Assembly: GCA_021795715.1 (NCBI GenBank)
Contig: JAJYPD010000003.1
Coordinates: forward strand, 1 to 64,000
Length of the DNA stretch: 64,000 nucleotides
From: Pseudomonadota bacterium
GTDB taxonomy: Bacteria; Pseudomonadota; Gammaproteobacteria; Acidiferrobacterales; Acidiferrobacteraceae
Direction: 5' to 3'
How positions within the stretch are numbered: the stretch's first letter is position 1; every line of letters starts with the position of its first letter. The notes beneath the pieces were generated by a model. That model saw nothing but the letters and a program-made list of their open reading frames with translations. It searched no databases and was not told the origin of the DNA. Both the position numbers and the translations under genes were made by a program. Shown one piece after another: positions 1-64,000 of this stretch.

Positions 1-75
1 GGTGAGCGATGGGATTCGAACCCACGACAACCGGAATCACAATCCGGGACTCTAACCAACTGAGCTACGCTCACC
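1..75 (-). tRNA. tRNA-His (GTG)
   Basis: Read on the minus strand, the sequence folds as a cloverleaf with anticodon GTG in the loop TTGTGAT and a standard T arm (GTGGGTTCGAATCCC). The acceptor stem has the extra G at position -1 (base 75) facing C73 (base 1), giving the 8-bp acceptor stem diagnostic of tRNA-His. The body is complete; any encoded CCA lies outside the window. It is the third gene of a Pro-Arg-His tRNA cluster. Confidence 0.95.
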
Positions 76-112
76 ACTTAGGACCGCTTCGATCATGACC
101 TTCACCCAGGCG

Positions 113-188
113 TGGCGCGCCCGACAGGAATCGAACCTGCAACCAACGGCTTAGAAGGCCGTTGCTCTATCCATTGAGCTACGGGCGC
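113..188 (-). tRNA. tRNA-Arg (TCT), CCA encoded
   Basis: Minus-strand cloverleaf with anticodon TCT (loop CTTCTAA). The 7-bp acceptor stem GCGCCCG/CGGGCGC is followed by discriminator G and an encoded CCA (bases 115-113). It reads the AGA/AGG codons, which are rare in GC-rich genomes. It lies 11 bp downstream of tRNA-Pro and is probably cut from the same precursor. Confidence 0.96.
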
Positions 189-199
189 CTCAACCCTGT

Positions 200-276
<77 letters not shown>

Positions 277-309
277 ACGCCTCTGTTCGATCCACGGCGA
301 AGGCGAAGA

Positions 310-339
310 ACTATACGCTGGCATCTGCGCAGCCGTCAA
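310..339 (-). promoter_or_regulatory. Candidate sigma-70 promoter of the tRNA Pro-Arg-His cluster
   Basis: On the minus strand there is a -35 TTGACG (339-334), an 18-bp spacer and a -10 TATAGT (315-310), each 5 of 6 to consensus. Transcription would start about 25-30 nt before tRNA-Pro, the usual distance for a stable-RNA operon. No other match this good lies upstream of the tRNAs. The site sits inside the leader of the divergent folD gene. Confidence 0.6.
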
Positions 340-403
340 TGTAGCGGGCTTGGCCACCGCAGGCCTCCCGTGCCATTATAGGCCTTTCACGCGCGGGATC
401 CCC

Positions 404-1276
404 ATGACAGCACGGCTCATCGATGGCAAGCGCATTGCCGCCGATATCATCGACAACATCAGTACGCAGGTTCAGGCACGCGTGGCCCAAGGCTTTCGTC
501 CGCCCGGTCTGGCCGTGGTCCTCGTCGGTCACGATCCAGCCTCCGAAATCTACGTACGCAACAAAGTCGAGGCCTGCCGCAAGGCCGGTATCAAATCCGT
601 CTCGCACCGGCTGAGTGAGACCACCGACGGGGCATTGATGGCACTGATCGACAGCCTGAACGCCGATCCCGAGATTGACGGCATCCTCGTGCAGCTGCCG
701 CTGCCGGCACCGCTCAAGGCCGACCCTCTGATCGAACGTATACGGCCAGACAAGGATGTCGACGGCTTCCATCCGTACAATGTCGGCCGCCTGGCGGTCC
801 GCCGACCGCTTTTGCGCCCTTGCACGCCGGCTGGTGTCATGACGCTACTGCAGCACACGGGACGCGACCTGCACGGCCAGCATGCCGTGGTCGTAGGGGC
901 CTCCAACCACGTGGGGCGACCCATGGGGCTTGAACTCTTGTTGGCGGGTGCCACCGTAACGGTTTGTCATCGCTTTACCAAACACTTGCAGGCGCATATC
1001 GCGCGCGCAGACATTGTCGTGGCGGCAGCGGGCAAACCTCACCTGGTGAAGGGAGAATGGATCCAGGAAGGCGCCATTGCCATCGACATCGGCATGAATC
1101 GCCTGCCGGATGGGCATTTGGTCGGGGATATTGAATTTGCGGTCGCCAAGGAGCGGGCGGAGTGGATTACGCCGGTACCTGGTGGCGTGGGCCCGATGAC
1201 GGTCGCCACCTTGCTCCTCAACACATTGGCTGCCGCCTCAGTCCACGATGGACTGAGGCAGTCAGCACAGGGGTGA
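404..1276 (+). CDS. folD: Bifunctional methylenetetrahydrofolate dehydrogenase / methenyltetrahydrofolate cyclohydrolase
   Basis: FolD interconverts 5,10-methylene-, 5,10-methenyl- and 10-formyl-tetrahydrofolate in the cytosol, supplying formyl groups for purines and initiator tRNA. The 290-residue product matches the family length of about 285. Family signatures are present: the YVRNK segment with the catalytic Lys near residue 55, GILVQLPLP and [15 protein letters not shown], and the dinucleotide-binding loop [11 protein letters not shown] with the C-terminal [16 protein letters not shown]. The start chosen is the ATG before TARLIDGK; the frame stays open upstream across the tRNA region, but that extension has no family similarity. 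It is the first plus-strand gene after the tRNAs. Confidence 0.96.
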
Positions 1277-1309
1277 CAAGCGTCCTTTCACAATCACCCG
1301 TATACGGCC

Positions 1310-1552
1310 TTAAGAGGCCGACTTCGTCGAGGTCGTGCTGGTCGTCGACTTCTTGGCGGTCGTGCCGGATGTCGCAGGGGTGGTGGTGGTGCCGGACGTC
1401 GCGGGGGCTGCGGTGGTGCCGGATGTCGCAGGGGCGGTAGCGGCCGTCGCCGGGGGCGTGCTGGCCGTGCTGGCGGCGCCCGTGCTGGCAGCCTGCTTGT
1501 GACAGCCGGCCAGAGCAAACACGACGACAGATGCGAGCAGAACTTTCTTCAT
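1310..1552 (-). CDS. Small repeat-bearing lipoprotein, function unknown
   Basis: The 80-residue product starts with a lipoprotein signal (MKK, hydrophobic stretch, lipobox ALAGC with Cys17), so it should be membrane-anchored. The mature part is almost only Ala, Thr, Ser, Pro and Gly, with three tandem 9-residue units starting PATSGTT (residues 41-67) and a Lys/Ser/Thr tail. Such a chain would be unfolded and may be a spacer or surface coat. GGAG lies about 12 nt upstream of the ATG, which was preferred over an in-frame extension that lacks a signal peptide. It is monocistronic, convergent with folD and divergent from pgi. I do not recognise a named family. Confidence 0.8.
   Translation of the reverse strand: MKKVLLASVVVFALAGCHKQAASTGAASTASTPPATAATAPATSGTTAAPATSGTTTTPATSGTTAKKSTTSTTSTKSAS
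1352..1432 (-). repeat. Three tandem 27-bp coding repeats
   Basis: Three in-frame 27-bp units encode PATSGTTAA, PATSGTTTT and PATSGTTAK within the small lipoprotein. The first seven codons of each unit are nearly identical in DNA and the last two vary. Being a multiple of three, unit gain or loss would keep the frame, so copy number may differ among strains. Confidence 0.85.
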
Positions 1553-1727
1553 TTGTTGGGTCTCCGAAAATTGGGTGGAGGAGCCATATGCTCCGCCCTC
1601 CATTATATCTAATGCTGGGCTCGGTTAATGCAAGTTTTTTCTCAAAGTCAGCCGCCATGAGCGACGCGCGCGCCACCACAGCCGACAAAAACTCACGAAA
1701 CAATCGTTGACGACTACAGGGATGGTC

Positions 1728-3074
1728 ATGGCATTAGTAATCCGCACAGACAACATGTACAGCGACGCAGTGGGCGACCAAGGGGTCCATCCCGCCCGTA
1801 TCGAGACGCTTGCGCCCCGGCTCAAAACCGTTCATGCGCGTGTCGCCGAGGACCTCGTCCAGGGCCTCGCCGGCACATACGGCTGCCTGACGCTGTCTGC
1901 CACCATGGTGCCCGAATTAGAACGCATCCACGAAACCGCCGCCGCCATACGGGCGACCTGCCAGGATCTGGTCGTCGTGGGCATTGGGGGTTCGAGTCTG
2001 GGTACGAAAGCCATCTGGCACGCCCTGCACGAGACTCTGCCGGCGGGGCCGCGGCTCCACTTCGTGGAAAACGTCGACCCCTACGACCTGAAACTGTTGC
2101 TCGCCCGGTTGACGCCGGAAGACACCGCCTTGATTTGCATCAGCAAATCCGGCGGGACCCTTGAGACGGTGGTGCAATTTCTGGTCCTGCGCGACTGGCT
2201 CATCACCCATCTGGGCACCGAACGCGCCCGCAGGCGGCAATGGATCGTGACCGATCCGGAACAGGGATGGTTGCGCGCACTCGCCCGCGAGGAAGGCATC
2301 CCGTCACTACCGGTCCCCCCCTCGGTCGGAGGACGCTACTCGGTTCTGTCGCCTGTCGGCCTCCTTCCTTTGGCTGCGGCCGGCGTGGACATCGACACCT
2401 TGCTGGCCGGCGGACGCGAACTGGCCTGTGTTTGCCAGGATGGGCACTTTGACGCCAACCCCGCGCTGGAGATGGCCGCCCTTTACTACCTGCTCGACAC
2501 GGAGCAAGACAAACGCATCTCGGTGATGATGCCCTACGTCAACCGGTTGCGCCTCTTCGTGGACTGGTATTGCCAGTTGTGGGCCGAATCCCTCGGCAAG
2601 GAGCGCGCCGGTACCACCCCGGCCGGCAGCCTGCCCGTCCGCGCCATGGGCGCGGTCGACCAGCACAGCCAGCTGCAGATGTACCTGGAATCCCGCAATG
2701 ACAAGATGTTTACCTTCGTCGAGCTGACCCACTGGGAAGACGACGCGATCATTCCCCTCGGCGCCGCCGACCGCGACCACTATCCGCATCTGCGCCACAA
2801 AACCATCGCCGATATCATCGATGCCGAGTTCCAGGCGACACGCGAGGCGATCACCGACGCGCGCCACCCCAACCTCACCATCGAGATCCCGGGCGTAAAC
2901 GCGTTCGTGCTTGGTTCGCTGATCGAACTCTATCAGCGCGTGACGGTGTACACGGGGCTCCTCTATGGCATCAATCCGCTCGATCAGCCCTCGGTCGAAA
3001 AGGGCAAGCGGATCGCCATCCGTTATCTGCAGACTCGCAAGCGGCTGACCCACCTGAGCGATATCCGCCCTTGA
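1728..3074 (+). CDS. pgi: Glucose-6-phosphate isomerase
   Basis: Pgi interconverts glucose-6-phosphate and fructose-6-phosphate in the cytosol. The 448-residue product has the short form length rather than the roughly 550 of the E. coli enzyme. It carries the sugar-phosphate loops GIGGSSLGTKAI and SKSGGTLETVVQF, the catalytic-region segment MGAVDQHSQLQMYLESR, and the C-terminal signature GINPLDQPSVEKGK. The ATG at 1728 is chosen because CAGGGA lies at a fitting distance upstream; TTG 1707 and ATG 1722 are in frame and possible. It is divergent from the small lipoprotein gene. Confidence 0.95.
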   Translation: MALVIRTDNMYSDAVGDQGVHPARIETLAPRLKTVHARVAEDLVQGLAGTYGCLTLSATMVPELERIHETAAAIRATCQDLVVVGIGGSSLGTKAIWHALHETLPAGPRLHFVENVDPYDLKLLLARLTPEDTALICISKSGGTLETVVQFLVLRDWLITHLGTERARRRQWIVTDPEQGWLRALAREEGIPSLPVPPSVGGRYSVLSPVGLLPLAAAGVDIDTLLAGGRELACVCQDGHFDANPALEMAALYYLLDTEQDKRISVMMPYVNRLRLFVDWYCQLWAESLGKERAGTTPAGSLPVRAMGAVDQHSQLQMYLESRNDKMFTFVELTHWEDDAIIPLGAADRDHYPHLRHKTIADIIDAEFQATREAITDARHPNLTIEIPGVNAFVLGSLIELYQRVTVYTGLLYGINPLDQPSVEKGKRIAIRYLQTRKRLTHLSDIRP

Positions 3075-3099
3075 AGCCCGCGCTGGAAGACTGATGCAC

Positions 3100-3549
3100 C
3101 TACCCGCGGTAACGGTCGCGCAGATAAGGTAGCGCCCAGGGTCGCAACCGCGCGCGGGTGGCCGGATCCAGATGCCGGAAGGAACGGACCACCCCCCGGC
3201 ACGAGGCAGCTCCACAGGCGCAAGGGAAGCCCGGGAAATCCTCTTCGTCAATGGCGCAGGAGTAATCCCACGCAATCTCCTCGCCCGCGCGGATCGGGCG
3301 CAGCGCACACAGCGCAAGCCCGCCCCGAAATCCCGCGTTCGGTTCGCACGAGTGGTTTACGTAGTCATCCGCCTCGCCCGAGGCCCCGATGTAGAGGTCC
3401 TCTCCGATCTGCAGATGGTAGCTGCCCGGCTCGACCTGCTCCCGCCGCAGCAGCGGCCCCTTGAAAACCACGAGAACGGCGCCTGCGGGGATGTCGCAAT
3501 CCGCAAATACACCGCGCCCATGCTGGTCACTGGCCTTCACGTAGATCAT
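3100..3549 (-). CDS. SET-domain protein (putative protein-lysine methyltransferase)
   Basis: The 149-residue product is nearly all one SET domain. It has the N-terminal [13 protein letters not shown] segment, the pseudoknot motif [12 protein letters not shown] near residues 83-94, the second motif [14 protein letters not shown] near 104-117, and a post-SET-like Cys cluster CACGAASC. Family knowledge predicts SAM-dependent methylation of protein lysines; the bacterial substrate cannot be told from sequence. It is divergent from thyA, whose start is 29 bp away, and convergent with pgi. Stand-alone SET proteins occur in scattered bacteria. Confidence 0.85.
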
Positions 3550-3577
3550 CCGCCAACGCTCCTGCTACACTTCGTCA

Positions 3578-4372
3578 ATGCGCCCCTATCTCGACCTCAT
3601 GCGCCACGTCCTGGAACACGGTGTCGTCAAAAACGATCGCACAGGAACCGGCACGCGGAGCGTGTTCGGCCATCAGATGCGTTTCGATCTGGCCGCGGGT
3701 TTTCCGCTGCTGACGACAAAGAAGCTTCATGTACGCTCCATCATCCATGAGCTCCTCTGGTTCCTCAAGGGGGATACGAACATCCGTTATCTCCAGGACA
3801 ATGGCGTGCACATCTGGGACGAATGGGCGGATTCGGACGGCAACCTCGGACCGGTCTACGGCGCGCAATGGCGGGCCTGGCCGGCGGCCGATGGCAAAAC
3901 CATCGACCAGCTCGGACAGATCGTCGACACCATCCGCAAGGACCCCGATTCGCGCCGTCTGGTGGTCTCGGCGTGGAACGTCGCCGCACTGCCGGCGATG
4001 CACCTCGCGCCCTGTCACGCGCTCTTCCAGTTTTATGTGGCGCAGGGCCGCCTGTCCTGCCAGCTTTACCAGCGCAGCGCCGACATCTTCCTCGGCGTGC
4101 CCTTCAACATCGCGTCCTACGCGCTTTTGACGCACATGGTCGCTCACGTCACGGGGCTCCAGCCGGGCGAATTCGTGCACACTCTCGGTGACGCCCACCT
4201 CTACAGCAACCATCTCGACCAGGCCCGGGAACAGCTGACACGCGCACCACGGCCCTTGCCGACTTTGTGCCTGAATCCGGCTGTCACGGACCTGTTCGCC
4301 TTTCGCTACGAGGATATCCGCCTGCAGGGCTACGACCCCCACCCGGCCATCAAGGCGCCGGTCGCGGTATGA
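3578..4372 (+). CDS. thyA: Thymidylate synthase
   Basis: ThyA methylates dUMP to dTMP using methylene-tetrahydrofolate, releasing dihydrofolate. The product is 264 residues, the E. coli length, with catalytic Cys146 in [12 protein letters not shown], the phosphate-binding [20 protein letters not shown] segment, and the N-terminal KNDRTGTGT motif. It overlaps folA by 4 bp (ATGA), coupling synthesis of dihydrofolate to its reductase. No clear Shine-Dalgarno site precedes the ATG. Confidence 0.98.
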
Positions 4373-4854
4373 GCCTGATTCTGATCGCCGCGGTCGCCCG
4401 CAATGGCGTCATCGGCGCAGACAACGCCTTGCCGTGGCGCCTCCCAGACGATCTGAAACGCTTTCGTGCACTGACCATGGGACACGTCGTGGCGATGGGC
4501 CGGCGGACGTACGAATCCCTTCCGGGGCCCCTCAGCGGACGGGACTGCGTCGTACTGACGCGCACCCGCGCAAGCGCCCCGGCCGCCTCCGTCCGCTACG
4601 TCCACACCCTGCAGGAAATCCTCGAAGAGGCGCGCACCCGGATCGTTTTCGTGGCCGGCGGCGCCAATCTCTATGAACAGACCATTGCGGTCGCAGATCG
4701 CCTGTATCTGACCACGGTCCATGCGACCGTGGCAGGCGATGCCCATTTTCCGCCTTTTGCAGAAGACGCCTGGCGCGAGATCGCAACGGAGCACCACGAA
4801 GCCGATGCCCGCCACGCACATGGCTTCACATTTCGAACGCTAGTGCGCCGCTGA
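4369..4854 (+). CDS. folA: Dihydrofolate reductase
   Basis: FolA reduces dihydrofolate with NADPH, closing the thymidylate cycle opened by ThyA. The 161-residue product begins [15 protein letters not shown] and has the active-site segment [12 protein letters not shown], with the proton-donating acid at Asp28 by alignment to E. coli Asp27. Downstream are [11 protein letters not shown] and the cofactor-loop segment [10 protein letters not shown]. The start is set by the ATGA overlap with thyA. Its last 15 bp overlap the 3' end of convergent fimV. Confidence 0.97.
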
Positions 4855-7470
4855 GCGGGCCGACAGGGCCTTGGCTTCCTTGCGCTGGCGGTCGTTGCCC
4901 TCCGCCATGATCTCATCAAGAATGGCGCGTGCGCCTTCTGCATCGCCCATCTCGATATAGGCATTGGCCAGATCGAGCTTCGTGTCGACCGCATCGGCGC
5001 TGATGCCGGTCCCCACGGCGGTTCCCGCCTCCATGACGAGATCGCCCACCTGCCCACCGTCACCATCGGACATGCTCAAATCGAGCACCGGCGCATCATC
5101 CGACGCCAGGTCGCCCGCCGGGCCGCCGCCCAAATCACCAAAGTCGATCTCAGGCAGGGAAGCGGCGGCGGGCTCGTCAAACTGCAGGGCGAAGTCCTGT
5201 TTGCCCTCGCCCGCGTCCTGCGCCGCCATGGTTGCATCCCAGCTGAAGTCGAGACCGGCGTCCCCGGAATCCAGTCCGGCATCCCCGGACGACCCGCCAA
5301 GATCCCCATGCGCGCCACCACCCTTCGGGGAGGCATCCGCCATCGCCGCCCCGCCCAGAGAACCGCCCGGCGTAAAATCGATGGTCGACAGCCCGGTGGC
5401 GGCCCCGTCTTGCGCCGGTGGCGCCTCGGTTGCGCGTTTGTACGGAAATTCCGCCTCGCCCAGTCCGCCGGAGAAATCGAGCAGGTTATCGGCGTCCTCG
5501 ATTACCGGACGGCCTGGCGCACCCTGAGCCCCCAAAGGCTCCGGCGCGAGCGTCTCGGCCTGTGCGCGTCCGGCGTCTGCGCCTGCCGGCGACGAGATCG
5601 CCTCCAGCTGACGCGCCACGGCCGCAAAGTCGATCCGATCGGCGGCTGTATTCTTCGCACCTTTTGCCGGCGCCGCGGACGTGCGTCCCCCGCTCTTGAA
5701 GAGCGGATTCATCGGATCGAGCCGGTGACCCATCTCCTCGACGCGCTGCCAGAGCGCGCCGCTGCCGCCGGTGGCCACATAGAGCTCCTCAGCGAAGACC
5801 TCGAAAGTTTTCAGGTCATGCCGCTGCAGATAGATCTCCAAAAGCTTGGCCTTGAGTTCCAGGCGGCCCCCATCCTTGGCGATGGCGTCTTTCAGAATCT
5901 CCTCGGCCTGTTCGTCGCGTCCGTAGGCCAGATACACATCGGCCTCCGCGATCGGATCGACCTCGTCGGTCTGCATGTTCCCGGTGCCGCCCTGGCTGAA
6001 TTCGCTCAGAAAGGACACTTCCGGCGTCTTGGCAAGGCTCGCCGTATCGGGCATCTGCCCTTCCGTATGCAGCCCGCCACCCGAGAGGATGCTTTCCTCG
6101 AATTCATTCATCGAGCGGCGGCGCCGGTAGGAAAAAAGCCCCCCCACCGCGACGACCGCGGCCAGGACCAGCAGCAACGGATAGCGGTCCTCCTGCCAGA
6201 GCGTGGCCAAAAACGACCGGTTGCCGGCCGGCATCGGCATCGGCGGCACCACCGCGGGCCGGTGAATGACCGGATGCACAACGCGGTGGATGACGGGCTT
6301 GACCGGATGCGGGGCCACCGGCGTGCCGGCGACCGGCTTCACTGCTGTCGCCGGATGGGTCATGACACCCGACACCGTATTCTTTTGCGGCTTCTTCAGC
6401 CGCGCGCGCGCCTGTTGCTCAAGCGCCGCAAGCTCCTGATTGTCGAGCGCAATCAGATGCTTCGTGGCCACCAGCTCCTTGCGCAACTGGGCCATGCGCG
6501 CCGCCAGTTTCTGCCCCTTCCCGTTCCGGCCCGCGGCACCCGCCGTGCCGGTCGTCGCGCCCGGCAAGGGCGCCGACTCGATCTTCAGTAGATTATGGCT
6601 CGTCGGCAGAATCTGCGCGGCGCGCAGCGCTCCGCCGATGGTGCCGTTGCCGCTGCCGGCGGCCGCCGGCTGGCTGGCAAGGCTTTGTCGGTATTGACCC
6701 CAGGCCTGATCCTGCGCGGTCAGCCAGGATTTGGCCTTGGCCGCCGGAATCGCATCCACGGCCTGCCGGGTGGGCACATGCAGGAGCGCGCCCGCCCGCA
6801 ACTCGTTGATGTTGTGGTGGATGAAAGCCGTGGGATTACGCCGCAAGAAGGCCTCGAGCGTCTGCGGCACCAAGGCGCCGGCCGGCGTGTGACGCGCGGC
6901 GATCACCCATGCGGTCTCGCCGGCGCGCACGCGCACAAGGCCCGCGACCGGCGCAACCGGGGCCGATACCTTCGGCACCGACAGCGGCGTGGACGCCAGG
7001 ATCTGGCGCGCCGGCACCGGCGCACGCAGCGTGCTGCTCATGGACACGGGCTGGACGCCGCTGACCGGATTCAAAAGCGCCGTGTATTCGCGCAGCAACG
7101 TGCCCTCAGGGCCTTTGATCTGCAGAACGAACTGCAAAAACGGGGCATTGATGACGTCATGACTTTCCAGTACCACGGCATAGCGGCCGTCGGCCTGGCG
7201 GTGTATGCGGCAGATCACGGATTTCAAAGCCCGGTCCTTGTGCAGCCCGAGCTGGGCGAAGGCCGCCGACGACGCCAGTTGTGCCGTCACGCTGCGCCGA
7301 TCACTCTTATGAAAACCCATCAGGCGCACGTGCGCCTGCAGCGGCTGCCCCAGATTCGACTCGACCGTCAAGGGCCCAAGGCCAAGCGCCAGCGCAACAG
7401 GCGCGTAACACAACGCCGTCACGCACACAACCGTCCCCAACCCCGCCTGCTGCCATCCCTTTTTTGCCAT
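4840..7470 (-). CDS. fimV: FimV-like polar hub protein with LysM domain
   Basis: An 876-residue inner-membrane protein of the FimV/HubP type, which recruits type IV pilus and polar factors. Layout: signal peptide 1-29; N-terminal domain 30-150; peptidoglycan-binding LysM about 179-234; coiled coil about 320-360; a Pro/Val/His-rich linker about 371-410; membrane segment 430-448 followed by Arg-rich residues; a long acidic Gly/Asp cytoplasmic region; and a C-terminal TPR-like FimV domain (DTKLDLANAYIEMGDAEGA) near 825-860. It lies downstream of leuCDB-asd, as in many gammaproteobacteria. No pilus gene is nearby, which is usual. It overlaps the end of folA by 15 bp. Confidence 0.9.
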   Translation of the reverse strand: MAKKGWQQAGLGTVVCVTALCYAPVALALGLGPLTVESNLGQPLQAHVRLMGFHKSDRRSVTAQLASSAAFAQLGLHKDRALKSVICRIHRQADGRYAVVLESHDVINAPFLQFVLQIKGPEGTLLREYTALLNPVSGVQPVSMSSTLRAPVPARQILASTPLSVPKVSAPVAPVAGLVRVRAGETAWVIAARHTPAGALVPQTLEAFLRRNPTAFIHHNINELRAGALLHVPTRQAVDAIPAAKAKSWLTAQDQAWGQYRQSLASQPAAAGSGNGTIGGALRAAQILPTSHNLLKIESAPLPGATTGTAGAAGRNGKGQKLAARMAQLRKELVATKHLIALDNQELAALEQQARARLKKPQKNTVSGVMTHPATAVKPVAGTPVAPHPVKPVIHRVVHPVIHRPAVVPPMPMPAGNRSFLATLWQEDRYPLLLVLAAVVAVGGLFSYRRRRSMNEFEESILSGGGLHTEGQMPDTASLAKTPEVSFLSEFSQGGTGNMQTDEVDPIAEADVYLAYGRDEQAEEILKDAIAKDGGRLELKAKLLEIYLQRHDLKTFEVFAEELYVATGGSGALWQRVEEMGHRLDPMNPLFKSGGRTSAAPAKGAKNTAADRIDFAAVARQLEAISSPAGADAGRAQAETLAPEPLGAQGAPGRPVIEDADNLLDFSGGLGEAEFPYKRATEAPPAQDGAATGLSTIDFTPGGSLGGAAMADASPKGGGAHGDLGGSSGDAGLDSGDAGLDFSWDATMAAQDAGEGKQDFALQFDEPAAASLPEIDFGDLGGGPAGDLASDDAPVLDLSMSDGDGGQVGDLVMEAGTAVGTGISADAVDTKLDLANAYIEMGDAEGARAILDEIMAEGNDRQRKEAKALSARSAAH

Positions 7471-7574
7471 CCGTCCTCTCCTGCGGCCCCTCCTGCGGAG
7501 CCGGGACCACCTGCGCCACTAACCTCAAGGAAAGCCTTAAGTATTTACTCCCAATATAGACGACAAATCAGAGA

Positions 7575-8597
7575 CTACAAATAGTTCGCGATCAAATGCT
7601 CCGCGATCTGGATGCTGTTTAGGGCCGCACCCTTGCGCAAATTGTCGGAAACCACCCACATATCAAGCCCGCGCGGATGGGAAATATCCTCGCGCACGCG
7701 GCCGACATAGACGGGATCCCGTCCCGCCGCTTCGGTCACCGCCGTGGGGTAGCCACCAGGCTTGCGCTCGTCGACCACCACCACGCCGGGTGCGCAAGAG
7801 AGCAACGCCAGCGCTTCGGCAGCCGTCAGCTTGCGCCGGGTCTCGATGTGCACGGCCTCCGAATGCCCATACACCACGGGCACGCGCGCCGTCGTCGGAT
7901 TCACGCGGATGGAGGGGTCTCCCATGATTTTCACGGTCTCCCACACCATCTTCATCTCCTCCTTGGTATAGCCGTTGTCCTGAAACACATCAATGTGCGG
8001 CAGGACGTTGAAGGCGATGCGCTTGGGGTAGACGTGCGCAGACGCCGGCTGCCCGGCCAGCAAGGCGCGCGTCTGCTCCATCAGCTCATCGATCGCTTCC
8101 TTGCCGGTTCCCGATACCGACTGGTAGGTACAGACGTTGATGCGCTCGATGCCGGCGGCATCGTGCAGCGGCTTTAGGGCCACCAGCATCTGGATGGTCG
8201 AGCAGTTCGGATTGGCGATGATGCCGCGCGTGGTATAGCGGGCGATGTCGCCGGGATTGACCTCGGGCACCACCAGCGGAATGTCGTCGTCGTAACGGAA
8301 ATGCGCCGTGTTGTCGATCACCACACAGCCGGCAGCGGCGGCCTTGGGCGCGTATTGGGCGGAGATCTCGCCGCCCGCCGAAAACAGGCCGATCCGCGCC
8401 CGGCGGAAATCGAAGGTCGCCAGATCGCTCACCGTGAGTTCGCGATCCCCGCAGCGCACCTTGGTGCCCGCCGAGCGGCTCGAAGCCAGCGCATGGATCT
8501 CCCCGGCCGGGAAGCGCCGCTCTGCCAGCATCGACAGCATGACCTCCCCCACCGCCCCGGTCGCCCCCACCACCGCGACATCGTACGTCTTTGCCAT
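7575..8597 (-). CDS. asd: Aspartate-semialdehyde dehydrogenase
   Basis: Asd reduces aspartyl-phosphate to aspartate semialdehyde on the path to lysine, diaminopimelate, threonine and methionine. The 340-residue product has the NADP-binding VVGATGAVGEVMLSML, the catalytic-Cys segment IIANPNCSTIQMLVALKPL, and the SVSGTGKEAIDEL loop. The ATG at 8597 is chosen because AGGGCGG precedes it; an in-frame TTG at 8618 would overlap the leuB stop codon. It follows leuB in the same operon. Upstream aspartokinase is not in the window. Confidence 0.96.
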   Translation of the reverse strand: MAKTYDVAVVGATGAVGEVMLSMLAERRFPAGEIHALASSRSAGTKVRCGDRELTVSDLATFDFRRARIGLFSAGGEISAQYAPKAAAAGCVVIDNTAHFRYDDDIPLVVPEVNPGDIARYTTRGIIANPNCSTIQMLVALKPLHDAAGIERINVCTYQSVSGTGKEAIDELMEQTRALLAGQPASAHVYPKRIAFNVLPHIDVFQDNGYTKEEMKMVWETVKIMGDPSIRVNPTTARVPVVYGHSEAVHIETRRKLTAAEALALLSCAPGVVVVDERKPGGYPTAVTEAAGRDPVYVGRVREDISHPRGLDMWVVSDNLRKGAALNSIQIAEHLIANYL

Positions 8598-8614
8598 ATC
8601 CAAAACCGCCCTCG

Positions 8615-9697
8615 TCAATGTGTGATTCGCAACTTCGCCACGACCGCCTGCCCCATCTCCCGCGTCGACGCCGCCACCCCGTCCGCGCCGCGGATGTCGG
8701 CGGTGCGCAGGCCGTCATCCAAAACCGCATGCACGGCCTGTTCGACCCGCGTCGCCCATTCCGGCGCCTGCAGGCTGTACCGCAACATCATGGCCACCGA
8801 CAGAATGGTCGCCAGCGGGTTGGCCAGCCCCCGTCCGGCGATATCGGGCGCCGAACCGTGGATCGGTTCGTACAGGCCCTTGGTGCCCTCATTCAGGGAT
8901 GCCGATGGCAGCATGCCGATCGAACCGGTCAACATCGCCGCCTCGTCAGAAAGGATGTCACCGAACATATTGGTGGTGACGATCACGTCAAATTGCCTGG
9001 GTGCGCGCACAAGCTGCATGGCGGCATTGTCGACATACATGTGCGAAAGCTGCACATCGGGATAGTCTGCGGCGACACGCGTGGCCACCTCCCGCCACAA
9101 TTCGGTCGCCTCGAGCACGTTTGCCTTGTCGATCGAACAGACGCGCCGCGCGCGCAGCCGGGCGATATCGAACGCCCGCCGCACGACCCGCTCGATTTCG
9201 GATTCGGCGTAGACCAGGGTGTTGAACCCCTCCCGCTCTCCACTCGCGGTCTTGCGGATACCGCGGGGTTGGCCGAAATAGATGCCGCCTGTGAGTTCGC
9301 GCACGATCATGAGGTCAAGCCCGCTGACGACGTCGGCGCGCAATGTCGATGCCTGCGCCAGCTGGGGGTACAGATAGGCGGGCCGCAGATTGGCAAAGAC
9401 CTTCAAGGCCGAACGCAATCCCAGCAGGGCCTTTTCGGGACGCACGGCAATCGGCAGCGGCTCCCATTTCGGGCCACCGACGGCGCCCAGCAAGACCGCA
9501 TCGGCCGCCTGCGCCAATTCCACCGTAGCCTCCGGCAGGGGCTGGCCGTGGACATCATAGGCGGCCCCGCCGATCAATCCGTACTCCAGCTCGATGCCCA
9601 GCCCGTATTCCGTCTGCAGACACTCCAGCACCGCCACGGCCTCGGCCACCACTTCCGGACCGATGCCATCTCCCGGTAACACCGCAATCTTGTGCAT
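8615..9697 (-). CDS. leuB: 3-isopropylmalate dehydrogenase
   Basis: LeuB oxidatively decarboxylates 3-isopropylmalate to 2-ketoisocaproate, the last leucine-specific step before transamination. The 360-residue product matches the family length, with [13 protein letters not shown] at the N-terminus, [13 protein letters not shown], and the Mg/NAD region [27 protein letters not shown] followed by [15 protein letters not shown]. It is the third gene of leuC-leuD-leuB-asd, 2 bp after leuD. Confidence 0.98.
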
Positions 9698-9699
9698 GC

Positions 9700-10341
9700 T
9701 TACTCCGCCACGAAAAGCCAGGGCGCCTCGGCGCGCCGGCGCTCTTCATATTGTTTGATCTGCGCCTCGTACTGGAGGGTCCAGCCCACATCGTCAAGTC
9801 CGCGCAGCAGACATTCGCGGCGGAACGGATCGATCTGGAAAGGCACACGCGTGCCGTCCGGCAAGACCACCGTTTCGGATACGAGATCCACGGTCAGGGC
9901 ATAACCGGGGTTTGCTTCCACATCCCGAAACAGGCGGTCGACCACCGCATCCGGCACGATGACCGGCAGCAGACCGTTTTTGAGACTGTTATTGAAGAAT
10001 ATGTCCGCGAAACTCGGCGCGATTATAGCCCGAATCCCATACTCCAACAGGGCCCAGGGGGCGTGCTCCCGGGACGAACCGCAGCCGAAGTTGGCCCGCG
10101 CAAGCAGGATCTGGGCGCCCCGGTAGCGCGGCTTGTTCAGGACAAAATCCGGATTGGGGCGGCGCTCGGCGTCGGTCCGGCCGTCACCGGCATCGAGATA
10201 GCGCCAGTTGTCGAACAAATTGGCCCCAAAGCCCGCACGCCCGATCGCCTTCAGATACTGCTTTGGGATGATGGCGTCCGTGTCGACGTTCATCCGGTCA
10301 AGCGGTATCACCAGAGCGGTCAATTTTTCAAAAGCGTCCAC
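9700..10341 (-). CDS. leuD: 3-isopropylmalate dehydratase small subunit
   Basis: LeuD pairs with LeuC to isomerise 2-isopropylmalate to 3-isopropylmalate. The 213-residue product has [14 protein letters not shown] and the substrate-loop segment [15 protein letters not shown] typical of the aconitase swivel domain. It begins with GTG; a G-rich run lies just upstream as ribosome site. It is 12 bp downstream of leuC. Confidence 0.97.
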
Positions 10342-10353
10342 GCACCCCCCCTT

Positions 10354-11751
10354 TCACCAGCCGCGCACATCAACAAAATGACCGGCCACCGCGGCGGCCG
10401 CCGCCATCGCCGGGCTGACCAGGTGGGTGCGGCCCCCAACACCCTGGCGCCCCTCGAAATTGCGATTCGAGGTCGAAGCACAACGCTCCCCGGCCTCGAG
10501 ACGGTCGGCGTTCATCGCCAGGCACATGGAGCAACCGGCATCACGCCACTCAAAGCCCGCGGCCACGAATACGCGGTCGAGGCCCTCGGCCTCGGCCGCC
10601 TTCTTGACCAGTCCCGAGCCCGGCACCACCAGGGCGCGCACGCCCGCGGCGATCCTGCGGCCCTGGACCATGCGCGCCGCCGCCCGCAGGTCTTCCAGCC
10701 GCGCGTTGGTGCAGGATCCGATGAACACCACGTCAATGGGGACATCGACCATCGGTGTGCCCGGTTTCAGGTCCATGTAAGCGAGCGCAGCCGTCATCGC
10801 GGCACGCCGCGCCGCATCGGGTTCGGCGGCCGGATCGGGCACACGCCCGGTGATTCCCACCACCATTTCCGGCGACGTGCCCCACGTCACCTGGGGTGAC
10901 AGCGCCGCCACGTCGATCGTGACTTCGCGGGCGAACACGGCGTCTTCGTCTGAATGCAGATCGCGCCACGCCGCCACCGCCCGCTCCCACAGCGCTCCCC
11001 GTGGTGCGAACGGACGGTTGGCGAGGTAGGTCAGCGTCGTCTCGTCGACCGCCACGAGGCCGGCGCGCGCGCCGGCCTCGATGGCCATGTTGCACAGCGT
11101 CATGCGTCCTTCCATCGACAGCGCCCGCACGGCCGGGCCCGCAAATTCGATGGCATGACCGGTACCGCCCGCGGTACCGATACGGCCAATGACGGCGAGC
11201 GCAAGATCCTTGGCCGTCACCCCGTCTGGCACCTGTCCCTCGAGACGCACGCGCATCGGCTTGGCGCGCTTTTGGAGCAGACACTGGGTCGCCAGGACCT
11301 GCTCGACTTCCGAAGTGCCGATGCCATGGGCAAGCGCCCCGAAGGCGCCATGGGTCGAGGTATGCGAATCACCGCAGACGATGGTCATGCCAGGCAGCGT
11401 CGCGCCCTGCTCCGGACCGACCACATGAACGATCCCCTGGCGGGGGTCGTTCATGGCAAAGAGGGTCACACCAAAATCCGCGCAGTTGCGGTCCAGGGTC
11501 TCGACTTGCACCCGCGACGTGTCGTCGCGGATTCCGAGCGCGCGATCCTTGGTCGGCACATTGTGGTCGGCCACCGCGAGATTGGCGTCCCGGCGCCACA
11601 GACGGCGACCCGCCGCCCGCAGGCCCGCGAACGCCTGCGGGCTCGTCACCTCGTGAACGAGATGCCGGTCGATGTACAAAAGGCAGGTCCCATCAGGCAA
11701 CTCGCGCACCACATGGCTGTCCCAGAGCTTGTCGTAGAGTGTTTTTCCCAT
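10354..11751 (-). CDS. leuC: 3-isopropylmalate dehydratase large subunit
   Basis: Catalytic aconitase-fold subunit that holds a [4Fe-4S] cluster. The 465-residue product has cluster cysteines in [13 protein letters not shown] and in [11 protein letters not shown], and the N-terminal [14 protein letters not shown] segment. A GAGGAAG site lies before the ATG. It opens the leuC-leuD-leuB-asd(-fimV) run; leuA is not in the window. I see no attenuator or leader peptide in the 148 bp before it. Confidence 0.98.
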
Positions 11752-11899
11752 CGTGGCTTCCTCGTGTGGCGGCCATGGTACCCGCGGACCTGTTCAAAGC
11801 CAATCTTTTCGGCCCTGTCCCTGTCGCGGGCATCTCGACAAGATCGCAACCGCGGCCGACAATGGCACGGGAACGGACCGCCTGCCGGTAGTGGAGACC

Positions 11900-12298
11900 A
11901 TGACGTACCTTGAACTGCTTTGCCTCCTGGAAGAGCGCCTCGGCCGCCTGCATATCCCGCTGCGCGCCAACGCCTCGACCGTCCAGGAACTCTTCGATGG
12001 CTGCGCGCTCCACCATGAACTCATGACGGCGCTCGCGCGCGCCGTCTATGTGGGCAACCGCTGCCATCACGTCAAGGACCGGATTACCCCCGAAAAGACC
12101 CTGCAGGCCATAAACCCCATCCGCGCCGCAATCCTGGATGCCGATAACACCGACATCGACACCTATTGCTTTGTCGAGGCCTTCGTCACCGAAGTCCAGA
12201 AGGGGTTCGGACAGCACCAGACCAAACCCCGTCCCCGCCTGCGGCCAGCCGGCGGGCAGATCATAGCCTTTCCACGGCGGCCGGCGGCCCGTCTGTAA
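11900..12298 (+). CDS. Hypothetical protein, 132 aa
   Basis: I do not recognise a family. The product starts MTYLELLCLLEERLG and appears mostly helical, with an acidic middle (AILDADNTDIDTY) and a basic, Pro-rich tail (PRPRLRP, FPRRPAARL). No signal peptide or membrane segment is seen. GGAG lies 6 nt before the chosen ATG; the frame is open upstream toward leuC, but that part is low-complexity. It is divergent from leuC, and its last 38 bp overlap the 3' end of the convergent transporter gene. Confidence 0.65.
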   Translation: MTYLELLCLLEERLGRLHIPLRANASTVQELFDGCALHHELMTALARAVYVGNRCHHVKDRITPEKTLQAINPIRAAILDADNTDIDTYCFVEAFVTEVQKGFGQHQTKPRPRLRPAGGQIIAFPRRPAARL

Positions 12299-13418
12299 GG
12301 CAACCGCGCCGGAACCACGTCATGACCACCAGCAGGAAGGCCACACCCGCCACGACGGCCGCGGCCAGAAACATGTCACGCGGTCCCAGGTCCGACCAGG
12401 CGTAGCCGCTCCACAGGGCGCCGATGCCGGCACCGGCGCCCGCGGCACTCCCATAGAGCGCCTGCGCCCGCGCGCGCGATCCGGGTCCCGCATAATGTCC
12501 CGCCAGCCGCACAGCGGCCGCATGATACAGGCCGAAGGTGAAGGCGTGCAGGAGCTGGGCGGCGATGATGAGGCCGGCGTCCCCGGGGAACATCCCGATC
12601 AATATCCAGCGCCCAAAAGCGAGCGCCAGCGTCGCCGTAAACAGGGTCTGTTCGCGGAAACGCGCAAACAGGCGGTCGGCCTGCCAAAACAGCACCACCT
12701 CGCAGGCCACCGCAAACGCCCACAAAAGGCCGATCTCGAACGTCGTATAGCGGAAACGTTGCAGATAGAGGGTATAAAAGGTGTAGTACGGTCCGTAGCT
12801 CACCTGCATGAGAAAACAGGCCAGCAAAAACACCACCAGGCCGGGCTTGAGCGACAACCGCCGCGTCTCGTGCGCCGCCCCATCGAAGCGCGGCACGGCC
12901 AGTGTCGCAAGCCACAGCCCACATAAAAGAACCGCCAGCACCGGCACGACCAGACCCACACCGTAACGCCCAAGTACCGGGCCCAGTGCCGCCACCATGA
13001 CAATAAAGCCGATCGACCCCCACAGCCGGACGCGCCCGTAATGGATGCCGTGCGCCCGCAACGTGCTGGCTTCGAGGGAGGGCAGTGTCGCGTACCAGAA
13101 AAAACTAAAACCCATCATCACCCAGGCTTCGGCCGCAAAGCTGTGCGCGCCGGGCACGGTGACGAAGATGCTGAAGGCGAGGAAGGCGGCGATGCGCACG
13201 ACCGCCACGCGGTGACCGGCGTGATCGACCAGGAAACCGCCCGCATACGGCGCGGCCACGCGCGCAAGCGCGAGCAGCGCCATCAATTGGCCGATCGCCT
13301 GCGCCCCGAAACCGCGCAGATGCAGGTAGAGGGGCCAGTAGGGCACGAGCACGCCCATGGCGCTGAAATAGGCGAGATAATAGAGCGAGCGCGGCCAGTC
13401 GCGGACCAGGCCCTTCAC
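12261..13418 (-). CDS. MFS transporter, HcaT/phenylpropionate-permease-like
   Basis: A 385-residue major-facilitator protein with about twelve hydrophobic helices. The opening DWPRSLYYLAYFSAMGVLVPYWPLYL and the loop GRVRLWGSIGFI resemble the HcaT (3-phenylpropionate permease) subgroup; the substrate here is unknown. The GTG at 13418 is chosen because GGAGG stands 5 nt before it and the product then starts at the first helix; a longer GTG start at 13502 would add an unlikely hydrophilic leader. It lies 117 bp downstream of aroC and probably shares its transcript. Confidence 0.82.
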   Translation of the reverse strand: MKGLVRDWPRSLYYLAYFSAMGVLVPYWPLYLHLRGFGAQAIGQLMALLALARVAAPYAGGFLVDHAGHRVAVVRIAAFLAFSIFVTVPGAHSFAAEAWVMMGFSFFWYATLPSLEASTLRAHGIHYGRVRLWGSIGFIVMVAALGPVLGRYGVGLVVPVLAVLLCGLWLATLAVPRFDGAAHETRRLSLKPGLVVFLLACFLMQVSYGPYYTFYTLYLQRFRYTTFEIGLLWAFAVACEVVLFWQADRLFARFREQTLFTATLALAFGRWILIGMFPGDAGLIIAAQLLHAFTFGLYHAAAVRLAGHYAGPGSRARAQALYGSAAGAGAGIGALWSGYAWSDLGPRDMFLAAAVVAGVAFLLVVMTWFRRGCLTDGPPAAVERL

Positions 13419-13535
13419 GCCGGCCTCCACGCCCGTCGGCGGCGCGCCCCAGCGGATCCAGCGGCCGCGACCGGCCGCCTCGACAAAAACAGCGTCCGGC
13501 ACACGGGCGGCACAACGGGGATACCGGCTGCCCGC

Positions 13536-14666
13536 TCAGCGATCGCCTTGATCCCCATCCTCCCCAGGATTGCGCCCCGGCACGACCGGCGTGGACTGCA
13601 CGACATCGGCGTTCTGGGCGCGATGACGCAAAACGTGATCCATCAGCACCAGCGCCAGCATGGCCTCGGCAATGGGCGTTGCGCGGATCCCCACGCAGGG
13701 ATCATGGCGGCCCGTCGTGACCACCTCCACCGGCTGGCCGGCGGTGTCGACGGTGCGCCCGGGCACCCGAATGCTGGCAGTCGGCTTGAAGGCAACATGC
13801 ACGATGATGTCCTGTCCGGAGGAGATGCCGCCCAGGATCCCGCCGGCGTGGTTGCTGAGAAATCCCTGGGGCGTCATCTCATCGCGGTGCGCCGAGCCAC
13901 GCATGGCAACGCTCGCGAATCCGTCACCGATCTCCACGCCCTTGACCGCATTGATGCCCATCATGGCATGGGCGATGTCGGCGTCGAGACGGTCGAAGAC
14001 GGGTTCGCCGAGTCCGACCGGCACCGGGCTTGCCGTGACCGTCACCTTCGCGCCCACCGAGTCCCCCGCCCGGCGCAACTCGTCGACATAGATCTCCCAC
14101 GAGGAGACCAGGGCCGCATCCGGGCAAAAAAACGGATTGCTGTTGACCGCGTCCCAGTCGACACGGCCCCCGGCCTTGTGCGGACCGAGCTGGCTCAGAT
14201 AACCGCGCACCACGATGCCGAAGCGTTCACGCAGATATTTGCGCGCGATCGCCCCGGCCGCCACCCGCGCCGCGGTCTCCCGTGCCGATGAACGGCCGCC
14301 GCCCCGGTAGTCGCGCACACCATATTTCTGCTGATAGGTGTAGTCGGCGTGTCCCGGCCGGAAGCGGCTGGCGATGTCGGCATAATCCCGCGATCGCGCA
14401 TCGGTGTTCTCGATCAGCAAAGCGATGGGCGTGCCTGTGGTCCGGCCCTCGAACACGCCCGAAAGGATGCGCACCGCATCTCCTTCCCGCCGCTGGGTGG
14501 TATGCCGCGACATGCCCGGCTTGCGGCGATCGAGATCCGGCTGGATGTCGGCCTCGGCCAGCGCAAGCCCCGGCGGACAACCATCGACGACGCAACCGAT
14601 CGCCGGGCCGTGGCTCTCGCCAAAGCTCGTCACCGTAAACAGCCGCCCGAAGGTGTTGCCTGCCAT
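13536..14666 (-). CDS. aroC: Chorismate synthase
   Basis: AroC converts 5-enolpyruvylshikimate-3-phosphate to chorismate using reduced FMN, the branch point to aromatic amino acids, folate and quinones. The 376-residue product has the signatures [49 protein letters not shown], and a C-terminal [17 protein letters not shown]. It is 6 bp downstream of a 100-residue hypothetical gene and upstream of the MFS gene. Confidence 0.98.
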
Positions 14667-14672
14667 GGTGTC

Positions 14673-14975
14673 TTAGAATCCGTCGCGCTGGACTGTGTTT
14701 AGCATGTCCAGCACATCGGCAAAGGGGATCTGCCGGCGGTAACGCTCCACGATCTCGGTAAATCCCAGACTGCCCTCGCCAAAGACGTGGCGGCCGCCTT
14801 GGATCTCCTCGAACAGGCCCACGAGAATCCTCTCAAGGGCCTCGAAGACGCCCACATAGGGACCGAGGTCGAATTCTTCGCCCTCGGTCTCGATCGCGCT
14901 CAGCATGTCGCGCGTCTCGAAAATCGCCTGGTCAAGCAGGTCCAGAAACTCGTCTGGGTTCGTGGGTGTGTGCAT
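14673..14975 (-). CDS. Hypothetical protein upstream of aroC, 100 aa
   Basis: An acidic, probably helical cytosolic protein starting MHTPTNPDEFLDLLDQAIF, with no signal peptide, membrane segment or metal motif. Its stop codon is 6 bp before aroC, so the two are surely co-transcribed. I do not recognise a named domain. Clean coding character and tight spacing support it as real. Confidence 0.75.
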   Translation of the reverse strand: MHTPTNPDEFLDLLDQAIFETRDMLSAIETEGEEFDLGPYVGVFEALERILVGLFEEIQGGRHVFGEGSLGFTEIVERYRRQIPFADVLDMLNTVQRDGF

Positions 14976-15042
14976 AGGGCGGAAAGTCTACCTGCTGGCG
15001 TCGCGATAGCAAAGGGCCCGTGGTTGCGCTAGCATCGCCTCC

Positions 15043-15441
15043 ATGGTTACCACCGACGTCCTCCCGGACCGCCCGCCGACTTTGCGCCTCGTGCCGATGC
15101 CGGCCGACACCAACGTCGCCGGTGACATCTTCGGCGGCTGGATACTGGCGCAGATCGACATCGCCGGAAGCGTCGTCGCCCACCGCCGCGCACAGGGGCG
15201 GGTGACCACGGTCGCCGTCAACGCAGTCCAGTTCCATCAGCCGGTCTTGGTCGGCGACCTGGTCAGCTTCTATGCGGACGTGACGCGCGTCGGCCGCACA
15301 TCCCTGACCGTCGCCGTGGACGTGTTCGCGGAACGCTTCCGCGAGCCCCATGCCCGCGAATGTGTCCGCGTCACGGCGGCCACTTTGACCTATGTGGCGA
15401 TCGGTGCCGACCGGCGGCCGCGGCCGGTGCCTGCGCCCTGA
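15043..15441 (+). CDS. yciA: Acyl-CoA thioesterase, YciA family
   Basis: A hot-dog-fold thioesterase that hydrolyses acyl-CoAs. The 132-residue product equals the E. coli YciA length and has MPADTNVAGDIFGGWILAQIDIAG, where the Asn and Asp in this segment form the family active site, followed by VNAVQFHQPVLVGDLV. It is convergent with clpB, and the two stop codons are directly adjacent with no room for a separate terminator. Confidence 0.92.
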   Translation: MVTTDVLPDRPPTLRLVPMPADTNVAGDIFGGWILAQIDIAGSVVAHRRAQGRVTTVAVNAVQFHQPVLVGDLVSFYADVTRVGRTSLTVAVDVFAERFREPHARECVRVTAATLTYVAIGADRRPRPVPAP

Positions 15442-18039
<2,598 letters not shown>

Positions 18040-18072
18040 GGGGTCAGGTGCTCAACTGTGATCTGTCGCTAT

Positions 18073-18100
18073 AGATGGGGGCCCGCCGGCATCTTTCAAG
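18073..18100 (-). promoter_or_regulatory. Sigma-32 (RpoH) heat-shock promoter of clpB
   Basis: On the minus strand CTTGAAA (18100-18094) is followed by a 13-bp spacer and CCCCATCT (18080-18073). This matches the enterobacterial RpoH consensus CTTGAAA-N11-16-CCCCATNT at every defined base. It lies 34-61 bp before the clpB start codon, the right place and strand. Confidence 0.82.
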
Positions 18101-18125
18101 CGCACTGGGAGCCCAAAGCGCGCCG

Positions 18126-19154
18126 CTACTGGCTGCGCGAAGCGGGGGCGGCCAGAACGAGGGAATAGTACCCGTTTTGCGTCTCGTCGTGCCGGACCGC
18201 GGCAAAGCCGGCGCGCCCAAGCAGTCCATCGATGTCGTCGCGGGTGAATTTGCGGCTGATTTCCGTCAATATCGATTCCCCGGCGGCGAAATCCACGGTC
18301 AGGCCGATCCGCCGCAGATGGGCCTGTTGCGCGCGCCTTGCCACGAGATGCATTTCGATGCGCCTTTTATGGCGGCTGAAAAACGCCCGGTGGCGGAAAT
18401 CGTCACGGTTGAAATCCGCGTCCAGATGCCGGTTGAGAACTTTCAACACATTCAGATTGAACGCCGCCGTCAATCCGCCTGCATCGTTGTAGGCTGCATC
18501 CAGGACCGCCGCGTCCTTCACGCGGTCAAAACCGACGAGCAGGCAGTCGTCCGGGCACATGCCGGCGCGCAGGCGGCTTAAAAAGTCCATCGCCTCCTCG
18601 TCTGTGAAATTGCCAAGCGTGCCGCCGAGGAAAACGAAAAGCCGCGGTCCTTCCACGGGCGGGATCATGCCAAGATCGGCCACGTAATCGCCGATCAGGG
18701 CGTCGATCTGCAGCCAGGGGTAGCAATCGGCGAGATGACCGGCGGCACGGCGCAACGCCTCGCTGCATACATCGAGCGGCTGGTACAAGACCGGCAGACG
18801 CAGCGCCTCGCAGGCATCGAAAAGGCGGCGCGTCTTCTGCGACGAACCGCTGCCCAATTCGACAATCACGCGTGGCCACACCGCGCCGATGATATCGCGG
18901 CCGTAACATGCCAGAAGACCTTCCTCCGCGCGCGTCGGATAGTATTCGGGCGTGGCACAGATCTGCTCGAACAGCATGGAACCCTCGGCATCATAAAAAT
19001 ATTTTGGCGGCAGACTTTTTGGCCGGGCCGCGAACCCCGCGATCGCATCCTGCTCCAGGTCCGCAGATGCCCGTGCCGCAGACAGGCGCGTGAAGGACAC
19101 GCCGGCCTGTGCGGTCATGCCGTTGGCTGTGATTGGCTGACGGTTGCGCTCCAT
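18126..19154 (-). CDS. egtD: L-histidine N(alpha)-methyltransferase
   Basis: EgtD trimethylates histidine to hercynine with SAM, the first step of ergothioneine synthesis. The 342-residue product has the EgtD-type start region SLPPKYFYDAEGSMLFEQI, TPEYYPTRAE, the SAM loop VELGSGSSQKTR, and VFLGGTLGNFTDEEAMDFL. The start at MERNRQ is fixed by AGGAGGG 5 nt upstream. It is divergent from egtC-egtB with 49 bp between start codons, so both sides probably share one control region. Confidence 0.95.
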   Translation of the reverse strand: MERNRQPITANGMTAQAGVSFTRLSAARASADLEQDAIAGFAARPKSLPPKYFYDAEGSMLFEQICATPEYYPTRAEEGLLACYGRDIIGAVWPRVIVELGSGSSQKTRRLFDACEALRLPVLYQPLDVCSEALRRAAGHLADCYPWLQIDALIGDYVADLGMIPPVEGPRLFVFLGGTLGNFTDEEAMDFLSRLRAGMCPDDCLLVGFDRVKDAAVLDAAYNDAGGLTAAFNLNVLKVLNRHLDADFNRDDFRHRAFFSRHKRRIEMHLVARRAQQAHLRRIGLTVDFAAGESILTEISRKFTRDDIDGLLGRAGFAAVRHDETQNGYYSLVLAAPASRSQ

Positions 19155-19191
19155 GTTGCCCTCCTGGGTGGTATCGGTTCCGCTGCTTACG

Positions 19192-19197
19192 TATGAT
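19192..19197 (+). promoter_or_regulatory. Candidate -10 box giving a near-leaderless egtC transcript
   Basis: TATGAT (5 of 6 to consensus) ends 6 nt before the egtC ATG. Initiation 6-8 nt downstream would place the transcript start at or next to the start codon. No Shine-Dalgarno sequence precedes egtC, in line with leaderless translation. The matching -35 (TGGTAT, 17-bp spacer) is poor, so confidence is modest. Confidence 0.35.
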
Positions 19198-19203
19198 CCC
19201 CTC

Positions 19204-19977
19204 ATGTGCCGCCTTGCCGCCTACACGGGACCGTCGATTTCCCTCGAGCAGTTCCTGCTTGCGCCGGAACACGGCCTGCCGGTGCAGTCTTATGCGCCGC
19301 GGGAAATGCAAAGCGGCCGGGTCAATGCCGACGGCTACGGCATCGGCTGGCTTGGCAATGCGGGTCCGGCGCGTCTGGTCTACGATAAACCGATATGGGC
19401 GGATCACAATCTGCCGACCCTTTCCCGGGCTCTTTGCGCGCCGACATGGATCGCCGCGGTGCGCGGAGCGACGCCGGGGCTTGCCAATCATCCGGCCAAC
19501 ACGCAGCCCTTTCTCGCCGACGGCCTTCTCTTTACCCACAACGGCCTCATCGACGATTTTGGCGTCGTGCGCGCGCGCATCCGCCGCCAGCTGAGTCCGC
19601 AGATCGAGGCGTCCATAGAGGGGACGACGGACTCCGAATACATTTTCGCGCTCATCCGGCAGATTCGTGCCGACGGTGTCATGGATCCGCGCGAAGCGCT
19701 TGCCGCCCTCGCCGGCCGGCTCGCTGACGTGCTGGGCGCACGCCGCGCGCTCGTCAATATCATACTCGCCGAAGACCACCGCCTCCACGCGCTTCGGCAT
19801 GCCTATGGCGATACGGCTCCCTCCTTGCATTTCACGACGGATGATGAGGAATACGCAAGCGGCCTGCTCGTTGCCTCCGAACCCACCACCTGCGGAAGTT
19901 ACTGGCAGACGGTGCCGGAGGGTCATATCCTGACACTCGACCCGGACCTGCCGGCGGAGCTCGTTGCCCTGTCATGA
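19204..19977 (+). CDS. egtC: Class II glutamine amidotransferase EgtC (gamma-glutamyl-hercynylcysteine S-oxide hydrolase)
   Basis: EgtC removes gamma-glutamate from the sulfoxide made by EgtB. The 257-residue product begins MCRLAAYTGP, so after Met removal Cys2 is the N-terminal nucleophile, as class II amidotransferases need; this fixes the start even though the frame is open upstream. Further family segments are NADGYGIGW, RGATPGLANHPANTQPF and FTHNGLIDDF. Its presence implies that EgtB uses gamma-glutamylcysteine. It overlaps egtB by 4 bp. Confidence 0.92.
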   Translation: MCRLAAYTGPSISLEQFLLAPEHGLPVQSYAPREMQSGRVNADGYGIGWLGNAGPARLVYDKPIWADHNLPTLSRALCAPTWIAAVRGATPGLANHPANTQPFLADGLLFTHNGLIDDFGVVRARIRRQLSPQIEASIEGTTDSEYIFALIRQIRADGVMDPREALAALAGRLADVLGARRALVNIILAEDHRLHALRHAYGDTAPSLHFTTDDEEYASGLLVASEPTTCGSYWQTVPEGHILTLDPDLPAELVALS

Positions 19978-21107
19978 CATCCGTCGAACATCTGCAGAAA
20001 CTGCGCTTGCGGGCAGTGGCGCTCGCCGAATCGCTGCCTGCCCCCGCACAGACGATGAGCCACCATGCCGACTTGAGCCCGCTGCTCTGGCATGTTGGGC
20101 ATATGCTCTATATCGAGCAACACTGGCTGCTTGAACGCGTAGGCGGCCTGTCGCTGCCTGCAGAACAAGGCTATCTGTTTCGCGCCGACGGGATGCCGCG
20201 GCGGCTGCGCAGCCGCTTTGTGCCCCCTCTCGATGTGTTAAAGGGTGCGATCGCCTCGTGGTCTGCCGACATGCCCTCACTCCTTGCGCAGCACGCCGCA
20301 CATGCCCTTCTTCAGGACGGGTATCTCGTGCATTTTCTTGTTCAGCACCACAGCCAGCACATCGAGATCATGCAACAGATTTTGCTTGCGTATGCCGTCC
20401 AGCACGCCGCGCCTTACCATCCCGAAACCGCGCTGACACCCCGCCCCGTGGCCACCGTTGGCATCAGCCGCCCGACGGGATTTGCGACCATGGGCGCCGA
20501 TCTGCCGCGCGCCTACGACAACGAACGCCCGGCTCACCAGATCAGTCTGTCCGCTTTCCGGATCGGCCTGCAGCCGGTGTGCAACGCCGCCTATCTCACC
20601 TTCATCCTTGACGGCGGCTATCAGAATCGCCGGTGGTGGACGAGCGAAAGCTGGCAATGGCAGCGAAACCTGGGCGTGACCGCCCCGCTCGGCTGGCGGC
20701 AGGACCCAGACGGCCATTGGTATGCCGTAGGGCCCGGCGGCCCCCACGACCTTCAGGGCGAGGCGGCGGTCCAGGGCGTGAGCGCTTACGAGGCGGCCGC
20801 CTTTGCGCGCTACGCCGGCTGGCGCCTGCCGACCGAGCAGGAGTGGGAGTGCGCGGCCCGCGAAGGCCAACTGGAGGGCATCGGCGGCGCGTGGGAATGG
20901 TGCGCCAGCACCTTCCACCCCTATGGCGGCTTTCGCGCGTTTCCTTACCGGGGCTATTCCATGCCCTGGTTCGACGGCATGCACAGGACGCTGCGCGGCC
21001 ACAGCCCCTATACCGATCCCTCCCTGCGCCGACCCACCTTCCGCAACTTCTACACACCCGAAAAGCGCCACGTCTTTGCCGGCCTGCGGCTGTGCATCGA
21101 CGGATGA
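19974..21107 (+). CDS. egtB: Ergothioneine biosynthesis sulfoxide synthase EgtB
   Basis: Iron enzyme that joins hercynine to a cysteine-containing thiol with oxygen. The 377-residue product has an N-terminal DinB-like domain with the likely three-His iron site (His in PLLWHVGHM near 40, and His125/His129 in QHHSQHIEIM), then an FGE/sulfatase-modifying domain with GWRLPTEQEWECAAREG, GAWEWCAST and RRPTFRNFYTPEKRHVFAGLRL. It is shorter than mycobacterial EgtB (about 430). Coupled to egtC by ATGA overlap. EgtA and EgtE are not seen nearby. Confidence 0.93.
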   Translation: MTSVEHLQKLRLRAVALAESLPAPAQTMSHHADLSPLLWHVGHMLYIEQHWLLERVGGLSLPAEQGYLFRADGMPRRLRSRFVPPLDVLKGAIASWSADMPSLLAQHAAHALLQDGYLVHFLVQHHSQHIEIMQQILLAYAVQHAAPYHPETALTPRPVATVGISRPTGFATMGADLPRAYDNERPAHQISLSAFRIGLQPVCNAAYLTFILDGGYQNRRWWTSESWQWQRNLGVTAPLGWRQDPDGHWYAVGPGGPHDLQGEAAVQGVSAYEAAAFARYAGWRLPTEQEWECAAREGQLEGIGGAWEWCASTFHPYGGFRAFPYRGYSMPWFDGMHRTLRGHSPYTDPSLRRPTFRNFYTPEKRHVFAGLRLCIDG

Positions 21108-21890
21108 ACCACGCGCCGTTTCCCCCGACGAGAGGCCGCAAATGGGGCGCGCTGTCCTGGGAAACCGGGATCGTGGACCGTATGGCCCCATGAGGGCGCC
21201 GGCCCGCGCGCCCTGGATTGGGGCGCTGGGATCCCCGGGGCGGCGCCCAGAAGGCTTCGTCTGCGTAGCGCCCGGTCATGCCCGCACGCGGCCTTGCCGC
21301 AAGCCCAGCAGATCTTTGGCATATCGATCGCGAAACCGCCTTTCCATCCGACGGCCTCAAGCAACACATCAAGGGCGCGACCTGCAAGGCGCCCGGGCGT
21401 TGTTTCTCAATCGCCCCGCACGCCGGTGTGACCGCCAGACCGCAATGCCGATGCCGCAGCCGTTGCGGTCGCGCCGTGCGCGGTACGGGCGCACCAAAGG
21501 CGCGCCCGCAAGACGGGACGGCGTGTCGATATCCGGGCAGGCGGTCTACGCCCGCCCGCACGGACTAAACATCCCGCAGGCGACACACCTTCCCCGGCGC
21601 GCACGTTCGGGGTTGCCGCGTCCGGGATCGTCACGGGCAGACTTCCCCGCCGCTCAAGGACTCAAAGACCGGGATCCTGCCGGAATATGGTCCCGGGCCT
21701 TTCCCGGCGTCGGGACCCCTGTCCTTATCCCCCAGGCACCGTCAGCAGAAAACGACGAGCGCTCTTCATTGACGGATAGGCGGATGGGCGTCTACAGTGG
21801 GTCCACGGATTCCCGTCTCCGCGCCTTTGGCGCATCGCCAGCCGACGGCATACGGAATACGCAGACCGCCCGCGCTTCTCGAAACGGACA
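21108..21890 (+). other. Gene-free GC-rich stretch between egtB and nadC
   Basis: About 780 bp in which I find no convincing gene. Long open frames exist on both strands but have Arg/Pro/Ala-biased translations without motifs, as expected by chance at this base composition. It contains GC-rich inverted segments around 21187-21250 that could end egtB transcription, and a candidate nadC promoter near its right end. A heavily decayed gene cannot be excluded. Confidence 0.6.
21769..21798 (+). promoter_or_regulatory. Candidate nadC promoter
   Basis: TTGACG (21769-21774), an 18-bp spacer and TACAGT (21793-21798) form a fair sigma-70 match on the strand and side of nadC, giving a leader of about 85 nt. 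It is the best such pair I noticed in this gap, but chance matches occur. Confidence 0.4.
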
Positions 21891-22715
21891 ATGGATCACG
21901 TTATCAGCGACATGGTGCGCACAGCGCTTGCCGAAGACCTGGGAACAGGCGATGTCACGGCGGCGCTGATCGCCAACGACACCTGGACGGCAACGCTTTT
22001 CACGCGCGAGGCGGGCGTGCTGTGCGGGCAGGCCTGGTTCGGCGAAACCTTCCGCCAGCTCGATCCCGGCATCCGCCTCACATGGCACGCCAACGACGGG
22101 GAACGCCTAAAGCCCGGGGCGATTTTGTGCCAGCTGCGGGGACCGGCCCGCGCTTTGCTTTCCGGCGAACGCACAGCTTTGAACTTCCTGCAGACCTTGT
22201 CGGGCACCGCCACCGCCGCGCGCCGCTATGCCGATGCGGTGGCGCACACACGCGCACGCATCCTCGATACCCGCAAAACGCTTCCCGGCCTGCGTCTCGC
22301 CCAGAAATACGCCGTGCGCTGTGGCGGCTGCGGCAACCACCGCATGGGGCTCTACGATGGCGTCCTGATCAAGGAAAACCACATCGCCGCCGCCGGCTCC
22401 CTGTCGGCCCTCCTAAGGCGCGCACACGACCTGCCGGTTCCGTTTGTGGAGATCGAAGTGGAGACGCTTGTGCAACTAAGTGAGGCGCTCGAGGCAGGCG
22501 GCCAGCGCATCCTGCTCGACAATTTCACGCTGACCGACCTGCGCGCCGCCGTCGCCCTGAGTGCCGGACGGGCACAGCTGGAGGCTTCGGGCGGGATCAC
22601 GCTCGACAACGTGGCGGCGTTCGCCGAAACCGGCGTGGACTTCATCTCCATTGGCGACATCACCAAAAACGTGCGCGCTTTGGATCTCTCTTTGCGCTTT
22701 ACCCCCGCGTCCTGA
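21891..22715 (+). CDS. nadC: Nicotinate-nucleotide pyrophosphorylase (quinolinate phosphoribosyltransferase)
   Basis: NadC makes nicotinate mononucleotide from quinolinate and PRPP in de novo NAD synthesis. The 274-residue product has [71 protein letters not shown], and the C-terminal phosphate-binding [26 protein letters not shown]. It stands alone on the plus strand, convergent with pgeF. NadE, the last NAD step, lies about 2.5 kb away. Confidence 0.97.
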
Positions 22716-22748
22716 GGCCGGGGCGCCGATTGCGCCCTGTATTCCGGC

Positions 22749-23468
22749 TCAACCCGCAATCCACACCAGCGTGGCCATGCGCCCGCAGACGGACTGGCGC
22801 CGGAACGAAAAGCAGTCCGGGTCCTGCCAGGTAGAGCGGCCTCCGCCGTAAATCGCCTTCACGCCCGCCGCCTGCAGGCGCGCCCGCGCCAGCGCGTAGA
22901 GATCCGCGGTATACCGGCCGCGGCGATTCGCCACGAAGGCCCCCGCCGGGGCATCGCCGAACGCCGCGCGCACATCTTCGCCCACCTCGTAATCCGCAGC
23001 CCCGATGGCCGGACCCAGCCACGCCATGAGACGCTCCGGCCCCATATCCAGGCGCGACACGCCGGCTTCGATGATGCCGCTGGCAAGGCCACGCCAGCCA
23101 CCGTGCAAGACCGCCGCGGCCTGCCCACGCCGGTCGGCCAGAACAATAGGCAAACAGTCCGCCGTCAGGACCGCACCCACAACGCCTGGCTGCGTGACGA
23201 CCGCGCCATCCGCGACCGTGGGCCTGTCGGCGCCAGACTGCGCTTTGCATACCATGCAGCCGTGCACCTGCTCGAGCCAGAAAGGCTCGGCCGGCAATCC
23301 GAGAGCCGCCCGCACACGGCGCCTGTTTTCCTGCACGCAAAGCGGATCATCCCCCACATGCGTAGCCAGATTGAGCCCGGCAAACGCCCCCTCGCTCACG
23401 CCGCCGCTCACGGTGGTGGTGCAGGCGCGCACGCGCCATTGGGGCCATGCCGGCCGGATCACGTTCAT
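22749..23468 (-). CDS. pgeF: Peptidoglycan editing factor / laccase-domain protein (YfiH family)
   Basis: YfiH/PgeF proteins are purine nucleoside hydrolases/phosphorylases in vitro and in E. coli prevent misincorporation of L-Ser into peptidoglycan. The 239-residue product has TTTVSGGVSEGAFAGLNLATHVGDD, LEQVHG, the zinc-site segments TADCLPIVLADRRG and AVLHGGWRGLASGI, and GPAIGAADYEVGEDV. It overlaps rluD by 4 bp and follows it, as in many proteobacteria. Confidence 0.93.
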   Translation of the reverse strand: MNVIRPAWPQWRVRACTTTVSGGVSEGAFAGLNLATHVGDDPLCVQENRRRVRAALGLPAEPFWLEQVHGCMVCKAQSGADRPTVADGAVVTQPGVVGAVLTADCLPIVLADRRGQAAAVLHGGWRGLASGIIEAGVSRLDMGPERLMAWLGPAIGAADYEVGEDVRAAFGDAPAGAFVANRRGRYTADLYALARARLQAAGVKAIYGGGRSTWQDPDCFSFRRQSVCGRMATLVWIAG

Positions 23469-24379
23469 GATGACTCCTTCAAAGCCGCCAACAAGGCGGC
23501 AAAATCCGCCGGCGGTTTTGCCGCGAAGACGCAGGTCTCGCCGGTGCGCGGGTGCTGAAACCGCAGGCGCGCGGCATGCAGGGCCTGGCGGGCGAAGCCG
23601 CCTGGGCCCACGCGCCCGTAGACCGGATCTCCCACCAGTGGAAAGCCGATGTGCGCCATGTGCACACGGATCTGGTGGGTGCGCCCGGAATGCAGGCGCA
23701 GGCGCACGAGGCTGATTGTCCCGAACCGTTCCACGACCTCGAAATCCGTCCGCGCCGGGCGTCCCCGGGAGGTCACCGCCATCTTGGTGCGCGCCGTGGG
23801 ATGCCGCCCGATCGGCGCTTCCACGTGGCCACGCGCAGGGGGAACACCCGTCACGAGAGCGAGATATTCGCGGCCCATTTCGCGGCTTTTCAGCTGCGCG
23901 ATGAGATGCAGGCGGGCCGCCTCGGTGCGCGCGACCACAAGCAGGCCCGATGTGTCCTTGTCGAGGCGGTGCACGAGGCCTGCGCGCGGCAGCGCGGCCA
24001 GATCGGGCGCGTGATAAAGCAGTGCATTCTGCAAGGTCCCGTCGGGACAGCCGGCCCCGGGATGCACGGTCAGACCCGCCGGCTTGTCGACGACGAGCAC
24101 CGATTCATCGACATAGACAAAGGGCAGCGGCATGTCCTGCGGCTTGACCGTCGCAGCCGGTGGCGCGGGCAGATCCACATGCACGCGGTCTCCCGCGCAC
24201 ACGCGTGCGGTCGGCGCCAGAGGGCCGTGGTCGGCCGCACCGGTGATGTGTCCGGCGCGCAGCCACTGCTTTAGGCTCGTGCGCGAAAACTGGGGCAGAC
24301 GACGGGCCAGCGCCTGATCCATGCGCAGACCGGCCTCGGCCTCCGAAAATTCCAGGAAAAAGTCTCGTTCCTCGTTCAA
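23465..24379 (-). CDS. rluD: 23S rRNA pseudouridine(1911/1915/1917) synthase
   Basis: RluD isomerises three uridines in helix 69 of 23S rRNA. The 304-residue product has an N-terminal S4 RNA-binding domain (RMDQALARRLPQFSRTSLKQWLRAGHI), the catalytic Asp in VHRLDKDTSGLLVVART, and RLHSGRTHQIRVHMAHIGFPLVGDPVYG. It is divergent from bamD with 56 bp between them, the conserved gammaproteobacterial arrangement. Confidence 0.96.
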   Translation of the reverse strand: MNEERDFFLEFSEAEAGLRMDQALARRLPQFSRTSLKQWLRAGHITGAADHGPLAPTARVCAGDRVHVDLPAPPAATVKPQDMPLPFVYVDESVLVVDKPAGLTVHPGAGCPDGTLQNALLYHAPDLAALPRAGLVHRLDKDTSGLLVVARTEAARLHLIAQLKSREMGREYLALVTGVPPARGHVEAPIGRHPTARTKMAVTSRGRPARTDFEVVERFGTISLVRLRLHSGRTHQIRVHMAHIGFPLVGDPVYGRVGPGGFARQALHAARLRFQHPRTGETCVFAAKPPADFAALLAALKESS

Positions 24380-24435
24380 GTCTTTCCGCTGCCTGTAAAT
24401 CCAGATAAGCTTGTCCCCGATCTTCTGGGGGAACT

Positions 24436-25215
24436 ATGCGTCGTCTGATCCGTATCTGGTTGATTCTCGGACTGGCCAGCCTGGCCGCCTGCGGCCGTGA
24501 GCACCGCGTCATCCATCACTGGCCGGCGCAGCGTTTCTACCACGAAGGTGTGGCGGCCCTAAAGAGCGGCAACTACACCATGGCCATCCGCCGCCTGCAA
24601 GAACTGGAAGCCGACTACCCCTACGGCCGCTATGCGGCGCAAGCCCAGATCGTCATCGCCTACGCATATTACAAGAACGGCGAATCCGATGCCGCCATCG
24701 CGGCCACCAAACGGTTCATCCGGCTCCATCCGACCGACGCGCGTGTCCCGTACGCCTATTATCTGATGGGACTCGTGGAATTCCACAAGAATCGGAGCGC
24801 AATCGAACACTTCTTTGGCGTCAACCAGCTCCGCGGGCGGGACACGGCGGCGGCACGCGCCGCACTCCGCGCCTTTGGCACCGTGGTGCGCCGCTACCCG
24901 CACAGCCGTTATGCGACCGATGCCGCCGAGCGCATGAATTACCTAGTCGACATGCTGGCCCGCAACAACATCGAGGTGGCCCGGTATTACTACACGCAAG
25001 GGGCCTATATCGCCACCGTCAACCGCTGCCGCCTGGTCATCGAACACTACCAGCGGACGCCCGCCGTCGAAGACGCGCTGGGTCTCATGGCGATGGCCTA
25101 CGAACGCCTGGGATTGGTTGATCTCAGCCGCGATACGGCGCGTGTCCTTGCCAGGAATTTTCCGCGCAGCGCCTACCTGCGAAAACTCGAGCGCGCTCAC
25201 ATCTTGCTGCGATAG
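24436..25215 (+). CDS. bamD: Outer membrane assembly lipoprotein BamD
   Basis: Essential lipoprotein of the BAM complex that folds beta-barrel proteins into the outer membrane. The 259-residue product has a lipoprotein signal with Cys19 (SLAAC), then about five TPR units, starting with YHEGVAALKSGNYTMAIRRL and including YAYYKNGESDAAIAATKRF. Its last 19 bp overlap the convergent nadE gene. Confidence 0.96.
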   Translation: MRRLIRIWLILGLASLAACGREHRVIHHWPAQRFYHEGVAALKSGNYTMAIRRLQELEADYPYGRYAAQAQIVIAYAYYKNGESDAAIAATKRFIRLHPTDARVPYAYYLMGLVEFHKNRSAIEHFFGVNQLRGRDTAAARAALRAFGTVVRRYPHSRYATDAAERMNYLVDMLARNNIEVARYYYTQGAYIATVNRCRLVIEHYQRTPAVEDALGLMAMAYERLGLVDLSRDTARVLARNFPRSAYLRKLERAHILLR

Positions 25216-26801
25216 CGGGCGGTGACCGGATAGCGCCAGTCGCGCCCGAACGCGCGCGCCGAAATGCGCGTCCCGGGCGGAGCCTGGCGGCGTTTGTGTT
25301 CGGCCTGACGCACCAGCGTGACAAGACGGTCGACGACCGCCGGATCGAGGCCGGCGCGGACAAGCGCTTCGGGCTCCTCGTTGTTTTCAACAAATCCGCG
25401 CAGGAAGGTATCCAGCACCTCGTAAGGCGGCAGACTGTCGGTGTCCTGCTGATCGGCCCGCAACTCCGCGCTCGGCGGCCGCGCGAGAACCCGCTGCGGA
25501 ATCACATCCGACAGGCTGTTGCGATAACGGGCCAGACGATACACGTCGGTCTTTAGGACATCCTTCAGCGGGGCGTAGCCGCCGGCCATGTCGCCATAGA
25601 GCGTGGCGTAGCCCACGGCCGTCTCGCTTTTGTTGCTCGTGATCACCACCAGGGCCTTATGAGCATTGGCAATCGACATGAGCAGCGTCCCGCGGATGCG
25701 CGCCTGGAGATTCTCGGCGGCCACCGGCTGGCCAGGTCCGCTCCAGTGCGTCTTGAGCGCCGTGGCGAAGGCCGCGTACACGGGATCAATGGGGATGGTC
25801 GCCAGGGGCACACCCAGGCACTGGGCCTCGCACTCGGCATCCTCCGTACTCATCGGCGCCGTAAAGCGCGAAGGCATCATCACCGGCATCATCCGTGACG
25901 GCCCGACCGCATCACAGCACAAAGCGAGGGTCAGCGCCGAATCGATACCGCCAGACAGCCCGAGGACGACCTGGTCGAAACCGTTTTTCTCGACATAGCC
26001 CGCAAGTCCGCATGTCAGGGCGGCATAGACGCTCGCCTCACCCTCCGGCCAGACGGCCGCCGGCGCGTCCCCCACAAAGGCGCCGTCTGCAAACGTCATC
26101 GTCCGCAGATCCGGCTTGAACGCGCAGCCCATGACCTGCAGGGCGCCGCTTGCCCCGACCGCAAACGACGCGCCATCAAAAACGAGCTCGTCTTGTCCGC
26201 CGACCATGTTGACATAGGCGACGGCGATGCCGTGGGCGGCGACCCGGCTTCTGGCGACCTCCACCCGCCGCCGTTCCTTGGCGCGCTCGTAGGGCGAGGC
26301 GTTCAGGGCGACGAGCAGCTGCGCGCCGGCCGCCGCGGCCGCTGTGGCCTCCGCCACCCACAGATCCTCACAGATGGATACGCCCACGGCGACCCCGCCG
26401 ACGTGGCGCACGAGCGGTTCCCGGCCAGGCGCAAAGTAGCGCCGCTCATCGAACACACCATAGTTCGGCAGAACCTGTTTCTTGTAGCACGCCACGATTG
26501 CGCCATCATGCAGCCAGGCGGCCGCATTATAGAGCAGGCCCTCTTCCTCCCAGGGCAGTCCGACAAGGGCATCCAGGCCCCGGGCCGCCGCGGCAATGTC
26601 TTGCAGGGCGCGCGCTGCCGCCTTGATGAAGGATGGACGCAGAAGCAAATCCTCCGGCGGGTAGCCGGTCAGCGCCAGTTCCGGAAAAACGACCAGGTCC
26701 ACCCGCTGCGCACGCGCCGCCTGCAGGGTTGCCATGATCCGCTGCGCATTGCCGGCGATATCGCCGACCGGGCAGTCCATCTGCGCGAGCGCGAGTCTCA
26801 T
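25197..26801 (-). CDS. nadE: Glutamine-dependent NAD+ synthetase
   Basis: NadE amidates nicotinate adenine dinucleotide to NAD+. The 534-residue product has an N-terminal nitrilase-type glutaminase domain ([15 protein letters not shown] with the catalytic Glu; [10 protein letters not shown] with the nucleophilic Cys), then the ATP-pyrophosphatase domain with the P-loop [15 protein letters not shown] and [34 protein letters not shown]. Its ATG overlaps the sucD stop codon, so it is the third gene of sucC-sucD-nadE, an unusual partner for the succinyl-CoA synthetase genes. Confidence 0.96.
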
Positions 26802-27670
26802 CGCCGCTCAAGACGCTCGACCACGGCGCGCCCCATGTCCGCCGGTGAATCGACGACCGTCACCCCGGCTGCGGCCAGCGCCGCTTTCTTGGCGGCCGCA
26901 GTGCCGCGCGCGCCCGCGATCACAGCACCGGCGTGCCCCATCCGCCGGCCCGGCGGTGCCGTCACGCCGGCGATGTAAGCCACCACCGGCTTGTCGACCT
27001 CCTGGGCGATGAAGGCCGCCGCCTCCTCTTCTTCACCGCCGCCGATCTCGCCCACCATCAGGATCGCCCGCGTCGCCGGATCCCCCGCGAAAAGGCGCAG
27101 GCAGTCGACGAAAGTCAGCCCGTGGATGGGGTCGCCGCCGATACCGATACATGTCGTCTGGCCAAGACCCGTCACCGTCGTCTGCTGCACCGCCTCGTAG
27201 GTGAGCGTCCCCGAGCGTGACACGATGCCTACGGAGCCGGGCTTGTGGATGACCCCCGGCATGATGCCGATCTTGCATTCGTCCGGCGTGATGATCCCCG
27301 GGCAGTTGGGACCGATGAGGCGCGTCGTCGGCGGCAGCAAGGCCTTGACCCGCATCATGTCGCCGACCGGAATCCCTTCCGTGATGCAGACGACGAGTTT
27401 GATGCCGGCGCTGGCCGCCTCGAGGATGGCATCGGCCGCGGCGGGCGCCGGCACATAGATCACCGAGGCATCCGCGCCGGTGGCGGCCACCGCCTCGCCG
27501 ACCGTATCGAAGACCGGCCGGTCGAGATGGCGGCTGCCGCCTTTGCCGGGCGTGACGCCCCCGACCACATTGGTGCCGTAGAGGAGCGCCTGCTCGCAAT
27601 GAAAGGTCGCCTGGCGGCCTGTGAAACCCTGACACAAGACGCGTGTGTGGCGATTGACGAGTACGCTCAT
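26798..27670 (-). CDS. sucD: Succinyl-CoA synthetase alpha subunit
   Basis: The alpha subunit binds CoA and carries the phosphohistidine. The 290-residue product has the CoA loop [45 protein letters not shown], and the active-site His in GHAGAVIAG. It overlaps sucC and nadE by 4 bp each. The enzyme makes ATP or GTP from succinyl-CoA in the citric acid cycle. Confidence 0.97.
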
Positions 27671-28818
27671 GCCGCCTCCTGCGCGCGGCGTACGGCGAGC
27701 CCGGCGGCCTGCGCCAGATCCGCCGTCACATCGATGGGCAAGCCGCTTTGCGCAAGCAGCGCAAGCCCCTCGTCCTGGCGCGTGCCGACCAGCCGCACGA
27801 CGATCGGCAACGGCCGGTGCAGCCGCGCCGCCGCCTGCAGCAGGCCTTCGGCGATCAGGTCACACCGGACAATACCGCCAAAAATATTGACAAATACCGC
27901 CTTGACGCGCGCATCGTCCATGACGAGCTCCAGAGCCTCCGCCACCTTCGCTGCGGTGGTGCCGCCGCCGACGTCGAGGAAATTCGCCGGTTTCCCGCCG
28001 GCGAGGGCGATCAGATCCATGGTCGCCATGGCCAGTCCGGCGCCATTGACGAGGCAGCCGATGTCGCCATCGAGGGCGATGTACTGCAGACCTTTGGCGT
28101 GCGCCGCCTCATCCTTTTCATCCCCCTGGCGGGGATCGCGCAGCGCCGACAGTTCCGCCTGACGGAACAACGCGTTGTCGTCGATCTCGATCTTTGCGTC
28201 GGCGACGATCAGTTGGTCATCCGCGCTCACCATGAGTGGATTGATTTCGACGAGCAGCGCGTCAGAGGCGGTTGCCGTTTCGGCCAGCGTCACCGCGATT
28301 TTTGCGAAACGCTCGATCAGGCGCCCGGTCAGACCGAGCCGCCGGGCAAGCGCCCGGCCCTCGTAGGCCTGCAGACCGGCGAGCGGATCGACCGCCACCG
28401 ACAGCGGCGGGGCGCCGCTTTCGATGTCCACGCCGCCTGTGGCGCTCGCCAGGATCAGGCGCCGGCCGCTGCCGCGGTCCAGGGCGCAGGCGATATACAG
28501 TTCACCGGCCGCGGCGACCGGACGCTCGACCAGAAGATGGTGTACCGGCTGCCCAAGCGGCCCGGTCTGTGCCGTTACCAGGCGGCGGCCGAGCAGATCG
28601 CCGATCGCGCCGCCAAGTGCCGCGCGGCCGACACGCCGGATACCACCGGCCTTGCCGCGTGCGCCGGCGTGGATTTGCGCCTTCAGGACCCACTCGTCCC
28701 CACCCAGCGCCGCGGCCGCCGCGTACACCGCCGCCGGTGTAGGGGCCACCAGACCGGGCGGTACCGTGAGGCCGCGGCGGGCCAGCAAGGCTTTGGCTTG
28801 ATACTCGTGCAAACGCAC
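27667..28818 (-). CDS. sucC: Succinyl-CoA synthetase beta subunit
   Basis: The beta subunit holds the ATP-grasp nucleotide site and sets nucleotide specificity. The 383-residue product (E. coli 388) begins [17 protein letters not shown]. The GTG at 28818 is preferred because GGAGG stands about 9 nt before it and the product then starts where family members do; a longer in-frame start at 28845 adds only nine residues. Further segments are [25 protein letters not shown] and [13 protein letters not shown]. Confidence 0.96.
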
Positions 28819-28907
28819 CCGGCCATCCTCCGAAAAAAGCGGCATTATGCCACAGTCCGGCGCGGGCGCAGGGGGACCGTCGGCCTTGTCCGTGACCGGG
28901 GTTTCTG

Positions 28908-28927
28908 TTAGCGTGCTAATAATTAGC
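28908..28927. promoter_or_regulatory. Overlapping palindromes, candidate operator between sucC and the efflux genes
   Basis: TTAGC-GT-GCTAA (28908-28919) overlaps GCTAAT-A-ATTAGC (28915-28927), so one half-site is shared by two perfect palindromes in an AT-rich island within GC-rich DNA. It lies between divergent sucC and the membrane-fusion lipoprotein gene, where a dimeric repressor could act. No regulator gene is adjacent, so this is a pattern-based guess. Confidence 0.4.
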
Positions 28928-29053
28928 TACTTACGCGTGGCGCGACGAAGACGCGCCCTGTTGCGGCCGCGGGCGCCGCTTGGCGAGGCACCGGTCGGCT
29001 TGCGGGCGGCCCTGCGAGGTCGCTACCATGAAGCGCACTCTTGAAGGAGATTT

Positions 29054-29905
29054 ATGCTGCGTTCCGGTCGTTCGCTCGTGGCCGTGCCGATCCTGGTCGC
29101 GCTCAGTGCGTGTTCGTCGCAAACCGCCTCCGCAGACAGTCCCCCGGCGGTGGCCGTCCGCGTCGGCCATGCCCGGCGCACGCTCATGCCGCGCATGGCC
29201 GTGGCGATCGGGGAGATTCTTCCCGGCGCCGAACCCTTTCTGCGCGCGCCGGTGGGCGGTACGCTCACAGCCTTTAGCGTAGGCCGCGGACAGTCCATGA
29301 CGCGGGGTACGGCCATCGCCACCATCCAGCCGGCTCATGGCGCCCCAATCGTCCTGCGCGCGCCGGCACCGGCGATCGTGACGCGCACACTGATCCCGGC
29401 CGGCACCCACGTCACCGCGGGCCAACGTGTCGTCGGGCTGCGGGGACCGGACATCCGCGAAGCGCGCCTGCCCTTCGCAGCGTCCGTCGCTGCGCATTTC
29501 GTCATCGGGCAGCCGGTCACCTTGCATAGTCCGCTCAACCCGCGCGGCCGCCTGCGCGGACACATCGTCGCCATAAAACCCGGCACACAAGACGGCGCCC
29601 GCTACATCTACGCCGATCTGCCGCCGTTGCCGGGCTTCACGCCGGGCAGTCCCGTGCGGGCAGACATCCTGCTGGCTCAAAAGCCGGCCATTACCGTCCC
29701 CGCCGCAAGCGTCACGTTGCGCACCATCGGTACCGTGGTGTTTGTGATCCGCAACGGGCGCGCGCACGAAGAACCGGTGAAGGTGGAAATCCGCCGGCGG
29801 CACCGGGTGGCGGTGTCGGGCGTGGCCGCCGGTGCGCGCGTGGCCGCAAGCGCACTGGGCCAGCTGCGCAGTGGCACGCGGGTCCGGGTCCGCTCCGATG
29901 GTTAA
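29054..29905 (+). CDS. Membrane-fusion (HlyD-like) lipoprotein
   Basis: The 283-residue product has a lipoprotein signal with Cys20 (ALSAC), then a barrel-sandwich layout typical of periplasmic adaptor proteins: LRAPVGGTLTAFSVGRGQSMTRGTAIATI, LRAPAPAIVTRTLIPAGTHVTAGQ, and the beta-barrel region VPAASVTLRTIGTVVFVIRNG. The long coiled-coil hairpin is very short or absent, so it is small for the family. AAGGAGA precedes the ATG. A TolC-like gene follows within about 90 bp, but no inner-membrane pump is present. Confidence 0.78.
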   Translation: MLRSGRSLVAVPILVALSACSSQTASADSPPAVAVRVGHARRTLMPRMAVAIGEILPGAEPFLRAPVGGTLTAFSVGRGQSMTRGTAIATIQPAHGAPIVLRAPAPAIVTRTLIPAGTHVTAGQRVVGLRGPDIREARLPFAASVAAHFVIGQPVTLHSPLNPRGRLRGHIVAIKPGTQDGARYIYADLPPLPGFTPGSPVRADILLAQKPAITVPAASVTLRTIGTVVFVIRNGRAHEEPVKVEIRRRHRVAVSGVAAGARVAASALGQLRSGTRVRVRSDG

Positions 29906-29995
29906 GGTATGGTCGTCTGCGCCGCCTGCATGACCGGCGCTGCGGCACAGACCCCGGCTTTCGGGAAGGCAACTACTCACCAAAACGGCATGTCG

Positions 29996-31381
29996 ATGCG
30001 AAATTACCGGTGGTTGGCAGTGCTTTGCGCTCTCCTGAGCGGTCCGGTCTGCGCGCAGGGCCTCAGTCTCTGGCAGTTTTATCAGCAGGCGCAGCAGGGC
30101 GATATGCGCTACGCCGAGTCCCGGGCGACATACGCGGAAGCCAAGACCCTCGGGGCGGCCGCCCGCTCGGCGTTCCTGCCCAAGGTGACGCTCGACGCCA
30201 ACACGACCTACAACGAGCTGACCAACCACTTCCTCGGCGGGCTGCCCGGATTCGCGTTCCCAAGCGGCACCTTCGACTTCAATTCCAACGGCTACGGCTT
30301 GATGGTCACGCAGGCGCTTTTCGACGTGCGGGCCATCGACGCCTATGAGGCGGCCGGCAGCACCGTGCGGGCCGCCCGCTACCGGGCTGAGCTCGCACAC
30401 ACCGAACTCATCCTCGCCGTCGCCCGCGCCTATTTCGGCCTGCTCCTTGCGCAAAGCGAACTGCATCTGGCGCACGCCGAGCAGCGCGCGCTCGAAATCG
30501 AGATGCGAAGCGCCAGGCACAGCTTTCATCTCGGCACCGCCAGCATAACCGACACCAACGAAGCCAGCGCCCGCTACGATGTCGTCACCGCGCAGGCGCT
30601 CAAGGCGGAGAACGCCGTGCGCATCGCCCGCAACCGCATGATGCGCATGACCAACCAGCCCGTGCAGAACCTGTGGCGGGTCAACCTCGCGGATCTTCCC
30701 AAACCGCCGCCGGTCAATACCCTGGCAGACGCCCTCGCCCGCGCCCGCCACGACAGCCTGACGCTCGCTGTCGCCCGTGCCCAGGCCCGCGCCGCAGGCG
30801 CCCAGGCCCGCGCCGCAGTCGCCGCCCACTTTCCGCGCATCGAGGCCGTTGCCAGTTACGATTATGCCCGGGCCGGCAACAGCATCTACGGATTTGGCAA
30901 TGTCAGCCGGCAAAAATCCATCGGCATCGACCTGACCTGGCCCATCTATCAGGGCGGCGAACTGGAAGCCGCCTCCGCCAAGGCCGCAGCCCGTGCGCGC
31001 AAGGCGCGCTACACACTCGAGCGCGCACAGCGGCTCGTGCGCTACAACGTGCACCAGGGATTTTTGAACGTGCGCAGCGCCTATGCGCAAATCCGCGCCC
31101 TCGAAACGGCTGAGCGCGCCAGCCGCACCGCACTGGCCTCCGAGCGCCTCGGCGCGCGCATCGGCATCCGCAGCAATGTCGATGTGCTGGCGGCGCAGCA
31201 GCAGCTTTATTCGGCCAAACGCGCACTGGCCGCCGCCGTGTTCGGCTACCTCATGAGCCGCCTGGAACTGACGGCGGCGATCAGCCATTTGGCGCCCGCG
31301 GATCTGCGCAGGCTGAACAGACGCCTGCTGCCGCCGCGCGGTTCCCGGCAACCGATAAGAGCGGGTGCCACGACAGACTGA
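29996..31381 (+). CDS. TolC-family outer membrane efflux/secretion channel
   Basis: The 461-residue product has a signal peptide ending near VCAQG and repeated long helices with TolC-type motifs (LSLWQFYQQAQQGD, FLPKVTLDANT, DLTWPIYQGGELEAAS, LGARIGIRSNVDVLAAQQQLY). It forms the outer-membrane exit duct for type I secretion or tripartite efflux. The ATG beginning MRNYRWLAVL is chosen for its signal peptide; ATG 29990 is two codons upstream and possible. It is coupled to the membrane-fusion lipoprotein gene. Confidence 0.9.
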   Translation: MRNYRWLAVLCALLSGPVCAQGLSLWQFYQQAQQGDMRYAESRATYAEAKTLGAAARSAFLPKVTLDANTTYNELTNHFLGGLPGFAFPSGTFDFNSNGYGLMVTQALFDVRAIDAYEAAGSTVRAARYRAELAHTELILAVARAYFGLLLAQSELHLAHAEQRALEIEMRSARHSFHLGTASITDTNEASARYDVVTAQALKAENAVRIARNRMMRMTNQPVQNLWRVNLADLPKPPPVNTLADALARARHDSLTLAVARAQARAAGAQARAAVAAHFPRIEAVASYDYARAGNSIYGFGNVSRQKSIGIDLTWPIYQGGELEAASAKAAARARKARYTLERAQRLVRYNVHQGFLNVRSAYAQIRALETAERASRTALASERLGARIGIRSNVDVLAAQQQLYSAKRALAAAVFGYLMSRLELTAAISHLAPADLRRLNRRLLPPRGSRQPIRAGATTD

Positions 31382-31412
31382 CAGGCCTGATCAATGGTAG
31401 ACTCGCCGAATC

Positions 31413-32549
31413 ATGCACTGCTCCATTGAAGGCCCGATCACGGCCATTCCGGCAGCGACCTGGGACCGGCTGGCCGGCCCGCAGCCCTTTATGCGGCATG
31501 CCTTTCTGGCGGCTTTGGAAGAGGCCGGTTGCGTGGGTGCCGGTACCGGCTGGAGTCCGGAGATGATGCTCGTCTGTGAGGGGGACCGGCCGCTGGCCGC
31601 CGTCGCCCTCTACCGCAAGTCGCACTCCTACGGGGAGTATGTGTTCGACTGGGCGTGGGCCCGCGCCTACCAGCAGGCCGGCATCCGCTATTACCCGAAA
31701 CTCGTTGTCGCGTCGCCCTTCACGCCGGTCACAGGCAGGCGGTTGCTGTGCGCAGCCGACGCGCCCGCAGACCTTGCGGTCACCGTGCATGACGCCCTGC
31801 AGACGCATGCGCGCACCACCGGCGCATCATCCATCCATTGGCTCTTCACCGGTCCGGAAGACACCCGCCGGCTCGCGGATGCCGGCCTTTTGCTGCGCAC
31901 CGGCTACCAGTTTCATTGGCACAACGAGGGCTGGCGCGACTTCACCGACTTTCTCGGCGCGCTCACGCACGTAAAGCGCAAGAGCATCCGCCGCGAGCGG
32001 CAAAGTCTCGTCGACGCCGGAGTGCGCTTCACCTTCCACGAAGGACCAGACGTCACCGAGGCCCAGTGGGACCTCTTCTACGGCTTTTACCGCGCCACCA
32101 TCGAGAAATATGGCGCAATCCCCTATCTGACCCGCCGCTTTTTCTCGCTGCTCGGCGAGCGCGTGCCGGGCACTTTGCTGCTTATGGCCGAACACGCAGG
32201 CCGCGCCATCGCCGGCGCCCTCTATGTGCGCGACACCGACACCCTCTATGGGCGCTATTGGGGGACCGTGTCGCCCTTGCCGGGGCTGCATTTTGAGACC
32301 TGCTACTACCAGGCGATCGACTACTGCCTGCAAAACGGCCTGCAGCGCTTCGAGGCGGGCGCACAAGGCCCGCACAAGCTAAGCCGCGGCTTTCTGCCCG
32401 CCACGACCTCATCCCTGCATTGGCTCGATCACCCAAGCTTCAATCAGGCGGTGGCCGACTTTCTGGCCCGCGAACGGGCCGGGCTTGAGTATCAGCTGAC
32501 CGAACTCAACGAGCACTCACCCTTCAGGCATCCTGCGGAGCCCACCTGA
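31413..32549 (+). CDS. FemAB/GNAT-like predicted N-acyltransferase (COG3146 type)
   Basis: The 378-residue product resembles the COG3146 family of predicted N-acyltransferases: the first half has SYGEYVFDWAWARAYQQAGIRYYPKLV and PFTPVTGRRLL, and the second half has the GNAT-like segment KRKSIRRERQ and the C-terminal RFEAGAQGPHKLSRGF. No signal peptide. The substrate is unknown. It overlaps the next gene by one base (TGATG) and starts 31 bp after the TolC-like gene. Confidence 0.8.
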   Translation: MHCSIEGPITAIPAATWDRLAGPQPFMRHAFLAALEEAGCVGAGTGWSPEMMLVCEGDRPLAAVALYRKSHSYGEYVFDWAWARAYQQAGIRYYPKLVVASPFTPVTGRRLLCAADAPADLAVTVHDALQTHARTTGASSIHWLFTGPEDTRRLADAGLLLRTGYQFHWHNEGWRDFTDFLGALTHVKRKSIRRERQSLVDAGVRFTFHEGPDVTEAQWDLFYGFYRATIEKYGAIPYLTRRFFSLLGERVPGTLLLMAEHAGRAIAGALYVRDTDTLYGRYWGTVSPLPGLHFETCYYQAIDYCLQNGLQRFEAGAQGPHKLSRGFLPATTSSLHWLDHPSFNQAVADFLARERAGLEYQLTELNEHSPFRHPAEPT

Positions 32550-32752
32550 TGCGCACACTGGATGATTATGCATTGGACGAACTCAAGCGGCTTTACACCA
32601 CGCTGCACGCGGCCTTACCGACGGCGCCGGCCCTCATGGACAGCGAATGGCTCACCGATCTGCAGACTTATCTGATCGCCCGCGCCCGCCAGGCGCAGGT
32701 CGACGTGGCGGATCATGCGGCCTGGCGGGCGTGGCTTGACGAGGACGCGTGA
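32549..32752 (+). CDS. Small hypothetical protein upstream of aat
   Basis: A 67-residue acidic helical protein beginning MRTLDDYALDELKRLY, without recognised domain. It is translationally linked on both sides: its ATG overlaps the upstream stop (TGATG), and its stop is directly followed by the aat ATG. This packing argues that it is expressed. Confidence 0.68.
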   Translation: MRTLDDYALDELKRLYTTLHAALPTAPALMDSEWLTDLQTYLIARARQAQVDVADHAAWRAWLDEDA

Positions 32753-33439
32753 ATGCATTGGCTGCCCGCGGACACCTGGGATTTTCCACCGGTCACCCAC
32801 GCCCCCGCCGACGCGCCGCTTGCCGTCGGCGGCGACCTCCATCCCCAACGTCTTTTGCGCGCCTACCGCCTCGGCATCTTCCCCTGGTATAACGAGCCGC
32901 CGATCCTCTGGTGGTCGCCGGACCCGCGCATGGTGGTCGCGCCGCAGGCGGTCCGCATCAACCGCAGTCTCGCCCGGAGTTTGCGCCGCGCATCATGGAC
33001 CCTATCCTTCGACCGCGCGTTTGCCGAGGTCATCCGCGCATGCGCCGCGCCGCGCCGCAATGCGCAGGGCACGTGGCTATCGGCAGAGATGATCGCGGCC
33101 TATGAAGAACTGCACCGGCTTGGCTTTGCGCACAGCGTCGAATGCTGGCAGGACACGAAGCTCATCGGCGGCCTCTACGGCATCGCCCTGGGCGGAGCCT
33201 TCTTTGGCGAATCGATGTTCAGTCTCGCCACGGATGCCTCCAAGATCGCCTTCGTACGGCTGGCGGCGGTCCTGGCGCGGTGGAATTTCTCCTTGATCGA
33301 CTGTCAGGTCAGCTCGGCGCACATGGCTTCGCTCGGCGCCGTGGCGCTGCCCCGCGAAACGTTTCTTGCCCGGCTGCGCGACGCCCTCGCCGCGCCGCCC
33401 CGGCCTGGCCCCTGGCGTGACATAACGGGATTACAATGA
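32753..33439 (+). CDS. aat: Leucyl/phenylalanyl-tRNA-protein transferase
   Basis: Aat adds Leu or Phe from aminoacyl-tRNA to proteins with N-terminal Lys or Arg, creating N-degrons read by ClpS. The 228-residue product has FPPVTHAPADAPLAVGGDL, the signature YRLGIFPWYNEPPILWWSPDPRMV, and GGLYGIALGGAFFGESMFSLATDASKIAF. It overlaps bpt by 4 bp, and clpA-clpS lie about 1.5 kb away. Confidence 0.97.
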   Translation: MHWLPADTWDFPPVTHAPADAPLAVGGDLHPQRLLRAYRLGIFPWYNEPPILWWSPDPRMVVAPQAVRINRSLARSLRRASWTLSFDRAFAEVIRACAAPRRNAQGTWLSAEMIAAYEELHRLGFAHSVECWQDTKLIGGLYGIALGGAFFGESMFSLATDASKIAFVRLAAVLARWNFSLIDCQVSSAHMASLGAVALPRETFLARLRDALAAPPRPGPWRDITGLQ

Positions 33440-34161
33440 GCGATTCACTCCCCAACCTCTTCTTGTCGACCGCGCACGAGTGCAGCTATCTGCCGGATCG
33501 CGCCGCCAACACCCTGTTCATGGATCCGCGCTTCCCGCTCAGCACGGAACTTTTCGGGGACTTCAACCGCCGCGGCTTCCGCCGCAGCGGTGATCTGATC
33601 TACCGTCCACACTGCCAGGGTTGCCACGCCTGCGTGCCGGTGCGCATCCCCGTGGAATCCTTTATGGCGTCCCGCGCACAGCGGCGCACGCTGCTGCGCA
33701 ACCGCGACGTGCGCATGGTGGTGAAAAGACCGGTGTTCGACAACGAGCATTTCGCCCTGTTTCTTCGCTACCAGAACCACCGGCATACCGGCGGCTCCAT
33801 GGCCAATCCCGACCCGCCGACATACATGCGCTTTCTCGTGGGCCAGCAGGTCGAAACGCTGTTCTACGAATTCCGCGCCGACGGCCGGCTGCTTGCGGTC
33901 GCGGTGATCGACAGCCTGCCGGATGGCCTGTCGGCGGTCTATACGTTTTACGAGCCCGACCTGCCGCAACGCGGCCTCGGCACATTCTCCATCCTGTCGC
34001 AGGTGCGCCTGACCCACGAACTCGGTCTGCCCTTTCTCTATCTCGGCTATTGGATCGAGGCGAGCCCGAAGATGGCCTACAAGAGCCGTTTCCAGCCCCT
34101 CGAGGGGTACCGCAACGGGCGCTGGGCGCGCCTGTCGGCGGAGAGCGGACCGGCTTCATGA
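33436..34161 (+). CDS. bpt: Aspartate/glutamate leucyltransferase (ATE1-related)
   Basis: Bpt adds Leu to N-terminal Asp or Glu, complementing Aat in the bacterial N-degron pathway. The 241-residue product has the ATE N-domain cysteines in [18 protein letters not shown] and [18 protein letters not shown], and the ATE C-domain with [12 protein letters not shown] and [21 protein letters not shown]. Distinction from arginyltransferase is by the prokaryotic family context. Confidence 0.94.
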
Positions 34162-34249
34162 TCCGCCGCCTGGGGCCGCCCGGGCCCCGGTGCTTTACGG
34201 GCCGCCCGCCTTACGGCATCATAGGACGCGTTTTGTCGGGAGGTCTCTA

Positions 34250-34468
34250 GTGTCAAAAGAAGAACACATCGAAATGGAAGGCACCATCGTTGACACGCTG
34301 CCGAACACGCTGTTTCGTGTGCGGCTCGACAATGGCCACCTGGTCACCGCACACATATCGGGCAAGATGCGCAAGAACTACATCCGCATCCTGACGGGCG
34401 ACAAGGTCACGGTCCAGCTCACCCCTTACGATCTCACCAAGGGCCGCATCGTCTTCCGCGCCCGCTAG
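34250..34468 (+). CDS. infA: Translation initiation factor IF-1
   Basis: A 72-residue S1/OB-fold protein that binds the ribosomal A site during initiation. The sequence [20 protein letters not shown] through [32 protein letters not shown] is close to the E. coli protein. It begins with GTG, fixed by GGGAGG about 8 nt upstream. It ends directly against the stop codon of the convergent hypothetical gene. Confidence 0.98.
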
Positions 34469-34816
34469 TTACGCATATTTCGGTGCCACCAGCAGCGCCT
34501 CCGGCAGATACAGCTTCAGGCAGCAGGCGATATCCAGAATCACGCCAGGGCGCGTCCTGACGCTGACCCACAGCAGATTGAGGCGCAGATTGAGGTCGGC
34601 AAACACGACCTCGGGAAAGCGCAGGAGCACCCCTTTGATCAGACGGGTCCTTGCGCCGCGCTGTCCACCCGGACGCTCGCGCAGCCCCGGGAACAGCATC
34701 ATGAAATCCGCCAGTCGCTCACCGGTGGCATCATCGCGGGTGGGGACCCGCTCATAGAGCGGAGCCGCCGGGTCCACCGCAGGTCCGGCGCGAACGTCCG
34801 CGCCGGCCGCACACAT
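34469..34816 (-). CDS. Conserved hypothetical protein downstream of clpA, 115 aa
   Basis: Starts MCAAGADVRAGPAVDP and holds the compact segment VVFADLNLRLNLLWVSV, which reads as alternating beta-type sequence, plus LADFMMLFPGLRERP. I recall similar proteins only as unnamed; no function is claimed. It starts 4 bp after the clpA stop and so should share its transcript. A longer frame into clpA exists but would overlap it by about 100 bp. Confidence 0.65.
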   Translation of the reverse strand: MCAAGADVRAGPAVDPAAPLYERVPTRDDATGERLADFMMLFPGLRERPGGQRGARTRLIKGVLLRFPEVVFADLNLRLNLLWVSVRTRPGVILDIACCLKLYLPEALLVAPKYA

Positions 34817-34820
34817 CACC

Positions 34821-37082
34821 TCATTCCTGAATACCCACAGGTTTCTCGGCATAGTCGAACACCAGGTTGTCGTCCTCTTCGCGCACCACGACGCTGCCGC
34901 CATGCACGAGGCACCCAAACAGCAACTCGTTGGCGAGCGGCTTTTTGATGCGTTCCTGGATCAAGCGCGCCATGGGTCGCGCGCCCATGGCCGCGTCGTA
35001 ACCATGTCTCGCAAGCCATGCCCGGGCAGAGGCTTCGACCTCGATCCCCACCCCTTTCTCCTCAAGCTGACCTTCGAGTTCAACGATGAACTTGTCGACG
35101 ACATGGGCAATCGTCTCCGGCGCCAGGGGCTTGAAGCTGATGACGGCATCGAGCCGGTTGCGAAACTCCGGCGTAAAAGTCTGCTCGATGGCAAGGCCCT
35201 CGTCTCCCGCCTTTTCGCCCGGCATGAAGCCCATGCTCTTTTTCGACAGCTGTTCGGCTCCGGCGTTCGTCGTCATCACCAGAATCACATGGCGGAAGTC
35301 CGCCTTGCGCCCGTTGTTGTCCGTGAGCGTGCCGTGATCCATCACCTGCAGCAGCAAATTGAAGACGCCCGGATGCGCCTTCTCGATCTCATCTAGCAAA
35401 AGCACCGCGTGGGGATGCTTGTTGACGGCATCCGTCAAAAGCCCGCCCTGGTCGAAACCGACGTATCCAGGCGGTGCGCCGATCAGGCGCGACACCGTAT
35501 GCCGCTCCATGTACTCGGACATGTCGAACCGGATGAGCTGCAGCCCGAGTGTATAGGCGAGCTGCCGGGTGACCTCGGTCTTGCCGACACCGGTCGGACC
35601 CGAAAACAAATAAGACCCGATCGGCTTCTCGCCTTCGCGCAGACCCGAGCGCGCCATCTTGATCGACGACGCCAGCGCCTCGACCGCTGCGTCCTGGCCA
35701 AACACGACGAGCTTCAGATCACGCTCGAGGTTGCGCAGCGTCTCGCGGTCCGAGGTCGACACATGCCGCTGGGGGATGCGTGCGATGCGCGCCACGATCT
35801 CCTCGATTTCCGGCACACCGATCGTCTTCTTGCGCTTGCTCGGCGCGGCGAGATGAACGCTCGCTCCGGCTTCGTCGATGACATCGATGGCCTTGTCCGG
35901 CAAATGCCGGTCGCCGATGTAGCGATCGGCCAGTTCGACGGCGCTGCGCAGCGCCTGCTGCGTGTAACGCACGCCATGATGCTGCTCGAACTTCGGCTTC
36001 AGTCCGCGCAGGATCTGCACAGCCTCTTCCACGGAGGGCTCCGGTACATCGATCTTCTGGAAGCGCCGCGCCAGCGCCCGGTCCTTTTCAAAAATGCCGC
36101 GGTATTCCTGGTATGTGGTCGAACCGATGCATTTCAGTTCGCCGCTCGCCAGCGCGGGTTTCAGCAGATTGGATGCGTCCATCGCGCCACCCGACGCCGC
36201 ACCGGCGCCAATGATCGTATGGATCTCGTCTATGAACAGCACCGCCTTTTCCTGCTTCTTCAGATGCTGGATGACGGCCTTCAAGCGCTTCTCGAAATCA
36301 CCGCGGTACTTCGTGCCGGCGAGCAGCGCGCCCATGTCGAGTGCGTAGATGGTGCTGTCGGCCAGAATGTCCGGCACCTCGCCATCGACGATCTTTTTCG
36401 CCAGGCCCTCGGCGATGGCGGTCTTGCCGACGCCGGCTTCGCCGACATACAGCGGATTATTCTTGCGCCGGCGGCACAGAATCTGGATGGTGCGCTCCAT
36501 CTCATGGTCGCGCCCGATGAGCGGATCGATCTTGCCAAGCCGCGCCTGTTCGTTCAGGTTGACGGCAAAGACATCGAGAGCGCCGCGCTCGCCCGGCGCC
36601 GCCCCTTCTTCCTGTTCCTCGGTGGGTGACAATTCCTGTCCCTCGCCCGGCACCTTGGAGATCCCGTGCGAGATGTAATTGACGACATCAAAGCGCGTGA
36701 TGTTCTGCTTCTGCAGAAAATACACGGCGTGCGATTCCTTCTCGCTGAAGATCGCGACCAGCACGTTGGCGCCCGTCACCTCTTTCTTGCCCACCCCCTG
36801 CACATGGAGGACGGCGCGCTGGATGACACGCTGAAACCCCAATGTCGGCTGGGTCTCGGCCTGACTGCCTGGCGCCAAGGTGGGCACATTCTCGCGCAGG
36901 AAACCCGCCAGCGTACGCCGCAGCTCTTCGATGTTGCCGCCACAGGCGCGCAACACGCGCGATGCGCTGGGATTGTCGAGCAGCGCCGCCAGAAGGTGCT
37001 CGACGGTAATGAACTCATGGCGCTTCTCGCGGGCATCCTGAAACGCCATGTTCAGGGAAAACTCGAGTTCCTGGGATAACAT
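34821..37082 (-). CDS. clpA: ATP-dependent Clp protease ATP-binding subunit ClpA
   Basis: AAA+ unfoldase that feeds ClpP; with ClpS it degrades N-degron substrates. The 753-residue product has the Clp N-domain ([36 protein letters not shown]), Walker A motifs GEAGVGKTA and GPTGVGKTE, and lacks the long middle domain of ClpB. GGAGGTG precedes the ATG. It follows clpS by 28 bp. ClpP is not in the window. Confidence 0.98.
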
Positions 37083-37110
37083 GCTAGGAACACCTCCGAT
37101 TCACGAATCC

Positions 37111-37428
37111 TTACTCCGGCTCCAGCGTGCATTGCAGCGGATGCTGGTTCTCACCGGAAAACGTCATCACTTGTCTAACTTTAGTCTCCGCCACTTCCCG
37201 TGTATATACACCACAGATCCCCATACCCCGTTGATGCACGTGCAGCATGATGCGTGTCGCGTCCTCCCGGCTCCTGTGAAAGATGCGTTCGAGAATCAAC
37301 ACGACAAACTCCATCGGAGTATAGTCGTCATTCAGCAGGATCACCTTGTACAAAGGCGGTTTTGCCAGCCTCGGCTTGGCCTCCTGAACACCGATGTCCT
37401 CATGAAAGCGTGGATCGTCGTTGGCCAT
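37111..37428 (-). CDS. clpS: ClpS adaptor protein
   Basis: ClpS binds N-terminal Leu, Phe, Tyr or Trp and hands the protein to ClpA. The 105-residue product has an unstructured N-terminal extension and the core [42 protein letters not shown], with the NDD and MEFV residues of the N-degron pocket. It is divergent from the cold-shock gene. Confidence 0.97.
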
Positions 37429-37539
37429 AACGTTGTCTCGCTCTAATGCCCGATTACGGCGTTTTGATGCGATTATACGCGCATTTGGCCCCCCGCACGG
37501 GGCCGCTCATCTGCGCCCGCGACACCCCCCGAAAAACCC

Positions 37540-37570
37540 TTGACACCGAGACGGAAACGAGCATCATAGT
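37540..37570 (+). promoter_or_regulatory. Candidate cold-shock gene promoter with long leader
   Basis: A perfect TTGACA (37540-37545) is followed at 19 bp by CATAGT (37565-37570). Transcription from here would give a leader of about 95 nt before the cold-shock ATG; long 5' leaders are typical of cspA-type mRNAs. The spacer is long and the -10 imperfect. Confidence 0.45.
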
Positions 37571-37674
37571 GCTGGGCTCGATTGTTTCGGCCCGGTTACG
37601 GAGAGCTTTACCCAAAAAATGACCCGCCTACAAGCTAAGCCATGGCGGGCAGCGTCACTAGGGGGATTACGCGT

Positions 37675-37878
37675 ATGGCAACAGGAACTGTCAAATGGTT
37701 CAACGCGAGCAAGGGTTATGGCTTTATCTCGCCTGCAGCGGGCGGGGATGATGTCTTCGCCCACTTCTCGGCCATTCAGATGGAAGGCTACAAAACCCTG
37801 AAGGAAGGCCAGGAGGTGGAATACGAGGTACAGCACGGTCCCAAGGGGCCGCAGGCCTCGAACATCCGTTCGCTCTGA
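37675..37878 (+). CDS. Cold-shock protein (CspA family)
   Basis: A 67-residue single cold-shock domain, with RNP1 KGYGFISP and RNP2 DVFAHFSAI, that binds single-stranded nucleic acid and prevents mRNA structure. The start MATGTVKWF is standard; AGGGGG lies about 9 nt before it. It stands alone, followed by GC-rich dyads near 37890-37920 that may act as terminator though no T-tract follows. Confidence 0.95.
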
Positions 37879-37967
37879 ACCACACGCCCGCCGCGCAGGG
37901 GTGCTGCCGCGCCCCTGCCGCCGGCGGCCGCGCAACACCCGTTCATCACACCCCCTCCTGCTTTCCC

Positions 37968-39143
37968 CTACAGACGGCGATGCGTGCTCCAGAGGACGTA
38001 GGCTGTGTGCATGTCGTGCCGCAAAGCCCGCTCGATCAACGCCCGCTCCCGCGCGGTCATCCGGTAGCGGGCCAGATAGGCACGGAAAAAGCGCAGGTAG
38101 GCCGCGTCCGGATAGACGACGATGCGGGCCGCAACGCCCGTGGCATGGGCCGCTTGTGGCATGACGTAGACGAGCCGGCGGGTGGCGCCCGGCGGCAAGC
38201 GCGTGTCGAAATACTCGCGCGTAAGATCGAGATTGATGCGCCGGGCGATCACACTTTGCCGGCGGGTCCCCGCGCACACCCTGTCGCCGCAGAGCTCCTC
38301 GATGCTCATCACGACCTTGGGTGTCGTATAGGTCGGAAAATCGTGCCCCACGCCGGTGTTGGTCAAAGACAGCCGCGCGCAAACGCGCCTTTGGCCGCAA
38401 ATCCGTATGCGCCAGCGCACTTGCACGGCGCGCCGCACAAATCCCGGGTCATGAATGCCGGCAAAGCGATGGCGGCCGCCGGGCATGTGGCAACTCTGGC
38501 AGGTGACCCCCTCCAGCCGGTAACGGCTGTCGTACCATTCGTTGTAGGTGTTCTCGAGGAGCACGCCATCAAGCCGCGCCCCATCGCGGTGAAACTGGTG
38601 GCAGACGGCGCAGAAACGGCTGCGCGTGAAGGCGGACTCGGGCGTGAATCCATTGTGAATCATCCGGCCCGCGGCGAGGAAGGCGGCCAGGGGTGGCCCA
38701 AACCGCTGATAGTGGCGCACATGGCAGTCGGCACAGCTGACACCGTATCGCGCCACGGCGTGCAGGCGGCCGCCGCGGATGAAGGATCGCACCTCGCGCC
38801 ATGAGCCCCGGCCCGGCGCATGACAAGACAGGCAACCCTCCGCAAACCCCCGGGCGCGCACGCCTGCGACCGCCAGCTGGCCGATCACACCCGGACCCAT
38901 GGCTTGTGCGTGGCGGCTCGTCTTCCACGCATCGTACTGGGCGGCATGACACAAAGCGCAGGCGCGCGGAGACAAGCGGGTCTCGAAGGCGGGCCAATGC
39001 GGAATCCGCGCGCCGCCCAGGGGCACGGGGGTATGCCAATAACGCGCCAGAAAGGCCGTCGTCGGGAAGCTGCGTGCCGCCGGCGCCAGCACCAGCCCGC
39101 ACACAGCCGCGACCGTCATCAGGACTTGCCGCGCGCGGCGCAT
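37968..39143 (-). CDS. Periplasmic pentaheme c-type cytochrome
   Basis: The 391-residue product has an N-terminal signal (residues about 1-25) and five CxxCH heme sites: CALCH 62-66, CLSCH 104-108, CADCH 137-141, CAVCH 178-182 and CQSCH 215-219. The motif NTYNEWYDS then CQSCHMPGG resembles multiheme cytochromes of the c554/NrfA-like superfamily. The C-terminal 170 residues lack hemes and look beta-rich (LTNTGVGHDFPTYTTPKVVMSI). A role in periplasmic electron transfer is inferred; the donor and acceptor are unknown. The NACG-repeat peptide gene lies 57 bp upstream on the same strand. Confidence 0.88.
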   Translation of the reverse strand: MRRARQVLMTVAAVCGLVLAPAARSFPTTAFLARYWHTPVPLGGARIPHWPAFETRLSPRACALCHAAQYDAWKTSRHAQAMGPGVIGQLAVAGVRARGFAEGCLSCHAPGRGSWREVRSFIRGGRLHAVARYGVSCADCHVRHYQRFGPPLAAFLAAGRMIHNGFTPESAFTRSRFCAVCHQFHRDGARLDGVLLENTYNEWYDSRYRLEGVTCQSCHMPGGRHRFAGIHDPGFVRRAVQVRWRIRICGQRRVCARLSLTNTGVGHDFPTYTTPKVVMSIEELCGDRVCAGTRRQSVIARRINLDLTREYFDTRLPPGATRRLVYVMPQAAHATGVAARIVVYPDAAYLRFFRAYLARYRMTARERALIERALRHDMHTAYVLWSTHRRL

Positions 39144-39200
39144 CGAAACGAGGGATCCGGTGACGCCCCGACCCCACCGGGGGCGCGGGGCATCGCCCCG

Positions 39201-39410
39201 TTACGACATGTTCGAACCGCAGGCGTTCTTCGGCATCTTCTTCGACGATCCGCCGGCATTGTGCGGCGCCTTCTTGTTGGCACCGCAGGCATTGTGCATG
39301 GCCTGTCCCGACGACCCGCAGGCATTCTTCATGTCTGCCTGGGCCGTGGTCAGCGCCACCGTCGCCACGAGACCCAAAACCGCATACAGCGCGTGCACGG
39401 ACTTCTGCAT
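39201..39410 (-). CDS. Secreted NACG-repeat peptide, function unknown
   Basis: The 69-residue product has a clear signal peptide (about 1-25, cleavage after TAQA) and a short mature part made of four 11-residue units with NACG at 29-32, 40-43 and 62-65 and NAGG at 51-54. Each mature copy thus has one Cys, lost by one base change (TGC to GGC) in the third. Lys, Ser, Met and His fill the rest. It may bind metal or a heme partner, or be modified, but no modifying enzyme is nearby. A GGAGG site precedes the ATG. Probably co-transcribed with the cytochrome. Confidence 0.78.
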   Translation of the reverse strand: MQKSVHALYAVLGLVATVALTTAQADMKNACGSSGQAMHNACGANKKAPHNAGGSSKKMPKNACGSNMS

Positions 39411-39635
39411 CCCGACCTCCTTATGTTGTCATTGTCATCATGATCCAAGCCGTCTTCGCCGCGCCCGCGGCCCACCGCCGACGGATACCGCGCAGCGGGG
39501 GCCACGCAACGAAGGCGGGCACCAACCGATCCGCGATCGCCACAGCTTGCATCCATTCTAAAGGTGCCGCCGGCCATTATCCAGTCGCAGGCCACCTGTA
39601 GACCCGCGTAGCGCCCATACGCCCGCGATCCGTTC

Positions 39636-42600
39636 TTATCCTTCGCCCAGGCGGCGATGAATCCGGTGCAGCAGCACGGGCAAAACAATCAAAACGAGCG
39701 GCAGTTGCGCCAGCAGCCCGGAGACGATGGCGATGGCCAGCGGCTGCTGCATCTGCGCGCCCTGTCCCCAGCCGAGCGCCAGCGGGAGGAGGGCCAGAAT
39801 GGCCGCCATCGTCGTCATCGCGATCGGCCGCAGCCGGTTCTTGCCTGCGCCGATGAGCCGCGCCGACACGTCGGTGCCCGCCAGATCATGGTATTCGGAA
39901 TAATAAAAAATACCGACCTCGGTGACGATACCGACGATCATCGTCATACCCATCATCGACGAGATATTGAGCTCCGTACGGGTCACCCACAGGCCGATGA
40001 AGACCGCAGCAAAGACAGCAGCGTCGTCAGCAGGAGAGCGCCTGCCACCGTGAAGCGCTCATACAGGAAAAGCAGGAGCAAAAACACGAGGCCGACGGCG
40101 GTGGCAAACACCGCCATCAGGCCGGCAAAGGCGATCTGCTGCTGCATGTACAGGCCGCCCAGACTGAAGTACATGCCCGGTGGCAGCAAACCCGGCGTCT
40201 TTAGCAGCGTCTTGACGTCGTGCATGACACCGCCGAGGCTCCGCCCGCTGATGTGCGCCGTGACGGCCGCCATTTGTTTGAGATTGTCGCGGGTGATTTC
40301 CGGCTGCCCATGCAAAATGCGCACGCGCGCCACCTCCCGCAACGGAAAGAGCCGCCCGTTGGCGGCCTCCATCGGCAGACTGCGAATGGCGCCAAGCGAT
40401 GCGCGCATCGAATGCGGCACCCAGACCCGCACGCCGATCATGCGGATCCCGCGCTGCACGCGGGTGGCGATCGCGCCGTTTAGGGCGTCATACAACTGGG
40501 TGGTGACGCTCTGCGGACTGACACCTTCGAGTGCCGCCTTGGCCCGGTCGACCCGGATGTCGACGGCATTCCCCGAATACACGATGCCGTTGCGCACCGC
40601 CAGGACCCCGGGGATCGCCGCGAGATGGCGCGCCACCCGCATGGCAGTCTGCCGCAGAAGCGGCCCGTTCCCGGAAAACAGCTTGATCTCGATCGGACGC
40701 GGACTGCCCGTCAGGTCTCCGATCAGGTCCTTCATGGGCTGGTCCATACTGATCTCCAGCCCCGGCACACCCGCCTTCACCTCCCGGCGCACGCGTGCCA
40801 TCACCTGCCATACCGAGGGACGCGGGAAGGGTTTGAGGAGCACATAGAAGTCACCCTCGTTGGTGCCGGTGATACCGCCGCCCAACTGCAGGCCGGTACG
40901 CAAGGAGAAGGTCTGGACGGCCTTGTCTTGCATCAGAATGTGCTCGACCTGATCAAGCAGCCGCGCCGTCTCGCCAAGCGAAGTGCCGGGTTTGGCCTTG
41001 TAGTTCAGCACAAAGCCGCCTTCATCCATCGCCGGCATGAAGCCCGAACCGGTCATGGCAAAGCCGAACCATCCCGCGCCAAGCAGCACGACCAGTCCGG
41101 CGCCAAGCCACTGCGGCTGCCGGAACAGCCGTTGCATCAGACGCTCATAGGCGCGCTGCAGACGCACCAGCACCGGGCCCGCCCGCTCCACATCGGCACC
41201 ACCGGTGCCGAGCAGATGGTCGGCCAAGATCGGCACGACAAGCCACGTCACGAAAAACGAGATCACGAGGCTTGCCGCCATGGTGAGGGAAAGCGCGCGG
41301 AAAAACGCCCCGGTCACGCCCTGCAGGAAGGCAAGGGGCATGAAAATCACCACCGTCGACGCCGACGACCCCAGCAACGGCCGTGTGAATTCGCGCACGG
41401 CCCGCGCCACGCTCGTATGGCGCTCACCCGGCGGACTTTCCATCTGCCGGCGCACGATGTGCTCGATCATGACGATCGTGTCGTCGATGATGAGACCCAC
41501 CGCCGCCGCCATGCCGCCCAACGTCATGATGTTGAACGTCATGTGCGACACGTAGAGGACCACCATGGTGGCGGCCAGCACGGTCGGCACCGTCACCAGT
41601 GCGATCAGCATGATACGGACGTTGCGCAGAAACAAAAGCAGCACGGCAGCCGCGAGCAGCGCGCCGATCAACACCGCATCGCGCACGGTGGCCGCCGCCG
41701 CGCGGATGAGCGTTGCCTGGTCGTACCAGCGGCGGATCTGGATACCTGGGGGCAGCTGCCGGCGAAAGGTGCGCAGGGCGCGCCCCACCGCTTGGGTGAT
41801 GGCCAGCGTGTTGCCCCCCGGCTGCTGATAGATCTGGATGCTGACGGCGGGCTGGCCGCCGCCCACCACCTGGGTCCACTGCGGTTTCAGCGCCCGGCGC
41901 ACGGACGCCACTTCGCCAAGCCGCACGATGCCGTGGCCATCGGAACGCAGCACGGTCCTTCTTATGTCTTTCAGGCGGCGCAGGCGTGTGTCGGAGATGA
42001 GCAGGTAGAACTGGTAATGGCGTGTCAGGTGACCGACGCTTTTCAGGACATTGCTTTCCTTGAGCGAGCGCACAACGTCGGCCACCGTCAACCCATACTG
42101 CGCCAGGCGCACGGGATTGACGGTGACACGGTATTCCTCGGTCCGCCCGCCGATCACGCCGACACGGGCCACGCCCGGTATGGCCGACAAGAGCGGGCGG
42201 AGCTGGTAGCGAGCGATGTTGCGCAACCGCGCCTGCGACACCCGGTCCGACGTGAGCGTATAGGCCAGCATGCGGAAAATCGTCGGCCGCATGCGCCGCA
42301 CATCGAGCTGCGTGTCGGCGGGCAGACGCGTGCCGAGATCGGCGAGCGCCGCCTGCACCTCGAGCGTGGCGATGGTCATGTTCTCGCCCCAGCGGAAATT
42401 CACATAAAAGTCCGCCCCGCCGCGGCTGGTCGTCGAGCGCACGCCGACCACCCCCGGAATGCCGCGCACCGCCTGTTCGATCGGATAGGTGACGGCGATC
42501 AGCATCCGCTTGGCCGGCCGGTCGCCGGCTTGCGCATAGATCTCCACCCGCGGGAAATCCACATGCGGGAAAAGCGCCACGGGCACCTTGAAGCTCGCGC

Positions 42601-42679
42601 CGATGCCACCGAGAACGAGCAGCAGCATCAAGAAAAGCAGAGAACGCCGGTGGCGCTGCAGCCACGGACCGGCGCTCAT
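39636..42679 (-). pseudogene. RND-family inner-membrane efflux transporter, frameshifted
   Basis: Full-length RND pump (about 1010 residues if joined) split into an 898-codon part (39983-42679) and a C-terminal part (39636-39986). The first part has the porter and funnel domains and the proton-relay pair in GLIIDDTIVMIE. It runs as LLTTLLSLLRSSSACG and stops, whereas deleting one frame step at about 40010-40016 restores AAVFIGLWVTRTELNISSMMGM, the expected RND sequence. One base is thus missing. It overlaps the adaptor gene by 4 bp. It may be a real pseudogene or a sequencing error. Confidence 0.88.
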
Positions 42680-43731
42680 GTCACTTTCACACGCATGCCA
42701 GGCTTGAGCTCGTAGTTGCCGAGGACGACCACGGGCTCGCCCGGGCGCAGGTGGGCACCGATCACCTGGACGATGTGATGGTTGCGCAGGCCGATATGCA
42801 CGACATGGGCCACGGCGCGCCCGTTGGCGATGGTATAGAGAATCCGGCGATGATCGACCGGCAGGACGGCCGCCCGCGGCGCCACCAGCACCGGCGGCGA
42901 GGTCGTCACGAATCGCCCCTCGACATATTCACCCAGCAGATAGGGATTGACCGGCGGCAGGGCGACGAACACATCCACCATGTGCGTCGCGGGATTGACC
43001 ACGCGTGACACCACCGACACCCGCCCGCGCACCCGCTCGCGACCGCCCGCGAACGACTGCAGCGTCACGCGCGCGCCCGATCGCAGATTGCCCATATCCT
43101 CGGGTTCGGCACCCAGCCGCACCTCCAGCCGGTCGCGCGCCACCAGTTCCATGAGCGGCTGGCCGGCGGGGACGATGGCGCCCTCCTGGGCGAAGATGCG
43201 GCTGACGACGCCGCGCACGGGGGCCTTGACCTCCATGTGCGGCCGCAAGCCTTCGCGGTGCAAAAGGCGCAGCGCCACCTGTGCGTCGTCGAATCCGCGC
43301 TCGGCAGCCAGAAGCTGGCTGCGTGTCGCCAGCCGCAGCGCGTAGCGCTCACGGGTCTCGGCCAGCATCAGTTTGGCGACACGATAGTCCGTCTGGGCGC
43401 GCAACAGGGCGAGACGGGTATCGGCGGCCGGCACAAGCGTCATCAGCGCCGCCCCGCGCGCGACCGGCTGACCGAGGTTGACATTGACACCCGTCACCGC
43501 CACCGCGAAAGGCTCGGTCACCGCCTGAAGCGCCGAGGGGGCGGCGACCACCCGGCCGTAAGTGATGAGCCGGCGGCGCACCGGCACCATCCGCAGTGGC
43601 GCCACACGGACCGCGGCCACCACCGACGGGGGCTTGGCGGGCCTTCCCGGTGCGCGCAAAACGAATACCGTCCCCGCCGCTCCGAGCAGGGCGATGAGGC
43701 CGGCGGCCACAAACACGCGCCGCCTCCTCAT
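42676..43731 (-). CDS. RND efflux periplasmic adaptor subunit
   Basis: The 351-residue product has an uncleaved or signal-anchor N-terminus (LIALLGAAGTVFVLRA), a lipoyl-like half motif (EPFAVAVTGVNVNLGQPVARGAALMTL), a hairpin, and the second half (APVRGVVSRIFAQEGAIVPAGQPLMEL). It links the outer-membrane lipoprotein and the RND pump in one tripartite system. It overlaps both neighbours by 4 bp. Confidence 0.92.
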   Translation of the reverse strand: MRRRRVFVAAGLIALLGAAGTVFVLRAPGRPAKPPSVVAAVRVAPLRMVPVRRRLITYGRVVAAPSALQAVTEPFAVAVTGVNVNLGQPVARGAALMTLVPAADTRLALLRAQTDYRVAKLMLAETRERYALRLATRSQLLAAERGFDDAQVALRLLHREGLRPHMEVKAPVRGVVSRIFAQEGAIVPAGQPLMELVARDRLEVRLGAEPEDMGNLRSGARVTLQSFAGGRERVRGRVSVVSRVVNPATHMVDVFVALPPVNPYLLGEYVEGRFVTTSPPVLVAPRAAVLPVDHRRILYTIANGRAVAHVVHIGLRNHHIVQVIGAHLRPGEPVVVLGNYELKPGMRVKVT

Positions 43732-45119
43732 GGCGGCGCCTTGGGCAGCTCAAACCAGCCGCTTTCGGTCTCGAGCGCCACACCGAGCTGATCGAGCCGC
43801 GCGGCGGTGGCGATCTCCTGCAGGCGCTCGCGGGTTAGGCGGGCGGCCAGCTGATAGTAAACCAGCGCGTCGATGGCGTGCTCCGCCAAAGCCTGGCGGT
43901 AGAGCCCCTCAAGATGCACAAGGGTCCTGACCACCTGCCGTCTCGCCCTGATCTCCCGCCGCGCCGCGTGCAAAGACGTGATGAGTTCGGCGATTTTGAG
44001 GCGCGCATCGGCAAGACGCGCCGCATAGGTCCGCAGCAGCGATCGTCTGGTCGCCTGGGCGATGGCCACCGCCCCCTGATTGTGGTTGAAGATCGGCAGC
44101 GCCACGGACAGATCCGCGCCGATGGTGTTCACGTCGGTGGTGTCCCGTGCGCGGTTTATCCCCAGCGCAAGCGGGGGAAATTCCCCCAAGACCGCAACCC
44201 GCACCGCCGCGCTCGGCGCCCGATAGCCCGCGCGCAAAGCGACGAGATCGAGACGGCGCTGCGCAAGACCGGCAAACAGCGCGCGCCGGTCGACCGGCGC
44301 GCGAAACCGCCGGTTGTCTTGGGGTGCAAACCGCAAGACCTCGCCCGGTTTCAGCCCCAACAGCCCTTTCAGCGCCAGCAGCTTCAACCGGTACAAGGCC
44401 GCGACTTGCAAAGCCTCCAGCTGGGCATGCCGCAGCGCCAGCAAAGCCGCCTGCCTGACGCCTGCGGTGACGACCCGGGCCCGTTCGCCGCGCGCAAGAA
44501 GCGCCACCTGCCGGCGCAGATCACCGATCTCTGTATGCAGCACCCCCCGCTCGCGCGCCAGCAGTCCCAACTGGTAGACATCATCCTTGGCATGGAGCGC
44601 CACCTGCCAGGCCTGCCAGGCCAAAGTGAGATCGACACGCCGCAGGCGCGCGCGTGCGGCGGCCACCCGGGCTGGCCGCGTCACGAGCGCCCGGATCGGA
44701 AGGCTGAGCGCTGCGCGAAACGCATCGGTAAGACCAAGGCCACTGATCGGCAGGCCTGCGCTCAGGGAAAACACGGGATTGGGCAGGAGGCCTGCGGCCA
44801 GCAATTGCGCCTGGGCGATGCCGCCTGCAGACCGTGCGGCCCTGAGATCGGGGTCGGCCACCACCGCCCACACGGCCGCGGCCGCCGGCGTCAGTCCCTC
44901 GTGCGGCCGCACTTCAAGCGGCGGCAGAGCGGGCACAAGGCGGTGCGAATACGCGGCCCAAACCGCCGTGAACGGACGCCTTGGCAACGCACGGGCGGCC
45001 TGCGCGGCGGTCAGCGGGCGCACATAGGCCCCGCAGCCCCCGAGCAGAACCACGACCACCGCCGCCAGCGCACGATAGGCGGGTTTCACCGGTTTTGCCT
45101 GCCCGCTCGTCGGCGTCAT
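43728..45119 (-). CDS. TolC/NodT-type outer membrane efflux lipoprotein
   Basis: The 463-residue product has a lipoprotein signal with Cys29 (LLGGC) and TolC-like repeats. It should be the exit duct of the tripartite pump encoded by the two next genes. The ATG at 45119 is chosen because it puts the signal sequence near the N-terminus; a longer frame runs back into icd. It begins 28 bp after the icd stop, so efflux expression may in part depend on the icd promoter. Confidence 0.9.
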   Translation of the reverse strand: MTPTSGQAKPVKPAYRALAAVVVVLLGGCGAYVRPLTAAQAARALPRRPFTAVWAAYSHRLVPALPPLEVRPHEGLTPAAAAVWAVVADPDLRAARSAGGIAQAQLLAAGLLPNPVFSLSAGLPISGLGLTDAFRAALSLPIRALVTRPARVAAARARLRRVDLTLAWQAWQVALHAKDDVYQLGLLARERGVLHTEIGDLRRQVALLARGERARVVTAGVRQAALLALRHAQLEALQVAALYRLKLLALKGLLGLKPGEVLRFAPQDNRRFRAPVDRRALFAGLAQRRLDLVALRAGYRAPSAAVRVAVLGEFPPLALGINRARDTTDVNTIGADLSVALPIFNHNQGAVAIAQATRRSLLRTYAARLADARLKIAELITSLHAARREIRARRQVVRTLVHLEGLYRQALAEHAIDALVYYQLAARLTRERLQEIATAARLDQLGVALETESGWFELPKAPP

Positions 45120-45147
45120 GCGCGGATGCGTGCCGGCCCGCACACCG

Positions 45148-46383
45148 CTACGCGCCCATATGGGCGATGATCGCCGCGCCAAAAGAGGAACAGCTCACCT
45201 CCACCGCGCCAGGCATGAGCCGCGCCAGGTCATAAGTCACGTGTCCGGCCACGAGCGCGCCGCACAACCCGGTTATGATGTAATCTGCTGCCTGCGTCCA
45301 GCCCATGTGCCGCAACATCATCTCCGCCGACAAAATCAGGGAGCCGGGATTGACCTTGTCCTGGCCGGCATAGCGGGGCGCGGTACCGTGCGTTGCCTCG
45401 AACATGGCGATGAGGTCCGACAGATTCGCGCCGGGCGCCATGCCGATACCGCCCACCTGTGCGGCCAGCGCATCGGAAATGTAATCGCCGTTCAGGTTCA
45501 AGGTGGCGATGACACTGTAGTCCTCGGGCCGCAGCAGGATCTGCTGCAAAAAGGCATCGGCAATCACGTCCTTGACCACGACAAAGCTTCCGTCGGCGCG
45601 CGGCAGGCGCAACTGTCCATCCACGGTGACCGCACCGAATTCGCGACGGGCAAGTTCCATGCCCCATTCCTTGAATGCGCCTTCGGTGAACTTCATGATA
45701 TTGCCCTTGTGCACCAGCGTGACCGACGGCTTGCCGTGCGCAAGCGCGTATTCGTAGGCCTTGCGCACCAGACGTTCCGTGCCTTCGCGCGAAACCGGTT
45801 TGATGCCGATGCCCGAGGTCGCCGGAAAACGGATGGAGCGCACGCCCATCGTCTGCATCAGGAAGTCGATGACGCGCGCGACCTCAGGCGATCCCGCCGG
45901 CCATTCGATCCCGGCATAGATGTCCTCGGAATTCTCCCGAAAAATCACCATGTCGGTCTTTTCCGGCGCCTTCAGGGGGCTTGGCACCGACGGGAAGTAG
46001 CGGACCGGGCGCAGACACACATAGAGGTCGAGCTCCTGGCGCAAAGCGACGTTCAGTGAGCGGCGCCCGCCGCCGACCGGCGTCGTCAGCGGGCCTTTGA
46101 TCGAGACCACGTGCTCCGCAATGGCCTTGAGTGTCTCGGCCGGCAAAGCATCGCCGGTGCGCTGCTGGGCCTTCTCGCCGGCCAGGATCTCCATCCACTC
46201 GATCTGCCGTTTCGGACCGTAGGCGCGGCTCACCGCGGCATCGACGACCATGCGCATGACAGGCGTAATGTCGACGCCGATACCATCCCCCTCGATGAAC
46301 GGGATGATCGGCCGGTCGGGCACATTCAGTCGTCCGTCGCCGCGCACGCTGATCCGTTCTGCCTGTGTGCTCTGACCTGCCAT
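45148..46383 (-). CDS. icd: NADP-dependent isocitrate dehydrogenase
   Basis: Icd oxidatively decarboxylates isocitrate to 2-oxoglutarate. The 411-residue product (E. coli 416) has [15 protein letters not shown], the substrate/phosphorylation loop [24 protein letters not shown], and the C-terminal [26 protein letters not shown]. Start ATG at 46383 is fixed by GGAGGAAG. Divergent from rluE as in E. coli. Confidence 0.97.
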
Positions 46384-46422
46384 CTCATCTTCCTCCAAAT
46401 CGGCGCGCCGGCGCGCCTGGGC

Positions 46423-46428
46423 TATAAT
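46423..46428 (+). promoter_or_regulatory. Candidate -10 box of the rluE-nudJ-mnmA operon
   Basis: A perfect TATAAT lies about 40 bp before the rluE ATG in the 85-bp icd/rluE divergent gap. No good -35 is seen at 16-18 bp upstream, where a GC palindrome stands instead, so an activator or chance may explain it. Confidence 0.4.
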
Positions 46429-46468
46429 GTGTGGCTTGCAATTGTAGCGGATTCATCCCCGAAGGCAC

Positions 46469-47008
46469 ATGCGCCTGATACTCTTCAACAAGCCCTACGG
46501 GGTCTTAAGCCGCTTCACCGACCCGCACGGGCGCCCGACCCTGAAAAATTATATCGATGTGCCTCATGTCTATGCAGCCGGCCGGCTCGATCTCGACTCC
46601 GAGGGCCTCCTGCTGCTGACCGACTCAGGCGCCCTCATCCACCGCATCACCCGTCCCGGGCGGGGGTGGCCGAAGGTCTACTGGGCGCAGGTCGAAGGCG
46701 AACCGTCGGATGAGGCGCTGGCACGCCTGGCCGGCGGCGTGCTCCTGGACGGGCAAAAAACACGCCCGATCACGGTCACCCGGCTCGAGGCACCGGCCGT
46801 GTGGGTGCGCGACCCGCCGATCCGGCATCGTCTGACGGTGCCGACGAGCTGGTTATCCCTGACGTTGCGGGAGGGCCGCAACCGTCAAGTACGCCGCATG
46901 ACCGCCGCCGTGGGCCACCCCACCCTGCGGCTGATCCGTTACGCCGTCGGCAAGCACACGATCGACGGACTGCCAAGCGGTCATTGGCGCAACATCGAGG
47001 TAGAATGA
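46469..47008 (+). CDS. rluE: 23S rRNA pseudouridine(2457) synthase
   Basis: The 179-residue product belongs to the RsuA/RluB/E/F class, with NKPYGVLSRFTD, the catalytic Asp in AAGRLDLDSEGLLLLTDSG, and LREGRNRQVRRMTAAVGHPTLRLIR. No S4 domain is present, as in RluE. Gene order with icd and nudJ supports RluE over its paralogues. It is 3 bp before nudJ. Confidence 0.93.
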   Translation: MRLILFNKPYGVLSRFTDPHGRPTLKNYIDVPHVYAAGRLDLDSEGLLLLTDSGALIHRITRPGRGWPKVYWAQVEGEPSDEALARLAGGVLLDGQKTRPITVTRLEAPAVWVRDPPIRHRLTVPTSWLSLTLREGRNRQVRRMTAAVGHPTLRLIRYAVGKHTIDGLPSGHWRNIEVE

Positions 47009-47011
47009 ATC

Positions 47012-47470
47012 ATGCTGGAAGCCCATGTGACTGTCGCTGCCGTCGTGGAACGCGACGGCCGTTTTCTGTGTGTGGAGGAAGAAGTCGCCGGCGCGCTGGT
47101 CATCAACCAGCCGGCGGGGCACCTGGAGGCGGGCGAGACGCTTCTCGCGGCGGTTCACCGGGAAACCCTCGAAGAAACCGCCTGGCAATTCGCACCGACT
47201 GCGCTGCTTGGCGTCTACCACTACAAGTCCGCAAGCGGCATCACCTACCTGCGCTTTGCGTTCATTGGGGATGTATCCGATCACGATCCGGCCCGTCCCC
47301 TTGACAACGGCATACGCCGGGCGCTGTGGCTGAGCGAGCAGGACCTGCGGGCCAGACAGGCCCAGCACCGCGGACCGCAGGTCCTGCAGGCGGTCGCCGA
47401 CTACCGGCGCGGGCAGCGCTATCCGCTCGACGTCCTCGTGCATCTGGGCGACACGCCCTTGACGGCATGA
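47012..47470 (+). CDS. nudJ: Nudix phosphatase NudJ
   Basis: NudJ hydrolyses hydroxymethylpyrimidine pyrophosphate and nucleoside di-/triphosphates. The 152-residue product has a complete Nudix box from Gly36 (GHLEAGETLLAAVHRETLEE), with Glu42, Arg50, Glu51, Glu54 and Glu55. Overlaps mnmA by 4 bp. Confidence 0.92.
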   Translation: MLEAHVTVAAVVERDGRFLCVEEEVAGALVINQPAGHLEAGETLLAAVHRETLEETAWQFAPTALLGVYHYKSASGITYLRFAFIGDVSDHDPARPLDNGIRRALWLSEQDLRARQAQHRGPQVLQAVADYRRGQRYPLDVLVHLGDTPLTA

Positions 47471-48612
47471 ACGCGGTCGGACCGATGCCGCCATGGCCTC
47501 TGGCCGCACCCGGCGCGCACGTCGTGGTGGCGCTGTCAGGCGGGGTCGATTCGGCGGTAGCCGCGTTTCGTCTGCTCGAACAAGGTTATCGGGTCTCCGC
47601 TTTGTTCATGAAGAACTGGGAAGACGACGACACCGGCGGCTTCTGTTCGGCAGCGGCTGACTTCGCCTCGGCGCGCACGGTCTGCGATCGCCTGGAGATC
47701 CCCCTCCACGCGGTCAATTTCGCGCGCGACTACAAAGAGCGGGTGTTTGCCCGCTTTCTTGCCGACTGCCGCGCCGGTCTCACACCAAATCCCGACGTGC
47801 TGTGCAACCGCGAAATCAAGTTCGATGTCTATTGGCAGCATGCCCGCTCGCTCGGCGCCACCCTGATGGCGACCGGCCACTACGCCCGCTGCACACCGCT
47901 TAATGCCGACCAGGCTTTGCTGAAGACGAGCCGCGATGCCGACCGGGATCAGACCTACTTTCTGCATACGATCGATGGCGCCGTGCTGCGCCGGACACTG
48001 TTTCCAATCGGCGATCTCACCAAGGAAGAAGTGCGCGCCATCGCCCGCCGCCTTGGCCTCCACAACGCCGATCGCAAGAGCAGCACCGGCATCTGCTTTA
48101 TTGGTGAGCGCCACTTCAAAACCTTTCTGCGCCGGTACCTCACCGATGCGCCCGGGCCCATCAGGAGCATCGACGGCGCACTGAAAGGACATCATGACGG
48201 CCTCATGTATTACACCATCGGCCAGCGCCACGGTCTGGGCATCGGCGGGCCGGGTGAGCCCTGGTATGTAGCCCGCAAGCACTTGGCCGACCGCACCTTG
48301 ATCGTGGCCCAGGGGCGGCGGCATCCGGCCCTGTACCGGCGGGGGTGCCTGACCGCCGCCCCCTCCTGGCTGACGGACCCTCCGGCGTTCCCCTGGCGCG
48401 GGCTCGTCAAGATCCGCTATCGCGAGAAGGCCCATGCCTGCACCGTCGAACCCGCCGGCGAGGGGCTGCGCATCACCTTCACACAACCGGCCTGGGCGGT
48501 GGCCCCGGGACAGTCCGCGGTGTTCTACGAGGGCGACACCTGCCTGGGTGGCGCCGTCGTGACCACCGCGGATGACGAGAACCCGTCCGGCCAGACCACC
48601 CGGCAAGGATGA
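47467..48612 (+). CDS. mnmA: tRNA-specific 2-thiouridylase
   Basis: MnmA thiolates U34 of tRNA-Lys, -Glu and -Gln. The 381-residue product has the PP-loop ALSGGVDSAVAAF, catalytic Cys in NPDVLCNREIKF and in SSTGICFIGERHFKTFL, and the insertion FMKNWEDDD. The start is set by the overlap with nudJ; the open frame upstream is only shadow. In E. coli hflD follows, but here a 565-bp gap does. Confidence 0.97.
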   Translation: MNAVGPMPPWPLAAPGAHVVVALSGGVDSAVAAFRLLEQGYRVSALFMKNWEDDDTGGFCSAAADFASARTVCDRLEIPLHAVNFARDYKERVFARFLADCRAGLTPNPDVLCNREIKFDVYWQHARSLGATLMATGHYARCTPLNADQALLKTSRDADRDQTYFLHTIDGAVLRRTLFPIGDLTKEEVRAIARRLGLHNADRKSSTGICFIGERHFKTFLRRYLTDAPGPIRSIDGALKGHHDGLMYYTIGQRHGLGIGGPGEPWYVARKHLADRTLIVAQGRRHPALYRRGCLTAAPSWLTDPPAFPWRGLVKIRYREKAHACTVEPAGEGLRITFTQPAWAVAPGQSAVFYEGDTCLGGAVVTTADDENPSGQTTRQG

Positions 48613-49177
48613 CACTGCGCGTTTGCCAGGCAAAAAGCGACGCCGGTCCTCGCGGTTGCAATGGCAACGGGCCGCCCGCTTATCGCCGCTTTGCGCGCGA
48701 ACATGGGTCCGCGCCCTTGCTCTTTCAGGGGAGCCTCGACCAGGCCTTCACCCGAGGGAATCGAGCAGGCGCAGACGCGCGACCCCAGTTTCCCAAACGC
48801 CGGGTGGGTCTTGTCTGTGCCGAAAATCGCCCCGGATTCGGCAAGGCGCGGCCGGGCATTGGGATGATCGCGGGCCGGCAGAACACGGCATGGCGATCGG
48901 GCCCTGAGCGGGGCGCGCATTCCGGCAACCCCGTGCCGTGCGGGCGGCAAAGGTGTCGATGGGAGTTGCCGCCGCCGGGGCATACCGGAAGATTCACCGA
49001 TCGGCGAGCTGGCGGAACCGCGTTTGCGAACGGGCCCTGCGCTCACCAGGCGGCCGGCTGGGCCGGTTTGTGCAGACCTGAAGGAAGCGTGGCTGCAGAC
49101 CGTGCTCGAGAGGGTGGTTGGGTTTTGCCGCGACTCACGGGATAATGGCGGCGTTGCCCCGCGACTCGCCCTGGAGG
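48613..49177 (+). other. Gene-free stretch between mnmA and purB where hflD is expected
   Basis: About 565 bp, GC-rich, with open frames on both strands whose translations are Arg/Pro/Ala/Gly-rich and lack known motifs. I compared them with my memory of HflD and saw no similarity. Near the right end a weak promoter for purB is possible (TTGGGT, about 16 bp, GATAAT near 49140). The stretch is similar in character to 21108-21890. Confidence 0.6.
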
Positions 49178-50554
49178 ATGTCCTTGACCGCCCTGACCGC
49201 TCTTTCCCCACTGGATGGCCGCTACAGCCGGCAGACGGCCGCTCTCGCCGACATCTTCAGCGAACTGGGCCTTATGCGCTACCGCCTCAAAATGGAAATT
49301 GCGTGGCTCAAGGCGCTCGCCAATCACCCCGGCATCCCCGAACTGCCGCCGCTTGACGAGCGCGGCGAACGGGCTCTGGATGCGGTGCTTGCCGGTTTTG
49401 ATGAAACAGGCGGCATCACCGTCAAATCGATCGAGGCCACCACCAATCACGACGTCAAGGCGATCGAATACTACCTGCGCAAGCAGCTGGCGGCCGAACC
49501 ATCACTCACCCAGGCTCTTGAGTTCGTGCATTTCGCATTGACCTCCGAAGACGTCAACAATGTGGCCTATGCGTGCATGACCCTCGACGGACGCGACCAA
49601 GTGCTGATTCCGGCCATGGCCCGCATCGTCGCCCAGTGCGATGAGCTTGCCGAGCAGGAAGCCGCCACACCGATGCTGGCGCGCACCCACGGGCAACCGG
49701 CCTCCCCCACCACCGTCGGCAAGGAGATGCGGGTCTTTACCACCCGCCTGATGCGGCTTTTGGAGGCGGTCAAGGCCGTCACCCTGTCCGGCAAGATCAA
49801 CGGGGCTGTCGGCAACTACAACGCACACTATATCGCCTATCCCGAGATCGACTGGCCGCTTTTTGCCGGATCGGTCCTCGCCGATCTCGGGCTTGCCCAG
49901 AACCCGCACACCACCCAGATCGAGCCGCATGACGGGCTGGCCACGCTCTGCCACGCACTGATGCGCTTTAACACCGCGCTGATCGATCTTTGTCGCGACG
50001 TCTGGGGCTACATTTCGCTTGCCTACTTCCGGCAAAGGACCAAGGCTGGCGAAGTGGGATCGTCTACCATGCCGCACAAGGTCAACCCGATCGATTTCGA
50101 AAACGCCGAGGGCAATCTCGGGGTTGCCAACGCGCTACTTGGGCACCTCGCCGGGAAACTCCCCATCAGCCGCTTTCAGCGCGACCTGAGCGACTCGACC
50201 GTGCTGCGCAACGTGGGCACGGCCATGGGTTATGCCCTACTTGGTTATACGGCCTGTTCGCGCGGGCTCGCCAAGCTCGAGGTGGACCGGGACCGGCTGA
50301 ACGCCGACCTTGCGGCACATGACGAAGTTCTGACCGAGGCCGTGCAGACCGTCATGCGCCGCTACGGCCTGAAGGGCGGCTATGAGCAGATGAAAGAATT
50401 GAGCCGCGGACGCCGCCTGACCCGCGCCGATCTGCATGCCTTCATCAGGGGTCTCGCCCTGCCGGACGAAGCCAAGGAGCGCCTGCTGGCCCTCACCCCC
50501 TTGAACTATGTCGGCAACGCGCCGCAACAAGGCCTGGAACCGTCCGGCACTTGA
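49178..50554 (+). CDS. purB: Adenylosuccinate lyase
   Basis: PurB cleaves SAICAR to AICAR and adenylosuccinate to AMP. The 458-residue product has the start SLTALTALSPLDGRYSRQT, matching E. coli length exactly, ARTHGQPASPTTVGKEM, and the fumarase-family signature GSSTMPHKVNP. GGAGG touches the ATG, too close for a standard ribosome site; TTG 49184 would be better spaced but shortens the conserved N-terminus. Confidence 0.97.
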   Translation: MSLTALTALSPLDGRYSRQTAALADIFSELGLMRYRLKMEIAWLKALANHPGIPELPPLDERGERALDAVLAGFDETGGITVKSIEATTNHDVKAIEYYLRKQLAAEPSLTQALEFVHFALTSEDVNNVAYACMTLDGRDQVLIPAMARIVAQCDELAEQEAATPMLARTHGQPASPTTVGKEMRVFTTRLMRLLEAVKAVTLSGKINGAVGNYNAHYIAYPEIDWPLFAGSVLADLGLAQNPHTTQIEPHDGLATLCHALMRFNTALIDLCRDVWGYISLAYFRQRTKAGEVGSSTMPHKVNPIDFENAEGNLGVANALLGHLAGKLPISRFQRDLSDSTVLRNVGTAMGYALLGYTACSRGLAKLEVDRDRLNADLAAHDEVLTEAVQTVMRRYGLKGGYEQMKELSRGRRLTRADLHAFIRGLALPDEAKERLLALTPLNYVGNAPQQGLEPSGT

Positions 50555-50585
50555 AGGATGAGTTGCGCGGCCGCATCTTGTGCGC

Positions 50586-51521
50586 ATGCGATACAAAGAC
50601 TACTACGCCATCATGGGCGTGCCCCGCACCGCGAGCGCCGAGGAGATCAAGCGCGCCTACCGGAAGCTTGCGCATAAGTACCATCCGGACGTCAGCAAGG
50701 AAAAAGAGGCGGAGGAACGCTTCAAGGAGCTTGGTGAGGCCTACGAAGTGCTGCGTGATCCGGAGAAACGGGCGGCCTATGATCAGCTAGGGCCGAACTG
50801 GCGGGCCGATCAGGACTTCACGCCGCCTCCCGGCTGGCGGCCAACCGGCGGCACGCGCGGCCATGCCCGCGACCAAAGCAGCCACAGACCCGACGCGGCC
50901 CACTTCAGTGATTTCTTCGAGAGCATTTTCGGCGGCGGTGGCGGCGGTTTCCGGCGCACGGCCAGCATGCGCGGCGAAGACGAGCATGCCGAGCTCACCA
51001 TCACACTTGAGGAAGCGTATACCGGAGTCACCCGGTCTGTGCGGCTGTCGATCCCGACTGCGGACGGCCGAACCGACGTGCGCACCCTCAATGTCCACAT
51101 CCCCGCCGGCGTCCAGGCCGGCCAGCAGGTGCGACTCACCGGGCAAGGCAGCCCCGGTCACGGGGGCGGCCCTCCGGGCGATCTGTACCTGGAAATTCAC
51201 ATCGCGCCCCACGCCCGCTACCAGGTGGACGGCCGCGACCTCCATCTGACGATGCCGGTTGCCCCCTGGGAAGCCGCCCTCGGTGCGACATTGACAGTGC
51301 CCACCTTGGGTGGCAAGGTCGATCTCAAAGTCCCCGCCGGCTCCCAGACCGGCCAGAAATTGCGGCTGCGGGGCCGCGGCCTGCCTGGAAATCCACCGGG
51401 TGATGAGTATGTCGTCCTCGAGATCGTCAATCCACGGATGGATTCGGATCGGGCACAGGCCCTGTATAAGCAGTTGGCTGAAGAGCTCCCCTTCAATCCG
51501 CGCGCGCATTGGGAGGCATGA
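50586..51521 (+). CDS. cbpA: DnaJ-class co-chaperone CbpA
   Basis: CbpA is a J-domain co-chaperone of DnaK that also binds curved DNA. The 311-residue product has a J domain with HPD at residues 33-35 (KYHPDVSKE), a Gly/Phe-rich linker ([15 protein letters not shown]), and two C-terminal substrate-binding domains. No zinc-finger region is present, which separates it from Dna[13 protein letters not shown] aligns with E. coli CbpA from its first residue. It overlaps cbpM. Confidence 0.94.
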
Positions 51522-51823
51522 TGAATAAGGTCGTCATCGGCGTGGTGATCGATGACCAGCTGACCCTAAGCGGCGAGGAACTCTGCGGCCGCAGCCACCT
51601 GACTGCCGAAGATCTGGGTGCACTGGTGGATATGGGCGTCATCACACCGCTTGCGCGCAATCTCTACCCCGAAAACGCACTCCATCGCGCGCGGCGCGCC
51701 CGCAGGCTCAAGCAGGGCCTTGATCTCGAATGGGAAACCGTTGCGGTCTTGGTTGACCTGCTGCAGGAAATCGACACTTTGAAGCGGCGCCTGGGCACCC
51801 TTGAGGCATTGACCCGCCGTTAA
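51518..51823 (+). CDS. cbpM: Chaperone modulator CbpM
   Basis: A 101-residue MerR-like protein that binds the CbpA J domain and inhibits it. It has the segment [29 protein letters not shown] and a helical C-terminus ending [24 protein letters not shown]. It begins within the cbpA stop (ATGATGA) and ends by overlapping the stop of the convergent zinc-ribbon gene. Confidence 0.9.
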
Positions 51824-52785
51824 CGATCCTTGTTGCCGTTGATCGAGGGAATCGAGGGGCCGTCATGGGCAATACCGGGAAGCTGCGGACCCAGGCTGAG
51901 CGGGTAACCGCAACTGCAATGGGACTGACCCGCCGGTACGGTCGCCGTGCAGTGCGGACACACGGCCCCGCCTGCCGCCTCCCGGCTCTCAAGGACCTGT
52001 CCGCAGGCGCACTGCGTTGCCGACGCGCTGACGGTCGCGCCGCACGCCGGGCAGATCCCCCTGTCATCGCCCCAGAGCGTCTTTTCTGCCATCTGGCGTG
52101 GCGCCGTGGCCGCAACGGGCTGAACCGCCGCGGGTTTGGGCGGCGCGACGGCCGGTTTGGGCGCTGCGACTACGGGTTGGGGAGGTGCGAGGGTTGATTG
52201 GGGCGCTGCGACGGCCGGTTTGGGGGGTACTCTGGGCGACCGGCGCTCGGAGGCTACGCCTTCGGAAAGAATCACTCTCTGCGTGGCCGCCGTCTTGTTG
52301 GACGCGGCGTGCTGTACAGCCGTTGCGGACCGGCGCGACGTTTCATTCACAACGGCGTCCCGCGTGCGCGTCGCAGGCTCCGCCGGACGTGCGGACGCTC
52401 CCTTCGCCGGGTTCGCAACCGGCCCGGGTGGCATCTCCTGGACCCCGGCGGCCTCTGGTGTGACGGCGGGCGCCTGCGGTGGCTGCGCCTGATGTGCGGC
52501 GAGCTCCTGCTCCAGAGCCTGGACTTCGGCCTTCGCGTCACGCAACTCGCGCGCCCGAACCGGATCCAGCACCGACTGGCGGGACTCCTCAACGATCTCG
52601 ACGATGGTGATCTGGACTTGCCGCAGACGGGCGGTCAGATACTCCACATAAAGCCGCTCCTGATCGTCCTCCTCCCCGGCTTCCGTATACCCGCAGAACT
52701 CGCACTGATGCGCGTCCCGGGGCAGATCGTGCGCACAGGACGGGCACGGTTTGCGGTACAAGCTGGCAATGCGGTCGTCGGTCAT
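51820..52785 (-). CDS. Triple zinc-ribbon protein with Pro-rich linker, function unknown
   Basis: The 321-residue product starts with a zinc ribbon (Cys14, 17, 28, 31: CPSC and CEFC), followed by a helical segment (about 40-95) and a low-complexity Pro/Ala/Lys linker (about 100-235, with PPKPAV-type repeats). Two more ribbons lie at the end (CPAC 245-248 with CAC 259-261; CPHC 276-279 with CSC 290-292). No signal or membrane segment. I recognise no named family. AGGAGAG precedes the ATG. It faces cbpA-cbpM tail to tail. Confidence 0.8.
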   Translation of the reverse strand: MTDDRIASLYRKPCPSCAHDLPRDAHQCEFCGYTEAGEEDDQERLYVEYLTARLRQVQITIVEIVEESRQSVLDPVRARELRDAKAEVQALEQELAAHQAQPPQAPAVTPEAAGVQEMPPGPVANPAKGASARPAEPATRTRDAVVNETSRRSATAVQHAASNKTAATQRVILSEGVASERRSPRVPPKPAVAAPQSTLAPPQPVVAAPKPAVAPPKPAAVQPVAATAPRQMAEKTLWGDDRGICPACGATVSASATQCACGQVLESREAAGGAVCPHCTATVPAGQSHCSCGYPLSLGPQLPGIAHDGPSIPSINGNKDR

Positions 52786-52964
52786 GGATCTCTCCTGTCT
52801 TCAACTATAACAAGCGGACCCCGCCATTTGAATAGACGCCTGTCAGCCAAAAGATGCCGTCTGCGCTTTCCTCTGCCCCCCGCGAAGGGCGAATCGGCCC
52901 TTGATTGGAATGCTCCACGCTCGCAGACTGAAGACCGCTACTAGAGACGCAAAGGAGGTGTTCC

Positions 52965-53201
52965 ATGTGCTTTTGCGAGAGCGACGCCGTACGCATTTTG
53001 ATCCACATCAAGGCGCGCAAACAGTTCCCGGGCATCGGTTTCGATGAATCCGCCCTCTCCCGAACCGCCGCGCGTTTGCGCATCACAGAGACTGCCCAGA
53101 TCCGCAAGATGAGTCCGCCCGAACTGCAGCGCATGAGCCTGATGTTGCTCGGATTCCTGCCGCCTGCCGCCTGCCCGCCCGCTCATCGGCAAGCCGTGTA
53201 G
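52965..53201 (+). CDS. Small hypothetical protein with strong ribosome site, 78 aa
   Basis: A 78-residue product starting MCFCESDAVRILIHIKARKQ, with a Cys-x-Cys start, basic middle and a helical LQRMSLMLLGFL tail. No family recognised. AAAGGAGGTG lies 6 nt before the ATG, an ideal site that supports real translation. It is 53 bp before the PLD-VTT gene and may be in its operon. Confidence 0.6.
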   Translation: MCFCESDAVRILIHIKARKQFPGIGFDESALSRTAARLRITETAQIRKMSPPELQRMSLMLLGFLPPAACPPAHRQAV

Positions 53202-53254
53202 ACGGCCACCCGACGGATGGCGCCGCCCGGGTACAAGCTATACGCTGCCGCGCA

Positions 53255-55363
53255 ATGGGGACCATCCTGCAACCCGGCAGAAACTGCTGGCATCTCGTAC
53301 CCGCCGACGGGGTGGCCTTTGCCATCGACGCCGTCAACTATTTTGGTCCGCTGGCCGAGGCGATCGGCAACGCCGAACAGAGCGTCATCGCCCTTGGCTG
53401 GGACATGGACAGCCGCATGCGCTTTGGTGGATGCGACTGGCGCGACGACGAACGGCGGCTGGCGGCGTTCCTCCAAGCCACCCTGGAGCACAGGCCGCCG
53501 CTGCACATCTACCTGCTGAGCTGGGATTTTGCGCTCATTTTCGCACTGGAGCGCGAGCCGCTGCTGCCCACCGCCAAGGGCCGCTGGGGCACGCACAGGC
53601 GTCTGCGCTTCGCGCTCGATGGCAGCCATCCGCTCGCCGCCTCGCACCATCAGAAGATCGTTGTCGTTGATGACCAATTCGCCTTCGTCGGCGGACTCGA
53701 CCTGACCATACGCCGTTTCGATACCCGGCAACACCGCCCACACGATCCGTGCCGCACCGACCCCGCAGGCCACCCCTATGGCCCCTTCCACGACGTGCAG
53801 ATCGCCGTCAGCGGAAAGGCCGCCGCCGCACTCGGCAGACTCGCCCGGCAGCGGTGGCACCGGGCAACGGGTGAAATCATTCCCCCGCCCGGCGCCACCG
53901 GCGCGCACTGGCCCGAAAGTCTCGCGCAGGCGGTGCGCAACATACCTGTAGCCATAAGCCGGACCGAACCCGCCTATAACGGCCACCCGGAGATCACCGA
54001 GATCCGCCAGCTCTACATCGATGCGCTGACCGCGGCCCGGCGCTACATTTACATTGAAAACCAGTATTTCACCGCCGCCTGCATCGGCGATGCGCTGCGC
54101 GCCGTTCTGGGTGGCGCAGATCCACCGGAAGTCGTCATCGTCTTGCCGCAACGCACGAGCGGATGGTTGCAGGAACACACCATGGGTTTGCTGCGTGCCC
54201 GTCTCGTTGGCCTGTTGCGGACGGCCGACCGCCACAACCGCCTGCGCATCTGCTATCCACACGCCGAAGATCTCGGCGATGACTACATTCGCGTACACAG
54301 CAAGGTGTTGATCCTGGACGACAGGCTTTTGTCCATCGGCTCGGCCAACACCAACAATCGCTCCATGGGGCTCGACAGTGAATGCAATCTGACGATCGAG
54401 GCAGACGATGGGCCCGCCGCCGGCGCCATCCGGGACTTCAAGGAGGACCTGCTCGCCGAACATCTGCATCTTACGCGCAGCGAAGTCCGCACACGTCTGG
54501 CCGCGGATCCGTCCCTCATCCACCTCATCGATTCCTGCGCCGGTGGGCCCCGCGCCCTCCGCCCCGTGGATGACTCACCCGTCGACGAAACCGACATACC
54601 GGAAACGTGGATTGCGGATCCGGAACGGCCCGTCGACGCCCGTGACATCTTCCCGCACGACGTGCGGCACAACGCCAGGCTCCGCCTTTTGCGTAACGCC
54701 ATCCTGCTTGCCGCGATCGCTTCGCTAAGCGCCCTGTGGTCCCACACGCCCCTGCACGTCTGGCTGAATATATCGCGCCTGGTCCACCTGCTGCGCGGGG
54801 CCACGACACTGGCCGCCGCGCCTGTTATCACGCTCATCGCCTTCATCGTCGGGGGGGCGGCATTCTTCCCCATCACTTTGCTCATTATCGCCACCGCCAT
54901 CGCGTTCCCGCCGCCGCAAAGCCTGCTGTATGCGTTTTTGGGATGCCTGGCGAGCACGTCCGTAAACTACGCGGCCGGCCGGCTTCTCCACGAACGCTAC
55001 GTTGCCCGGCTTGGCGGCCGTCACTGGCAGCGCCTGCGCGAACGCCTGAAGAATCGCGGCCTGATGACGATGATCACCATGGGGCTTGTGCCCATTGCAC
55101 CCTTCACGCTCGTGACCGTGGGCGCCGGCAGCCTGCGTGTGCGCTATCGGAACGTCCTCATCGGCGCAGGCATCGGCGTCGCGCCGGGAATTCTGACCAT
55201 CAGCCTGTTCACGGGCACGCTCACGCGTGCGCTTGCCCGGCCGGAACCTGCGGAGATTGCCATCCTGGTGCTTCTCGCAGCGGTCATCGTATCGTTCATC
55301 CTCTGGATCCGCCGCTGGCTCGCCCAACATCGTGACAAAAAGACGGTGTTTGAACGACAATAG
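53255..55363 (+). CDS. Phospholipase D-like / VTT (DedA-like) membrane fusion protein
   Basis: The 702-residue product has two HKD motifs of the phospholipase D superfamily (His132-x-Lys134-x4-Asp139 and His349-x-Lys351-x4-Asp356). After a linker, residues about 477-690 have membrane segments and a VTT/SNARE-associated domain (ALLYAFLGCLASTSVNYAAGR-like, with GLMTMITMGLVPIAPFTLV). PLD members make phospholipids such as cardiolipin or cut phosphodiesters; VTT members are membrane lipid scramblase-like. Lipid synthesis joined to its own flipping is inferred. The next gene is an EEP hydrolase, like ybhP by clsB in E. coli. Confidence 0.9.
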   Translation: MGTILQPGRNCWHLVPADGVAFAIDAVNYFGPLAEAIGNAEQSVIALGWDMDSRMRFGGCDWRDDERRLAAFLQATLEHRPPLHIYLLSWDFALIFALEREPLLPTAKGRWGTHRRLRFALDGSHPLAASHHQKIVVVDDQFAFVGGLDLTIRRFDTRQHRPHDPCRTDPAGHPYGPFHDVQIAVSGKAAAALGRLARQRWHRATGEIIPPPGATGAHWPESLAQAVRNIPVAISRTEPAYNGHPEITEIRQLYIDALTAARRYIYIENQYFTAACIGDALRAVLGGADPPEVVIVLPQRTSGWLQEHTMGLLRARLVGLLRTADRHNRLRICYPHAEDLGDDYIRVHSKVLILDDRLLSIGSANTNNRSMGLDSECNLTIEADDGPAAGAIRDFKEDLLAEHLHLTRSEVRTRLAADPSLIHLIDSCAGGPRALRPVDDSPVDETDIPETWIADPERPVDARDIFPHDVRHNARLRLLRNAILLAAIASLSALWSHTPLHVWLNISRLVHLLRGATTLAAAPVITLIAFIVGGAAFFPITLLIIATAIAFPPPQSLLYAFLGCLASTSVNYAAGRLLHERYVARLGGRHWQRLRERLKNRGLMTMITMGLVPIAPFTLVTVGAGSLRVRYRNVLIGAGIGVAPGILTISLFTGTLTRALARPEPAEIAILVLLAAVIVSFILWIRRWLAQHRDKKTVFERQ

Positions 55364-55455
55364 AAAATTTCCCGGGACGGGGCTGCCCTTGCGCGCCGCC
55401 GCCCGGCGGCCGCGGTGCCTGCCCTGCAGGACATGGAGCGCTTGCCAATCACGCA

Positions 55456-56172
55456 ATGCTGACCATCGCTTCTTACAACATTCACGGTTGCATCGGCAAA
55501 GATCGTGCGCGCGACGTCGATCGCATCGTCCGGGTGATCCACGAGCTGGAGGCCGATATTGTCGGTCTCCAGGAGGTTGATACGCATTCCGGTCCGGGTC
55601 TTGATAGTGCGCAGATGGATTATCTGCCGCATGCCACCGGCCTGAACGCGGTACGCGGGCCGCTGCTCGCGCGCCATCACGGCCATTATGGAAATCTCTT
55701 GCTCACCTCGCTACCGGTTGCCGATGTGCGGCACATCGACCTGACCGTGGGGCGACATGAGCCGCGCGGCGCGCTTGATGTGGATCTGCGTTTTGGCGAG
55801 CACCTCGTGCGCGTGGTTGTCACGCACTTTGGTCTTGTGCCGTGGGAACGGCGCAAGCAGGGCCGGCGCCTGCTCGAGGCGCTTGCGCCTGCGCCGGAGA
55901 AACTGCTGGTGCTGATGGGGGACTTCAACGCGTGGCGGCCGGCGAGCGGGGCGCTGTCGGGCCTGCATGCCGCGCTCGGCTCGCAGCCGGCACCGGCCAC
56001 CTATCCCGCCTTCTTTCCGCTGCTGCCTCTGGACCGCATCCTGGTCTCACCAAGGGAGGCGCTCATCGGGCTGCACACGCACACGACAACGCTGACCCAG
56101 GTGTGTTCCGACCATCTGCCGCTACGGGCGGCCGTGCAGTGGCCGCCCGTGGGGGACGAAACGGCCGCCTAG
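55456..56172 (+). CDS. Endonuclease/exonuclease/phosphatase-family hydrolase (YbhP-like)
   Basis: The 238-residue product has the EEP fold signatures: SYNIHGCIGKDRARDVDRI, LQEVD (metal-binding Glu), VVVTHFGLVPWERRKQ, LMGDFNAW, and the C-terminal SDHLPLRA with the catalytic His. The substrate may be a phosphodiester in lipid or nucleic acid. The last codons GCC TAG lie inside the 86-bp inverted repeat. It probably shares a transcript with the PLD-VTT gene, as ybhP does with clsB. Confidence 0.88.
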   Translation: MLTIASYNIHGCIGKDRARDVDRIVRVIHELEADIVGLQEVDTHSGPGLDSAQMDYLPHATGLNAVRGPLLARHHGHYGNLLLTSLPVADVRHIDLTVGRHEPRGALDVDLRFGEHLVRVVVTHFGLVPWERRKQGRRLLEALAPAPEKLLVLMGDFNAWRPASGALSGLHAALGSQPAPATYPAFFPLLPLDRILVSPREALIGLHTHTTTLTQVCSDHLPLRAAVQWPPVGDETAA

Positions 56173-56252
56173 GAGCCCCGTCTGACTACCCCTGCCGGCC
56201 GACATGATGAATGGGGGCCGGCAGGAGGGAGCGGATGCCGGCGTTTCGGGTG
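56167..56252 (+). repeat. Left arm of 86-bp inverted repeat with internal hairpin
   Basis: This arm is the reverse complement of 56732-56817 with only two mismatches in 86 bp. It begins in the last codons of the EEP gene (GCCTAG) and contains a perfect 10-bp stem (CCTGCCGGCC at 56191-56200 with GGCCGGCAGG at 56216-56225) and a 15-nt loop, about 20 nt after the stop codon. Confidence 0.95.
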
Positions 56253-56811
56253 CAGTGGACCGACAATACAGTGGGATACATAGCCCCAATGACATCCGAA
56301 GCCAACATTCCCTGGCCATAAGGGTCCACGAAACTCGGGCAAGGTCATGATGATCTCGGGTACGCCGGCGGGGGGGCGAAGGCCTGTTCGATGACCCGTT
56401 ACTGTCTTCCCGCCTCTACAATAGCAATCGAGGTACGGCCGGTCAGGCCCGGTATGACTCGGTGCCGCCTTCAGTCAAAACCATGATCCGGGGCGTATTG
56501 TCACCGGGGTCAGACAGGCAGCCAGCGGATAGGGCTTCGGCCCAAATCCCCCGACTGGTACAACCATGAACACAGGCACCGCGCTCCCGTTCGCGAGCCC
56601 CGGCGCGCGTCATGCCGGCCGGACGAAGCGGCCGCAGAGAACCTGCAGAGCGCAGGGAGCCACCTCTGCACCGCCTAACAACCTCTTAAAGCCCCAAAGC
56701 GGCCCTCAGTTGACGGCCGTTGCCGCCGCAACACCCGAAACACCGGCATCCGCTCCCTCCTGCCGGCCCCCATTCATCATGTCGGCCGGCAGGGGTAGTC
56801 AGACGGGGCCC
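56173..56811. mobile_element. Decayed element bounded by 86-bp inverted repeats
   Basis: The stretch between the EEP and CDGSH genes has no intact gene. It is bounded by the two repeat arms, holds the IS3-like remnant at 56553-56677, and is otherwise low in coding signal. The arms at 86 bp are longer than IS3 termini and no target-site duplication is clear, so it may be a nonautonomous element or the product of an insertion plus rearrangement. Confidence 0.6.
56553..56677 (+). pseudogene. Remnant of IS3-family transposase C-terminus
   Basis: One frame reads DWYNHEHRHRA, the hallmark near the end of IS3-group orfB transposases. A shift of frame then gives ALPFASPGARHAGR, matching the usual continuation of the type RFVTPAxRHAG. 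A frameshift and stops show decay; upstream catalytic DDE parts are not found. It lies between the inverted-repeat arms. Confidence 0.6.
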
Positions 56812-56817
56812 CTAGGC
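56732..56817 (-). repeat. Right arm of 86-bp inverted repeat with internal hairpin
   Basis: Mirror copy of the left arm with the same stem-loop at 56759-56793. Its outer end supplies the TAG stop codon of the CDGSH gene (GCCTAG on the minus strand), just as the left arm does for the EEP gene. Confidence 0.95.
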
Positions 56818-57006
56818 GTGCTCTTCGGACTTGAAGCCGACCTTCATGTGTGTCCCGTCACAAAACGGCTTGCGTGCGGACTGTCCGCAGCGGCACAAAG
56901 CGACCGGCTTGCCGGCCTCCGTCTTGAACGGGCGTCCCTCGTTGTCGACCACATCGACACCCTCGACCAGATAGGGCCCATTTGCCTTAACCGTGATTTT
57001 TGCCAT
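56812..57006 (-). CDS. CDGSH iron-sulfur domain protein
   Basis: A 64-residue protein with one CDGSH motif CRCGQSARKPFCDGTH, whose three Cys and one His bind a [2Fe-2S] cluster, and the N-terminal ITVKANGPYLVEG seen in the small bacterial single-CDGSH proteins. It follows ilvD by 8 bp on the same strand. IlvD is itself an Fe-S enzyme, so a link in cluster supply or repair is thinkable but unproved. Confidence 0.93.
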   Translation of the reverse strand: MAKITVKANGPYLVEGVDVVDNEGRPFKTEAGKPVALCRCGQSARKPFCDGTHMKVGFKSEEHA

Positions 57007-57014
57007 AAAACCCC

Positions 57015-58691
57015 CTATTCGTCGGTTACGCAGCCGGAAGCGGCGTCCTTGACGTTCTTGATGTATTTGAACAAAGTCCCGCGCGACACCTTATAGGGCG
57101 GCATCTTCCAGGCCGCCCGGCGCGCCGCCCACTCCGCCTCGCTGACATCCGCGTCGAGGCGCCGCGTCTGCGCATCGATGGTGACCATGTCGCCATCCCG
57201 CACCAGCGCAATGGGGCCGCCCTCCTGGGCCTCGGGCACCACATGCCCGATGATAAAGCCGTGGGAGCCGCCGGAGAACCGGCCATCGGTGATCAAGGCC
57301 ACGTCACCACCCATGCCGGCTCCCATCAGGGCCGAGGTCGGCGTCAGCATTTCCGGCATGCCGGGCCCACCCTTGGGTCCCTCGTAGCGGATGATCACCA
57401 CGTCACCGCGGGCGATCTTGCCCTGTTCGAGTGCGGCCAGCATATCCTCTTCGGCGTCAAACACCCGCGCCGGACCACGAAAATGCAATCCTTCTTTGCC
57501 GGTGATCTTGGCGACCGAACCGCCAGGCGCCAGATTGCCCGTCAGGATCTGGATGTGGGCGGTCGCCTTGATCGGATCACGGAACGGGCGGATGACCGAC
57601 TGTCCCGGCGTAAGCCCCCGCGCCTCCTGCAGATTCTCGCCGACGGTTTTACCGGTGACCGTGAGGCAATCCTCATGGAGCAACCCGTGCTCGGCGAGGA
57701 CGCGCATGACGGCGGGCACACCGCCGGCGGTGTGCAGATCCTCCATCACGTAGCGGCCGCTTGGCTTCAAATCCGCAAGCAACGGCACGCGATCGCTCAT
57801 GGCCTGGAAATCGGCAAGCGTCAGATCGACGCCGGCGGCGCGGGCCATGGCGATCAGATGCAGCACGGCATTGGTAGAACCGCCAAGGACCATGACGACC
57901 GCCAAAGCATTCTCAAATGCCTTGCGCGTCATGATGTCACGCGGCTTGATATCGTGCTCGAGGAGCCGTTTCACCTGCGCGCCGGCGCGCCGGCATTCGT
58001 CCAGCTTGCCTGGATCCACGGCAGGCGTTGAGGAGCTGTAGGGAAGCGTCATGCCCATGGCTTCGATGGCTGATGCCATGGTATTGGCCGTGTACATGCC
58101 GCCACAGGCTCCCGGTCCCGGACAGGCGTGCCGCACCACCTCGCCGCGCTCCTCCTCGGTCACCCGTCCGACCAGATATTCCCCGTAGACCTGGAAGGCG
58201 GAAATGATGTCGAGGGTCTTCCCGTGCAGATGCCCAGGCTTGATGGTGCCGCCGTAGACCATGAGCGCCGGACGGTTCAGGCGCGCCATGGCAATCAGAC
58301 AGCCGGGCATGTTCTTGTCGCAGCCGGGCAGGGTCACCAGGCCGTCATACCATTGGGCACTCATCACAGTCTCGATCGAATCGGCGATGATGTCGCGCGA
58401 CTGCAACGAGTAGCTCATACCCTTGGTCCCCATGGAAATGCCGTCGGAGACGCCGATGGTGTTGAATCGCATGCCGACCAGCCCGGCGCCGACCACCCCC
58501 TCCTTGACCAGTCCGGCCAGATCCATGAGATGCATGTTGCAGGGATTGCCTTCGAACCAAACGCTGGCGATGCCCACCTGGGCCTTCGCCATATCCGCGT
58601 CACTCAGACCGGTTGCGTGCAACATGGCCTGCGATGCGCCATGCGACTTGGGTCCCGTGATCCGCTCACTGTACCGATTAAGCTTCGGCAT
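57015..58691 (-). CDS. ilvD: Dihydroxyacid dehydratase
   Basis: IlvD makes the 2-keto acids of valine and isoleucine. The 558-residue product has the cluster cysteines in [11 protein letters not shown] and [18 protein letters not shown], and the N-terminal SHGASQAML with [15 protein letters not shown]. The length fits the [2Fe-2S]-type subgroup. The ATG at 58691 follows GGAGGAA; a longer frame lacks similarity. Divergent from the RluF-like gene. Confidence 0.96.
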
Positions 58692-58789
58692 GCCCGATTC
58701 CTCCGCCAAAGCGGGCCATTGTACCGGCCGGCCGGGCACACCGCCAACATCACCCTTGCGTCGCGCGCAAGCGGCGGTATCCTTGGCGG

Positions 58790-59497
58790 ATGACAGAACA
58801 GGTGCGCATTTCCAAACTCCTCGCCCATCGGGGGCTGTGCTCGCGCCGCGAAGCCGACGACTATCTGGAGAAGGGGCTGGTGCGGGTCGACGGCCGCGTC
58901 GCCCAACTCGGCGAGCGGGTGAATCCGGATGCCCGGATCACCCTGGAAGGAGCCGCCGTCCGCCGCCAGCGCGAACGGGTCACGGTCCTGCTGCATAAGC
59001 CCATCGGCTACGTTTCGGGCCAACCGGAGGCGGGCTATCAAAGCGCCCATGTCCTGCTTACGCCCGACCGCCAGCTGGGCGCCGGGCCCAAACCGCCCCG
59101 GCATCTCGCCGTGGCCGGCCGCCTCGACATCGATTCACAGGGATTGCTCGTGCTGACCGACGACGGCCGCATCGCCCGGCACCTGATCGGCGGACACGGT
59201 GTGGAAAAAGAATATCTGGTACGCGTGCGCCGGCCCCTGGACGACGCGGCGCTCGCCGCCTTGCGCGGGCCCCTGACCCTTGCCGGACGTCCGCTGCGCC
59301 CAATCGGCGTGTGGAGACTGGGGCCTGACTACCTGCGGCTGGTGCTCACCGAAGGGCGCAAACGCCAAATCCGGCACATGCTGGCCGACATCGGACACGA
59401 TGTCGTGAGCCTTAAGCGTGTGCGCATCGGCGGCGTCCGCCTGGGCGGACTGCCAGTCGGCCGCTGGCGCTATCTGACCGCTGGCGAACACTTTTGA
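58790..59497 (+). CDS. RluB/RluF-type 23S rRNA pseudouridine synthase
   Basis: The 235-residue product has an N-terminal S4 domain ([31 protein letters not shown]), the catalytic Asp in [19 protein letters not shown], and [30 protein letters not shown]4 sequence and size resemble RluF (U2604) more than RluB, but the two cannot be told apart with certainty. Overlaps pyrD by one base. Confidence 0.85.
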
Positions 59498-60606
59498 TGT
59501 ACCGGCTGATCCGCTCCCTTCTTTTTCGTGTACCGGCGGAGTCGTCCCACGATGCGGCCATCAACACCCTCGAGTGGCTCGGACATGCGGGCGGCCGGCT
59601 GTTGGCACGGCGGCCGCCGGCGCTGCCCGGCGCGCTGTTTGACCGTGCCATCAACAACCCGGTCGGGCTCGCTGCCGGCTTCGACAAGAATGGCCGTTGC
59701 CTGCCGGCTCTGGAGGCGCTGGGTTTTGGTTTCGCCGAGGTCGGTACCGTCACGCCGCGTGCGCAGCCGGGTAACCCCCGTCCGCGGCTCTTTCGCCTGC
59801 CGGCCGAAGAGGCGCTCATCAACCGCATGGGTTTTAACAATGACGGTGTCGACGCACTCATCCGGCGCCTGTCGGCCCATACCCGCACCATGCCCGTCGG
59901 TGTTAACATTGGCAAAAATCGGGATACACCCGTTGACCGGGCCATTGATGATTACCGCCTGGCGTTTTGCGCCGTCGCGCCCCATGCCGACTACGTGACG
60001 GTCAACCTGTCTTCACCCAATACGCCCGGCCTGCGCAGTCTTCAGGAACCTGCGGCGGCGCATGCCCTCCTGGGCATGCTGAAGGAAGAACAGGGGCGGC
60101 TTGCCCCCCTCCTCGGGCGGCGTGTACCGCTGGCGGTCAAAATCGCCCCGGATCTGCGCGATGACGAGGTCGGTGCACTCATACCGGTACTCGTTGACGT
60201 GGGATGCGACGCCGTCATCGCCACCAACACAACCGTTCAGCGCCCCTTGGTGGGGTATACGCGCTTTCAGGATGAGCCAGGGGGTCTGAGCGGCGCCCCG
60301 CTCCATGGCTTGGCAAGGCATATCATTTCCTTGCTTTACAAGGGATTGCCGGCAGAAATACCGATCATCGGGGTAGGAGGTATCCAGGGTGCAGACAGCG
60401 CCTGGGACCATCTGGTTGCCGGGGCCAGCCTGGTGCAGGTGTATACGGGCTTCATCTACAAAGGGCCGCATCTCCTGAGGGAGATCGTCACGGGATTGAA
60501 GCGGCGCGTCGAAGGTCTGGGTTGCCGCGATCTGCCAGCTGCGCTTGAGGTCGCAAGACGGAACCTTTTATCCGGCAATGGGACCAACACCAAAAATTTT
60601 TCGTAA
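59497..60606 (+). CDS. pyrD: Dihydroorotate dehydrogenase (quinone), class 2
   Basis: Membrane-associated flavoenzyme of pyrimidine synthesis that passes electrons to quinone. The 369-residue product has a class 2 N-terminal helical extension (LIRSLLFRVPAESSHDAAINTLEWL), GLAAGFDKNG, EVGTVTPRAQPGNPRPRLFRL, and the catalytic Ser in NLSSPNTPGLRSLQ. The ATG overlaps the stop of the upstream gene (TGATG). Confidence 0.97.
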   Translation: MYRLIRSLLFRVPAESSHDAAINTLEWLGHAGGRLLARRPPALPGALFDRAINNPVGLAAGFDKNGRCLPALEALGFGFAEVGTVTPRAQPGNPRPRLFRLPAEEALINRMGFNNDGVDALIRRLSAHTRTMPVGVNIGKNRDTPVDRAIDDYRLAFCAVAPHADYVTVNLSSPNTPGLRSLQEPAAAHALLGMLKEEQGRLAPLLGRRVPLAVKIAPDLRDDEVGALIPVLVDVGCDAVIATNTTVQRPLVGYTRFQDEPGGLSGAPLHGLARHIISLLYKGLPAEIPIIGVGGIQGADSAWDHLVAGASLVQVYTGFIYKGPHLLREIVTGLKRRVEGLGCRDLPAALEVARRNLLSGNGTNTKNFS

Positions 60607-60669
60607 AAACGTACTATGATGTCAGTGACACCTTGGGACTGACTGAGAGAAGACCGCGAGGTAAGAACA

Positions 60670-60987
60670 GTGGACACACATGGCATGATCGTGATCGAGG
60701 GCGTCACAGAGGACGGGCGCACCTTCCGGCCAAGTGATTGGATCGAGCGCATCAGCGGGAGCTTATCGACCTTTGGCATGGATCGCCGCATCCGGTATTC
60801 ACACTACCTGCAGCCGCAGATCATAGACGGCGGCAAGTGCCTGGTCATTGACCCGGAACTGAAAAAAGTCAACCCGAACGCCTTTAGCTTCCTGATGGAT
60901 TTTGCCAAGGGCAACAAATTGAAGATCCACGGACCGGATGAAGGCAGCGCCAAAGACATGACCTCGGGACGCCTGTGCCCGGCTTAA
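60670..60987 (+). CDS. DUF3579 protein
   Basis: A 105-residue protein of a conserved betaproteobacterial/gammaproteobacterial family of unknown function, with IEGVTEDGRTFRPSDWIERISG, YSHYLQPQIIDGGKCL and NPNAFSFLMDFAKGNKLKI. GTG at 60670 is preceded by GAGGTAAG; ATG 60685 is a possible shorter start. Convergent with the DUF1015 gene, overlapping by 4 bp. Confidence 0.85.
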   Translation: MDTHGMIVIEGVTEDGRTFRPSDWIERISGSLSTFGMDRRIRYSHYLQPQIIDGGKCLVIDPELKKVNPNAFSFLMDFAKGNKLKIHGPDEGSAKDMTSGRLCPA

Positions 60988-62192
60988 TCGTCGAGCCCGT
61001 AGGACACCAGACCGTCGGCAAGCTTCGGCTCGAACCACGTTGACTTCGGAGGCATGACCTCGCCCTGGTCTGCCACCGTCATGAGGTCGGCAAGATCCGT
61101 CGGGAAAAGATGGAAGGCCACCCCGCCTGCCGCATCGACCCGCGTCACCAGGGCCTTTGGACCCCGAATCCCTCCCACGAAATCGATGCGCTGATCCCGC
61201 CGCGGATCCTCGATGCCCAGCAAAGGCCCCAGAATCTCGTTTTGCAGCAGGCTGACGTCGAGACGGGCCACCGGATCGGCCGGCAATGCCGGGCGATAGG
61301 TCAACCGGTACCACGTGCCCGCCAGATACATGCCCCACTCGCCACGCCGGCGGGGCTCCACCACCTGATCGTCCTTTTCCACCATGAAACGCGCCGACAC
61401 GGCGGCCAGGAAGGCGTCGACGCTGTGGCCATTGAGATCCGCGACGACACGGTCATAATTTAAGATCTTTACCTCGTCATCGGGAAACAAAACGGCGAGG
61501 AAACGCCCGCGCGCTCCTGCGCCTCCCTGCTCCCGCGCGATGACGGCGGCCGCCGCCGAACGGTGGTGGCCATCGGCGATATATACGCGCGGCAGCGTCT
61601 CGAACGCCTCGGTCAAGGCCCGAATCTGACCGGCATCGGACACCGGCCACAAACGGTGACGCACGTCCTGCAAGGACGCATCGATCGCCGGCGCTCCCGC
61701 CGCCGCCGCATCCATGAGCAGACCAATCCGCGCATCCGCCCGGAACGTCAGGAACGCCGGTCCCGTCTGGGCATTCAGGGCCTCGATGTGGCGAACCCGG
61801 TCACGCTCCTTGTCGGGGCGCGTGTGTTCATGCCGGCGAATCCGCCCGCTCTCGTAGGCGGCCACCGACGCTGCCGCCACCAGACCGCGCTGGCGCTGGG
61901 CACCCATGACCAGTTCGTACACGTAATAACACGGCTGCGCATCGCGCCTTAAGACCGCGTGGCACAATGTCTGCCAATTGTCGCGCGCGCGCGCAAAGAC
62001 CGCGTCATCAGCCGGATTGGTATCCTCCGGCAAATCCACTTCAGCCTTGGAAACATGCAGAAAACTGAACGGGCGCCCCGCGACGGCGTGGCGCGCCTCG
62101 CGGCTGGACAAGACATCATAAGGGGGCGCTATGACATCGGCGGCGCGTTCCGGCAACGGACGCCAGCCGCGGAAAGGACGAATGAGCGACAT
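60984..62192 (-). CDS. DUF1015 family protein
   Basis: The 402-residue product begins MSLIRPFRGWRPLPERAADVIAPPYDVLS and has RHEHTRPDKERDRVRHIEALNAQTGPAF and VYIADGHHRSAAAAVIA, the core motifs of DUF1015, a family including SerK-type free-serine kinases in archaea. Function here is unproved. AAGGAG precedes the ATG, setting the start. Confidence 0.88.
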   Translation of the reverse strand: MSLIRPFRGWRPLPERAADVIAPPYDVLSSREARHAVAGRPFSFLHVSKAEVDLPEDTNPADDAVFARARDNWQTLCHAVLRRDAQPCYYVYELVMGAQRQRGLVAAASVAAYESGRIRRHEHTRPDKERDRVRHIEALNAQTGPAFLTFRADARIGLLMDAAAAGAPAIDASLQDVRHRLWPVSDAGQIRALTEAFETLPRVYIADGHHRSAAAAVIAREQGGAGARGRFLAVLFPDDEVKILNYDRVVADLNGHSVDAFLAAVSARFMVEKDDQVVEPRRRGEWGMYLAGTWYRLTYRPALPADPVARLDVSLLQNEILGPLLGIEDPRRDQRIDFVGGIRGPKALVTRVDAAGGVAFHLFPTDLADLMTVADQGEVMPPKSTWFEPKLADGLVSYGLDD

Positions 62193-62388
62193 AAAATCTC
62201 CTTGCAAGCTGCGCATTCAAACGCATTTCCGGCCGCAAGTAAACGATCCGCATCGGCCGTGAATCCGGGGCGCAGACACCCCCGGGCACCGCCCTTGTGA
62301 TCCATCTTCGGCATTTCGATGCGGATCGTCTGCAAAACGTCGCCGATCGGCTATCGACGATAACCGCCTTTTCACGCTACAAAGAGGC

Positions 62389-62640
62389 ATGCCAAAACGC
62401 GCCCGGGCGATCGTCGCTCATAAGATACGGCTGCTGCGGTTTTTGCGGGGCTGGTCACAAGAACAACTGGCCGCCCAAAGCGGACTTCATCGCACCTACG
62501 TCAGCGCCATCGAACGCGGTGCGCGCAATGTGGGACTCGACAATCTCGAACGCCTCGCCGATGCCTTCGGGTTGAGCGTCCAGGAACTGCTCGATAACGA
62601 CAACACACTGGCACCGCCACGGAACCGGACATGCTCATGA
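62389..62640 (+). CDS. XRE-family transcriptional regulator
   Basis: An 83-residue protein that is little more than one helix-turn-helix domain (KIRLLRFLRGWSQEQLAAQSGLHRTYVSAIERGARNVGLDNLERLADAF). The type resembles small phage-like or restriction-control (C protein) regulators. GAGG precedes the ATG. Its last 10 bp overlap the CsrA/RsmN-like gene. Confidence 0.9.
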   Translation: MPKRARAIVAHKIRLLRFLRGWSQEQLAAQSGLHRTYVSAIERGARNVGLDNLERLADAFGLSVQELLDNDNTLAPPRNRTCS

Positions 62641-62837
62641 TCGATTGTAAGGTAGGCGAGCGATTGCTGATCACGCTCGACACGGCCGTGCTGGACGGCC
62701 GATCCCTGCAGGAACTGGCTGCGGGCGGACCGATTGAGGTGATTGTCGCCCGCGCCGGCGCCCGCTCGGTGCGGCTCGCCGTGTCGGCGCCCGCCGCGTT
62801 TTGCCTGCGCCGGACCGCCCGAGCGAGAAACCCTTAA
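62631..62837 (+). CDS. Divergent CsrA/RsmA-family protein, RsmN-like
   Basis: The 68-residue product follows the CsrA pattern: MLMIDCKVGERLLI at the start (CsrA strand 1, KVGE in place of RVGE), and IEVIVARAGARSVRLAVSAP then LRR at the end, aligning with CsrA strands 3-5 and Arg44. Between them is an extra segment of about 16 residues (LDGRSLQELAAGG). An insert of this kind is known in RsmN/RsmF of Pseudomonas aeruginosa, a helix between strands 2 and 3. Arg6 of CsrA is Cys here. It overlaps the XRE gene and so should be co-expressed. Confidence 0.72.
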   Translation: MLMIDCKVGERLLITLDTAVLDGRSLQELAAGGPIEVIVARAGARSVRLAVSAPAAFCLRRTARARNP

Positions 62838-62888
62838 ACCCCGGGCGGCGCGCTTTTGTCCCGCCGGGCAGCGGGTTATACTATAAAC

Positions 62889-63587
62889 ATGGCATTTTTC
62901 GACCGACCACCCCTGGAATTCTGCAGCGGACCGCGACCCCAGCACGCACTGGTTTGGCTGCACGGTCTGGGCGCGGACGGTCATGACTTTGCCGATCTCA
63001 TCCAATCTTTGGCCGATCTCAGCGCCGAATCCATCCGCTTCATTTTTCCCCATGCCCCGTTGCGCCCGGTCACCTTGAACGGCGGCGCCGTCATGCCGGC
63101 CTGGTTTGATCTGTTCGGCATCACGCCGCACGATCCGCAGGATCAGACCGGCCTGACACGGGCGGCGGGGGCCATCGCGGAGCTCATCGAACACGAACAC
63201 CAGCGCGGTATCGCCCCGCAAAAAGTCATTCTGGGGGGATTCTCCCAAGGGGGCGCACTGGCACTGCACGTCGGACTGACCGGCGCCCAAAGACTCGGGG
63301 CCCTCGTCGCCTGGTCGACGTATCTGCCTCTGGCCGAACGGTTCGCACAGGCCTGCCGGCACCCGCGGATCCCGCTTTTCATGGCGCATGGGACCGAAGA
63401 CACGATGGTCCCCTTCGACTTTGGCACGCGCTCGCGCGATGTGATCAGGGCAGCCGGCGGGCACCCCTATTTCAAGAGTTACCCGATCGGACACAGCGTC
63501 GCCGACGAGGAGATCGTGGATCTGCGCAGTTTTCTTACGCCCATCCTGCAGGGCCCGGTGCTTGGCGCGCGCAGCACAAGCGGCTAA
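62889..63587 (+). CDS. Alpha/beta hydrolase, carboxylesterase/phospholipase type
   Basis: The 232-residue product has VWLHGLGADGHDFADLI, the nucleophile elbow GGFSQGG with Ser119, the acid in AHGTEDTMVPF and the His in YPIGHSVADEE, all in the order of the PF02230 esterase family. Expected to hydrolyse short acyl esters or lysophospholipids in the cytosol. Starts 51 bp after the CsrA-like gene; ATG at 62889 gives the standard length. Confidence 0.92.
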   Translation: MAFFDRPPLEFCSGPRPQHALVWLHGLGADGHDFADLIQSLADLSAESIRFIFPHAPLRPVTLNGGAVMPAWFDLFGITPHDPQDQTGLTRAAGAIAELIEHEHQRGIAPQKVILGGFSQGGALALHVGLTGAQRLGALVAWSTYLPLAERFAQACRHPRIPLFMAHGTEDTMVPFDFGTRSRDVIRAAGGHPYFKSYPIGHSVADEEIVDLRSFLTPILQGPVLGARSTSG

Positions 63588-63614
63588 TATCCCCGCCTTT
63601 TCCGAGGAGGGGCG

Positions 63615-64000
63615 ATGACGACGATCCCGATCAGACAAGTGCGGCCAACGCATCCGGCACGCCGGCTCCCCGCCGAGTGGGAAGCGCAAAGCGCCGTCAT
63701 GCTCACCTGGCCGCATCGTTTCGGCGATTGGGTTGAGGATCTGGCTGCCGCAGACACCACGTTCACCGCCATAGCCGCAGCCATCAGCGCCCGCGAAGAC
63801 CTGCTCATCACGGCGGCCGACGACGATCACCGCCGGCACATTGAAACACGGCTCGCAGCCGGGGGCGCCGATTGCGCCCGCACCCGCATCGCCATCGCCC
63901 CATCCAACGACGTGTTCGTTCGCGATCACGGCCCGATCACCGTCACGGACGCCGCCGGCCCTTTGCTGCTCAACTTCCGCTTCAATGGCTGGGGCGGCAA
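63615..64000 (+). CDS. aguA: Agmatine deiminase (5' part, runs off the window)
   Basis: The 128 visible residues read like an agmatine deiminase / peptidyl-arginine deiminase: RLPAEWEAQSAVMLTWPHRFGDW near 18-40 and the catalytic-region motif SNDVFVRDHGPITV near 96-109, then NFRFNGWGG. It converts agmatine to N-carbamoylputrescine in polyamine synthesis. GAGGAGG stands before the ATG. The catalytic Cys lies beyond the window edge. Confidence 0.9.
   Translation, partial: MTTIPIRQVRPTHPARRLPAEWEAQSAVMLTWPHRFGDWVEDLAAADTTFTAIAAAISAREDLLITAADDDHRRHIETRLAAGGADCARTRIAIAPSNDVFVRDHGPITVTDAAGPLLLNFRFNGWGG

Follow-up and report, generated by a model that had tools for sequence, protein, structure and literature searches.

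A Cys-repeat peptide encoded upstream of a pentaheme cytochrome, a candidate thiol partner in an Ext-like setting

In Geobacter, the products of extHIJKL are a lipoprotein of the rhodanese kind, a porin-like protein of the outer membrane, a small protein in the periplasm and a pentaheme cytochrome, as set out in excerpts of PMC6148476 and PMC5877670; of the protein in the ExtJ position, the excerpt of PMC5877670 says no more than that it is small and of unknown function. The PHC family of pentaheme cytochromes, which includes the c552 of T. tepidum, is described in an excerpt of PMC11976967 as related to the archaeal nanowire cytochrome AvECN. In Acidiferrobacter, rus and pet iron-oxidation operons are described in the part of PMC10654088 that was available, and neither that part nor the available part of PMC5566968 mentions a peptide of the kind presented here.

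We analysed a 64,000-nucleotide stretch of DNA (the window) that encodes a short Cys-repeat peptide directly before a pentaheme cytochrome. Taken over the taxonomic family of the window, the gene set is like Geobacter extHIJKL in having an ExtKL-homologous pentaheme cytochrome, an ExtH-like rhodanese and a porin, and the peptide, small and predicted to be secreted, takes the place of ExtJ. It is unlike extHIJKL in that the genes form two divergent pairs or lie at two loci, that no scanned protein reaches an ExtH or ExtKL equivalog score, and that the selenocysteine TGA that splits K and L is not present, the cytochrome being a single 391-aa ORF with no in-frame TGA. The features of the locus are as follows.

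37968..39143, minus strand: periplasmic pentaheme cytochrome of the PHC kind, 391 aa, with a C-terminal beta domain (five CXXCH; 5ZE8 profile; beta domain taken from the confident part of a model)
39144..39200, minus strand: 57-bp intergenic stretch from peptide to cytochrome (folds no better than shuffles, z -0.53)
39201..39410, minus strand: Cys-repeat peptide gene, 69 aa, predicted secreted (ORF with homologues in 14/18 genomes of the family)
39204..39233, minus strand: repeat unit 4, PKNACGSNMS (its K-N-x-C-G-S does not vary within the family)
39234..39266, minus strand: repeat unit 3, PHNAGGSSKKM, the penultimate and Cys-less unit
39267..39299, minus strand: repeat unit 2, MHNACGANKKA (lag-11 self-match)
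39300..39332, minus strand: repeat unit 1, MKNACGSSGQA (lag-11 self-match)
39336..39410, minus strand: predicted signal peptide, residues 1-25, with A-Q-A end (sequence reading; A23, A25 and M27 invariant in alignment A1)
39416..39422, minus strand: Shine-Dalgarno AAGGAGG of the peptide gene (relatives are also preceded by an AAGGAG-like site)

The peptide gene and its repeat

The peptide gene has its stop at 39201 and the cytochrome its ATG at 39143, both on the minus strand, which confirms the 57-bp spacing to a same-strand pentaheme cytochrome given by an earlier, sequence-only reading of the window. After the A-Q-A of residues 23-25, four repeat units make up the whole mature chain of about 44 residues. 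NACG starts at residues 29, 40 and 62, and the variant NAGG starts at residue 51. The 11-residue periodicity in four units claimed by that reading holds: the mature chain has 17 lag-11 self-matches, against a maximum of 13 at any lag from 4 to 15 in 20000 shuffles, none of which reached 17. The repeat is beyond chance. The mature chain of the window has three Cys, six Lys/Arg and a single acidic residue and is free of W, F, I, L and V, and across the family the mature peptides have 0-2 W/F/I/L/V residues and a positive net charge.

Searches for the peptide covered 60 relatives plus 57 genomes of the order, and true relatives were found only in the window's own family (f1, 18 genomes), where 14 genomes carry 15 copies, G007 having two. 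The genome of the window gave further, weak matches on contigs C49 and C30, a match in G031 was rejected as a thiolase-like frame, and no relative was found among the viral contigs searched. For six copies of the same length, dN/dS was 0.04-0.30 in all 15 pairs; the ORF is a real gene under purifying selection, and these values rule out a spurious reading frame. An alignment of 14 peptide rows (A1; the G013 copy, found later, was left out) gives M27, N29-A30-C31 and the C-terminal K-N-x-C-G-S as family-wide invariants. The codons at the Cys position of units 1-4 are TGC, TGC, GGC and TGC, so that unit 3 is a single base away from Cys, as had been proposed for the loss in the third copy. We see, however, that the penultimate unit is Cys-less or deleted in 14/14 rows of A1, so this loss is not peculiar to the window copy but family-wide.

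No Pfam model matched any of the 14 peptides, and NCBIfam gave two weak one-member matches, to an HvfX-family model (1/14) and a CefA model (1/14), both with E about 0.01. No NCBIfam family named after ExtJ matched any of the 14, and a PDB search with the peptide gave no match at E≤10. Apart from the two weak matches, the earlier statement that no named family is known for the peptide thus stands. The motif of a c-type cytochrome, CXXCH, is absent from the window peptide and from all A1 rows. The peptide also lacks the clustered CXC or CXXC motifs of a metallothionein, its Cys residues being about 11 residues apart, and no metallothionein family in Pfam or NCBIfam matched the 14 peptides. A text search that covered part of the literature found no paper on peptides with NACG repeats or with the NPC repeats described below.

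Pairing with the cytochrome and the Ext-like setting

An orthologous pentaheme cytochrome lies directly downstream of the peptide, on the same strand, in 14 of the 15 copies, and so the expectation that homologues would be found near cytochromes in other genomes is borne out. Of the 18 genomes in the family, 16 have the cytochrome; G004 and G015 have neither cytochrome nor peptide, while G002 and G011 have a cytochrome with no detected peptide, the gene being cut at a contig end in both. The copy without a cytochrome is the second one of the single-contig genome G007 (537419-537625; L022 9420-9626). This solo copy lies near TusA-like and Blh-like sulfur-transferase/dioxygenase genes and near transposase-like ORFs.

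The G001 gene order, Icd-peptide-cytochrome-csp-ClpS-ClpA, is that of the window minus an RND operon, and the RND operon was therefore rejected as part of the peptide-cytochrome unit. The RND permease gene of the window (39636-42679, minus strand; ACR_tran, nearest to CusA/CzcA and multidrug types) has a frameshift near 40000: its 898-aa ORF ends prematurely and the rest of the C-terminal part is read in a different frame, as would result from a pseudogene or a sequencing error. Several loci of genus g2 have a terminator-like hairpin between peptide and cytochrome, so that the amounts of the two products may differ; in the intergenic stretch of the window no terminator-like signal stands out. 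In G001 the two genes are separated by a strong hairpin (z -4.36; L026 9600-9680) that lacks a clear T-run.

Eleven other aligned cytochromes are 58-74% identical to that of the window. In all 12 sequences the five CXXCH are invariant, as are six further His, and together these would allow bis-His ligation of all hemes. A family profile of the cytochrome matches the homologous penta-heme c552 of T. tepidum (PDB 5ZE8) with E 1.8e-11. As a single sequence, the window cytochrome gives weak matches to 5ZE8 and to the selenoprotein MccSep, on which a literature text search found nothing relevant. The NCBIfam ExtKL model NF040886 gives E 2.7e-8 and 32.8 bits against a curated cut-off of 250. Judged by these profile matches, the cytochrome is a member of the PHC pentaheme family and a relative of T. 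tepidum c552 and Geobacter ExtKL. Its AlphaFold model is poor (pLDDT 50.7, mostly <50 over residues 1-228), and the fold match of that model to 5ZE8 (TM 0.31) was for this reason given little weight.

A rhodanese with at least 78% identity is present in 12/14 peptide genomes and in 0/4 of the other genomes of the family, and a porin with at least 65% identity in 13/14 versus 0/4; these counts ignore kinship, and two of the four peptide-less genomes are less complete. Rhodanese and peptide are divergently oriented and no more than 3 kb apart in eight genomes, and in G000, G001, G003 and G006 rhodanese and porin are together on a different contig from the peptide, which is C36 in the genome of the window. 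The ExtH model NF040901 matches the rhodanese at locus L023 with E 8e-18 and that at L025 with E 1.4e-17, and the porin adjoining the L023 rhodanese matches PF13609. In sister families, the proteins directly upstream of the cytochrome match ExtH alone in 3/3 scanned loci. As all of these Ext matches are below the equivalog cut-off, they indicate a similar setting and not Ext membership. We consider it well supported that the peptide belongs with a PHC electron-transfer module, whose members (rhodanese, porin, small protein and pentaheme cytochrome) resemble those of Ext. This fits the suggestion of the sequence-only reading that the peptide is an electron-transfer accessory, now with a PHC/ExtKL relative as the cytochrome and with an ExtH-like rhodanese and a porin that co-occur.

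NPC-repeat proteins beside related cytochromes

In a phylum sample of 398 genomes, the cytochrome was found in 53 besides the genome of the window, and loci were fetched for 29 of these. An ORF with N[PA]C repeats lies within 1.6 kb upstream of the cytochrome in 23/29 loci and neither downstream (0/29) nor antisense (0/29), in fetched flanks of at most 1.5 kb, some of them shorter. A profile built from the NPC proteins (A3) scores in 44/53 cytochrome genomes; NPC protein and cytochrome are on one contig in 36, and in 35 of those 36 the gene for the NPC protein precedes the cytochrome on the same strand, at a distance of no more than 3 kb. Thirteen genomes have an NPC/SoxA-type match with no cytochrome, and in the sister families of the order the cytochrome has no Cys-repeat neighbour at all (0/10 loci).

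A heme domain of the SoxA/TsdA type forms the end of many NPC proteins or is enclosed by them. The four NPC-cytochromes scanned all match PF21342 (SoxA/TsdA; E 1.6e-12 to 5e-10), and their nearest PDB structure is SoxA 1H31, with an aligned conserved Cys that we take to be the SoxA heme ligand. NACG and NPC proteins hold an equivalent place upstream of the cytochrome. Profile comparison of the small peptides of both kinds found similarity in the signal peptide only (probability 10), so common descent is unproven. In the cytochrome tree, the repeat-bearing cytochromes fall into three separated groups, a pattern that suits either an ancestral linkage or separate recruitment.

Some NPC-repeat SoxA/TsdA-type proteins of other lineages lie beside DUF6969 genes, with Pfam matches in L140 and L143 and similar sequence in L144 and L145. 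Genes for DUF3179 and DUF547 also occur in L140, and for DUF3179 in L143, where the NPC proteins have no pentaheme cytochrome; these four loci possibly represent a separate system. In one genome of family f49, the genes for NPC peptide, NPC-cytochrome and pentaheme protein are preceded by those for an arsenite methyltransferase (ArsM) and an ArsS-type radical SAM protein (L149 9741-12195, minus strand), and similar methyltransferase ends flank NPC peptides in L097, L102 and L104.

Possible roles of the peptide

A thiol-carrier partner is, with moderate confidence, the most likely reading of the peptide. In its full form, which we advance tentatively, the peptide is a flexible, cationic multi-thiol partner of the PHC module, its thiols carrying sulfane sulfur or other species and its electrons going to the cytochrome. 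The short, secreted and disordered chain, with Cys on flexible arms, would act as the small-protein partner of the PHC-type cytochrome in an Ext-like module. Once exported, it would remain in solution, either within the periplasm or at the cell surface; the rhodanese would deliver sulfane sulfur, or another thiol-bound species, to the peptide thiols, and oxidation on the peptide would pass electrons to the pentaheme cytochrome. We infer this sulfane-sulfur or thiol chemistry from the rhodanese, from the SoxA/TsdA-type domain fused to NPC repeats and from the position of the G007 solo copy near TusA-like and Blh-like genes. Counted against it are the location of the rhodanese-porin pair in the window's own genome on contig C36, the sister-family cytochromes that have no peptide, and the NPC proteins found without a pentaheme cytochrome.

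SoxY has a swinging Cys arm, with a flexible Cys near a Gly-containing C-terminus. The peptide could act in a similar way without itself being SoxY. It is like the SoxY arm in being predicted to be exported and in having a flexible Cys near a Gly-containing C-terminus, and there are NPC proteins with a SoxA-type heme domain; it is unlike SoxY in having several Cys, no SoxY domain (PF13501 was found by Pfam in none of the 14 peptides) and a distribution uncorrelated with SoxY. SoxY occurs in 8/14 peptide genomes, and no f49 genome is among the 127 SoxY genomes of the sample. As SoxY does not track the peptide-cytochrome pair, a link to canonical Sox is not seen, and a role as a canonical Sox component was rejected.

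The metal-related neighbours (HMA, ArsM/ArsS and RND) would suit metals equally well, and the peptide could instead be a metal or metalloid thiolate buffer, in which flexible arms with Cys, Met and His capture periplasmic Cu(I), Hg(II) or As(III) and so shield or supply either the cytochrome or an efflux system. A convergent HMA-domain gene lies just past the cytochrome in seven loci of genus g2, the CusA/CzcA-like RND operon adjoins the pair in the window, and the arsenite methyltransferase and ArsS are near NPC genes in f49. Each of these neighbours is, however, lineage-specific: the RND operon is missing at the otherwise syntenic G001 locus, and no HMA gene is beside the pair in the window, L026, L028 or L029; none is seen in L031 and L024 either, two loci that break off shortly beyond the pair. 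With Cys so widely spaced, no CXXC or CXC and one unit always Cys-less, we judge such a buffer to be rather unlikely.

An aid to heme handling, as suggested earlier, or to cytochrome assembly, with the peptide keeping heme or thiols ready while the pentaheme protein matures, appears distinctly improbable. The conserved pairing and gene order, with the peptide first, would fit such a role, as would the hairpin of genus g2, which would give more peptide than cytochrome. Yet CXXCH is missing from the peptide, the sister families have the cytochrome but not the peptide, and the solo copy of G007 does not adjoin a cytochrome gene. A specific role in handling heme or metal, as first proposed, is not supported, since CXXCH and CXXC are both absent and the metal-related neighbours vary by lineage.

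Alternatively, the peptide might be a structural partner of a cytochrome polymer, cross-linking or coating its subunits by disulfides or axial ligation. This draws on the relation of the PHC family to AvECN and of the window cytochrome to 5ZE8, but there is no sign here of the cytochrome polymerising or leaving the periplasm and the model is of low confidence, which makes such a role very doubtful. HvfA, BufA and CefA are RiPPs made from short secreted peptides with regularly spaced Cys. The peptide shares these traits, but an MNIO-modified metallophore precursor of the HvfA/BufA type is highly improbable and was rejected, as the only family matches are the two weak single ones to HvfX-family and CefA models, and the MNIO gene (PF05114) is absent in 11/14 peptide genomes, including single-contig G007, and in G000 is on contig C8 and not beside the peptide.

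Returning to the thiol-carrier partner, its broadest extension is that NACG and NPC proteins form one wide, undescribed class of periplasmic multi-thiol carriers, loaded with sulfane sulfur or metalloids and giving electrons to PHC cytochromes, on a Sox-independent path that would span several classes of Proteobacteria, including lineages without SoxY. We regard this extension as unlikely.

Accounts of multiheme cytochrome modules usually centre on the cytochromes and the porins. If the Cys-repeat peptide is a regular PHC partner, it would provide an easily made molecule of about 44 residues for testing thiols in these electron routes, and Ext-like modules, SoxA/TsdA-type hemes and sulfurtransferases would be joined in one testable picture. 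In short, a conserved peptide partner, together with Cys-repeat proteins before distant PHC relatives, suggests that a bacterial electron-transfer system has a thiol component that has been overlooked.

Follow-up and report, generated by a model that had tools for sequence, protein, structure and literature searches.

Canonical CsrA/RsmA is a domain-swapped dimer. The RsmN/RsmF type of the CsrA family forms a non-swapped dimer and binds ANGGA RNA. In P. aeruginosa RsmN/RsmF (4kji, 4krw, 4k59), a helical insert of ~16 residues lies between strands 2 and 3, the C terminus is shortened, and a canonical CsrA is found in the same genome. Extra CsrA copies that add post-transcriptional control are carried by plasmids, phages, and ICEs. 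Examples include RsmQ, LvrC, and the phage csrA genes, which are mobile and of the usual CsrA type. The controller (C) proteins are known timing devices of restriction-modification systems. C.AhdI, C.BclI, C.Esp1396I, and C.PvuII are small XRE proteins whose gene comes first and overlaps, or is closely spaced with, the effector gene. By the criterion used for C proteins, the stop codon of the C gene lies within about 20 nt of the start of the effector gene, and the PvuII system has a leaderless C-dependent transcript and overlapping C and R genes (PMC2997769).

Here we describe a gene pair that combines features of both groups. It lies in a 64,000-nt stretch of DNA (the window) from a member of the family Acidiferrobacteraceae, order Acidiferrobacterales, a group whose members favour acid and sulfur; the genome comprises 2.1 Mb in 71 contigs. 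An XRE gene overlaps a gene for a CsrA-like protein by 10 nt in different reading frames (Table 1). The original prediction, made from the sequence alone, had placed the overlapping pair at 62389-62837, and an ORF check of the window agreed with it. Comparison with the congener G001 gives dN/dS values of 0.11 (XRE) and 0.24 (CsrA-like). These values indicate selection on both protein sequences and confirm that the two genes are truly coding. The divergent DUF1015 gene is a marker of this locus in the host family and has the same position in G001, G004, G006, and G007, while the downstream carboxylesterase gene adjoins the pair also in G001 and G004. The window also contains a 96-nt inverted repeat at 56157-56252 and 56732-56827, whose arms are 94% complementary and separated by 479 nt; it could represent a small repeat element.

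Table 1. Features of the XRE/RsmN-type locus, with positions counted in the window.
Feature	Position	Strand	Basis
DUF1015 gene, divergent flank (context only)	60984-62216	-	PF06245, 6.9e-91
Candidate XRE operator: CGATGCGGATCGT (62317-62329), then CTGCAAAACG (62330-62339) and a GATCGG stretch up to the -35-like element	62317-62351	+	
-35-like element TATCGACG (consensus TGTNGACG); GAC 33 nt before the XRE ATG	62352-62359	+	
-10-like element TACAAA, 5 nt before the ATG	62378-62383	+	Sequence
XRE/Cro-type HTH regulator, 83 aa, similar to C proteins	62389-62640	+	HTH_3, PADLOC, PDB
RsmN-type CsrA-family protein, 68 aa	62631-62837	+	PF02599, 3.8e-4; profile to RsmF 4k59, 1.1e-10; fold match
Insert of residues about 17-32 (DTAVLDGRSLQELAAG), located between strands 2 and 3; RsmN-type helix	62679-62726	+	AlphaFold helix 26-31 between strands 11-16 and 36-42
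Arg61 codon, equivalent of RsmN Arg62 / CsrA Arg44, key RNA-contacting residue	62811-62813	+	Alignment A1
Carboxylesterase gene, downstream (context only)	62889-63587	+	PF02230, 3.4e-51

The second gene had been predicted to encode a CsrA-family protein with an extra segment of about 16 residues as in RsmN/RsmF, and both parts of this claim hold. The CsrA profile PF02599 matches the lone protein at 20.8 bits (E=3.8e-4), which is below the Pfam cut-off of 27. The match is weak because the insert splits the CsrA domain: profile positions 1-39 are stretched over residues 1-56, which corresponds to an insert of ~16 residues. Relatives of the protein score above the CsrA cut-off, at 42-45 bits, and a search of related genomes found them in nearly all members of the host family and in many of the order. 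These relatives were required for the structural comparison. With the lone protein, a phmmer search of the PDB returned nothing useful, AlphaFold gave a poor model, and a contig search found 0 loci, as against ten loci with alignment A2. A profile of 17 relatives ranked RsmF (1.1e-10) and RsmN (1.4e-10) first in the PDB and canonical CsrA behind them, with full-length RsmF/RsmN alignments that run through the insert. An AlphaFold model from ten input sequences (pLDDT 82) has the elements E2-7, E11-16, H26-31, E36-42, E46-52, and E57-62. This strand-strand-helix-strand-strand-strand succession is the RsmN order, and the best four Foldseek matches of the model are RsmN/RsmF structures (probability 0.97-1.00).

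The key arginine of RsmN, Arg62, is an RNA-binding residue (PMC3791407). Its equivalent Arg61 is unchanged in all 17 aligned relatives, and Arg48 is likewise retained in the window protein. By analogy with RsmN, the protein probably binds RNA that contains GGA. It resembles RsmN/RsmF further in its shortened C terminus and in the presence of a canonical CsrA, encoded once in the host genome (90 bits, L001). This canonical CsrA belongs to the same family and has the same RNA-contact Arg. It differs in lacking the insert, and its gene stands apart, close to a tRNA and with a leader of its own. The window protein is unlike RsmN/RsmF in that identity is about 20% over the model match, and Gly33-Pro34-Ile35 follows the inserted helix in place of Gly-Ile, with Gly-Pro in nearly all relatives. 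It also lacks the Arg8-Glu64 salt bridge of RsmN and RsmA, having Cys6 and Ala63 instead. Because both the Gly-Ile motif and the Arg8-Glu64 pair are missing, we call the protein RsmN-type and not an RsmN orthologue. Its gene is in an operon with an XRE gene, and no such description was found for rsmN. Unlike RsmQ, LvrC, and phage csrA, the window gene lies on the chromosome, is of the RsmN type, and has an XRE partner. For a paired RsmN-type protein, the searches returned no relatives on plasmids or phages, which leaves a mobile-element origin unsupported.

Other arrangements of CsrA-family genes were also observed. In G379, one ORF (L098, 1201-1869) contains two tandem RsmN-type domains, possibly a covalent dimer. 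In G018 (L054-L062) there are about ten RsmN-type copies; several are truncated, and in some cases an XRE gene follows the copy rather than preceding it. In G045, chains with two CsrA domains and no insert are encoded at L143 (1121-1462), L146 (reverse strand, 1328-1729), and L147 (reverse strand, 2-379). Their neighbours include additional genes for C-like XREs and for CsrA proteins with one domain, which makes this a CsrA/XRE expansion in one genome.

The original prediction held that the two genes may form a DNA-plus-RNA regulatory unit and suggested a neighbourhood search for XRE-CsrA pairs. Of the 57 genomes of the order, 17, from 11 genera and four families, have an RsmN-type gene immediately preceded by an XRE gene in the same orientation. 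Such adjacency greatly exceeds what chance would produce. In an eighteenth case, close to the end of a contig, the RsmN-type gene is reduced to a fragment. A third congener (G002) is without the pair; its DUF1015 match covers residues 44-410 only and is truncated at the end facing the expected pair, so this absence looks like a contig break. The distance from the XRE stop to the RsmN-type start is -10 in the window and -10 to +15 nt in all 17 pairs, which is within the C-protein range. In most of the other pairs the gap is -1 to +15 nt, and the second gene has a Shine-Dalgarno sequence. In the window, the overlap suggests that the two genes are translationally coupled. A profile built from eight of the paired XREs, the other nine being outside it, gives the paired XREs the highest ranks among the XREs of the order. 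Pairing is clustered on the XRE tree (5 changes vs 14.2 in shuffles), and this tree is too short to resolve one clade. Outside the order, the complete genome G181 has an RsmN-type domain (42 bits) fused to a C-terminal HTH_31 domain (30.6 bits) in a single in-frame ORF (L081, reverse strand, 1501-1953), with both domains above cut-off. The fusion is absent from three relatives from the order of G181. The proposed regulatory unit is thus supported by conserved pairing, together with the CsrA profile and the RsmN fold. Searches of open-access literature on CsrA with XRE, C proteins, or fusions turned up no account of the pairing.

The XRE protein resembles the controller proteins of restriction-modification systems, a similarity that goes beyond the original prediction and is based on sequence comparison. 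Pfam HTH_3 matches it at 3.2e-16. The best PADLOC model is Control_protein (1.4e-24), nearly the whole of which is covered. Among solved structures the closest relatives are the Neisseria regulator 3vk0, then C.AhdI (2e-10), with C.BclI and C.Esp1396I also among the closest. The locus is like those of C proteins in having a small XRE gene first and close spacing to the effector gene. Its conserved block and promoter spacing would also fit the upstream operator and leaderless transcript of a C-protein operon. It is unlike them in that the pair has no known C-box, the effector is of the RNA-binding type, and the genes lie amid housekeeping genes. No restriction or methylase gene was found among the identified neighbours (DUF1015, carboxylesterase, and other non-RM genes). 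Because this linkage is missing, the XRE protein is not classed as a C protein, although it may function like one. XREs form a broad class, and the resemblance may reflect only shared HTH ancestry.

In all 16 listed pairs, the XRE start codon follows the GAC of the -35-like element by 33, 34, or 35 nt; in the seventeenth pair the distance is 34 nt (counted by eye). The background for this spacing is 3 of 127 long ORFs in the window, or 2.5% of all ATGs; the relatives come from one order, and shared ancestry inflates such motif statistics. TACAAA or a near variant is present at the same spacing in most Acidiferrobacter loci. With a -10-like element 5 nt from the ATG, transcription would start at or next to the ATG, and the XRE mRNA is predicted to be leaderless, in contrast to the Shine-Dalgarno sequence at most RsmN-type genes. 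A strict sigma-70 scan called no promoter at the pair, and a terminator scan was empty. Less related XREs of the same genomes are mostly without such a promoter. The 34-nt distance (by eye) is found also at XREs that have no RsmN-type partner, in G037 of the order and in G205 and G311 of another family, which suggests that the XRE gene and its promoter are a unit of their own with a variable partner. In G205 and G311 (L183 and L184, about 1501-2144), the similar XRE gene is overlapped by a ~130-aa gene that matches no Pfam family and may be an alternative partner of this unit.

Upstream of the -35-like element, at a fixed distance, the block GCAAA.CG is conserved in 11 representative paired loci from 10 genera (0 of 5000 shuffles, a figure inflated by relatedness), and many adjoining columns are not conserved. 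This block is a candidate XRE site. G000 and G001 each contain a single copy of the candidate operator, which points to local autoregulation. A perfect 13-bp inverted repeat (ACGATCCGCATCG at 62243-62255 and CGATGCGGATCGT at 62317-62329) has its right arm abutting the conserved block and is possibly a second operator. At the orthologous DUF1015 locus of Acidiferrobacter, the XRE gene is absent and the RsmN-type gene is in its place. The core promoter is retained there, and in the nine listed genomes the RsmN-type ATG follows the GAC by 32-33 nt. The block is changed, from CTGCAAAACG to CTGTACCTTTG or the like. Fourteen genomes of the genus hold the RsmN-type gene without such an XRE, and no XRE of the paired type was found elsewhere in Acidiferrobacter genomes. 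Since the related genus g3 retains the XRE gene at the DUF1015 locus and other families retain it at other loci, the most economical history is that Acidiferrobacter lost its XRE gene.

The computed features are two genes in conserved pairing, an RsmN-type fold, and a C-protein-like XRE, along with a fixed promoter-to-ATG spacing and an upstream block that is conserved and changes where XRE is absent. We consider it likely that the pair is an autoregulated C-protein-like operon in which the endonuclease is replaced, as output, by an RNA-binding regulator. The XRE protein would bind at the candidate site, and because this site precedes the -35, activation is the more probable effect, as with C proteins. 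Ordinary negative autoregulation would make the XRE protein a simple, phage-type repressor of its own operon, with the RsmN-type gene riding along. Many XREs are repressors, 3vk0 is nearer in sequence than C.AhdI, the block adjoins the -35 so that binding there could block polymerase, and Acidiferrobacter manages without XRE. However, the block is at the usual position of an activator and not over the -10 or the start, C proteins both activate and repress, and an RNA regulator recurs as the partner too regularly to be a passenger. Repression by XRE may be compatible with the evidence, but this explanation of the locus as a whole appears unlikely.

A further alternative is that the RsmN-type protein of the host genus is degenerating and has ceased to bind RNA, and that the locus preserves only the decaying remains of an ancestral pair. 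The original prediction had pointed to an unusual Cys at the CsrA Arg6 position, and this residue is confirmed. It is common to the window (MLMIDCKVGE) and G001 (MLMIDCKAGE), while the remaining 15 aligned relatives have Arg. Within the order Cys6 was seen only in the host genus, and three more distant members of the class (L086, L087, L089) also have Cys there (MRIITCKPGH and the like). The window protein thus has Asp5-Cys6 for Thr/Ser-Arg, and it has Ala63 for Glu and Ala55 for RsmN Arg56. Members from other families of the order retain the Arg and Glu of the salt bridge. In the host genus these replacements could weaken RNA binding, and the dN/dS of the gene is higher than that of XRE. It is nevertheless well below 1, the frame is intact in both congeners, Arg61 and Arg48 are retained, and the DCK motif itself is common to both species, so that decay of the locus is improbable. 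A toxin-antitoxin-like pair, with XRE as antitoxin/repressor and its small partner as toxin, is very improbable in spite of the small overlapping genes with XRE first and of weak matches to HipB/Y4mF antitoxin models, because the partner has the RsmN fold and the 14 Acidiferrobacter-genus genomes hold it without XRE, so that it needs no antitoxin.

In the C-protein-like operon that we favour, the XRE protein would bind just upstream of the -35 of its own promoter. It would set the output of a single mRNA for both genes, with its 5' end at the XRE ATG. The RsmN-type protein would in turn act post-transcriptionally, probably on GGA-containing RNA, beside the ordinary CsrA. We hypothesize that a block of the CsrA type, acting at a Shine-Dalgarno sequence, would leave the leaderless translation of XRE unaffected but would reach that of the RsmN-type gene. 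XRE thus probably drives the adjoining RNA-binding regulator in a compact two-level control circuit. More tentatively, a positive-feedback switch of the C-protein type may have been recruited, in which XRE activates the leaderless operon and the RsmN-type protein appears late or in an all-or-none manner. The module would have been inherited across the order, with XRE lost and the promoter made independent in Acidiferrobacter. This natural loss is a ready comparison for testing the role of XRE. RsmN-type proteins, described from Pseudomonas, are extended here to Acidiferrobacterales and other Gammaproteobacteria. A conserved C-like operon with a CsrA-family output would show that this circuit has been put to a second use, the timing of post-transcriptional control, and regulation at the levels of transcription and RNA would be linked within one 450-base unit.
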